Position numbers and translations under genes: made by a program
Shown: one piece after another, positions 1-34,134 of the stretch
Layout: every line of letters begins with the position of its first letter
Numbering within the stretch: position 1 is the first letter of the stretch
Assembly (NCBI GenBank): GCA_014763545.1
Contig: JACXVD010000030.1
Span: forward strand, 1 to 34,134
Origin: Sphingomonadales bacterium
Lineage (GTDB): Bacteria > Pseudomonadota > Alphaproteobacteria > Sphingomonadales > Sphingomonadaceae
Length of the DNA: 34,134 bases
Direction of reading: 5' to 3'
The notes under the pieces: generated by a model
Databases searched by the model: none
Told to the model about the DNA's origin: nothing
What the model saw: the letters and a program-made list of their open reading frames with translations, nothing else

Positions 1-369
1 GGGCAGGGGCAGGGCTCCAGCCTCGTCCATTGCTTCGCGGGCAAGGATCGGACCGGTGTGGCCGTTGCCCTGCTGCACCATGTGCTGGGTGTGCATCCCG
101 ACGACATGATGGAGGATTTCCTCCTCACCAACGAGGCGAACCGGCGCAGCGATGTGCTGCTGCGCCAGTCGCAGGCGCATTTCAGCAAGCGACGGCATAT
201 GGCGAGCGGCGATGCGCTGAAGGTCCTGCTCGGTACCGACGAGGCATTTCTCGGCGCGGCCTTCCAGCGCATGGCGGAAGAACAGGGCAGTGTGGACGCC
301 TATCTGGAAGACATGCTGGGTGTGGACAGTTCCTTGCGTGAGGCCTTGAAGTCGGCGCTGGTCGAATAG
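1..369 (+). CDS. Tyrosine-protein phosphatase, 3'-terminal part
   Basis: The frame is open from the first base of the window, so the N-terminus lies outside; 122 residues remain before the TAG at 367-369. The visible start contains HCFAGKDRTG, the P-loop signature (HCxxGKDRTG) of the bacterial tyrosine/serine phosphatase family (Y_phosphatase3-like). The Cys is the expected nucleophile and the Arg binds phosphate. The helical stretch that follows, with VLGVHPDD and later YLEDMLGVD, fits the C-terminal half of that family, in which members act on phosphotyrosine or phosphoinositides. The substrate cannot be told from this part. trxB follows after 32 bases on the same strand, so co-transcription is possible. 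Family call is confident because of the complete signature. Confidence 0.85.
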   Translation, partial: GQGQGSSLVHCFAGKDRTGVAVALLHHVLGVHPDDMMEDFLLTNEANRRSDVLLRQSQAHFSKRRHMASGDALKVLLGTDEAFLGAAFQRMAEEQGSVDAYLEDMLGVDSSLREALKSALVE

Positions 370-401
370 ATATCTCCAGCCCTGCAAGAAAAGGCGATTC
401 C

Positions 402-1373
402 ATGACCACCCATACCACCCGCATGCTGATCATCGGTTCCGGCCCGGCCGGGCTTTCCGCCGCCATTTACGGCGCGCGCGCGGGGATGGAGCCGATCGTG
501 GTCCAAGGCCTGCAGCCCGGCGGGCAGCTGACCATCACCACCGATGTCGAGAATTATCCCGGCTTTCGCGATGTCATCCAGGGCCCCTGGTTGATGCAGG
601 AAATGCAGGCGCAGGCCGAACATGTCGGCACGCGGATGATGTGGGACACGATCACCGATGTCGATCTGGCCAGTGGGTCGCCCTTCACTGCGAAGGGCGA
701 CAGCGGCGACGATTATGTCGGTGATGTGCTGGTGATTGCCACCGGTGCGCAGGCCAAATGGCTGGGCGTTCCGGGTGAACAGGAACTCGGCGGCAAGGGC
801 GTGTCGGCCTGCGCGACCTGCGACGGTTTCTTCTATCGCGGCAAGAAAGTGGCCGTGATCGGCGGCGGCAATACCGCGGTGGAAGAAGCACTCTACCTCA
901 CCAACCATTCGCACGACGTCACGCTGATCCACCGCCGCGACGAGCTGCGTAGCGAGAAGATCCTGCAGGACCGCCTGTTCGCGAATGAAAAGATTTCAGT
1001 GCTGTGGAACAAGGCGGTGGAATCGTTCGTCGCTGGCCCGGATGGAACGCTGGGCCATCTCGAACTGGTCGATACGGTGACCGGCGAACGGAGCACGCTG
1101 GAAGTCGATGGCGCCTTCGTCGCGATCGGGCACGCACCCTCGACCGAATTGTTCAAGGACAAGCTGCCGACCGATGCGGGCGGCTATCTGATGGTCGAAC
1201 CGGGAACGCCGAAGACCGCGATCCCGGGCGTGTTCGCGTGCGGGGACGTGATGGATCACACCTATCGTCAAGCGGTGACGGCGGCTGGCACTGGCTGCAT
1301 GGCGGCGCTCGATGCCGAACGCTTCCTTGCGGCGCGCGATCACGCACTGCGCGAGGCGCAGGCGGCGGAGTAA
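402..1373 (+). CDS. trxB: Thioredoxin-disulfide reductase
   Basis: A 323-residue, full-length low-molecular-weight thioredoxin reductase, which passes electrons from NADPH through FAD and a redox disulfide to thioredoxin in the cytosol. Visible motifs in order: FAD-binding GSGPAG (12-17), the redox-active CATC (Cys137 and Cys140), NADPH-binding GGGNTA (154-159) followed by HRRD (177-180), and the second FAD motif around GVFACGDVMD near residue 280, with RQAVTAAGTGCMAA after it. The ATG at 402 places the first FAD strand at the usual distance from the N-terminus. Length and motif order match the E. coli type. It follows the phosphatase tail by 32 bases and converges with the MAPEG genes downstream. 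No unusual features. Confidence 0.97.
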   Translation: MTTHTTRMLIIGSGPAGLSAAIYGARAGMEPIVVQGLQPGGQLTITTDVENYPGFRDVIQGPWLMQEMQAQAEHVGTRMMWDTITDVDLASGSPFTAKGDSGDDYVGDVLVIATGAQAKWLGVPGEQELGGKGVSACATCDGFFYRGKKVAVIGGGNTAVEEALYLTNHSHDVTLIHRRDELRSEKILQDRLFANEKISVLWNKAVESFVAGPDGTLGHLELVDTVTGERSTLEVDGAFVAIGHAPSTELFKDKLPTDAGGYLMVEPGTPKTAIPGVFACGDVMDHTYRQAVTAAGTGCMAALDAERFLAARDHALREAQAAE

Positions 1374-1397
1374 ATCCCGCCGCCCGCCACCGGGCAA

Positions 1398-1829
1398 TCA
1401 GTGGAACAGTGCGATTGCCGCGTGCAGCACCAGCGCCATCAGCGCGAGGCTGGACAGGGTGAAGATCGCGAAGCGCACAATCACCTTGTTGACCGTCGCC
1501 TGCACCAGCGAATGCGCAATGCGCAGTGCGACATAGGCCCAGGCGATCCAGGCGTTCATCCCGTCGCCCTGGCCGATGATCGCCAGCGTGATCGCTACGG
1601 CATAGAAGACTGTCGGCGCTTCATGCAGGTGGTTGTAATTATGCGCCTTCCACTGGACCTGCGGTGGCAGCTGCTTGTCCAGCGATGCGTCCGGGTCCTG
1701 CACCAGTCTGTCGGGATCGACCTTGGCGCGGTTCATCGCCGGGATGCGGGTGGCATACATCCACACCCACATCACCATGGTCCACGCGGCGAGAACCACC
1801 ACCGGCTTGAGGATATCCATACCGATCAT
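1398..1829 (-). CDS. MAPEG family membrane protein (distal copy)
   Basis: A 143-residue protein of about four hydrophobic helices. The segment QWKAHNYNHLHEAPTVFYA, followed by YVALRIAHSLVQATVN, is the conserved core of MAPEG proteins (membrane-associated proteins in eicosanoid and glutathione metabolism). Eukaryotic members are glutathione transferases or peroxidases, but bacterial members are mostly uncharacterised, so no substrate is claimed. The ATG at 1829 overlaps the TGA of the upstream paralogue in the form ATGA, implying translational coupling; a second ATG three codons later (1820) is also possible. It is clearly related to the next gene and probably arose by tandem duplication. A longer reading frame extends upstream but only inside the paralogue's coding sequence. 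Confidence 0.85.
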   Translation of the reverse strand: MIGMDILKPVVVLAAWTMVMWVWMYATRIPAMNRAKVDPDRLVQDPDASLDKQLPPQVQWKAHNYNHLHEAPTVFYAVAITLAIIGQGDGMNAWIAWAYVALRIAHSLVQATVNKVIVRFAIFTLSSLALMALVLHAAIALFH

Positions 1830-2272
1830 GCGACGATCCCCGGATTGGCGAACAGCGTCAGCATCACCGCGCGCACCGCGAGGTAGAGGAGCGCCAGCGA
1901 CGATGCGGAAAAGATCATCAGCCGGGTCGGCACGATATTGACGGTCGCCTGGTAGAGCGAATGGACGATGCGCAGCGCGACATAGATCCATGCCGCCCAG
2001 ATGTCTGCCGCCGCCGCGCCCATCAGCGCGATGATCACCACCGTCGCATAGAAGATGGTCGGCTGTTCCATCAGATGGTTGTAATTATGCGCCTTCCACT
2101 GGAGAGTGTCGGGCAGCACCCCGTCGAGATCCTGTCCGCGCCCACCGGGCTTGGCATCTTTCATGGCACCCGATTTCGCCAGCGCGGGCAGGCGGGTTGC
2201 CGCCATCCACGTCAGCATGACGAGCGACCAGACCACCAGCACGGCCGCCGGTGCGAGCATTTTTGCGAGCAT
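1826..2272 (-). CDS. MAPEG family membrane protein (proximal copy)
   Basis: A 148-residue integral membrane protein with the same core as its downstream neighbour: QWKAHNYNHLMEQPTIFYA in the middle and YVALRIVHSLYQATVN after it, plus hydrophobic helices at about 5-27, 75-95 and 118-140. It is the first gene of a two-gene unit whose second member starts inside its stop codon (ATGA). On the minus strand, 54 bases upstream of the ATG, there is a TTGACA hexamer (2325-2330) that could serve as a -35 box, but the base run 17 bases further on is a poor -10 match. Identification as MAPEG is by motif; function in the cell is unknown, with glutathione-dependent detoxification the usual guess for the family. 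Confidence 0.85.
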   Translation of the reverse strand: MLAKMLAPAAVLVVWSLVMLTWMAATRLPALAKSGAMKDAKPGGRGQDLDGVLPDTLQWKAHNYNHLMEQPTIFYATVVIIALMGAAAADIWAAWIYVALRIVHSLYQATVNIVPTRLMIFSASSLALLYLAVRAVMLTLFANPGIVA

Positions 2273-2337
2273 TGTCTTCTCCCCTAACCCTCTCGGGCGG
2301 GAACCTGCGCGCAGTGCAAACGATTGTCAATTGCAAC

Positions 2338-2988
2338 CTATTGCCGGGTAACGACGACCATCTGGAAGTAGCCGAGCGGGCCACGCGTGAAGCGGCAGGA
2401 TAGACCGCGCTCCGCCGCCAGCGTCTCGGCAGCGCGGCATAAATCGTCGCGCGGTTCGACATGGAACTTGCGCAGCCACGCCCGCAGCGCAGTAGCGGCG
2501 AAGCCGGGCATGCCGCCAAGGTCGCCGAAATCGACCACATGCAGCGAACCACCGGAATTCAGCGCCGCCGTGCCCGCCACCAGTGCAGCGCGCCAGTCCG
2601 GAATCATCGAGAGCGAATACGACAGGATGATGCGATCGAAACCGGGCTGGCCGAACAGCGCCTGCGGATCGAACCGGGTCGCATCGGCCTGTGCCAGACG
2701 CACCGTGCCATCGAACCGCTCGCCCGCATTCTTGAGCATCTCGCGCGAGATGTCGAAGCCGAAGCGGCGCACGCCGGGCCAGCGCTTGCCGACCAGTTCG
2801 AGGTTTCGCCCGGTCCCGCAAGCCATTTCCAGCACGCTGTCGCCCGGCTGGCAGGCAAGTCCCGCCACCAGACGGTCGCGTCCGAACAGGTAGTATTTGC
2901 GCGTCAGGTCGTAGATGTGCCGTTGCCCGCGATAGACGCGGTCCATCAGCGCGGCATGGTCCTGCGATCGGTGGGCGGCGCCGGTCAC
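2338..2988 (-). CDS. btaB: BtaB-type betaine lipid N-methyltransferase
   Basis: A 216-residue class I S-adenosylmethionine methyltransferase. BtaB adds three methyl groups to diacylglyceryl-homoserine to give the betaine lipid DGTS, a phosphorus-free membrane lipid. The SAM-binding motif I is VLEMACGTGRN (52-62), and the N-terminal YRGQRHIYDLTRKYYLFGRD resembles the BtaB entry segment. The start is taken as GTG at 2988 because it overlaps the TGA of btaA in the form GTGA; an internal ATG at 2946 would remove 14 residues but break the coupling. The much longer frame running upstream lies within btaA and the dehydratase and is not a gene. Adjacency to a BtaA homologue strongly supports the assignment; without it only a methyltransferase could be claimed. 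Confidence 0.88.
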   Translation of the reverse strand: MTGAAHRSQDHAALMDRVYRGQRHIYDLTRKYYLFGRDRLVAGLACQPGDSVLEMACGTGRNLELVGKRWPGVRRFGFDISREMLKNAGERFDGTVRLAQADATRFDPQALFGQPGFDRIILSYSLSMIPDWRAALVAGTAALNSGGSLHVVDFGDLGGMPGFAATALRAWLRKFHVEPRDDLCRAAETLAAERGLSCRFTRGPLGYFQMVVVTRQ

Positions 2989-4202
2989 CGGCACAGCTCG
3001 TAGAGATGCACCCCGCCATAGATCGACGAGCGATCGCGCCGCGTCAGGTCGCGCGACAATTCGGCGTGATAGGCCCAGCGCGACAGCAAGGCGGCAGGCA
3101 CCCGGCCCGGCAGCAGGCTGGGTTCGGCAGCCGTGCGGAACAGCACACGCGCGCCGGGGCGGGCGGTGCGGGTAATCTCGCACCACAATTCGGTGAGCTG
3201 CGTATCGTCCATCCAGTCCTGCGCATCGAGCAGGATGTAGCGGTCGAGGCTGGCATCCGGTTCGCCCTTGAGGAACTCGGTGTAATTGGCCCGGCGCACG
3301 CTCACCCGGTTCGCACGGTCGCGCACCGCCTCGTAATGGCGGCGTTCGAGATAGGGCGGGACGGGAGCGTGTTCGCCCTTGCCGTAACCGCGCCCGAACG
3401 CCTGCCAGGCGAAGTAATTGTCCGAGACGGAGAAATCGCAGGCGAGCTTTTCGAGCCGGCGGCGCAGCACTTCGGCCATCTTCTCGTCGCCCGCCAGGTG
3501 ATCGAATTGCGCCGGGGGAATGCCGAGGCCGAACAGCGAGGCGGGCTGGTCGGTCAGCCAACGGATGAAGCGGCGGTCGAACACCGGCGCCAGCTTCGTC
3601 TCGAAGGCGATCCGCTGGTCCTCCAGCGTCGGCGCGTCGAGGATCGCCCGCAGGTCGATGCGGTAGAGCTTCGCCATCAGATGCGCGAGGCCGATGAAAT
3701 TGCCCAGCAGCCCCTGCCGGTAGATGCCACGGGTGAAATGCGCGATCCGGCGGCGGCCCGACAGGTCGCGGCGTTCCCAGTAGCGACGGCTTTCGGCATC
3801 GAGATGCGGCGCGATCTGGGTGCGATAGAGCGCCACGTTCTCCTTGTGATCGGCATCGCCGAAGAAGCGGCGGAAGCGTTCGTAGCTCGGCAGGTGCTGC
3901 GCTGCCGCCAGCTTGAGCCTGCCCAGCGCGATGTGCGCGCGGTTGAGGTCCACCGCGATGATCTCCGCCGGGTCGGCGGTCAGGTAGCTCAGCACGTTGC
4001 AGCTGCCGCTGGCGATGGTCACCACGCGGCTGTCGGGGCGGATTTGCAACCCTTCCATGTCGACCACCGGGTCTTCCCAGATCTGGGCGTAGACCAGCCC
4101 CTTGAAGGCAAAGGCGAAAGCCTTGTCGAGCAGCTTGTCCTTCGCTTTCGCCTCGCGGCGGACGACGGAACGATCGATGATTTGCGCGGGATTGGTTGCC
4201 AT
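2985..4202 (-). CDS. btaA: BtaA-type SAM:diacylglycerol 3-amino-3-carboxypropyltransferase (DUF3419)
   Basis: A 405-residue protein of the DUF3419/BtaA family. BtaA transfers the 3-amino-3-carboxypropyl group of S-adenosylmethionine, rather than its methyl group, to diacylglycerol, forming diacylglyceryl-homoserine. The N-terminal part shows YAQIWEDPVVDMEGL (38-52) and a SAM-binding TIASGSCNVLSYL (62-74) followed by the acidic strand end AVDLN (83-87); the C-terminal part carries the DAQDWMDD and YHAELSRDLTRRDRSSIYGG segments typical of this family. Length agrees with the Rhodobacter enzyme. It is the first gene of a coupled btaA-btaB pair. In Rhodobacter these genes are induced by phosphate limitation; I saw no convincing Pho box in the 72-base gap upstream. 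Confidence 0.92.
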   Translation of the reverse strand: MATNPAQIIDRSVVRREAKAKDKLLDKAFAFAFKGLVYAQIWEDPVVDMEGLQIRPDSRVVTIASGSCNVLSYLTADPAEIIAVDLNRAHIALGRLKLAAAQHLPSYERFRRFFGDADHKENVALYRTQIAPHLDAESRRYWERRDLSGRRRIAHFTRGIYRQGLLGNFIGLAHLMAKLYRIDLRAILDAPTLEDQRIAFETKLAPVFDRRFIRWLTDQPASLFGLGIPPAQFDHLAGDEKMAEVLRRRLEKLACDFSVSDNYFAWQAFGRGYGKGEHAPVPPYLERRHYEAVRDRANRVSVRRANYTEFLKGEPDASLDRYILLDAQDWMDDTQLTELWCEITRTARPGARVLFRTAAEPSLLPGRVPAALLSRWAYHAELSRDLTRRDRSSIYGGVHLYELCR

Positions 4203-4274
4203 TGCTGCGATTCCCTGACGGTTTCGCTGGCCGGTTACGGCGCTTGCGTGACCGCACGGTGACGGTTTCCACAG

Positions 4275-5231
4275 CTAGGCGCGGTTCGCGATCGTCTCCG
4301 CATAGGCGGCGGGATCGACATTGCCGCCACTCAGCACCACCACCGTGCCTTGCTCGCGCGGCACCTTGCCCGCCAGCACCGCCGCCAGCGCCGCCGCGCC
4401 GCCCGGTTCCACCACCAGTCGCAACCGGTCGAAGGCGAAGCGCTGGGCGGTGCGCACCTCGTCGTCGGTCACCGCCAGGCCCGCTTCGCTGCGCCCGGCC
4501 AGCACGCCAAGGTTGATCGGCGCGGTGGCAACAGGTTGCAACGCATCGCAGATCGTCCTGGGCGCATCGGCTGCCGCGCGCACGATTGCACCGGCGACAA
4601 GCGATTGCCTGACCATATCCCACCCGACCGGCTCCACCGGGACGATGGCCGAGCCCGGGCAGGCGAGCGACAGCCCCGCCGCCAGCCCGCCGCCGCCGCA
4701 AGGGGCGACGATCCGCACCGGTTCGCGGCCGAGTTGCTGCGCGATTTCCACCCCCATGCTGCCCTGGCCTTCGATCACCCACGGATCGGCGAAGGCATGG
4801 ACCAGCACGGCGCCATTCGCCGCAATCAGCCGCGCGGCAACTTCGTCGCGGTCCTCGCCGGGGCGCTCGTAGAGGACGATCTCCGCCCCCAGCGCGCGGG
4901 TTGCATCCAGCTTCACCTGCGGGGCGTCGCGCGGCATCACGATGGTAGCCGCGATGCCCAGCCGGCGGGCGGCCCAGGCCACGCCTTGTGCGTGGTTGCC
5001 GCTGGATACGGCGACCACGCCGCGCGCTTTCTCAGCATCGCTCAGGTCGCTCAGCCGGTGCCAGCCGCCGCGGATCTTGAACGCACCGATCGGTTGCAGG
5101 CATTCGGCCTTCGCCCACAGCCGGGTCCCGTCCACCTCGAACGGCAGCAGCGGCGTCGGCGGGAGGATTCCCGCGATCTTTGCCGCAGCGCGCAGCACGC
5201 CGTCGCGGGTCGGGGAGCGCTGTTCGCTCAT
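4275..5231 (-). CDS. PLP-dependent threonine/serine dehydratase
   Basis: A 318-residue fold-type II pyridoxal-phosphate enzyme that eliminates water and ammonia from threonine or serine to give 2-oxo acids. The PLP lysine is Lys52 in IGAFKIRGG, the substrate loop is SSGNHAQG (77-84), the phosphate-binding glycine loop is CGGGGLAAG (178-186), and the C-terminal SGGNVD supplies the serine that contacts the pyridine nitrogen. There is no C-terminal ACT-like regulatory domain, so it is a short, catabolic-type enzyme rather than feedback-inhibited IlvA; a serine racemase-like activity cannot be excluded. The ATG at 5231 was preferred to one 17 codons upstream because homologues start close to this point. 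It is divergent from the polyamine operon. Confidence 0.87.
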   Translation of the reverse strand: MSEQRSPTRDGVLRAAAKIAGILPPTPLLPFEVDGTRLWAKAECLQPIGAFKIRGGWHRLSDLSDAEKARGVVAVSSGNHAQGVAWAARRLGIAATIVMPRDAPQVKLDATRALGAEIVLYERPGEDRDEVAARLIAANGAVLVHAFADPWVIEGQGSMGVEIAQQLGREPVRIVAPCGGGGLAAGLSLACPGSAIVPVEPVGWDMVRQSLVAGAIVRAAADAPRTICDALQPVATAPINLGVLAGRSEAGLAVTDDEVRTAQRFAFDRLRLVVEPGGAAALAAVLAGKVPREQGTVVVLSGGNVDPAAYAETIANRA

Positions 5232-5411
5232 GCCGCGCGTTCCCACGCATTTCTGCGGTTGGCCGGGAGACATGGACCGCATGTTACACAGTCCTGGGCA
5301 GAAAAAGCCGCCCCGGTGCGGAAGGGGCGCGACGGACGCCTGCGAAGGGGGCGGGCGGGGCGGTTGGCGGGCTTCATCCGCGCCTCATGCCCGAATTGTC
5401 CGGAGTAGGAA

Positions 5412-5513
5412 ATGACCACGCGCCGGATCGTTTGGCGCAGGCCGTGCATTCGACTAGGAAGCGCCCAAAGATTCGTTTCAGGAGTTACTTTGCCATGTCG
5501 ACAGTTCTGGTAA
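5412..5513 (+). other. Possible 33-codon leader ORF ahead of the polyamine dehydrogenase
   Basis: An ATG at 5412 preceded by GGAGTAGGA opens a short frame that ends in TAA at 5511-5513, 18 bases inside the dehydrogenase gene and out of frame with it. The peptide would be basic, with RRIVWRRP near its start. It could be a translated leader, as small ORFs precede some polyamine genes, or an accident of a GC-rich intergenic region. Nothing but the ribosome binding site and the overlap supports it. Confidence 0.2.
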
Positions 5514-6706
5514 TCGGTGCCGGCGGCGTCAGTTCGGTGTGCGTCCACAAGATGGCGATGAACGCCGATATTTTCAGCGATATCCACCTTGCCAGCCGCA
5601 CCAAGAGCAAATGCGATGCCATCGCCGCCAGCGTGATGCAGCGCACCGGGCAGACGGTTGCGACCTATTCGATCGACGCCGAAGAAGTGCCCGCGATGGT
5701 CAACCTCATCCGCCAGGTGAAGCCCAGCCTCGTGGTCAACCTCGCGCTGCCGTACCAGGACCTGCCGATCATGGACGCCTGCCTCGAAGCGGGCGTGAAC
5801 TATCTCGACACGGCGAATTACGAACCGAAGGACGAGGCGAAGTTCGAATACAGCTGGCAGTGGGCCTATCACGACCGGTTCAAGGCGGCCGGGATCATGG
5901 CGCTGCTTGGCTCGGGTTTCGATCCGGGTGTGACCAGCGTCTTCACCATGTGGCTCAAGAAGCACAAGCTGAAGACCATCCGCACGCTCGACATCCTCGA
6001 TTGCAACGGCGGTGACCACGGCCAGCACTTCGCGACCAACTTCAACCCGGAAATCAATATCCGCGAAGTCACCGCGCCCGCGCGCCACTGGGAGAATGGC
6101 GAATTCGTCGAAACCCCGGCGATGGGCAAGAAGGTCGAATTCGACTTCGAGGCGGTCGGCCCGAAGAACATGTACATGATGTATCACGAGGAGCTGGAAA
6201 GCCTCGCGAAGTTCAACCCGGAGATGGAACGCGCGCGCTTCTGGATGACCTTCGGCGATGCCTATATCACCCACCTTACCGTGCTGCAGAATGTCGGCAT
6301 GACCAGCATCGAGCCGATCAAGTACCAGGGCAAGGACATCATCCCGCTGCAGTTCCTCGCCGCCGTGCTGCCCAAGCCGGAAACGCTGGGCGAAACGACC
6401 CACGGCAACACCAATATCGGCTGCATCGCCACCGGCGAAGCGCTCGACGGGTCGGGCGAGAAGACGTTCTACATCAAGAACATCTGTTCGCACGAGGCCG
6501 CCTACGAAGAAACCGGCAACCAGGCGGTCAGCTACACCACCGGCGTCCCCGCGATGATCGGCAGCGCCATGGTGGTGCAGGGCATCTGGAGCGGCGAAGG
6601 CGTGTTCAACATGGAGCAAATGGACCCCGATCCCTTCATGGATATGCTCAACCAGCACGGGCTGCCGTGGACCGTGGAAGAGTTGGACGGGCCGGTGGAG
6701 TTTTGA
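5495..6706 (+). CDS. Carboxy(nor)spermidine dehydrogenase, saccharopine dehydrogenase family
   Basis: A 403-residue protein of the saccharopine-dehydrogenase fold. The N-terminal strand-turn-helix VLVIGAGGVSSV (4-15) binds NAD(P)H. The family condenses aspartate semialdehyde with putrescine (or diaminopropane) and reduces the imine to carboxyspermidine (or carboxynorspermidine). The segments NLALPYQDLPIMDACLEAGVNYLDTANYE and GFDPGVTSVF are characteristic of this branch. The ATG at 5495 is preceded by AGGAG at 5480-5484. The partner decarboxylase follows downstream, interrupted by the GxxExxY element, which settles the pathway over a lysine-metabolism role. Together they make spermidine without S-adenosylmethionine decarboxylase. 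Which diamine is used cannot be read from the sequence. The gene ends eight bases before the left inverted repeat. Confidence 0.88.
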   Translation: MSTVLVIGAGGVSSVCVHKMAMNADIFSDIHLASRTKSKCDAIAASVMQRTGQTVATYSIDAEEVPAMVNLIRQVKPSLVVNLALPYQDLPIMDACLEAGVNYLDTANYEPKDEAKFEYSWQWAYHDRFKAAGIMALLGSGFDPGVTSVFTMWLKKHKLKTIRTLDILDCNGGDHGQHFATNFNPEINIREVTAPARHWENGEFVETPAMGKKVEFDFEAVGPKNMYMMYHEELESLAKFNPEMERARFWMTFGDAYITHLTVLQNVGMTSIEPIKYQGKDIIPLQFLAAVLPKPETLGETTHGNTNIGCIATGEALDGSGEKTFYIKNICSHEAAYEETGNQAVSYTTGVPAMIGSAMVVQGIWSGEGVFNMEQMDPDPFMDMLNQHGLPWTVEELDGPVEF

Positions 6707-6714
6707 GTTTCTGG

Positions 6715-6740
6715 TTCTCGCAGAGACGCGGAGGAAAGAG
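6715..6740 (+). repeat. Left arm of 26-bp perfect inverted repeat
   Basis: The arm begins TTCTCGCAGAGACGCGG and continues with AGGAAAGAG. Its exact reverse complement occurs at 7162-7187. Adding the preceding GGT on both sides extends the match with one inserted T. It starts eight bases after the dehydrogenase stop codon and ends 21 bases before the GxxExxY start codon. Confidence 0.95.
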
Positions 6741-6761
6741 CGACAGCGAGAAGGACGCCTG

Positions 6762-7148
6762 ATGGAGATCGACGAGCTGTCGGGAGTGGTGGTCGACGAG
6801 TGCATCGCCCTTCACCGCGAGCTTGGCCCGGGATTGTTCGAGAATGTTTACGAAGCCGTCCTCGCGGGACGGCTTCAAAAGCGTGGGCTGAAAGTGGCGC
6901 GACAAGTCCCGGTGCCGGTGGAAATCGACGGCGAAATCTACGATCCGGCCTTTCGTGTCGATATTCTGGTCGAAAGCAGGCTCGTCCTCGAAATCAAGGC
7001 CGTCGAACGTCTGTCGCAAACCCACATCCGTCAGCTTTTGACTTATCTCCGGCTTCTCAGGCAGCCCGTCGGGCTGCTCCTCAATTTCTCCCACGGCACC
7101 ATGAAGGACGGCATTCGCCGCGTCGCAAACGATTACAACTCGCGCTAG
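6762..7148 (+). CDS. GxxExxY family protein (PD-(D/E)XK nuclease-like)
   Basis: A 128-residue protein with the family-naming motif as G24-LF-E27-NV-Y30. Further on it shows the pattern of a PD-(D/E)XK nuclease core: Asp67 in RVDILV, Glu77-x-Lys79 in VLEIKA, and Gln91 in the helix HIRQLLTYLRLL, followed by a VGLLLNFS strand. The family (PF13366/TIGR04256 from memory) is widespread, small and of unknown function. Codon use differs from the neighbours, with CTT, GTT, CGA, CAA and two AGG codons in a region that otherwise prefers G/C-ending codons, which suggests recent acquisition. The gene lies inside a perfect inverted repeat, between two polyamine genes with which it has no obvious functional link. 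Confidence 0.88.
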   Translation: MEIDELSGVVVDECIALHRELGPGLFENVYEAVLAGRLQKRGLKVARQVPVPVEIDGEIYDPAFRVDILVESRLVLEIKAVERLSQTHIRQLLTYLRLLRQPVGLLLNFSHGTMKDGIRRVANDYNSR

Positions 7149-7161
7149 CTTCTTTGCGTCT

Positions 7162-7187
7162 CTCTTTCCTCCGCGTCTCTGCGAGAA
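7162..7187 (-). repeat. Right arm of 26-bp perfect inverted repeat
   Basis: Exact reverse complement of 6715-6740. It begins 14 bases after the GxxExxY stop codon and ends 24 bases before the nspC start codon. In RNA the two arms could pair and enclose the whole gene, or each could be a protein recognition site. Confidence 0.95.
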
Positions 7188-7211
7188 ACCAACAAGGGCA
7201 CAGAAATAGTC

Positions 7212-8387
7212 ATGGAAACCAAAGCCGGCGATCCGGGGGCCTTTGCCCATTTCGATCTCAATCGCGTCGACAGCCCGGCCTTCGTGGTCGATGCGGCAAA
7301 ATTGCGCGCCAACTGCCAGGTGTTGGCCGACATTCGCGATGCTGCGGACATCAAGGTGCTGGCCGCGCTCAAGGCGTTTTCCATGTGGGTGACCGCGCCG
7401 ATCATCGGCGAATATCTCGACGGGGTTTGCACTTCGGGACTGTGGGAAGCGCGGCTCGCGAGTGAATTCTACGATGGCGAGATCGCGACCTATTGCGCCG
7501 CCTACAAGCCAGAGGACCTGGCCGAGGTCTGCCGCCTGTCGGACCATGTGATCTTCAACTCCCCGGGCCAGCTCACGCGCTTTGCGCCGGTGATCGAAGC
7601 AGCGCGCGCAGCCGGGCAGGATTTCGACATCGGCTTGCGGATCAACCCGCAAGTCCCGACCGGCGAGGTGCCGCGCTACGACCCGTCCAGCCCCGGTAGC
7701 CGCTTGGGCTTCCCGCTCGACCAGCTGACCGAGGAAGTCATGGACATGGTCGACGGGATCCATTTCCATAATCTGTGCGAGCAGGATCTCGCGCCGCTGC
7801 AGCAGACCTGGGACAGGGTGTTCGACGCGATCGAGCCGTGGTTCGGCCAGCTCAAATGGATCAACATGGGCGGCGGCCACCATATCACCCGGGCCGACTA
7901 CCAGCGCGAGGAACTGGTCGAATTCCTGCGCGATGCGAAGGACGACACGGGCGCGGAAATCTACCTCGAACCGGGCGAGGCGGTGGCGCTCGACGCCGGG
8001 ATCCTCGTGGGGACGATCCTCGATACCGGGTGGAACGGGGTGCCGGTGGCGATCACCGACATTTCCGCCACGTGCCACATGCCCGATGTGATCGAAGCAC
8101 CCTATCGCCCCGCCATGTTGCGCGAGGAACGGGGAGAGGGCGAGCCTGTGCGCCTGGGCGGCCCGTCATGCCTCGCGGGCGACATCATCGGCGATTATGC
8201 CTTGCCGATGCCCTGCCAGCCGGGCGAACGCTTCGCCTTCCTCGACCAGGCGCATTATTCGATGGTCAAGACCAACACGTTCAACGGCGTGCAGCTGCCC
8301 AGCATCTGGCTGTGGGACAGCGACACCGACCAGTTGGAGATGGTCAAAAGCTTCGGCTACGAAACCTTCCGCGACCGGCTGAGCTGA
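7212..8387 (+). CDS. nspC: Carboxynorspermidine/carboxyspermidine decarboxylase
   Basis: A 391-residue fold-type III (alanine-racemase-like) PLP decarboxylase. The PLP lysine is Lys54 in VLAALKAFS, and the WVTAPII that follows is typical of NspC rather than of lysA. Further family marks are GLRINPQ, the HFHNLCEQ segment, the glycine-rich GGGHHITR, YLEPGEAV and ITDISATCHMPDVIEAPYRP near the C-terminus. The enzyme removes CO2 from carboxyspermidine or carboxynorspermidine, the last step to the triamine. It would be co-transcribed with the dehydrogenase were it not for the inverted-repeat cassette between them; the ribosome binding site AAGGGC lies outside the cassette, so translation does not depend on the insertion. 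It converges with the DUF3137 gene. Confidence 0.93.
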   Translation: METKAGDPGAFAHFDLNRVDSPAFVVDAAKLRANCQVLADIRDAADIKVLAALKAFSMWVTAPIIGEYLDGVCTSGLWEARLASEFYDGEIATYCAAYKPEDLAEVCRLSDHVIFNSPGQLTRFAPVIEAARAAGQDFDIGLRINPQVPTGEVPRYDPSSPGSRLGFPLDQLTEEVMDMVDGIHFHNLCEQDLAPLQQTWDRVFDAIEPWFGQLKWINMGGGHHITRADYQREELVEFLRDAKDDTGAEIYLEPGEAVALDAGILVGTILDTGWNGVPVAITDISATCHMPDVIEAPYRPAMLREERGEGEPVRLGGPSCLAGDIIGDYALPMPCQPGERFAFLDQAHYSMVKTNTFNGVQLPSIWLWDSDTDQLEMVKSFGYETFRDRLS

Positions 8388-8426
8388 TCAAGCCTGCGGG
8401 CCTGCGCACAGATCGGTGCAGCCCCG

Positions 8427-9377
8427 CTAGCGCGGCGCTTCGTTGAGGGTGCTGGCGAGCCGCGCCAGCGCGCTGAACTGGCCGATCGTCTGCACCAGCT
8501 TCGCACGATCCTGCGATGCGTCCATTCCGCCGCTTTCGAACAGATTGTCGGATTCCAGCACCACCGTCAGCTCGCCGCCGCTGAACAGCGCGTGCAATTT
8601 CTTGCCCGCAAAGGCGCGCTCGACCTCCACCAGCCGCTCGCAGTAGGCGGGGTGGACGAGATAGCGCGCTTCCACCTGGTCGTCCGAATAGACGTCGAAA
8701 ATATCCTCGAAATCGGGGTCGACCAGCGCCACGGCATCGAGCTTCCGCCCGTCGAGCTTGATCGTCTCCTTCTGCCCGCCGAGCCCGAGGAAACGCTTGA
8801 ACTGCAGGTCGCGCACCACCAGCGTCGTGCCGTGGAACCGCCGGGCAAAGCCGAAGGCCAGGATCGGGCCGCGGAATACCGTCTTCGTGCTGCTGCCGCC
8901 GTCGCTGTCCCTGTTTTCCTGCTCGAGATGCGCCTCGAACAGGCGGAAACTGTGCCCGGCGACCTCACCGGTCCAGAAATCCTCGAACGCGCGCTTGTTG
9001 TGACCGGGGAACATGCCGAAGCTCTTGCAGCGCTCGTAGCACTCGCCGCCTTCGCCGGTGGCGGTGTAGGAAATGCCGACCGCCTGCGCGATGGCATCGT
9101 TGATGCCGACCTTGACCCGCTGCACCGCATCGGCGCGCGGCTTGTACGCCCACACCATGGCGAACATGGCGATGGCCATATAGACGAAACCGCTGAAGCC
9201 GATGCTCAGCAGGCCGGTTACCAGCCCGAGGACAAGCAGGGCGAGCAATGCGGGGAGGGCGATCGCAAAGCGGCCGTTCGATGCCTTGCGCGCCTCGTCC
9301 CGTGCGCTGGCCTGCTGCTCCAGCCATTGGCCGAGCGGGCCCGCCATCAGCCGGTCGGCATCGAGATTCTCGATCAT
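8427..9377 (-). CDS. DUF3137 family membrane protein
   Basis: A 316-residue protein with two close N-terminal membrane helices (about 38-58 and 62-78) and a large soluble domain after them, probably cytoplasmic. The later part includes DFWTGEVAGHSFRLFEAHLE and FRGPILAFGFARRFHGTTLVV, typical of the DUF3137 family, whose biochemical role is unknown. The start at 9377 (ATG, MIENLDADRL) was chosen over longer options because upstream codons lie in the intergenic region. It is transcribed divergently from a LemA-family gene. DUF3137 and LemA proteins are often neighbours, which suggests a common role in the cell envelope. The shared 151-base gap contains a palindromic word found again at 31206-31220. 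Confidence 0.82.
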   Translation of the reverse strand: MIENLDADRLMAGPLGQWLEQQASARDEARKASNGRFAIALPALLALLVLGLVTGLLSIGFSGFVYMAIAMFAMVWAYKPRADAVQRVKVGINDAIAQAVGISYTATGEGGECYERCKSFGMFPGHNKRAFEDFWTGEVAGHSFRLFEAHLEQENRDSDGGSSTKTVFRGPILAFGFARRFHGTTLVVRDLQFKRFLGLGGQKETIKLDGRKLDAVALVDPDFEDIFDVYSDDQVEARYLVHPAYCERLVEVERAFAGKKLHALFSGGELTVVLESDNLFESGGMDASQDRAKLVQTIGQFSALARLASTLNEAPR

Positions 9378-9443
9378 CGCAATTCCCCCGTGCCGCGCCT
9401 GATAGCGCCAAGGCCCCCGCTTCGGAAATAGCGCGATTGCACG

Positions 9444-9458
9444 TGACAGCAATTGTCA
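9444..9458. promoter_or_regulatory. Palindromic operator candidate, copy 1
   Basis: TGACAGCAATTGTCA, with TGACA/TGTCA arms around five bases, lies 67 bases upstream of the DUF3137 start and 71 bases upstream of the LemA start. The identical 15 bases occur at 31206-31220. It is placed where a divergent regulator would bind. Not matched to a known regulator. Confidence 0.4.
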
Positions 9459-9528
9459 TTGGCGCCGAATTGCGCAAAATGGTGAGGAGGGGCACCCGCA
9501 GGCGCGGGTGGTTTCCAGGGGGGACATC

Positions 9529-10080
9529 ATGGCGCTGGTGATTGTCGGTATCGTCATTGTGGTGCTGCTGCTGATGGTGGTGAGCATCTACAACCGGCTC
9601 GTCTCGTTGCGGCAGACGGTGCGGCAAGGCGTGGCCGATATCGACGCGCAATTGCGCCAGCGGCACGATCTGGTGCCGAATCTGGTCGAATCCGTGAAAG
9701 GCTATGCCGCGCATGAAAGCGGCACGCTCGAAGCGGTGATCGAAGCGCGCAACAAGGCCGCGCAAGGCCCGCTCGCCTCGGGTGACGAGGCCGGCTTCAA
9801 GCTCGCGCTGGACCGGGTGCTGGCACTGGGGGAGGCCTATCCCGACCTCAAGGCGAGCGCCAATTTCCAGCAGCTGCAGGGCGAATTGGCCGATATCGAG
9901 GACAAGCTGGCCGCCGCGCGCCGCGCGCTCAATGCGGCGGTGGCGCGGTTCAATGCGGGGATCGAAAGTTTCCCGGCGGTGCTGTTCGCCGGCGCCTTCG
10001 GCTTCCGCCACGCCGATTTCAACCAGCTCGACGACAGCGAGAAGGGTGTGGTCGACCAGGTGCCGAAGATTTCATTTTAA
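9529..10080 (+). CDS. LemA family protein
   Basis: A 183-residue protein with one N-terminal membrane helix (2-20, rich in Val, Ile and Leu) followed by YNRLVSLRQTVRQGVADIDA and the signature QLRQRHDLVPNLVESVKGYA (41-60), which identifies the LemA family. The rest is predicted long helices, including LQGELADIEDKLAAARRALNAAV, matching the helical-bundle fold. LemA proteins are anchored in the membrane with the bundle outside the cytoplasm; their function is unknown. The usual length is about 180-200 residues, so it is complete. The ATG at 9529 follows GGGGGGAC. It is divergent from the DUF3137 gene, a recurring pairing. Confidence 0.93.
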   Translation: MALVIVGIVIVVLLLMVVSIYNRLVSLRQTVRQGVADIDAQLRQRHDLVPNLVESVKGYAAHESGTLEAVIEARNKAAQGPLASGDEAGFKLALDRVLALGEAYPDLKASANFQQLQGELADIEDKLAAARRALNAAVARFNAGIESFPAVLFAGAFGFRHADFNQLDDSEKGVVDQVPKISF

Positions 10081-10111
10081 CGCACGTATGGCTCGCTTCA
10101 TCGCGCGTTAA
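10077..10111. terminator. Inverted repeat at the end of the LemA gene
   Basis: TTAACGC at 10077-10083, overlapping the stop codon, is repeated as GCGTTAA at 10105-10111 with 21 bases between. It could be a weak terminator hairpin or part of the control region of the following gene. No T-run follows. Confidence 0.3.
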
Positions 10112-10198
10112 GCGGGAAAAGGCGAGTCAGGCGTCGGATTAGCAAAGGATCGCCGGTCAGGGATCGACCAGCCGGGGCCTATTGGATGGGGAATATAT

Positions 10199-10741
10199 AT
10201 GATCAAGCACGTTACGCTTCGCCTCGCAGCTGCCACTGCCCTGGCGGTGTCGTTGAGCCCGATGATGGCTCCGGCCGCAATGGCGCAGAGCTATGTGCCT
10301 GACCGGGTGAAGAAGTCGGTCGAAACCGAAGACCTCGTCGCCATCGTCAAGTCGCTCGGCCACACGGTCGATGAAACGGCCGTGTTCGGCGACGAAGGTG
10401 AACGCAGCGTGCGCGCGACCGACGAAAACGGCGTGACCTATTTGCTGATCGGCACCGCTTGCGACGCTGGCGATGTCAAGGGCTGCCAGGGCATCATGAT
10501 GCAGGTCCGCTACGACCTCAGCGAAGGTGTGACTTATGAAACCGTGGCCAAGGCGAATATCCAGCAGGCCGCGCTGAACACCTGGGTCGATTTCGAAGGC
10601 GGCACGCTCGGCTTCACCCGTTACCAGGTGCTCGACTACGGGGTCACCATGGCCAACATCCGCGAAAACGTGAAGGTGCTGCTCGATGTCTATCCGCTGT
10701 CGATGGACATCGCCACGGGTAAGGATACCGGCAGCGAGTAA
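10199..10741 (+). CDS. Secreted YbjN domain-containing protein
   Basis: A 180-residue protein with a clear signal peptide (residues 1-29, cleavage after AMA) and a compact mixed domain. The segments DLVAIVKSLGHTVDET, GVTYLLIGTACD, GCQGIMMQVRYDL and NTWVDFEGGTLGFTRYQVLDYGVT match the YbjN family, a chaperone-like fold related to type III secretion chaperones, here exported to the periplasm. Such signal-peptide-bearing YbjN proteins are common in sphingomonads and have no established function. The ATG at 10199 follows GGATGGGGA. It stands alone, closed by a GC-rich hairpin. Assignment rests on the overall pattern rather than on catalytic residues. Confidence 0.75.
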   Translation: MIKHVTLRLAAATALAVSLSPMMAPAAMAQSYVPDRVKKSVETEDLVAIVKSLGHTVDETAVFGDEGERSVRATDENGVTYLLIGTACDAGDVKGCQGIMMQVRYDLSEGVTYETVAKANIQQAALNTWVDFEGGTLGFTRYQVLDYGVTMANIRENVKVLLDVYPLSMDIATGKDTGSE

Positions 10742-10755
10742 GCTTGCTCCGTTCA

Positions 10756-10787
10756 CCCCGGCCCGCGCACTTTTCGCCGGGCCGGGG
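10756..10787 (+). terminator. GC-rich hairpin after the YbjN-like gene
   Basis: CCCCGGCCCG (10756-10765) pairs perfectly with CGGGCCGGGG (10778-10787) around a 12-base loop containing TTTT. It starts 15 bases after the stop codon. There is no T-run after the stem, as is common in GC-rich alphaproteobacteria. Confidence 0.6.
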
Positions 10788-10814
10788 GTTGAAGACGGAG
10801 GGTGCGAATTTCAC

Positions 10815-10842
10815 TTGCGATTCATCTTCCAGGCGATATAGC
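10815..10842 (+). promoter_or_regulatory. Candidate sigma-70-type promoter of the ornithine decarboxylase gene
   Basis: TTGCGA (10815-10820) and TATAGC (10837-10842) are separated by 16 bases and would start a transcript near 10849, leaving a leader of about 70 bases. The hexamers are fair rather than perfect matches. Confidence 0.4.
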
Positions 10843-10848
10843 GCCCCT

Positions 10849-10919
10849 CCGCAGCCCCAAGGGGACTTCCTAACCGCAAGGCTGCCTCGTTCAAACTAAC
10901 CGTTTGGGGGTCCCTTGAG
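10849..10919 (+). ncRNA. Structured leader upstream of ornithine decarboxylase, possibly speF-like
   Basis: The leader contains CCCC-AA-GGGG (10856-10865), a CCTAACCGCAAGG block (10869-10881), and CAAAC-TAACC-GTTTG (10892-10906), the last stem followed directly by GGGG and the start codon. The run of small hairpins ending at the ribosome binding site is what a translational control element would look like. A conserved 'speF' leader motif is known upstream of alphaproteobacterial ornithine decarboxylase genes; I cannot align to its covariance model, so membership is a suggestion. Confidence 0.4.
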
Positions 10920-12125
10920 TTGCACATCTATCCTGACGCTCGGTCTGTAGTCCGCGACCTTTCGCCGGACGAGCCCGTAATCCTCAATCGCCCGCACGCC
11001 GCTGCGCGCGCTGCCCGCTTCTTTTCGCAGAAGTTCCCGGGCAAGTCGCTCTATGCCGTGAAGGCGAATCCCTCGGTCGACCTCATCGAGATCCTCTGGG
11101 CCAACGGGATTACCCATTACGACGTTGCCTCGATCACCGAAGTTCGCCTGGTGCGCGCCGCGCTGCCCGAGGCGGAACTGTGCTTCATGCACCCGGTGAA
11201 GGCCGAGCGCGCGATTGCCGAAGCCTATCACACGCATGGCGTGCGCACCTTCAGCCTCGACACGGTCGAGGAGCTGGAGAAGATCGTCCGCGCCACCGCC
11301 GCGGAAGACGGTACGGCGGCGAAGGATCTGCGCCTGTGCGTGCGCCTGCGCGTGTCGAGCGAATATTCTGAGCTGAGCCTTGCCTCCAAGTTCGGTGTCG
11401 ACCTGGCCGATGCCGGGCCGCTGTTGCAGGAAGCGCGCCAGCATGCCGACTGGCTGGGCGTGTGCTTCCACGTGGGCAGCCAGGCGATGACGCCGTTCGC
11501 CTATGTGCAGGCGCTGGAACGCGTGCGCGCCGCGATTGCGGACGCCAGCGTGGTGATCGACATGGTCGATGTCGGCGGAGGCTTCCCCTCGGTCTATCCG
11601 GGCATGGAGCCGCCGCCGCTGGAAGACTATTTCGAGGTCATCCACCGCCACTTCGAAAAGCTGCCGATCGCCTACAACGCCGAGCTGTGGTGCGAGCCGG
11701 GCCGTGCGCTGTGCGCCGAATACAGCTCCATGATCGTGCGCGTCGAAAAGCGCCGCGGCGAAGAGCTGTTCATCAACGACGGTGCCTATGGCGCGCTGTT
11801 CGATGCTGCGCATGTTGCCTGGCGTTTCCCGGTCGCTGCGCTGGAGAACGATCTCTACGGCGCCGACGAGGAATTCGCTTTCTACGGCCCGACCTGCGAC
11901 GATGCCGATTACATGAAGGGCCCCTTCATGCTGCCGGCGGACATCCAGGCCGGTGACTACATCGAAATTGGCATGCTTGGTGCCTATGGCTCGGCGATGA
12001 AGACCGGCTTCAACGGCTATGGCAATGCCGTGGCGGTGAATGTCGCGGACGAGCCGATGGCCAGCCTCTATCGCGGCGACCGCATCGACCCGCGCCAGAG
12101 CGACAATGTGGTGAGCCTGCGCTGA
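10920..12125 (+). CDS. Ornithine decarboxylase, alanine-racemase fold (type III)
   Basis: A 401-residue PLP decarboxylase that converts ornithine to putrescine, supplying the diamine for the carboxyspermidine route encoded upstream. Lys48 in YAVKANP is the PLP lysine, His184 in CFHVGSQ stacks on the ring, EPGR (259-262) binds the phosphate, and Cys326-Asp327 in GPTCDDAD are the catalytic pair contributed across the dimer. The specificity region before it (YGADEEFAFYGP) fits ornithine or ornithine/lysine decarboxylases rather than diaminopimelate decarboxylase. No ATG or GTG exists at the expected N-terminus; TTG at 10920 is the best start, after a GGGGG at 10906-10910. A structured leader precedes it, suggesting product control. 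It may also accept lysine. Confidence 0.92.
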   Translation: MHIYPDARSVVRDLSPDEPVILNRPHAAARAARFFSQKFPGKSLYAVKANPSVDLIEILWANGITHYDVASITEVRLVRAALPEAELCFMHPVKAERAIAEAYHTHGVRTFSLDTVEELEKIVRATAAEDGTAAKDLRLCVRLRVSSEYSELSLASKFGVDLADAGPLLQEARQHADWLGVCFHVGSQAMTPFAYVQALERVRAAIADASVVIDMVDVGGGFPSVYPGMEPPPLEDYFEVIHRHFEKLPIAYNAELWCEPGRALCAEYSSMIVRVEKRRGEELFINDGAYGALFDAAHVAWRFPVAALENDLYGADEEFAFYGPTCDDADYMKGPFMLPADIQAGDYIEIGMLGAYGSAMKTGFNGYGNAVAVNVADEPMASLYRGDRIDPRQSDNVVSLR

Positions 12126-12132
12126 CAATTCC

Positions 12133-12160
12133 GGCGCGCGTGCATCGCTGCGCGCGCGCC
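12133..12160. terminator. Bidirectional GC hairpin between convergent genes
   Basis: GGCGCGCG (12133-12140) pairs with CGCGCGCC (12153-12160) across a 12-base loop. It lies between the ends of the ornithine decarboxylase gene and the minus-strand metallo-hydrolase-like gene, 7 and 9 bases from their stop codons, so it could end both transcripts. Confidence 0.55.
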
Positions 12161-12169
12161 GAGCAGCCG

Positions 12170-12943
12170 CTAGCCGAATTTCGCGCGATGCCGGTCGAGC
12201 ACCGGCTTGGCGCGGCCCAGTGCCTCACCCATGACTTCGGGCAAGTGTTCGCCCCACAGGTCGAGCGCGGAATTATGGGCCGTGACGATCCGGCCTGCCT
12301 CGTGCCAGCGCAATGCGAGATCGACCGCCCATTCGCGAAAGGCGTCAGCGGCCCCGGCCTGCTGCCGCAAGGCCTTGCCCAGCGTCGGGTGGAAATCGAG
12401 CCGCCCGGCCATCGGGGCGAGCGAAAGCGGGAAGGGCGCTTCGATCCGCGACAGCGTATCGTCGACATGGATGGTCTGGCTGGGCGGGTGATAGGCCAGC
12501 ACCGACCCGAAATGCACATTCTGGTCGGCACATACCAGGTCGATCCCGGCCGGGACCGAAAATTCGATCTGTCCGGCGAACAGCGGCGGGAAGAATTCGC
12601 TCTCCACCGGCTCGGGCTGCCACGGCAGGCCATCCAGATACTGGTGATGCCGCACCGTGCCGTAGAGCCGCGCCTCGGGAAACGCGCGATGCATCCAGGC
12701 GCAGTGAACCGTGTGGAACGGATGGAGGTTGATGATCGCGCGCACCTTGGCCCCGCCATCGGTCACCCGGTCCACCTGTGCGCGGATGGCATCGTCCAGC
12801 GTGTAGCTGTCGAGGAAGACGTAATCGCCGCTGGCCAGTTCGACCAGCGAACAATGGGTGCCCACGTCCACCAGCCCGCCCAGCTTGTGGCTGCCCCGGA
12901 TCGAGTGGAAGCCGTTGCCGAAATCGATGAATCTGTCGCTCAT
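12170..12943 (-). CDS. Metallo-beta-lactamase-fold-like protein with altered metal motif
   Basis: A 257-residue cytosolic protein resembling MBL-fold hydrolases. Early strands (VDVGTHCSLVELASGDYVFLDSY) match the substrate-pocket beta sheet. The usual HxHxDH motif is replaced by His74-Pro-Phe-His77-Thr-Val-His80, while a later HVDDTL (Asp161) and AHNSALD (His223) sit where the bridging Asp and last His are expected. The spacing of histidines suggests a modified or single metal site. The substrate is unknown, and I do not recognise a named family. It has no signal peptide and is convergent with the ornithine decarboxylase gene. The ATG at 12943 is unambiguous. The SleB-type gene lies upstream on the same strand, with a 46-base gap. 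Confidence 0.6.
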   Translation of the reverse strand: MSDRFIDFGNGFHSIRGSHKLGGLVDVGTHCSLVELASGDYVFLDSYTLDDAIRAQVDRVTDGGAKVRAIINLHPFHTVHCAWMHRAFPEARLYGTVRHHQYLDGLPWQPEPVESEFFPPLFAGQIEFSVPAGIDLVCADQNVHFGSVLAYHPPSQTIHVDDTLSRIEAPFPLSLAPMAGRLDFHPTLGKALRQQAGAADAFREWAVDLALRWHEAGRIVTAHNSALDLWGEHLPEVMGEALGRAKPVLDRHRAKFG

Positions 12944-12989
12944 GCCCGGCCAACGCGCGGTTCGGCGAATCTATCCCGGCTGTGGCAGC

Positions 12990-14204
12990 TTACTGGCGTG
13001 CGCGGGGCAGGCATTGCCCGGGCGCGGGGGTGGGCCACAGGCGGCAATCGAAATAGGCGACTTCGGGATTGCCGTCGCGCGCGGCGGTGAAGCTGAAGCG
13101 CAGCGTGCTGCGCGCCGCCGGGCTGAGCGGCAACTTGGCGGGAATATCGTCGCCCGCGCTCCAGCCATAGACCTGGCAATAACGCGATCCCGGGCACAGT
13201 GCGCGCGCCTTGTCGATCAGCGCGGCAGGCCGGTCGCCATCCGACAGCATCACGAGATGAACCCCGGGCGCGGGCTGGGCGCTGGATCCGGCAGGCAATG
13301 TGGCAGCGGACGTGTCGCCTTTTGCCACTTCGCTCGCCAGCGGGGCGGTTATGGTGCGCACCGCCTGACCGCTCTCGCCGAAGGACGGAACGAGGTCGGC
13401 GGGGCGTTCGATGGCGAGCGCGGCGGTGCTGAGCCCCAGCGGGTCAGGCTCGCCGCCGCGATAACGCTGGTTGAGCGCCGCCCCGGTTCCCCAATAGCCG
13501 CGCCAGACGAAGAACAGGTGCGGGCCGACCACCGCCAGCTTGTCCAGCTGGCTGCTCCATACCGGATAGACATAGTCGGCGTGGAAATGGGTGGCGGTGC
13601 CGACGGTGGGGTCGACGCGCCCGCCCAGCGCCTCTTCCGCGCGGCCCATGGCGGCGGCGCGCATCGCAGCGGGATAGCGGCGGGCGAGCGAGCCGTCGCA
13701 GGTGAAGCTGAACTGGCAACCGGTGGGCCGCTGCGATCCTTCGAACACCACGCCGCAGATCGTGTTGGCAAAGGCCGGGTGGCGTACGCGGTTGAGCACC
13801 ACCTGCATCACCGCGCGCTGCCCGGCCGGATCGTCGCCCGCTTCGGCCATCCCGGCCAGTGCAAGGCAATCCAGCGCGCGGCTGCGATCTGCCGCATTGC
13901 CGGCGAAGACGAAGCTGCGCGCCGGCGCGAGGCGATCGGCCACAAACGGCACGGCTGCATTCTTCGCCTGCGCATCGTCGGGATCGAGCGCGCTGGCGAT
14001 CACCGCCTCGTCTTCACCGGTGGCGGGAAGGGCGGACAGGGGCGTCGGCGGCGTGGCTGTGGCCTGTGTTGCGGTATTCGCGGGCGATGGAGCAGGACGG
14101 GTGGCGCCCAGCAGCATCAGTCCGGCAAAGGCCAGAACCAGCACGGCGAGCACACCGTAGAGGGGGGCGTTCTCACGCCAGTGAAGGGATCGGCCCTGGT
14201 CCAT
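12990..14204 (-). CDS. Membrane-anchored cell wall hydrolase, SleB/Hydrolase_2 domain
   Basis: A 404-residue protein with an N-terminal membrane helix (about 15-33), a Pro/Thr/Ala-rich linker to about residue 60, then a SleB-type domain (about 115-240). The catalytic glutamate is probably Glu121 in LAGMAEAGDDPAGQ; the domain continues with VVLNRVRHPAFANTICGVVF, the paired-cysteine QFSFTCDGS and THFHADYVYPVW (205-216). SleB-like enzymes are lytic transglycosylases acting on peptidoglycan, in sphingomonads likely in wall turnover. The C-terminal 150 residues (to DCRLWPTPAPGQC) are an extra region I do not recognise, with cysteines that may form disulfides in the periplasm. It has no close operon partner; three short repeats lie upstream. 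Confidence 0.87.
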   Translation of the reverse strand: MDQGRSLHWRENAPLYGVLAVLVLAFAGLMLLGATRPAPSPANTATQATATPPTPLSALPATGEDEAVIASALDPDDAQAKNAAVPFVADRLAPARSFVFAGNAADRSRALDCLALAGMAEAGDDPAGQRAVMQVVLNRVRHPAFANTICGVVFEGSQRPTGCQFSFTCDGSLARRYPAAMRAAAMGRAEEALGGRVDPTVGTATHFHADYVYPVWSSQLDKLAVVGPHLFFVWRGYWGTGAALNQRYRGGEPDPLGLSTAALAIERPADLVPSFGESGQAVRTITAPLASEVAKGDTSAATLPAGSSAQPAPGVHLVMLSDGDRPAALIDKARALCPGSRYCQVYGWSAGDDIPAKLPLSPAARSTLRFSFTAARDGNPEVAYFDCRLWPTPAPGQCLPRARQ

Positions 14205-14232
14205 CGCGGGCCAATCTAGGAAGCGAGTGCCT

Positions 14233-14276
14233 GCGCGGGAAGGGGTGGCGCGGGAAGGGGTGGCGCGGGAAGGGTG
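14233..14276 (+). repeat. Three 15-base tandem repeats
   Basis: Unit GCGCGGGAAGGGGTG at 14233-14247 and 14248-14262, with a third copy at 14263-14276 lacking one G. It lies between hemA and the SleB-type hydrolase gene, directly ahead of the latter's start on the minus strand, and downstream of hemA. The CTTCCCGCGC strand may alter the hydrolase's leader length between strains. Confidence 0.9.
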
Positions 14277-14288
14277 CGCGGGCGGCGA

Positions 14289-15509
14289 TCAGGCCGCCTG
14301 GCGCAGTTCCAGTTCCAGCCGGTCCCAGATTTCGACCAATGCCTCGGTCAGCTCGCGCATCATCGCTTCGGTATGGGCGGGGCCGGGGGTGAAGCGCAGC
14401 CGCTCCGTGCCGCGCGGCACGGTCGGGAAATTGATCGGCTGCACATAGACACCGTATTCGGCGAGCAGGATGTCGCTGATCTTCTTCGCGCGCACCGGAT
14501 CGCCCACCATGAGCGGGACGATATGGGTGGTGGAATCCATCACCGGCAGCCCCGCGTCGCGGAACATCTGCTTGAGCGTGGCGGCGGCGGCCTGCTGCCC
14601 GTCGCGTTCGACGCTGCTTTCCTTCAGGTGCCGCACGCTCGCCAATACGCCGGCGACCAGCACCGGGCTGAGCGAGGTGGTGAAGATGAATCCGGGGGCG
14701 TAGGAGCGGATGCAGTCGATGATCTTCTGATCCGCCGCGATATAGCCGCCCATCACGCCGAATGCCTTGCCCAGCGTGCCTTCGATAATGTCGATGCGGC
14801 CTGCCGCCTCGTCGCGTTCGGAAATGCCGCCGCCGCGCGCGCCATACATGCCGACCGCGTGAACCTCGTCGATATAGGTCAGCGCGTTGTATTTTTCGGC
14901 AAGGTCGCAGATCGCGTGGATCGGGGCGATGTCCGCATCCATCGAATAGACGCTTTCGAACGCGATCAGCTTGGGCGTCGCGATGTCTTCGGCGGCCAGC
15001 AGCTCTTCGAGATGGTCCACGTCATTGTGGCGGAACACGCGCTTCTCGGCGCCCGAATTGCGGATGCCGGCGATCATGCTGGCGTGGTTCAGCTCGTCGG
15101 AGAAGATCACGCAATTGGGCAGCAGCTTGGCCAGCGTCGACAGCGTGGCATCGTTGGAGACATAGCCGCTGGTGAACAGCAGCGCGCCTTCCTTGCCATG
15201 CAGGTCGGCCAGTTCGGCCTCGAGGTCGACGTGGTAATGCGTGTTGCCGCCGATATTGCGCGTGCCGCCCGAACCGGCGCCGACATCGTGCATCGCCTCT
15301 TCCATCGCGGCGATGACCTTGGGATGCTGGCCCATCGCGAGATAGTCGTTCGAACACCACACGGTGACCGGCTTCGGCCCGTTGTGCCCGGCAAAGCAGC
15401 GCGCGTTGGGGAACATGCCCTTGTTGCGCAGGATGTCGATGAAGACCCGGTAACGCCCTTCTGCATGGAGACGGTCGATCGCCTGGTCGAAAATCTGGTC
15501 GTAGTTCAC
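14289..15509 (-). CDS. hemA: 5-aminolevulinate synthase
   Basis: A 406-residue PLP enzyme that condenses glycine with succinyl-CoA, the first committed step of heme synthesis in alphaproteobacteria. The PLP lysine is Lys248 in EGTLGKAFG, the conserved cofactor segment is [12 protein letters not shown] (212-223), and [13 protein letters not shown] (51-63), [10 protein letters not shown] (79-88) and [11 protein letters not shown] (136-146) are family marks. The start is taken as GTG at 15509, giving VNYDQIF, which matches the usual N-terminus of alphaproteobacterial enzymes; a TTG four codons further upstream also keeps the frame. A palindrome resembling a Fur-type box lies about 85 bases upstream of the start, next to the end of murI. 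It may be transcribed from there rather than with murI. Confidence 0.96.
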
Positions 15510-15593
15510 ACGCCAACCCAAGGAGTCGCCGGACAGCCCGGCCGGAGAAGGCGCGGATTTACTTGGTTTGGCAGGGCTTTGCCACCGCGATCT

Positions 15594-15620
15594 TTGCGAA
15601 CGATTCGCAACATTCGCGAA
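15594..15620. promoter_or_regulatory. Palindrome cluster upstream of hemA, Fur-like
   Basis: TTGCGAA-CGA-TTCGCAA (15594-15610) is a perfect 7-3-7 inverted repeat, followed after CA by the self-complementary TTCGCGAA (15613-15620). It lies 85 to 111 bases upstream of hemA and 4 to 30 bases downstream of the murI stop codon. The layout is close to 7-1-7 iron-regulator boxes (TGCGAAtnATTCGCA type), so control of hemA by iron is plausible. It could also serve as part of the murI terminator. Confidence 0.4.
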
Positions 15621-15623
15621 ACA

Positions 15624-16421
15624 TTAGAATTCCCTGATTTGTGCGATCCCGTATTGTACCAAAGAAGGTCGCAATGCCTCCAGCGCGGCGATGTCGCCGG
15701 TGGTCACAGCCATGTCGGGCACGGCGCGGGCGAACTGCTGCCCCGCGGTGAGAGTCGCGATCCGCCGGGCGATGCCTGCCGCGCCGTCGACGAATTGCAC
15801 GCCGGGGCCGAACGCTTGCGTCAATTCTTCCAGCAGCAGCGGGAAATGGGTGCAGGCGAGCACCACCACGTCGATCCTCTCGCCGCCGGGCTGGGCGCGC
15901 AGCGCATCCACGGCGGCGCGAATGGCGCCCATGTCCACCCGCTCCCCGCGCAGCTTGGCCTCGCCCGCTTCGACCAGCGCCGGGGCCGCCTGGCGCAGCA
16001 GGATCTTGCCCTGTGCGAACTCCGCCTCGAGATTGTCGACATAGGCTTGCCGGATCGTCGCTTCGGTGCCGAGCAGCCCGATCACGCCAGTGCGCGTCAG
16101 CGCGGCCGCGGGCTTCACCGCGGGCACGGTGCCGACAATCGGGATCTCGAGCACTTCGCGCACCATGCCCAGCGCGATGGTGCTGGCGGTGTTGCAGGCG
16201 ATGCAGGCAAGGCGCGGGCGCCAGCGTTCGCTCATCCGGCCGAGCAATCCGGCGACGCGCGCGGCGATCTGCGCCTCGCTCTTGCTGCCATAGGGCAGTC
16301 CGGCGTGGTCGGCGGCATAGATGACCGGCGCATCGGGCAGCAGCTTGCGGACTTCGGCGAGCACCGAAAGCCCGCCGACACCGGAATCGAACATCAGGAT
16401 GGGGGCGGCGGGATCGGCCAT
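15624..16421 (-). CDS. murI: Glutamate racemase
   Basis: A 265-residue cofactor-independent racemase that makes D-glutamate for peptidoglycan. The N-terminal FDSGVGGLSVL (11-21) holds the catalytic-site Asp12 and Ser13, Cys76 in CIACNTAS is the first catalytic cysteine, and VVLACTHFPLL carries the second. Length and motif order are normal for the family. The ATG at 16421 fits directly before the first strand; the longer frame upstream belongs to antisense of the next gene. It lies between the EF-hand regulator gene and hemA on the same strand, with a short hairpin between it and the regulator. Confidence is high because both Cys motifs are intact. Confidence 0.96.
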   Translation of the reverse strand: MADPAAPILMFDSGVGGLSVLAEVRKLLPDAPVIYAADHAGLPYGSKSEAQIAARVAGLLGRMSERWRPRLACIACNTASTIALGMVREVLEIPIVGTVPAVKPAAALTRTGVIGLLGTEATIRQAYVDNLEAEFAQGKILLRQAAPALVEAGEAKLRGERVDMGAIRAAVDALRAQPGGERIDVVVLACTHFPLLLEELTQAFGPGVQFVDGAAGIARRIATLTAGQQFARAVPDMAVTTGDIAALEALRPSLVQYGIAQIREF

Positions 16422-16423
16422 TG

Positions 16424-16447
16424 CGGGCGGATGGCCAATCCCGCCCG
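16424..16447 (-). terminator. Hairpin between the LuxR/EF-hand gene and murI
   Basis: CGGGCGG (16424-16430) pairs with CCGCCCG (16441-16447) over a 10-base loop, starting 6 bases after the minus-strand stop at 16453 and 3 bases before the murI start. It may weaken read-through or cover the murI start region. Confidence 0.35.
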
Positions 16448-16452
16448 ATGGG

Positions 16453-17163
16453 TCAACCGGGGATCGCGCTATCGCCGCCCGCGCGCGGTTTGGCCCACGC
16501 GCGATATTCGGCGGGCGAGACCCTGCCGTCCCCGTCGGTGTCGGCTTCGGCGTAGAAGCGGGCGCGGTCGGGATAGGGCGATATGGCGACCGCATCGCCC
16601 GCCAGGCTGGTGGTGCCCTGCGCATCGGCCTTGTATTCCGCACTGCCGCTGACCCGCACGACCGAGGGAACTTCGCGCCCCTCGAGATAGCCCGAGCCGT
16701 CGGTGTCCATGGCCTCGAACGGCTGGGCGACAACGGTGACGATCTCGCCGGGGCGGGGCGGGACGGCAGCTTGCGGCATGTCCTGCGCAGTCTGGCTGGC
16801 AACGATGACAAGGGCGGCGACAATCAGGCTCACGGCAATTCCTCCTAGGATGAGCGATCTGGTGCGCCGCTGCTTGCCCGGAGGAGGATCGATCGCGAGG
16901 TCCGGCGTGTGGGGGGCGGTCGGGTCGTACCCCTCCGCCTCGGCCAGCAGCCGGGCCGCATCGCGCGAGCTGGTGACGCCGAGCTTGGTCCGCGCCATCT
17001 TCAGCCGCTTTTCCACCGCATGCGGCGAGATGCCGAGTTCCAGCGCGATTTCCTTGGCCGTGGCATGGCTCAGCCAGCGGCGCAGGCAATCCTTCTCGCG
17101 CTCGGTCAGTCGCGCGATCGCCGCAAGCGCGGCATTGTCCGCGTTCTCCATCGCCTGTTCCAT
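16453..17163 (-). CDS. Membrane-tethered LuxR-type HTH protein with two EF-hands
   Basis: A 236-residue protein with three parts. Residues 17-72 form a LuxR/sigma-region-4-type helix-turn-helix (LTEREKDCLRRWLSHATAKE, then IALELGISPHAVEKRLKMAR). Residues 103-122 are a single membrane helix, which leaves the HTH in the cytoplasm and the rest in the periplasm. Two EF-hand loops follow: D153-T-D-G-S-G-Y-L-E-G-R-E164 and D208-T-D-G-D-G-R-V-S-P-A-E219, each with acidic or oxygen ligands at positions 1, 3, 5 and 12. It could be a one-component regulator sensing periplasmic calcium, but this is inference from layout; DNA binding is not shown. The ATG at 17163 follows GGGGCAGGC. Similar fusions may occur in related sphingomonads. 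Confidence 0.75.
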   Translation of the reverse strand: MEQAMENADNAALAAIARLTEREKDCLRRWLSHATAKEIALELGISPHAVEKRLKMARTKLGVTSSRDAARLLAEAEGYDPTAPHTPDLAIDPPPGKQRRTRSLILGGIAVSLIVAALVIVASQTAQDMPQAAVPPRPGEIVTVVAQPFEAMDTDGSGYLEGREVPSVVRVSGSAEYKADAQGTTSLAGDAVAISPYPDRARFYAEADTDGDGRVSPAEYRAWAKPRAGGDSAIPG

Positions 17164-17316
17164 GCCTGCCCCATAGTCGAGCCCTGCCGCCAGCCCAAGT
17201 ATGGTCGGCTGGTACCTGCCCCTATTGTTGGTCCGCTGGGCAAATGGATCATTTTACCCCTGCCGCATTCGCCGACGAAGCCCTAAGGCTGGCGGGCAAG
17301 CGGAAGGGACTTTCGG

Positions 17317-17910
17317 ATGACAGACGGGCAGGGCATCGCGGCAGCGGCGCTATTTGGCTATTTCCTGGGGTCGATCCCCTTCGGGCTGCTGCTGACCCTC
17401 GCATCGGGCGCGGGCGATGTGCGCAAGATCGGTTCGGGCAGCATCGGGGCGACCAATGTGCTGCGCACCGGGCGCAAGGGGCTGGCGGCGGCGACGGTGC
17501 TGCTCGATGCGGGCAAGGGGATCGCTGCTGTGCTGCTGGCGCGGCATTTCCTGCCCGGCACCGAAGGGATTGCCGCCATTGCCGCCGTGGTCGGCCATTG
17601 CTTCCCCGTCTGGCTGAAGTTCAAGGGGGGCAAGGGCTTTGCCACCGCAGCCGGCGTATGCCTGGCGCTGGCGTGGCAGGTGATGCTGATCTGCGCAGCG
17701 ATCTGGGCGGCGACGGTGGCGATCAGCCGCATCTCGTCCGTATCGTCGCTGGTCACGGTCATCGCCGCCCCGGTGGTCGCATGGTTGCTGGGCTTGCCTC
17801 AGGTCGAATGGACGCTGGTCTGCGTGATGCTGGTCGTGATCGTGCAGCACCGCGCCAATATCGCCCGCTTGCTGCGCGGCGAGGAACCCCGGATCGGCAG
17901 CAAGAAATGA
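17317..17910 (+). CDS. plsY: Acyl-phosphate glycerol-3-phosphate acyltransferase
   Basis: A 197-residue polytopic membrane enzyme that transfers the acyl group of acyl-phosphate to glycerol-3-phosphate, the first step of phospholipid synthesis. Motif 1 is GSGSIGATNVLRTG (39-52), the second is the FPVWLKFKGGKGFATAAG segment (about 95-112), and hydrophobic helices flank them. The C-terminal stretch IVQHRANIARLLRGEEPRIG is the third conserved region. Length is normal for the family. The next gene, dprA, starts inside its stop codon (ATGA), an arrangement known in many alphaproteobacteria and suggesting translational coupling. The 153-base region upstream is shared with the divergent EF-hand regulator gene. 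Confidence 0.96.
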   Translation: MTDGQGIAAAALFGYFLGSIPFGLLLTLASGAGDVRKIGSGSIGATNVLRTGRKGLAAATVLLDAGKGIAAVLLARHFLPGTEGIAAIAAVVGHCFPVWLKFKGGKGFATAAGVCLALAWQVMLICAAIWAATVAISRISSVSSLVTVIAAPVVAWLLGLPQVEWTLVCVMLVVIVQHRANIARLLRGEEPRIGSKK

Positions 17911-18998
17911 GCCTGACGCGCGAGGAAGCCTTCGCGCGCATCCGCCTGCTGCGCAGCCCCAATATCGGGCCGGTCAGCTATGCCCATTTGCTGCGTCGCT
18001 TCGGCAGTGCGCAGGCAGCGATCGAGGGTTTGCCCGAACTCGGCGCACGCGGCGGGCGCGCCTATCGCGCGATCCGGCCCGAACTGATCGCGGAGGAAAT
18101 CTCGCAGGTGCGCCGCGCCGGGGCGCGCTATCTGTTCCACGATTCGCCGGACTATCCCGCGCTTCTCGCCCAGATCGAGGGCGCGCCGCCGATCCTGACT
18201 GTGCGCGGCGATGCATCGCTGGCAGCGCGGCCCTGCGTCGCCATGGTCGGCGCGCGCAATGCCTCTGCCGCAGCGGTGAAGCTGGCGCGCGAGTTCGCCG
18301 CCGGACTTGCCGAGGCGGGCTATAGCGTCGTCTCCGGCCTTGCGCGCGGGATCGACGGGGCAGCGCATGGCGGCGCGCTTCCGGCCACTATCGGGGTGAT
18401 CGCCAGCGGGATCGACATCGCCTATCCCCCGCAGCACGCGGACCTGCAGGAACAGATCGCCCAGCGCGGCCTGCTGATCGCCGAGCAGCCCCCCGGCACC
18501 GAACCGCGCGGCAGCCATTTCCCCAGCCGCAACCGCATCATCGCCGGGATGGCGGCGGGAACGCTGGTGGTCGAGGCTGCCCCCAAGAGCGGGTCGCTGA
18601 TCACCGCACGGCTGGCGGGCGAGGCGGGGCGCGAGGTGATGGCGATCCCCGGCAGCCCGCTCGATGCCCGCGCGCAAGGCTGCAACCAGCTGATCCGCGA
18701 AGGTGCGGTGCTGGTGCAATCGGTGGAGGATGTGGTCGAATTGCTCGGCAGTTTCGACGGCACGCCGCGCTCGACCTTGCGCGAACCACTCGGGCCGGGC
18801 TGGGATGCGGGCGAGGATCTGGCCGAGGCCGAGCCGGCCGATATCGCCAGCCGGTTGACCACGGCGCCCGTCGCCATCGACGAACTGATCCGCCAGTCCG
18901 GCGCGAGCGCGGCAAGCGTACAGCTCAGCCTGCTCGAACTGGAAATCGCCGGGCGGCTCGAACGCCATGCCGGGGGGCGCGTAAGCCTTGCCGGGTAA
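17907..18998 (+). CDS. dprA: DNA-processing protein DprA
   Basis: A 363-residue DprA/Smf protein, which loads RecA on incoming single-stranded DNA in natural transformation. An N-terminal SAM-like region (about 1-60) precedes a Rossmann domain with VAMVGARNAS, SGLARGIDGAAH, IASGIDIAYPPQH, FPSRNRIIAGM and KSGSLITARLAGEAGREVMAIPG, and a C-terminal winged helix (about 300-363, IDELIRQSGASAASVQLSLLELE). All three expected parts are present, so it is complete. The ATG at 17907 overlaps the plsY TGA. It does not show competence by itself, since the family is found in most bacteria. Confidence 0.95.
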   Translation: MSLTREEAFARIRLLRSPNIGPVSYAHLLRRFGSAQAAIEGLPELGARGGRAYRAIRPELIAEEISQVRRAGARYLFHDSPDYPALLAQIEGAPPILTVRGDASLAARPCVAMVGARNASAAAVKLAREFAAGLAEAGYSVVSGLARGIDGAAHGGALPATIGVIASGIDIAYPPQHADLQEQIAQRGLLIAEQPPGTEPRGSHFPSRNRIIAGMAAGTLVVEAAPKSGSLITARLAGEAGREVMAIPGSPLDARAQGCNQLIREGAVLVQSVEDVVELLGSFDGTPRSTLREPLGPGWDAGEDLAEAEPADIASRLTTAPVAIDELIRQSGASAASVQLSLLELEIAGRLERHAGGRVSLAG

Positions 18999-19142
18999 TA
19001 TCTCGCCGGGTGTGCGGCTGTTCCCGGTGCGGGCAGGTGTTCGTGCCCGCGGCATTCTTCGGCGGGCTTGACTTGCTGCTGGCTCCGCTCTTCCTTGGGG
19101 GCAGGCAGCGATTGTCGCGGCACCGGGGCCAAGGGGGCAGCA

Positions 19143-19856
19143 ATGCAGAAAGATGTCAGCTTTTCGAATATCATCGGCACGACCTTTTCGACGGTGAGCG
19201 ACGGGGCCATGGCGTGCCTCGTTTATATCGCGCTGCTGGGCGGGCTCGGCACAATCGGGGCGATCTTCGGCGTGGCAAGTACGCAGGAGCTGGGCGTGTC
19301 GACCGGGTTCATGGTCGATGGCTCGCGCGGCATCGGCACGGCGCTGTTCCAGCTTGTCACAGCGATCCTTTCGATCGTCGCCGGCTATTACCTGATCGCC
19401 AAGCTGCTCGAAACGCGGGGCCTGCTGCGCGACACGCAGACCCGGATATGGGCCTATATCGGCTTGTCGATCCTGATGGGCATCGGCGTGGTGTTCGGCC
19501 TGATCCTGCTGATCGTGCCGGGTATCATGCTGCTGGTCCGGTGGTCTGCCGCCACCGGCTACCTGATCGGCGCGCGCGAAGGGGTGATCGAATCGCTGTC
19601 TGCCAGCTGGGAAGCGACCAAAGGCCACAGCTGGCCGATTTTCGGGGCAGGGTTGGTGCTGGTCATCGCCTATGGCTTTGTCGCCGGCATGCTCGGGGTG
19701 ACGACCGGCTTGGCGACCGGATCGGAAGGGATCTTGATCGGGGCGGTCAGCGCCTTTGCCGATGCTGTTGGCAGCGTCTTGTCGGTCGCCTTCACCGTCG
19801 CGGTCTATGCGCTGGTCAGCAACGACCAGGATGTTGTGGGCGAGGTGTTCGCCTAA
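19143..19856 (+). CDS. Polytopic membrane protein, GPDPase_memb-like
   Basis: A 237-residue protein with about five hydrophobic segments (near 22-44, 66-86, 103-130, 165-187 and 200-224). The segment VRWSAATGYLIGAREGVIES, followed by LSASWEATKGHSWPIF, resembles the membrane domain of glycerophosphoryl-diester phosphodiesterase-type proteins (PF10110) and DUF975-like proteins, where an ALKRSWELTKG-like sequence sits between helices. No catalytic domain is attached. Function is unknown; a transport or membrane-shape role is only speculation. The ATG at 19143 follows AAGGGGGC. An in-frame upstream GTG-type extension would add basic, low-quality sequence and is rejected. The following gene encodes an exported protein, 100 bases on. 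Confidence 0.65.
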   Translation: MQKDVSFSNIIGTTFSTVSDGAMACLVYIALLGGLGTIGAIFGVASTQELGVSTGFMVDGSRGIGTALFQLVTAILSIVAGYYLIAKLLETRGLLRDTQTRIWAYIGLSILMGIGVVFGLILLIVPGIMLLVRWSAATGYLIGAREGVIESLSASWEATKGHSWPIFGAGLVLVIAYGFVAGMLGVTTGLATGSEGILIGAVSAFADAVGSVLSVAFTVAVYALVSNDQDVVGEVFA

Positions 19857-19858
19857 CG

Positions 19859-19868
19859 GCAATTGTCA
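19859..19868. promoter_or_regulatory. Partial operator-like word, GCAATTGTCA
   Basis: The last ten bases of the TGACAGCAATTGTCA word recur here, 89 to 98 bases before the start of the exported protein at 19957, and are followed six bases later by CTGACAG. The left arm TGACA is missing (AACG instead), so it is at best a weak or half site. Confidence 0.2.
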
Positions 19869-19956
19869 CCGCGCTGACAGGCTTCGTCGCGATCCGATGG
19901 GGCGGTGACCCGCTAATCTTCCGGCAGCGGATTTTCCGCCTGCTTGGGGGATTGCG

Positions 19957-20961
19957 ATGAAACGGATTGTCAGGATCGTGATGCTGGCGCTGGCCCTGTC
20001 GGGGCTTGGGTTCCAGCCGGTGGCGCTGTCAGCGAAGGAACAGCCGCCGGTCAAGGTGAAGGACAAGGGTGCGCTGCAGGGCGCGCAGCAGGTTGCCGTG
20101 GTGGCCTTCAACGTCGGCTTCATCTTCGAATCGGTCGATGCCACTGCCGCGACCGGCGGCCTCATGGGTGCCTTTGGCGGCACCACCAAGGCCAAGAGCG
20201 AGCTGGTCGGCGTGACGCCTGAAATGATGCAGGCGATTGCCGATGCCGCCTATGCCGATTTCGTCGCCCAGCTGGAGGCCCGCGGCTTTACCGTCGTCGA
20301 TCCCGCCACCGTCTTTTCCGATCCTGCCTTCGCCAAGGTGAAGGGGGCGGACAGCCCGGTCGAAATCAAGCTCGCGCTGGAAAAGAAGAGCAAGGGCAAG
20401 GCGGTGTTCTACAAACCCAGCCAGTTGCCGATCCAGGTGCTGCTGGCGGGCGATTTCCAGGGCAGCGGGATGAGCAGCATGGGGCTGAACATGACCGCGG
20501 GGCAGAACAGCTACCAGGTCGCCAGCTGGGCCAAATCGGCCAATGTCGCGGCAATCGACGCGACCTACCTGATCGACTTTTCCGACCAGAAGCGCCCCGG
20601 CGCCTTCAGCTTCGGCGGGCTCAAGGTTAATGCCAACCTTTCGGTCGTGCCGGGCTTCTCGCGGGTCACCGCAATCGGGCCGAACGGCAAGACCAACGAG
20701 CTGGTGCTGGGCCAGCCCTATTCGGTCGATGGGGATTTCATCGAAGTCGCCGACGCCAGCAGCAGCGGCGAGAAGACGACGCAGGCAGCGGCCAATGTCG
20801 CGGGCGGTGTGGCCGCAGTGTTCGGGCTGGGCGGATTGCGCTTCGGCAAGACGCGCAAGTTCGAATTCACTGCCAAGCCCGGCAATTACGAGGAAGGCGC
20901 AACCAAGGCCGCCAGCCTCGCCAACGAACAGGTCACCGCAGCTCTGGCTGGCCAGCGGTAA
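19957..20961 (+). CDS. Exported protein of unknown function
   Basis: A 334-residue protein that I do not recognise. It has a signal peptide (1-26, cleavage after ALSA), so it is exported. A first region (about 45-125) contains VAVVAFNVGFIFES and a YADFVAQLEARGFTVVDPAT helix-strand. A middle part is mostly beta (GVTPEMMQ, then LPIQVLLAGDFQGSGMSSMG and later FSFGGLKVNANLSVVPGFSRV), and the end has ANVAGGVAAVFGLGG, a glycine-rich stretch. The long beta sections suggest a periplasmic or outer-membrane-associated protein; this is a structural guess. The ATG at 19957 follows GGGGGAT. It is convergent with the next gene, with which it shares a hairpin. Confidence 0.7.
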   Translation: MKRIVRIVMLALALSGLGFQPVALSAKEQPPVKVKDKGALQGAQQVAVVAFNVGFIFESVDATAATGGLMGAFGGTTKAKSELVGVTPEMMQAIADAAYADFVAQLEARGFTVVDPATVFSDPAFAKVKGADSPVEIKLALEKKSKGKAVFYKPSQLPIQVLLAGDFQGSGMSSMGLNMTAGQNSYQVASWAKSANVAAIDATYLIDFSDQKRPGAFSFGGLKVNANLSVVPGFSRVTAIGPNGKTNELVLGQPYSVDGDFIEVADASSSGEKTTQAAANVAGGVAAVFGLGGLRFGKTRKFEFTAKPGNYEEGATKAASLANEQVTAALAGQR

Positions 20962-20973
20962 GGCCGACCGCTG

Positions 20974-21001
20974 CGCCCCGGCGGATCATTTCGCCGGGGC
21001 G
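20974..21001. terminator. Bidirectional terminator hairpin
   Basis: CGCCCCGGCG (20974-20983) pairs perfectly with CGCCGGGGCG (20992-21001) over an 8-base loop GATCATTT. It lies 13 bases after the plus-strand stop and spans the minus-strand stop at 20986-20988, so it could end both convergent transcripts. Confidence 0.7.
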
Positions 21002-21513
21002 ATATGGGTGGAATCGAGCACAGCTTCGGCCCACCCGACCAGCTCGGGTGTCCGCTTGCTGCGGAAAGCCGCCTGCTTGACGAGGATGAAGTCCCCGTCG
21101 CGCACCGCCAGCAGGTAGAAGCTCTCGGGCTTGCCTGTCTCGGGCAGCAGCGGGCAATCGACGTTTACCGTCGCGCCATCCAGCCCGTCGCGCTTGGCCG
21201 TCGCAATTTTGCTGATTTGCGCGCCGGGGCAGCTTTGCGGCAGCGGGGCCATCGAGAATTCGACGAATTGTGCCGGGGTGACCTGCCCGGGCAGGCGAAA
21301 GCTTTGCGTCGTCACCATGCGCGACCAGTCCTGCACCGTTTCGCCCTGCGCAATCTCCTCGCGGATCGACTGCGTATCGTTGGCCGCATCGTAAGCGACC
21401 ACGAAACCCGGCTGTGCAGGCGCGGCCAGTTCGCGCGACGGCCCCTCCGCCATCGCTGGGACCGGCAAAGATGCGAGCGCGAGTGCCGACAGGAATAATC
21501 TTGAACAGGTCAC
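20986..21513 (-). CDS. Exported protein of unknown function (GTG start)
   Basis: A 175-residue protein with a signal peptide (1-22, cleavage after AMA) and a compact mature domain: PGFVVAYDAANDTQSIREEI, then VTTQSFRLPG, VNVDCPLLPETGKPESFYLL and FILVKQAAFRSKRTPELVGWAEAVL. It reads like a small lipocalin- or chaperone-like periplasmic protein, but I do not recognise the family. The start is taken as GTG at 21513 because AAGGGGA lies 6 bases upstream and gives a proper signal peptide; the 29-codon extension to 21600 has no ribosome binding site and overlaps the topA start. It is divergent from topA. Confidence 0.72.
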   Translation of the reverse strand: MTCSRLFLSALALASLPVPAMAEGPSRELAAPAQPGFVVAYDAANDTQSIREEIAQGETVQDWSRMVTTQSFRLPGQVTPAQFVEFSMAPLPQSCPGAQISKIATAKRDGLDGATVNVDCPLLPETGKPESFYLLAVRDGDFILVKQAAFRSKRTPELVGWAEAVLDSTHIAPAK

Positions 21514-21554
21514 GCAGCTTCCCCTTGACGAGCCTTCGGTCGGCCCACCAACCT

Positions 21555-21580
21555 CGCGCGTACGTACACGTATACGCGTA
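21555..21580. other. Uninterrupted alternating pyrimidine-purine tract ahead of topA
   Basis: Every step from 21555 to 21580 alternates pyrimidine and purine (CG, TA and CA steps only), 26 bases without a break, with CGCGTA near its left end and TACGCG near its right. It ends 19 bases upstream of the topA ATG. Such tracts favour left-handed (Z) DNA under negative supercoiling. Confidence 0.85.
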
Positions 21581-21599
21581 AGGGGCAATTCCAACCGCA

Positions 21600-24176
21600 A
21601 TGCAACTCGTCATCGTAGAATCGCCGGCCAAGGCGAAGACCATCGAAAAATACCTCGGCAAGGACTTCAAGGTCCTCGCATCCTACGGCCACGTCCGCGA
21701 CCTGCCGCCCAAGGACGGCAGCGTCCGCCCGGACGAGGATTTCGCAATGGACTGGGAGCTTTATCGCGACAAGCAGGGCCGCTTCAAGGAAATCGCCGAC
21801 GCGGCGAAGAAGGCCGACCGGCTGGTGCTCGCCACCGACCCCGACCGCGAGGGCGAGGCGATTTCGTGGCACGTGCAGGAACTGCTGGCCAAGCGGAATG
21901 CGCTGCCCAAGTCGGTCGACCGCGTGACCTTCAACGCGATTACCAAACCCGCCGTGACCGAGGCGATGGCGCATCCGCGCGCGCTCGATACCGACCTGAT
22001 CGACGCTTACCTTGCCCGCCGCGCGCTGGATTACCTGTTCGGCTTTACCCTCTCGCCCGTGCTGTGGCGCAAGCTGCCGGGTGCCAAGAGCGCGGGCCGC
22101 GTGCAATCGGTCGCGCTGCGCCTGATCGTCGAACGCGAACGCGAGATCGAGGCCTTCCGGGCCGAGGAATACTGGTCGGTCGTCGCCCGGCTGGAGCATG
22201 ACGGGACCGGTTTCGATGCGCGGCTGGTGCGCTTCGACGGCAAGAAGCTGGAGAAGCTGACGCTGGGCGATGCCGGCAGCGCCAATGCCGCGAAGCAGGC
22301 GGTGGAAGCGGGGCGCTTCACGGTCGAGGAGATCGAAACCAAGCCGCTCAAGCGCAACCCGGCGCCGCCGTTCACTACCTCGACCCTGCAGCAGGAGGCT
22401 GCGCGCAAGCTCGGCTATTCGGCCAGCCACACCATGCGGCTGGCGCAGAACCTCTACGAAGCAGGCGCGATCACCTATATGCGGACCGACGGGGTGCAGA
22501 TGGATCCCAGCGCGATCTCCGCCTGTCGCAAGGCGATCAGCGAGCGTTATTCGGGCCATTACCTGCCCGAAAAACCCCGCTTTTACAGCACCAAGGCGAA
22601 GAATGCGCAGGAAGCGCACGAAGCGATCCGGCCGACCGATTTCAACCGCGACCGGGCAGGGTCGGGCGACGAGGCCAAGCTGTACGAGCTGATCTTCAAG
22701 CGCGCGATGGCCAGCCAGATGGCGGGCGCCAGCCTGGAGCGGACCACGGTGACGCTGCGCGATGCCACCGGGCAGCACGAATTGCGCGCCACCGGGCAGG
22801 TGGTGAAGTTCCCCGGCTTCCTCGCGGTTTACGAGGAAGGGCGCGATCAGAAGCAGGATGAGGACGGCGACGACGACGGCCTGTTGCCGGTGATGCACAA
22901 GGGCGATTGCCCGGCGAAGAAGGCGGTCGAGGCGAACCAGCATTTCACCCAGCCGCCGCCGCGCTTTTCCGAAGCTTCGCTGGTCAAGCGGCTGGAGGAA
23001 CTGGGCATCGGGCGCCCGTCCACCTATGCTTCGACCATCCAGACGCTGCGCGATCGCGCCTATGTGCGGATGGAGAAAAACCGTTTCTTCGCAGAGGAAT
23101 CGGGGCGATTGCTCACAGCATTCCTCGAACGCTTCTTCGACCGCTACGTGGCCTATGATTTCACCGCCGACATGGAGGAGGAACTCGACGACGTGTCCGG
23201 CGGGCGCGAGGAATGGAAGGCGCTGCTCGCCAAGTTCTGGAAAGACTTCAAGCCCAAGACCGACGAGGTGATGGAGCGCAAGCCCTCGGAAGTGACCGAG
23301 GTGCTCGACGAATATCTCTCCGACTACCTGTTCCCGCCCCGCGTCGATGGGTCCGATCCGCGCGCCTGCCCGCTGTGCCAGCAGGAAGGCCGCGAAGGCG
23401 GGCGGCTGGCGCTGCGCGGTGGGCGCTATGGTGCGTTCGTCGCCTGCTCCAACTACCCCGAATGCAAGTTCACCCGCCGTTTCGCGCAGCCCGATGCCGA
23501 TGGCGGCGATGGGGGCGACGACGGAGTGATGGGCAAGCACCCCGAAACCGGCGAGGACATCCACCGCAAGACCGGGCGTTTCGGCCCCTATGTCCAGATG
23601 GGCGAGGGCAAGGAAGCCAAGCGGGCAAGCATCCCCAAGGACTTGCCCGATTTCGACCTCGACTGGGCGGTGAAGCTGCTCGAATTGCCGCGCGATGTGG
23701 GCGAACACCCGGAAACCGGCAAGGTCATCACCGCCAGCATCGGGCGCTATGGCCCCTATCTCGCGCATGACGGGAAATATGCCAAGCTGGCCGGCACGCG
23801 CGATGTGTTCGAAACCGGGATGAACGCTGCGGTGTCGCTGCTCGCCGAAGCCGCCAACCGCAAGGGTGGCGGCACAAGGGCCAAGGCGGAACCGATCAAG
23901 ACGCTCGGTGCGCATCCGACCAGCGGTGCGGAGATCAAGGTGATGCCGGGCCGCTATGGCCCCTATGTCACCGATGGCACCACCAATGCGACCATCCCCA
24001 AGGATGTAAAGCCCGAAGATGTGACCGAAGAACAGGCGATCGCCCTGATCGACGCGCGCGCAGCCAAGGGACCACCTGCCAAGAAGGGGCGCAAGGCACC
24101 GGCGAAGAAGAAGGCACCGGCGAAGAAGAAGGCACCGGCCAAGAAAAAACCGGCTGCCGCAAAAAAGAAGGCTTAA
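21600..24176 (+). CDS. topA: DNA topoisomerase I
   Basis: An 858-residue type IA topoisomerase that relaxes negative supercoils. The TOPRIM domain shows IVESPAKAKTI with Glu7 and ATDPDREGE (78-86) with Asp80, Asp82 and Glu84 for metal binding. The active-site tyrosine is Tyr293 in AITYMRTDG. A zinc-binding stretch CPLCQQ then CSNYPECKF follows the core (near 585-625), then three Topo_C repeats around HPETGEDIHRKTGRFGPYV, HPETGKVITASIGRYGPYL and HPTSGAEIKVMPGRYGPYV. The C-terminus is a lysine/alanine/proline tail with repeats. The ATG at 21600 follows AAGGGG. Its promoter region holds the alternating tract, which would be consistent with supercoiling-linked control. Confidence 0.97.
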   Translation: MQLVIVESPAKAKTIEKYLGKDFKVLASYGHVRDLPPKDGSVRPDEDFAMDWELYRDKQGRFKEIADAAKKADRLVLATDPDREGEAISWHVQELLAKRNALPKSVDRVTFNAITKPAVTEAMAHPRALDTDLIDAYLARRALDYLFGFTLSPVLWRKLPGAKSAGRVQSVALRLIVEREREIEAFRAEEYWSVVARLEHDGTGFDARLVRFDGKKLEKLTLGDAGSANAAKQAVEAGRFTVEEIETKPLKRNPAPPFTTSTLQQEAARKLGYSASHTMRLAQNLYEAGAITYMRTDGVQMDPSAISACRKAISERYSGHYLPEKPRFYSTKAKNAQEAHEAIRPTDFNRDRAGSGDEAKLYELIFKRAMASQMAGASLERTTVTLRDATGQHELRATGQVVKFPGFLAVYEEGRDQKQDEDGDDDGLLPVMHKGDCPAKKAVEANQHFTQPPPRFSEASLVKRLEELGIGRPSTYASTIQTLRDRAYVRMEKNRFFAEESGRLLTAFLERFFDRYVAYDFTADMEEELDDVSGGREEWKALLAKFWKDFKPKTDEVMERKPSEVTEVLDEYLSDYLFPPRVDGSDPRACPLCQQEGREGGRLALRGGRYGAFVACSNYPECKFTRRFAQPDADGGDGGDDGVMGKHPETGEDIHRKTGRFGPYVQMGEGKEAKRASIPKDLPDFDLDWAVKLLELPRDVGEHPETGKVITASIGRYGPYLAHDGKYAKLAGTRDVFETGMNAAVSLLAEAANRKGGGTRAKAEPIKTLGAHPTSGAEIKVMPGRYGPYVTDGTTNATIPKDVKPEDVTEEQAIALIDARAAKGPPAKKGRKAPAKKKAPAKKKAPAKKKPAAAKKKA
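24096..24149 (+). repeat. 18-base tandem repeats encoding the basic TopA tail
   Basis: The unit GCACCGGCGAAGAAGAAG is present exactly at 24096-24113 and 24114-24131, and diverged at 24132-24149. It encodes the peptide APAKKK (three copies). Copy number may vary between strains; such tails bind DNA non-specifically. Confidence 0.9.
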
Positions 24177-24233
24177 GCGCCACGCAACGCTGGTGTAGGT
24201 TTCCCGGCATCCTTTGGCTGGGGGGTATCCGCC

Positions 24234-25379
24234 ATGGTCTTGTGTGCCCTGCGATCATTGATCGCTGCGTTCTTTCTTGCGAGTGCCAGCGTCGCGATGG
24301 CGCAGGCGACCGGCGAGCTCGTTTCCGCCGATCCCGTGGTCGATACGCCACCGGGGATGCAGGCGTGGCGGGTGCGTTACTGGACGCGCAGCGACAGCAA
24401 TCGCCCGATCGAGGTGACCGGCATGATCGTGGCGCCGCGCGAAGCCGCACCGCGCGATGCGCGCAAGATCGTCGCCTGGGCGCATGGCACGTCGGGCGTG
24501 GCGCAGGATTGCGCAGTCTCGACCAGTCCGGATTTCTGGCAGGTCACCCCGGGGCTGAGCGAGATGATCGCCGCTGGATATGTCGTTGTCGCGCCCGATT
24601 ATCCCGGGCTCGGCAGCGATATGCAGCATGGCTACCTCATCGGTCGGGAAGCCGCGCATTCGGTGATCGACGCGGTACGCGCCGCGCAGCAAATTCCCGG
24701 TGCCTATGCGGGCAAGGATTTTGCCGTGTGGGGAGAATCGCAGGGCGGGCACGCCGCGCTGTGGACCGCCAGCGAAGCGCGGCGCTACGGCAAGGGGCTG
24801 AACCTCGTCGGTACGGCAGCGGTCGCGCCGCCGACCGACCTGCTGGAGAATTTGCGCACCGCCAAGGACCAGAACGTGCGCGCCATGCTCACGGCCTTCG
24901 TCACCTACAGCTGGTCGCAGCGCTTCGGCGCGCCGCTGGCCGACCTGTTCGGCAGCGTGAACCGCGGCGTTGTCGGTCGGCTGGCGCGGAACAATTGCAT
25001 CAAGCTCGATGCCAGCCCCAAGCTCGGCACGATCGTGGGCATCCTGTCGGTGCGTAACGAATTGAAGAAGGCCGATCTGGCAGCCCACCCGGCATGGGCG
25101 AGCATCGCACGCCGCAACAGCACCAGCGCGGCCAGTGTTCGGGGCCCGGTCTACATGGCCCAGAGCGTGGACGATCCGCTGGTTTCGTCCGATGTGACCG
25201 CCGCATTTGCTCGCCAATTGTGCCGCCGGGGCAGGGCAGTGCAATATGAGTCGCTGCCCGGCGGCGATCACGCGAAGAGCGGTGCCAACAGTGCCGGTTC
25301 CGCGCTGGCGTGGATCGCCAACCGCTTTGCCGGCAAGCCGGTGCCCAGTACATGCCGGCAGTTGCTCGCTACTCGGTAA
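24234..25379 (+). CDS. Secreted lipase/esterase, alpha/beta hydrolase
   Basis: A 381-residue exported hydrolase of the secretory lipase type. The signal peptide covers 1-23 (cleavage after AMA). The oxyanion-hole strand is IVAWAHGTSG (79-88), the nucleophile is Ser169 in WGESQGG, the acid is probably an Asp in SVDDPLVSS, and the catalytic His lies in GGDHAKSG near the end. The arrangement and length fit PF03583-like lipases, which act on esters of glycerol or other lipids. The substrate is unknown. Cysteines at about 93 and in the C-terminal region may form disulfides. The last 11 bases overlap the end of the convergent lipoprotein gene. Confidence 0.87.
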   Translation: MVLCALRSLIAAFFLASASVAMAQATGELVSADPVVDTPPGMQAWRVRYWTRSDSNRPIEVTGMIVAPREAAPRDARKIVAWAHGTSGVAQDCAVSTSPDFWQVTPGLSEMIAAGYVVVAPDYPGLGSDMQHGYLIGREAAHSVIDAVRAAQQIPGAYAGKDFAVWGESQGGHAALWTASEARRYGKGLNLVGTAAVAPPTDLLENLRTAKDQNVRAMLTAFVTYSWSQRFGAPLADLFGSVNRGVVGRLARNNCIKLDASPKLGTIVGILSVRNELKKADLAAHPAWASIARRNSTSAASVRGPVYMAQSVDDPLVSSDVTAAFARQLCRRGRAVQYESLPGGDHAKSGANSAGSALAWIANRFAGKPVPSTCRQLLATR

Positions 25380-25791
25380 TGGTCACGTCGGGGATGGTCG
25401 CCAGTGTGCCGTCCCCGCAACCGATCAGGATCTCGCGGATTTTTGCATAGCTCGTGGCTTCGCGGTAGCTGACCTGCGTCGGCGTGATGACCTGTGTTAC
25501 CATGCCATCGGGCGGGGTGGCCTCGAGCTTGAAGCGCAGCCCCGGCGGCATCATGCGGTCGGCCGGACCAGCCTTGAGCACGACTGCATAGCCGGGCGTG
25601 GGCATATCCACCTCGCCACTGATATTCAGCGTCATCGTCGCCCCCGGCCCAGGCATCTTGTCGACCCAGGCATGCCAGTTGCGGCTGGCCGAAACCGGGC
25701 AATCGGCGATCGGGGCAGGGGGCATATCGGCCTCATTCATCGCGCAACCACCCAGACCGGCGATGCAGGCAATTGCAGGCAGCAAGCGCAT
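25369..25791 (-). CDS. Small lipoprotein of unknown function
   Basis: A 140-residue protein with a lipoprotein signal: MRLLPAIACIAGLGGC, Cys16 being the lipidation site, followed by AMNEAD. The mature part includes HAWVDKMPGPGATMTLNISG and VDMPTPGYAVVLKAGPADRM, then QVSYREATSYAKIREILIGC and ends IPDVTITE, a small beta-rich domain. I do not recognise a named family, though it resembles small sphingomonad envelope lipoproteins. A longer in-frame reading upstream is arginine-rich and lacks a ribosome binding site. The gene is convergent with the lipase and overlaps its end by 11 bases. Confidence 0.72.
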   Translation of the reverse strand: MRLLPAIACIAGLGGCAMNEADMPPAPIADCPVSASRNWHAWVDKMPGPGATMTLNISGEVDMPTPGYAVVLKAGPADRMMPPGLRFKLEATPPDGMVTQVITPTQVSYREATSYAKIREILIGCGDGTLATIPDVTITE

Positions 25792-25885
25792 GTCGCGTCT
25801 CCTTCGCCGCAAGTCTGCGCGACAATGCCGAGCGGCACAAGGCTTTGTCGGAAGGTTCGTCGGTCGCGGCGGGTTGGGGAGAGGG

Positions 25886-26497
25886 CTAGTCCTCGGTTTG
25901 CGCGGCAATGCGCCGGGCGTCGGCGCTGCGGCGTACGGCCTCGGGCGTCATATGTGCGAGCAATCCGGCGAGGAACTGCGCCTCCTGCTCGGCCCCCGCA
26001 AACGCGATGCCGGGCAGGAAATAGCTGCCGAGATCGCTCGTCACCACCCAGCCGTCGGAGACGGGTACCACCTCGCCGATGCTGCACCATGCGGGCTGGA
26101 ACAGGCCGCGCGCTGTAACCAGGCGCAGGCCTTCGGGCAGGATTTCGTAGGTCCCTTCGATCTCGTCGGGCACCTTGTAGCCGCGCATGGCCTCGGCCAG
26201 CATCTTGCGGTGCGAGCGGTTGTAGAGCCGGTTGGCCCATTGCAGGCCGAGCACGGCCAGCACCAGCGGCACGATTATCGTCAGCGGCGGGCCGATGAAG
26301 ACGGCAAGGTCCATCGGCACGAGCTGCACCAGCAGGAACGCCAGCGCCAAGCCGCCATAGATCGCGACGGCGAAGAATATCCCCACCAGGACGAGGTAGA
26401 AGCGCGGGCTGGGGACCAGCCGTTCGCGCGCTTCGGCAGAGGCGGCCACAACCTGCTCGTGCCCGAGCGTGGCGTGGACGACCGGATATTCGCTCAT
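25886..26497 (-). CDS. YcxB-like membrane protein
   Basis: A 203-residue protein with two membrane helices (about 34-57 and 66-88) followed by a soluble domain with RLYNRSHRKMLAEAM, GTYEILPEGLRLVTARGLFQ and WVVTSDLGSYFLPGIAFAG. Two helices and a terminal PH-like domain fit the YcxB-type family; this is from layout, with no catalytic residue visible. The ATG at 26497 overlaps the era TGA in the form ATGA, so it is the fourth gene of lepB-rnc-era-this, all joined by four-base overlaps. In many alphaproteobacteria recO or similar follows era; here this gene does. Confidence 0.72.
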   Translation of the reverse strand: MSEYPVVHATLGHEQVVAASAEARERLVPSPRFYLVLVGIFFAVAIYGGLALAFLLVQLVPMDLAVFIGPPLTIIVPLVLAVLGLQWANRLYNRSHRKMLAEAMRGYKVPDEIEGTYEILPEGLRLVTARGLFQPAWCSIGEVVPVSDGWVVTSDLGSYFLPGIAFAGAEQEAQFLAGLLAHMTPEAVRRSADARRIAAQTED

Positions 26498-27408
26498 CGC
26501 ACCCAGTCCAGCCCGATTTCCTCGAAGATTTCGCGGCTTTCGGCCCAGTTTTCCTCGACCTTGACGTGGAGGAACAGATGGACCTTGGCGCCCAGCATTT
26601 CGGCCAGTTCCTTGCGCGCCGCCTCGCCGATCGCCTTGATCTTCGCGCCGCCCTTGCCCAGCACGATGGCGCGCTGGTTCGGGCGGGTGACGACGATCTG
26701 CTGGTGGATCTCGACGCTGCCGTCGGGCCGCTGCTGGTAGCTTTCGGGCCGCACCGCGCTGTCATAGGGCAGTTCTTCGTGCAGCTGGCGATACAGCTGC
26801 TCGCGGGTGACTTCGCAGGCCAGCAGGCGCTCGCTGGCGTCGCTCACCTGGTCTTCGGGATAGTGCCAAGCGCCCTCGGGCATCATCGCGGCGAGCGCGG
26901 CCTTCATCTCGGGCACGCCGTCGCCGGTCAGCGCGGAGACGAAGAACACCTCCGCGAAGTCGACCTTGGCGGTGAGTTCCTGCGCCAGCGCCAGTAGCGG
27001 CTCCTTCTTGGCGACATCGACCTTGTTGAGCACCAGGATCTTGCGTTCCGACCGGTTCGCCAAGGCTTCGAGCAGCGGTTCGAGCTCGTGCCGCCGCTGC
27101 TTGACCGGATCGACCAGCAGCAGCACCGCATCGGCCGCTTCGGCGCCTTCCCACGCGGCGCTGACCATTGCCCGGTCGAGCCGACGCCGCGGCGCGAAAA
27201 TGCCGGGCGTATCGACCAGGATCATCTGCACGTCGGCACCATCGGACTTGGCGAGGGCGATGCCCAGCATGCGCGCCCGCGTGGTCTGCGCCTTGGCGCT
27301 GGTGATCGCGACCTTCTGCCCGACCAGCGCATTGACCAGTGTCGATTTGCCCGCATTGGGGGCGCCGAGTACGGCCACCAGGCCGCAACGGGTGGTATTA
27401 TCGGTCAC
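26494..27408 (-). CDS. era: GTPase Era
   Basis: A 304-residue GTPase that binds the 3' end of 16S rRNA and assists assembly of the small ribosomal subunit. The GTPase motifs are GAPNAGKS (15-22, G1), a T in the AKAQTTRAR switch (G2), DTPG (G3), NKVD (G4) and VSAL (G5). The C-terminal KH domain has VLGKGGAKIKAIGEAARKEL, followed by VHLFLHVKVEENWAES. Length is typical. The start is GTG at 27408, overlapping the rnc TGA as GTGA, and no ATG is available nearby. The order rnc-era is conserved and the coupling implies matched output. A longer frame upstream lies within rnc. Confidence 0.96.
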   Translation of the reverse strand: MTDNTTRCGLVAVLGAPNAGKSTLVNALVGQKVAITSAKAQTTRARMLGIALAKSDGADVQMILVDTPGIFAPRRRLDRAMVSAAWEGAEAADAVLLLVDPVKQRRHELEPLLEALANRSERKILVLNKVDVAKKEPLLALAQELTAKVDFAEVFFVSALTGDGVPEMKAALAAMMPEGAWHYPEDQVSDASERLLACEVTREQLYRQLHEELPYDSAVRPESYQQRPDGSVEIHQQIVVTRPNQRAIVLGKGGAKIKAIGEAARKELAEMLGAKVHLFLHVKVEENWAESREIFEEIGLDWVR

Positions 27409-28076
27409 CCGAACGTCTCCATGAATTTCTGCGCGGCGAGTTTTTCCGCCTCGGCCTTGCTGCCGGCCGTAGCTTCCGCTTCGCCGACCTTGTGAATGCT
27501 CACCTTGACGGTGAAGCGGCTGGCATGGTCGGGACCAGACCGGTCGACCAGCGTATATTCGGGGATAGCGCGGCGATTGCCGGCGGCCCACTCCTGCAGC
27601 GCGCTCTTGGGGTGTTTGGAGCGGCCTGCATCGCCTTCGATCGCGCCGCGCCAGATCGTGCGGATCAGGGCGCGGGTGGGTTCGAAGCCGCGTTCGACGA
27701 AGCTTGCCCCGAGCAGCGATTCCATCACGTCGCCCAGGATGTTGTCGCTTTCGGCCCCGCCATCGTCGCGGGCCTGTTTGCCCATGCGGATATGCGCGGG
27801 CAGGCCGATCTCGCGCGCCACGGCGGCGTTCATGTCACGGCTGACGAGTGCGTTGAGCCGCTGCGACAGGCGGCCTTCCTGCGCCCCGGTATGTTCGTAG
27901 AGCCATTCCGCGATGGTCAGGCCCAGCACCCGGTCGCCGAGGAATTCGAGCCGTTCGTAATTCGCCTCACCGCCGAAGCTGCCGTGGGTCAGCGCTTCCA
28001 GCCACAGAGCATCGTCGCGCGGTTCGATGCCCAGCGCAGCCAACCAGTCGCGTGTCGAATGGGATAATCCGTTCAA
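27405..28076 (-). CDS. rnc: Ribonuclease III
   Basis: A 223-residue double-strand-specific ribonuclease that processes rRNA and other structured RNAs. The catalytic signature is ERLEFLGDRVL (41-51), and the second acidic cluster is DNILGDVMESLLGA. The C-terminal double-stranded RNA-binding domain begins near 150 with KSALQEWAAGNRR and ends with AEAEKLAAQKFMETFG. The start is taken as TTG at 28076, which overlaps the lepB TGA as TTGA; no ATG or GTG occurs at the expected position. Coupled with lepB upstream and era downstream. The alternative that lepB and rnc are one fused frame is excluded by the stop. Confidence 0.95.
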   Translation of the reverse strand: MNGLSHSTRDWLAALGIEPRDDALWLEALTHGSFGGEANYERLEFLGDRVLGLTIAEWLYEHTGAQEGRLSQRLNALVSRDMNAAVAREIGLPAHIRMGKQARDDGGAESDNILGDVMESLLGASFVERGFEPTRALIRTIWRGAIEGDAGRSKHPKSALQEWAAGNRRAIPEYTLVDRSGPDHASRFTVKVSIHKVGEAEATAGSKAEAEKLAAQKFMETFG

Positions 28077-28960
28077 AGCGACGACCCGATCCGGCCCCAG
28101 CGTGCGGCGGTGAACCAGGTCCACGGCTTGATCCATTCGGCACCGCCGTCGGTCGACCACATGATCACCGTGGCGCGCCCGACGAGATCCTCTTCGGCTA
28201 CCATGCCCACGCCGCCGCCGGGGGTCGCGGGGAAGCGACTGTCCTGCGAATTGTCGCGATTGTCGCCCATCACGAAGATATGGCCATCGGGCACCACGAT
28301 CGGGCCGAAATTGTCCTGCGGAGTGGGCCCGAAATCGAGCACATTGTAGGTCCGCCCACTGGGAAGCGTTTCGCGGAAACGGGCGTAGACGCATTCGCGC
28401 GACCCGTCGGGCTGCATCTCGATCGCCGCCCCCCAGGCGCAGCTGGTGTTGGGCGAGACGGGGATGGCGAAGTCGGCGATCCGTTCCTTCTTCACTGCGG
28501 CATCGTTGATGAACAACTCGCCATTGCGCATTTCGATCGTGTCGCCGGGCAGGCCGATCGCGCGCTTGATGTAGTCGCTGCCGTCGACCGGATGCTTGAA
28601 GATCACCACATCGCCGTGTTCGGGCAGGCCCGAGAGAATCCGGCCGGGGATCAGTGGGGCATCGAACGGCAGCGAATATTTCGAATAGCCATAGGGCCAT
28701 TTGGCGGCGAGCAGGTAGTCGCCGTTCTCCAGCGCGGGCAGCATGCTTTCGCTGGGGATCGAAAACGGCGCAAAGATGAAGCTGCGGAAGATCAGCACCA
28801 CGGCCACCAGCTTGATCAGAAAGAGGAAGAAGCCGTCGTCCTTCTTCTTCGGCTTGGCTGGCGTCGTATCCGGCGCGCCGCTGGCGGCGCCAGCCTGCTG
28901 TGCTGTCATGTCCTGGGCGGTGATGTCCTGGGCGGTGATGTCCTGGGTCGTGTCGCTCAT
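28073..28960 (-). CDS. lepB: Signal peptidase I
   Basis: A 295-residue type I signal peptidase that removes signal peptides from exported proteins. A cytosolic N-terminal tail (1-42) rich in Thr, Gln and Asp is followed by one membrane helix (about 44-62) and the catalytic domain. Ser72 in IPSESMLPAL is the nucleophile and Lys132 in DYIKRAIGLPGD the general base; MGDNRDNSQDSR is the third conserved box. The ATG at 28960 (MSDTTQD) follows AGGA by seven bases and is preferred to the ATG at 28990, which has no such site. The tail contains three copies of a pentapeptide repeat (DITAQ). It heads the lepB-rnc-era unit and is divergent from pgi. Confidence 0.95.
   Translation of the reverse strand: MSDTTQDITAQDITAQDMTAQQAGAASGAPDTTPAKPKKKDDGFFLFLIKLVAVVLIFRSFIFAPFSIPSESMLPALENGDYLLAAKWPYGYSKYSLPFDAPLIPGRILSGLPEHGDVVIFKHPVDGSDYIKRAIGLPGDTIEMRNGELFINDAAVKKERIADFAIPVSPNTSCAWGAAIEMQPDGSRECVYARFRETLPSGRTYNVLDFGPTPQDNFGPIVVPDGHIFVMGDNRDNSQDSRFPATPGGGVGMVAEEDLVGRATVIMWSTDGGAEWIKPWTWFTAARWGRIGSSL
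28908..28952 (-). repeat. Three 15-base tandem repeats in lepB
   Basis: Plus-strand unit ATGTCCTGGGCGGTG at 28908-28922 and 28923-28937, with the last copy (28938-28952) changed at two bases. It encodes the TAQDI/TAQDM pentapeptide of the LepB N-terminal tail. Confidence 0.9.
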
Positions 28961-29017
28961 GCGGCGGTCCTGTGTTGCCGTGGAAGGCATGCGTCAAGTG
29001 TCACGCGGCTGCAATGT

Positions 29018-29034
29018 CTCCGCGCGACGCGGAG
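29018..29034. repeat. Palindrome in the lepB-pgi gap
   Basis: CTCCGCG-CGA-CGCGGAG is a perfect 7-3-7 inverted repeat. It shares the ten bases GACGCGGAGG (29026-29035) with the left arm at 6725-6734 and may be a solitary relic of the same repeat family. Confidence 0.4.
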
Positions 29035-29117
29035 GCGCGGAAAATCATATGCTGAAAGCTTCCCATTCATTGCGCTAGTGCCTAGTCGCTGACCCGACCA
29101 ACAGGAAAGGATTTTCG

Positions 29118-30644
29118 ATGAACGATCCCGTTTCCGCCGCGTGGGAAAACCTGCGCGCGCTGCCTCAGCCGACGCTTGCCGAATTGTTCGAAGCGCCCGC
29201 GCGGGTCGAGCAGCTGAGCGACCGGATCGAATGGCAGGACGGCGGGATCACCTTCGACTGGTCCAAGACCCACCTCGACGAGGCGGTGCTGTCGGGGTTC
29301 GAGGCACTGGCCGATGCCTGCGACTTTGCCGGGCGGCGTGCAGCGCTCCTGTCGGGTGAGCGGATCAACAACACCGAAGGCCGCGCGGCGGAGCATACTG
29401 CGCAACGCGGTGTCGGGCGCGATGCGTCGGTCGAAGAGGCAGAGGCGCTGCACGCACGCATGCGCATGCTGGTGGAGGCGATCCATGCCGGGGCGCTGGG
29501 CGAGGTCAGGCACCTGATCCATGTCGGCATCGGCGGCAGTGCGCTCGGCCCGGCACTGGCGGTCGATGCGCTGGCGCGCGACCTTGCGCTGGTCGATGTC
29601 CATGTGGTCTCGAATATCGACGGCTGCGCGCTGGAAGCCGCGTTCAAAGCCTGCGACCCGGCGACCACGATGGTTGCGGTCGCTTCGAAGACATTCACCA
29701 CGATCGAAACCATGACCAATGCCGCCAGCGCGCTCAAATGGCTGGGCGAGGGCGGCGTGTCCGATCCCTTTGGCCGGGTCGTCGCATTGACCGCGAGCCC
29801 GGACAAGGCGGTGGAATGGGGGGTCGACGAATCGCGTGTGCTGCCGTTCCCGGAAACGGTCGGCGGGCGCTATTCGCTGTGGTCCAGCATCGGCTTCCCG
29901 GTGGCGCTGGCGGTGGGCTGGGATGAATTCAGCCAGATGCTCGCCGGTGCGCAACTGGTCGACGAACATTTCCGCGACACCGATGGGCGGGCGAACCTGT
30001 GCCTGCGCGCGGCCTTCGCCGACCAGTATTATACCCGCCTGCGCGGTTGCCAGACGCGCGCGGTGTTCGCCTATGACGAGCGTTTCGCCCTGTTCCCCAG
30101 CTATCTCCAGCAGCTCGAGATGGAATCGAACGGCAAGCTGGTGAAGGCGGACGGCACGCCCGTCGATGGCCCGACCGCGCCGATCACCTGGGGTGGGGTG
30201 GGCACCGATGCGCAGCATGCGGTGTTCCAGCTGCTGCACCAGGGGACCAATCTGGTGCCGGTGGACTTCATCGCCAGCATCGCGCCGGGCGACGATCTCG
30301 ACCCGGCGCATCACGCGATCCTGCTCACCAATTGCTTCGCGCAAGGTGCGGCGCTGATGGCCGGCGGGAACATGAGCGCTGACGGCAAGGATCCGGCACG
30401 CGCTTTCCCCGGTGACCGCCCGAGTGCCACCATACTGTGCGACGATCTCGACGCTGCCACGCTCGGCGCGCTGATCGCCTTCCACGAACACCGCACCTTC
30501 GCCAATGCAGTGCTGATGGAAATCAACCCGTTCGACCAGTTCGGGGTCGAGCTGGGCAAGAAGATGGCCAAGGATATCGAAGCGGGCGACGCGCAGTTCG
30601 ACGCGAGCACTACTGCGCTGTTACAGGCGGCCGGGCTGGGCTGA
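29118..30644 (+). CDS. pgi: Glucose-6-phosphate isomerase
   Basis: A 508-residue isomerase interconverting glucose-6-phosphate and fructose-6-phosphate in glycolysis and gluconeogenesis. The sugar-phosphate binding motif is HVGIGGSALGP (near 135-145); the NTEGRAAEHTAQRG block and VGGRYSLWSSIGFP are family signatures, and the C-terminal FDQFGVELGKKMAKDIEAGD is the second PROSITE region. The ATG at 29118 follows AGGAAAGG by 6-8 bases. Length is in the usual 500-550 range. It has its own promoter region shared with lepB. Nothing odd was seen. Confidence 0.97.
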   Translation: MNDPVSAAWENLRALPQPTLAELFEAPARVEQLSDRIEWQDGGITFDWSKTHLDEAVLSGFEALADACDFAGRRAALLSGERINNTEGRAAEHTAQRGVGRDASVEEAEALHARMRMLVEAIHAGALGEVRHLIHVGIGGSALGPALAVDALARDLALVDVHVVSNIDGCALEAAFKACDPATTMVAVASKTFTTIETMTNAASALKWLGEGGVSDPFGRVVALTASPDKAVEWGVDESRVLPFPETVGGRYSLWSSIGFPVALAVGWDEFSQMLAGAQLVDEHFRDTDGRANLCLRAAFADQYYTRLRGCQTRAVFAYDERFALFPSYLQQLEMESNGKLVKADGTPVDGPTAPITWGGVGTDAQHAVFQLLHQGTNLVPVDFIASIAPGDDLDPAHHAILLTNCFAQGAALMAGGNMSADGKDPARAFPGDRPSATILCDDLDAATLGALIAFHEHRTFANAVLMEINPFDQFGVELGKKMAKDIEAGDAQFDASTTALLQAAGLG

Positions 30645-30654
30645 GGGTCAGCCC
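30638..30654. terminator. Short bidirectional hairpin after pgi
   Basis: GGGCTGA (30638-30644, including the pgi stop codon) pairs with TCAGCCC (30648-30654) over three bases. It lies between two convergent genes. Confidence 0.45.
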
Positions 30655-30661
30655 CGCAAGA

Positions 30662-31135
30662 TCAGCGGCACTTGGTCAGGACCTTGTCCATCGATGCCTG
30701 GACGCCGGGGATCGAATTCTGGTTCGCCGCAGGCCAGCCATTGGGGTCGATCTGGTTGAAGCTCCGCTTCGCTTCTGACAGCCACTGGCAGGCCGCGCTG
30801 CCGACATAGCCATCGCTCATGCTGTAGGCGAAGGCCACCTGCTGGTTCAGAAAGCCCTGGAAGTAATAGGCGAAATTGCGATCGTATTGCGAAACCGGGC
30901 GCCCCTGTTCGCTCATGTAGTAATTTTGCAGATCGTTGAGCGCGCCGCGGCACACGCCACCGAATGCGGCCGGATCATCCTTGGGATATTTCAGGCACTT
31001 GGCGGCGATGGCCATATAGGCCTCGGCATTCGCCTTGGCCTTGGCGCTGACCAGCGAAATATCGGATTGCGCAGAAAGCGTGCCGGTCAGCGACAGGGCG
31101 GTGAGCAGAATGGCGGTTCGAACGAAGCGTGTCAC
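30662..31135 (-). CDS. Exported protein of unknown function (GTG start)
   Basis: A 157-residue protein with a signal peptide (1-22, cleavage after LSA) and a helical mature domain that includes AKAKANAEAYMAIAAKCLKY, MSEQGRPVSQYDRNFAYYFQ and GFLNQQVAFAYSMSD. Cysteines at about 51, 67, 121 and 156 suggest two disulfides in the periplasm. I do not recognise the family. The start is GTG at 31135, with GGAGG nine bases upstream; an in-frame ATG at 31150 overlaps that ribosome binding site and has none of its own. An exact copy of the word found in the DUF3137/LemA gap lies 71 bases upstream. Confidence 0.72.
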   Translation of the reverse strand: MTRFVRTAILLTALSLTGTLSAQSDISLVSAKAKANAEAYMAIAAKCLKYPKDDPAAFGGVCRGALNDLQNYYMSEQGRPVSQYDRNFAYYFQGFLNQQVAFAYSMSDGYVGSAACQWLSEAKRSFNQIDPNGWPAANQNSIPGVQASMDKVLTKCR

Positions 31136-31205
31136 GGGCAGGCCCTCCATTCGCCTGCCACGCTAGGGCGCGTTCAGGGAGGCGGTAAAGGGCAGCAGCC
31201 GGCCA

Positions 31206-31220
31206 TGACAGCAATTGTCA
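31206..31220. promoter_or_regulatory. Palindromic operator candidate, copy 2
   Basis: TGACAGCAATTGTCA, identical to 9444-9458, 71 bases upstream of the exported-protein start at 31135 and 39 bases downstream of the response regulator stop. Another ATTGTCA follows at 31234-31240. The similar distance from the start codon in both places supports a binding site. Confidence 0.4.
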
Positions 31221-31258
31221 CGATAACGCGGGCATTGTCATGGTCAGCGCACGACAGG

Positions 31259-31744
31259 TCAGATCGCCCCGATCTTCTCCAGCTTCGCCTGCAGTGCAGG
31301 TTTGTCGAACGGCTTGAGCACCCAGTCGCTCGCGCCTGCCTCGATCCCCTTGTGGATGTCGGTGGCGTCGGAATTGGTGGTGCAGAACACGATCTTGGGC
31401 CATGTCTCGCCCGCAATCTCGCGCAGCGCCTTCACGCATTGCAGCCCGGTCATCACCGGCATGTTCCAGTCGATCATGATCAGGTCGGGCATGCCCTCGG
31501 CCTTGATCCGGGCGAGCGCTTCCTCGCCGTTTTCGGCTTCGCTGATCTGGTAGCCGAAGCCACCGATGATCTGCCGCGAAAGGCTGCGGATCATCCGGCT
31601 GTCGTCCACGATCATGCAGCGGCGCGGCTGCGCGGACGCGACCGGTTCGGGCCGCGCTTCGGGGCGTTCGTTGATGGTGCCGATCGTGCGGGCGCCCGAA
31701 TTCTGGCCCGGCGATGGCTGCGTGCGCTTGATCAGGCCCTGAAT
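31259..31744 (-). CDS. CheY-like response regulator with N-terminal extension
   Basis: A single receiver domain of the CheY type, without an output domain. Acidic pocket Asp47-Asp48 (MIVDDS), phosphoacceptor Asp92 (IMIDWNMP), Thr122/Thr123 in VFCTTNS and Lys144 in WVLKPFD are in place. The domain signals by protein-protein contact. The start is uncertain: no ATG, GTG or TTG precedes the first strand in frame. The ATT at 31744 has an AGGAG eight bases upstream and yields 161 residues; CTG at 31735 would overlap the upstream TGA as CTGA; the ATG at 31615 would cut into the first strand. The upstream small gene ends 13 bases inside this frame, implying one operon. Confidence 0.85.
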   Translation of the reverse strand: MQGLIKRTQPSPGQNSGARTIGTINERPEARPEPVASAQPRRCMIVDDSRMIRSLSRQIIGGFGYQISEAENGEEALARIKAEGMPDLIMIDWNMPVMTGLQCVKALREIAGETWPKIVFCTTNSDATDIHKGIEAGASDWVLKPFDKPALQAKLEKIGAI

Positions 31745-32004
31745 GGTACGAACTCCTGCTGGCCCGCGGCGGGTTCGTCGTGCGAACCGACATTGCCGTC
31801 GCTGGGGGTCATCCGCACATGGAGGTATGGCAGCCAGATCTCGCCATATTCGGCCTGCTGGTACCACACGTCGAGCACGTCGTAGGATGCCCAGAAACCG
31901 TTGGGTTCGCGCAGGCGAATGCCCTCTCCGATCCGCGGCACCGCGGCAAAGCGCATGCGCGTCTGGCTCTGGTGGGTTTCGTTCTGGACTTCGACTTCGA
32001 TCAC
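31732..32004 (-). CDS. Small protein of unknown function upstream of the response regulator
   Basis: A 90-residue protein that I do not recognise. It reads MIEVEVQNETHQSQTRMRFA, then VPRIGEGIRLREPNGFWASY and DVLDVWYQQAEYGEIWLPYL, a mostly beta pattern with a charged C-terminal tail. The pattern vaguely recalls PilZ-like barrels but lacks the RxxxR and D/NxSxxG motifs, so that is not claimed. The start is GTG at 32004, with AAGGGA 12-17 bases upstream. It overlaps the response regulator frame by 13 bases, so the two are presumably co-expressed and perhaps functionally linked. It is divergent from the DEAD-box helicase. Confidence 0.6.
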   Translation of the reverse strand: MIEVEVQNETHQSQTRMRFAAVPRIGEGIRLREPNGFWASYDVLDVWYQQAEYGEIWLPYLHVRMTPSDGNVGSHDEPAAGQQEFVPFRA

Positions 32005-32276
32005 GGCGCTGGCATCCCTTCAATGGTCGTCTTGCTAAACGGAAATCCTTGCCGAATTGCGAATGGCGCGGTTTCGATTGACTTTTTGGGCTTTCGCACC
32101 CATTTGCGCCGACATCCGGGCGCCATGGTAGCGTGAACTGGCGGAAAACTGACCGCCGCGGCCGCACCCGGGCTTTGTTCAAAGAACTTCCCTTTTCACG
32201 CGGGTCGTTTGGAAACCCGCTTGCGCGCGCGCCGATGTGGCTGCGCGCCCACGCATTATTGCGAGTATCGACTGTC
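32005..32276. promoter_or_regulatory. Divergent control region of helicase and response regulator operon
   Basis: A 272-base gap without a convincing gene. It holds TTGACT (32077-32082), which could be a plus-strand -35 box with a poor -10, and a hairpin GCGGGT/ACCCGC (32200-32205 and 32215-32220) followed by GC-rich alternating bases close to the helicase start. Long structured leaders are usual for RNA helicase genes. No more can be supported. Confidence 0.35.
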
Positions 32277-33950
32277 ATGTCATTCGACCAACTCGGGCTG
32301 TCGAAGCCCGTCCTCCAGGCCCTTGCGCACAAGGGCTATGAAACTCCCTCGCCGATCCAGTTGCAGGCCATCCCGCCGGTGCTGGAAGGGCGCGACCTGC
32401 TGGGCATCGCGCAGACCGGCACCGGCAAGACGGCGGCGTTCATGCTGCCTTCGATCGACCGGCTGTCGGCATCCGATCACCAGCCGCTGCGGCGCAGCTG
32501 CCGCATGCTGGTGCTGGCCCCGACCCGCGAGCTGGCCGGGCAGATCGCCCAGTCGGCGCGCGATTATTCCGCCTTTTCGGGCATGAGCGTCGCCAGCGTG
32601 GTCGGCGGAACCTCGGTCCACAAGGACCGGATGAAGCTGGCCCGCGGCACCGATATCCTGGTGGCGACGCCGGGCCGCCTGCTCGACTTGATCGACCAAG
32701 GCGTGCTGGTGCTCGACGGGGTCGAAATCCTCGTGCTCGACGAAGCCGACCAGATGCTCGACCTCGGCTTCATCCACGCGCTCAAGCGGATCGTCGGCCT
32801 GTTGCCGCACCGCCGCCAGACTCTGTTCTTCTCCGCCACCATGCCGCCGGCCATCGCCGAACTGGCCGGGCGTTACCTGCGCGATCCGGTGAAGGTTTCG
32901 GTCACCCCGCAGGCGACCACGGCCGAGCGGGTCGAACAATATGTCATCCTCGTCCAGTATGACGAGAAGCAAGCGCTGCTCAACATGGTGCTGGGCGGCG
33001 AGTATGCCGTCGAGGGCGAGATGGACCGGGTGCTGGTGTTCACCCGTACCAAGCACGGGGCGGACCGCGTGGTGCGCAAGCTGGGCCAGGCGAAGATCGC
33101 GGCCAATGCGATCCACGGCAACAAGAGCCAGCCGCAGCGCGAGAAGGCGCTGGCCGAATTCCGCAGCGGCCGCGTGCCGATCCTGGTAGCGACCGATGTC
33201 GCCGCACGCGGGATCGACATCCCGGGCGTGAGCCATGTGATCAATTACGAACTGCCCAATGTGCCCGAACAATATGTTCACCGCATCGGCCGCACCGCGC
33301 GCGCCGGGGCGGATGGCGTGGCGATCAGCTTCTGCGCCGAGGACGAGCGCGCTTACCTGCGCGACATCCAGCGCCTGACCGGCATTCAGCTGAGCCGCCT
33401 GCCGCTGCCGGATAATTTCCGCGCGGTGGTGGAAGGCATCGGACCGGACAAGCCGGAACCGCGCCAGCCGCGCCAGAAGGTCAAGGTCGTGCCCAGGGGC
33501 GCCCGCCCCGATGGCGAGGACAAGGCCCGCAGCAACCCCAAGCGCAAGCATCCTTCGCGCGCCGGCAAGCCGCGCCGCGATGGTGAGGGGCAGGGCCAGC
33601 GCGACGATCGGCAGCGGCATGATGGCCAGCGCCGTGACGGCCAGCGGAACGATGGTCAGCGCCAGCAGGCCCATGGTCGTGACGGCGAACGGCGCGAAGG
33701 GCAGCGCAGCGATGGTCGGCGTGGCGAAAGCCAGCGTCGGGAAGGCCAGCGCAGCGAAGGTCACCGCAACGAAGGCCACCGCGGCGACGGCAATCGCAAC
33801 GCCAATGGCCGCAATCAGGCCCAGCGGCGCGGTCCGGACAATCGTCCGGGTGGCGATCGCGGCGGGAACCGGGGCGGCAACGGCGGCGGCAATGGCGGCC
33901 AGCGCCCGGCGCAGCGCCGTGGCGGTCGCGACGGCGCGCCGCGCGGGTAA
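32277..33950 (+). CDS. rhlE: DEAD-box RNA helicase, RhlE-type, with repetitive basic tail
   Basis: A 557-residue ATP-dependent RNA helicase. The Q motif lies in FDQLGLSKPVLQAL then PSPIQLQAIPPVL, Walker A is AQTGTGKT (45-52), PTREL (82-86), DEAD at 155-158, SAT at 186-188, and the second RecA domain has VFTRTK, DVAARGIDIP and HRIGRTARAG. The order and lengths fit RhlE-type helicases acting in RNA turnover and ribosome assembly. Residues 390-557 are a low-complexity tail: basic first, then pentapeptide repeats of the type xDGQR/xEGQR (about 447-505), then a Gly/Asn/Arg-rich end. The ATG at 32277 fits the family N-terminus; upstream codons in frame are not coding-like. Confidence 0.95.
   Translation: MSFDQLGLSKPVLQALAHKGYETPSPIQLQAIPPVLEGRDLLGIAQTGTGKTAAFMLPSIDRLSASDHQPLRRSCRMLVLAPTRELAGQIAQSARDYSAFSGMSVASVVGGTSVHKDRMKLARGTDILVATPGRLLDLIDQGVLVLDGVEILVLDEADQMLDLGFIHALKRIVGLLPHRRQTLFFSATMPPAIAELAGRYLRDPVKVSVTPQATTAERVEQYVILVQYDEKQALLNMVLGGEYAVEGEMDRVLVFTRTKHGADRVVRKLGQAKIAANAIHGNKSQPQREKALAEFRSGRVPILVATDVAARGIDIPGVSHVINYELPNVPEQYVHRIGRTARAGADGVAISFCAEDERAYLRDIQRLTGIQLSRLPLPDNFRAVVEGIGPDKPEPRQPRQKVKVVPRGARPDGEDKARSNPKRKHPSRAGKPRRDGEGQGQRDDRQRHDGQRRDGQRNDGQRQQAHGRDGERREGQRSDGRRGESQRREGQRSEGHRNEGHRGDGNRNANGRNQAQRRGPDNRPGGDRGGNRGGNGGGNGGQRPAQRRGGRDGAPRG
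33615..33791 (+). repeat. Degenerate 15-base repeats in the helicase tail
   Basis: About twelve units of 15 bases encode pentapeptides such as HDGQR, RDGQR, NDGQR, EGQRS and EGHRN. Third-position changes show that the array is old rather than a fresh slippage product. Confidence 0.8.
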
Positions 33951-33964
33951 CCGCAGGCCTGCGG
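33951..33964 (+). terminator. Palindrome directly after the helicase stop
   Basis: CCGCAGGCCTGCGG is a perfect 14-base palindrome starting right after the TAA. With a four-base loop it gives only a five-pair stem, so it is at best a weak terminator. Confidence 0.3.
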
Positions 33965-34060
33965 GCTCCGAATAGGCGGCAGGGATCGCATGGCGGTGGT
34001 TGGCAAGTGCGCCACCTGCCGCCATATCGCCCGTGAACTGCCGCATAACCGGAGGCCCGC

Positions 34061-34134
34061 ATGGCACAATACGACTTCGACCTGTTCGTCATCGGCGCGG
34101 GATCGGGCGGCGTGCGCGCCGCGCGCATCGCGGC
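34061..34134 (+). CDS. gor: Glutathione-disulfide reductase, 5' end only
   Basis: The first 24 codons of a flavoprotein: MAQYDFDLFVIGAGSGGVRA followed by ARIA, after which the window ends. GAGSGG is the FAD-binding dinucleotide fold. The DLFVIGAGSGGVRAARIA form with SGGVRAAR is typical of bacterial glutathione reductases, which use NADPH to reduce oxidised glutathione; related disulfide oxidoreductases usually have a different residue set after the motif. The ATG at 34061 follows GGAGG at 34051-34055. The identification rests on the N-terminus alone. Confidence 0.75.
   Translation, partial: MAQYDFDLFVIGAGSGGVRAARIA

Follow-up and report, generated by a model that had tools for sequence, protein, structure and literature searches.

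The window, by which we mean the whole 34,134-nt stretch of contig analyzed here, contains a single gene of the GxxExxY family set between a saccharopine-dehydrogenase-like gene and an nspC-like gene. We take these two flanking genes to encode carboxynorspermidine dehydrogenase and NspC. The GxxExxY gene is enclosed by the two facing arms of an inverted repeat, and the features of this region are as follows:

5495..6706, + strand: upstream flank, saccharopine-dehydrogenase-like gene
6712..7191, + strand: whole element of ~480 bp, measured to the outermost ends of the repeat with one gap allowed
6715..6740, + strand: left arm, perfect over 26 bp and imperfect to 6753, built of tandem CRCNNAG-like units
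6762..7148, + strand: GxxExxY gene, 128 aa, PD-(D/E)XK nuclease family (TIGR04256, PF13366)
7162..7187, - strand: right arm, perfect 26-bp reverse complement of the left arm, imperfect from 7149
7212..8387, + strand: downstream flank, nspC-like gene encoding an Orn/DAP/Arg-decarboxylase-like protein

The stop codon of the saccharopine-dehydrogenase-like gene and the left arm are separated by 8 nt. A preliminary description of this DNA had reported 6715-6740 as the exact reverse complement of 7162-7187, one on each side of the GxxExxY ORF, and we confirmed this directly. If mismatches are allowed, each arm grows to 39 nt (6715-6753 and 7149-7187, 87% complementary) and a one-base gap carries the repeat outward to ~6712 and 7191. 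The other inverted pairs seen in the window were 70-88% complementary, with partners at least 1.8 kb apart. The element had also been said to lack a transposase, and indeed the PF13366 gene was the sole gene found between the arms. A single PF13366 copy was detected in the genome of the window, and the arm core occurred there in these two places only (15-mer search, one mismatch allowed). The preliminary description further claimed that codon use sets the ORF apart from its neighbors. This was borne out in part only, with a GC3 of 0.73 in the ORF vs 0.79-0.86 in five other genes of the window and 2 AGG in 129 codons vs 0-1 per other gene. For the window copy, the codon argument is weak. In addition to nspC, the window appears to contain a second decarboxylase-like ORF (10920-12125).

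The window ORF scored 120.9 bits against the TIGR04256 profile (cut-off 35) and 125.6 bits against PF13366 (PDDEXK_3; cut-off 22). Across 26 aligned rows, the invariant columns included G22, G24, E27, Y30, D67, E77, K79, Q91, Y95, N108, and F109, the first four of which are supplied by the GxGxxExxY stretch. We take these conserved residues to represent a PD-(D/E)XK core of the RecB/Cas4 type, the putative catalytic assignment following that of the superfamily. The PD-(D/E)XK-like core proposed earlier was borne out, since its motifs are intact and E27, D67, E77, K79, Q91, and Y95 are invariant in the 26 rows; judged by alignment, the GxxExxY nuclease retains its full putative catalytic set. 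Weak profile matches to RT-associated PDDEXK and Cas4 were consistent with the RecB/Cas4-like reading. Among proteins of solved structure, the relatives were weak Bax1 matches only (E 0.53), which also fit this reading, and an AlphaFold model built from two sequences was uninformative (mean pLDDT of 46.9). Identity with a defence system was considered and rejected, as PADLOC gave weak matches only (best E 0.00066). Finally, the GC content of the GxxExxY gene was below that of its upstream flank in all 108 loci with enough flank (median difference of -10.8 points).

We then asked how often GxxExxY genes lie between facing arms, as the preliminary description had proposed, using the best inverted repeat between the 90 nt upstream and the 110 nt downstream of each gene (score of at least 16). 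This frame was present at 103 of 119 loci. None of 595 controls in which the downstream piece was letter-shuffled reached this score, and neither did any of 110 pairs of flanks taken ~600 nt away. The 119 loci comprise 85 from the order together with Parerythrobacter lacustris, which has four GxxExxY genes, and genus g64 (five GxxExxY copies come from g64 loci), 30 from the best-scoring genomes of other Pseudomonadota, and four from plasmid records. Besides the window and G034, they take up 70 places of the genome search; the remaining places, some complete and some partial, were excluded, as was the partial weak match L006. The frame was found at 81/85, 19/30, and 3/4 loci of these groups, respectively, and two of the three framed plasmid loci are from Bacteroidota (Bacteroides and Bernardetia). 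Eleven of the 16 genes that were frameless at our threshold belong to the 30 loci of other Pseudomonadota. The framed elements are uniform in size, with a median of 465 nt from outer end to outer end (5-95% range of 443-505, n=103).

The arms consist of a tandem degenerate 7-mer, CRCNNAG, present in two to four copies per arm (usually three when read by eye) at a spacing of 8-9 nt. The commonest units were CGCAGAG, CGCGGAG, CACGAAG, CGCAAAG, CGCGAAG, CACAAAG, and CGCCAAG. Arm similarity averaged 24.5 within a locus, 17.7 between loci of the same site, and 11.5 between sites. Because the arms of all loci share units, the upstream piece of one locus often also scores as an inverted repeat with the downstream piece of an unrelated one (median score of 15 and 95% point of 26 for 220-nt pieces). 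The preliminary description had held that an arm unique to the window locus would speak against a mobile element. The exact arm of the window in fact recurs in a gene-less pair of P. lacustris, which stands upstream of a gene read as ssb, and arms of the window type also surround the GxxExxY gene in G034 and G346.

A plasmid vehicle and a phage origin were considered and rejected. GxxExxY was detected in 5 of 72,556 plasmid records, four of which supplied the plasmid loci above. We found no match in 50,697 phage records; in IMG/VR, an alignment query returned one contig, which is framed, and a single-sequence query returned no match.

The gene-bearing elements occupy a narrow range of genomic positions. 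The upstream neighbor was codirectional in 92 of 100 loci, as judged from the strand of the longest nearby ORF, and the arm starts a median of 4 nt behind its stop codon. One junction, annotated as fabD-fabG in L257, is common to 31 loci with homologous flanks. The junction of the window accounts for 12 loci and two others for 10 and 9. Only 19 site changes were counted on the gene tree vs 71.3 in shuffles, and the clade of a gene therefore mostly follows its site. In addition, conservation is mostly lower in the GxxExxY gene than in the flanking DNA: the median difference was negative in all six site groups, with flank identities taken crudely from the longest matching ORF. The match of clade to site and the faster divergence of the gene are both patterns that mainly vertical descent would produce, and they count against a mobile reading. 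They could indicate an old resident gene accompanied by terminator-like hairpins, inherited vertically and frequently lost, whose gene-less pairs would be relics or ordinary palindromes. Against such descent, separate clades share a site: the junction of the window is occupied by two separate groups of the gene tree and another junction by several.

To see the junction of the window in relatives, we surveyed the best 30 nspC loci in the family. The cassette was present between the dehydrogenase gene and nspC in two of these loci, the window and G034 (46-nt frame). Eight loci presented an empty junction in which the stop and start codons overlap (TGATG), so that the empty site sought by the preliminary description does exist in relatives. 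Other sequence of 61-1350 nt filled the junction in fourteen loci, and the occupants of 436-1350 nt (L015, L018, L020, L024, L026, L030, L036, and L038) carry ORFs that appear unrelated by eye. The six remaining loci had no dehydrogenase gene upstream in the stretch examined. Taken across these relatives, the dehydrogenase-nspC junction looks like an insertion hot spot.

Flank homology assigned 12 of the 119 GxxExxY loci to this same junction, eleven by both flanks and the locus of P. lacustris (L144) by one. Relative to the window, the 1.08 kb upstream of the P. lacustris cassette are 89.9% identical at the DNA level vs 67.0% for the cassette gene. The corresponding identities of upstream flank and cassette gene were 86.0% and 80.6% for G034, 83.2% and 78.4% for G346, and 81.7% and 64.9% for G218. 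The closest flank is thus associated with an unlike cassette gene, and it is therefore very likely, from these identities, that cassettes have been exchanged at the junction of the window.

Further evidence for movement came from other sites. At the nadB 3' junction of genus g64, the cassette was found in 8 of 30 loci examined out of 60 genomes. In L224 and L226, this junction is empty with 13 bp left, and the element plus a few bases makes up the whole difference between these loci and L216; the other nadB loci contain other sequence or have no alignable right flank. The cassette at nadB is reversed in G755 and forward in L051 (the G314 copy) although the flanking genes are the same in both, and the two copies are sisters in the gene tree (support of 96/74). 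At a second junction, which we read as rph-rdgB, 5 of 30 loci examined out of 60 genomes, query included, carried a gene-less element, and the aligned flanks lie at most 12 nt apart in 13 of the 30. The gene-less core of G741 is inverted relative to that of G778 (score of 37 when inverted and 13 the same way, for a shuffled maximum of 13), and the arm cores of the two are identical over 23 nt. By eye, no target duplication was seen when filled and empty sites of nadB and rph-rdgB were compared between species of the same genus. The arms at rph-rdgB are of the CACAAAG, CACGAAG, or CGCGAAG type and near-uniform inside one element, so that the units of both arms have changed together. Possible causes are selection for matching arms, gene conversion, and replacement, any of which would suffice. 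A different palindromic repeat, of the GGACTTGATCC ... GCCGGATCAAGTCCGGCATGACGA type, occurs at the rph-rdgB junction in L301, L302, L306, L312, and L315.

Across these genome comparisons, mobility of the element is well supported. The reading as an old resident gene is already disfavored and seems to us very unlikely: it does not account for the empty sites, the inverted copies, the incongruence of cassette and flank at the window site, or the abundance of arms in one genome (G132) and their absence from a congener (G024). A purely regulatory or terminator role of the hairpins was likewise rejected, as it leaves the empty sites, inversions, and spread without an account.

We next searched 296 genomes of the order for arms irrespective of the gene. 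The strict pattern required three units at a fixed 8-nt spacing and counted each overlapping match; arms spaced differently, including those of the window, escape it. It was matched in 75 genomes, and the genome of the window gave no match. The reversed pattern, used as a control, gave 0 matches for most genomes and at most 8 (G321). The pattern was present in 46 of 55 gene-positive genomes vs 29 of 241 gene-negative genomes (970 vs 135 matches). G132 presented 172 arm matches and eight GxxExxY genes, and its congener G024 had neither an arm match nor a GxxExxY gene. The arms of GxxExxY genes also tended to resemble the gene-less arms of their own genome (mean of 22.5 vs 16.8 for other genomes; Wilcoxon p 1.7e-4), although neither this value nor the Fisher value for gene and arms takes account of kinship. 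This comparison covered 33 gene loci from 27 genomes, with 3-25 gene-less segments each and few sampled for some. The own-genome match was beaten by no other genome for 14 of the 33 loci, by one to three genomes for 6, and by at least 7 of 26 for 13.

Gene-less elements measure ~70-230 bp overall and have a short non-coding core. All 12 arm matches of G079 form facing pairs, one around the gene and five around ~100 nt of non-coding DNA, and the gene-less cores of this genome contain inner GCGGCGAAGCCGC-like palindromes. Seven arm pairs within the initial 400 kb of G132 form compact hairpins of ~69 nt. Some elements are nested (L275, L265, and L164, the last from G346), and those of L274 are interleaved. 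The outer right arm of L164 is of the window type (2 mismatches in 27) and its left arm appears by eye to be a diverged copy. Many gene-less cores (L196-L203, L008/L009) have small GC-rich hairpins of the GCGGCGAAGCCGC / GCGGCTTCGCCGC form, and such hairpins also occur alone near other elements.

These observations bear on two ways in which the gene and the arms might be related. One is that the GxxExxY nuclease itself acts on the arms. The main rival is carriage by another enzyme: some other host or mobile enzyme would move or amplify the arm elements, and GxxExxY would be cargo captured between arms, with a possible role in protection or resolution. Some genomes rich in arms do lack the gene. 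Eleven gene-negative genomes had at least four arm matches (among them G151 with 27, G096 with 24, and G002 with 13), so GxxExxY is not needed for arms to persist. Most arm pairs are also gene-less in the genomes examined closely (5/6 in G079). Moreover, the unrelated S23 four-helix-bundle protein occupies a like frame. At three loci (L247, L248, and L249), S23 genes outside rRNA lie within inverted repeats whose tandem 7-8-mers are of different types (GGCAATA, GCAACGA, and GGAGTGAGGGGTCA). Because S23 shares such a frame, the frame may be a generic vehicle. These three were read among eight S23 loci, most others being partial matches, and their frames may represent a parallel element class. 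On the other side, the frame is near-constant for GxxExxY, the association between gene and arms across genomes is strong, and gene arms tend to match the gene-less arms of their own genome. S23 itself was rejected as the driver of the arms: TIGR02436 was searched for and not found in G151, G096, and G002, it was present in one (G127) of nine arm-bearing gene-negative genomes searched, and S23 frames use other units. Overall, we consider transport of GxxExxY as a passenger rather unlikely.

A further explanation is that the element works as RNA. The arms would pair in the transcript and the hairpin would be excised, for example by RNase III, as in rRNA intervening sequences; insertion into an operon would then be harmless and the protein would act on RNA or be idle. 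The anatomy of our elements is close to that of the intervening sequence (IVS) of Coxiella 23S rRNA, which has 428 nt, one small ORF, a 28-bp terminal stem, and tandem heptamers (PMC4990558). The window element folds as one long hairpin (z -6.2), as its arms predict, and the elements lie inside operons, mostly codirectional with the preceding gene. In contrast, mismatches between arms presented no clear G-U bias (117 wobble-compatible vs 96 incompatible transitions, p 0.17), no Rfam match was obtained in ten loci, and RNA cutting alone would leave the spread, the empty sites, and the inverted copies unexplained. We therefore regard the RNA reading as improbable.

On balance, we lean, if not strongly, towards the window element being one copy of a minimal mobile family in which the GxxExxY nuclease acts on the arms and MITE-like gene-less derivatives exist. 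Support for this reading is entirely comparative, with no excision, cleavage, or transposition seen; the comparison reveals the frame and its generality, empty sites, orientation change, copies that lack the gene, and, in near relatives, unlike cassettes at a single site. The small self-contained element envisaged in the preliminary description is likewise supported by the near-constant frame, the recurrence of the arm, and the empty junctions. An element consists of facing arms plus either a GxxExxY gene (~465 bp) or a short non-coding core (~70-230 bp). Gene-bearing elements insert immediately after stop codons and use a restricted range of operon junctions; elements can take either orientation, and gene-less ones also nest in one another. 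The nuclease would recognize the arms and cut at or near them, perhaps as duplex, cruciform, or single-strand hairpin. The resulting break, or the hairpin at the arms, may lead to excision, inversion, or insertion of its own element, or to its copying by repair. Gene-less elements might be mobilized in trans through the same arms. This scheme would parallel the action proposed for TnpA-REP on REPs, with an unrelated enzyme, and we know of no case of transposition by a lone PD-(D/E)XK domain.

A bolder version of this proposal, to which we give somewhat less than an even chance, is that these elements form a self-contained class. Its sole protein would be a 125-residue RecB/Cas4-like nuclease working on mirror arms of tandem octamers, moving or inverting its own element and gene-less copies in trans, while the arms change in concert and give rise to lineage dialects. 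If this were true, the S23 frames would make the nuclease element one of at least two such classes, and rRNA intervening sequences would be a special case of such elements.

The open-licence literature that we searched, in which subscription journals are mostly uncovered, yielded no account of these arms or of GxxExxY genes lying between them. The passages of this literature that name GxxExxY do so only in passing, and no function for these genes was found in the literature searched. The element family is apparently widespread and undescribed; we rate the element class as new, with the nuclease as its predicted agent. Bacteria commonly carry short palindromic repeats for which no driver is known. 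The repeats would here gain a candidate enzyme and the GxxExxY family a candidate job, and the result would be a mobile element that has one small nuclease and lacks a recognized transposase. The contrast between G132, with 172 arm matches, and its congener, with none, makes this link directly testable.

Several known systems share some of these features. Insertion sequences have terminal inverted repeats, one gene, MITE derivatives with like ends, empty sites, and both orientations, and some of them also leave no target-site duplication. Our elements resemble them in the terminal inverted repeats around one gene, the gene-less derivatives, the empty sites, and the two orientations. They differ in that no recognized transposase family is present, target duplication was not seen, the arms are composed of degenerate tandem units that vary between elements, and the range of sites is narrow. 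Free-standing homing endonuclease genes are small nuclease genes at fixed sites, with a patchy distribution, occupied and empty alleles, and transfer to the same site. The shared sites and the gene-flank incongruence of GxxExxY elements are compatible with such behavior, but these elements are not in introns or inteins, and they present long inverted repeats and gene-less copies elsewhere. TnsA of Tn7 and RecB/Cas4-like nucleases share the PD-(D/E)XK catalytic core with GxxExxY. TnsA partners the DDE transposase TnsB, whereas GxxExxY is the only gene between its arms.

The likeness to the rRNA IVS with S23 lies in the size, the single small ORF, the long terminal inverted repeat, and the tandem heptamers (PMC4990558). 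Unlike that IVS, GxxExxY elements are flanked by protein genes, stand behind operon stop codons rather than in rRNA genes, encode GxxExxY and not S23, and have many gene-less relatives. REP/REPIN sequences with TnpA-REP (RAYT), or REPtrons, are described in PMC8266576 as dispersed, many-copy palindromes with a chromosomal gene that is flanked by and matched to the repeats and whose presence tracks their abundance. Dispersed palindromic elements, an associated gene flanked by them, the correlation of gene with abundance, and the match of gene to repeats are thus common to both systems, as is the near absence of the gene, for GxxExxY, from plasmids and phages. In contrast, the REPtron has a GTAG-tagged hairpin of 20-50 nt where the GxxExxY element has facing arms of tandem 7-mers (no GTAG tag before the hairpin was noticed in arms read by eye), and its protein is an HUH Y1 transposase instead of a PD-(D/E)XK nuclease. 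Moreover, the GxxExxY gene sits in a mobile and sometimes inverted frame and reaches several copies in some genomes (eight in G132). REPtrons, the rRNA IVS, and insertion sequences with their MITEs each have a defining feature that was sought in the GxxExxY elements and not found.
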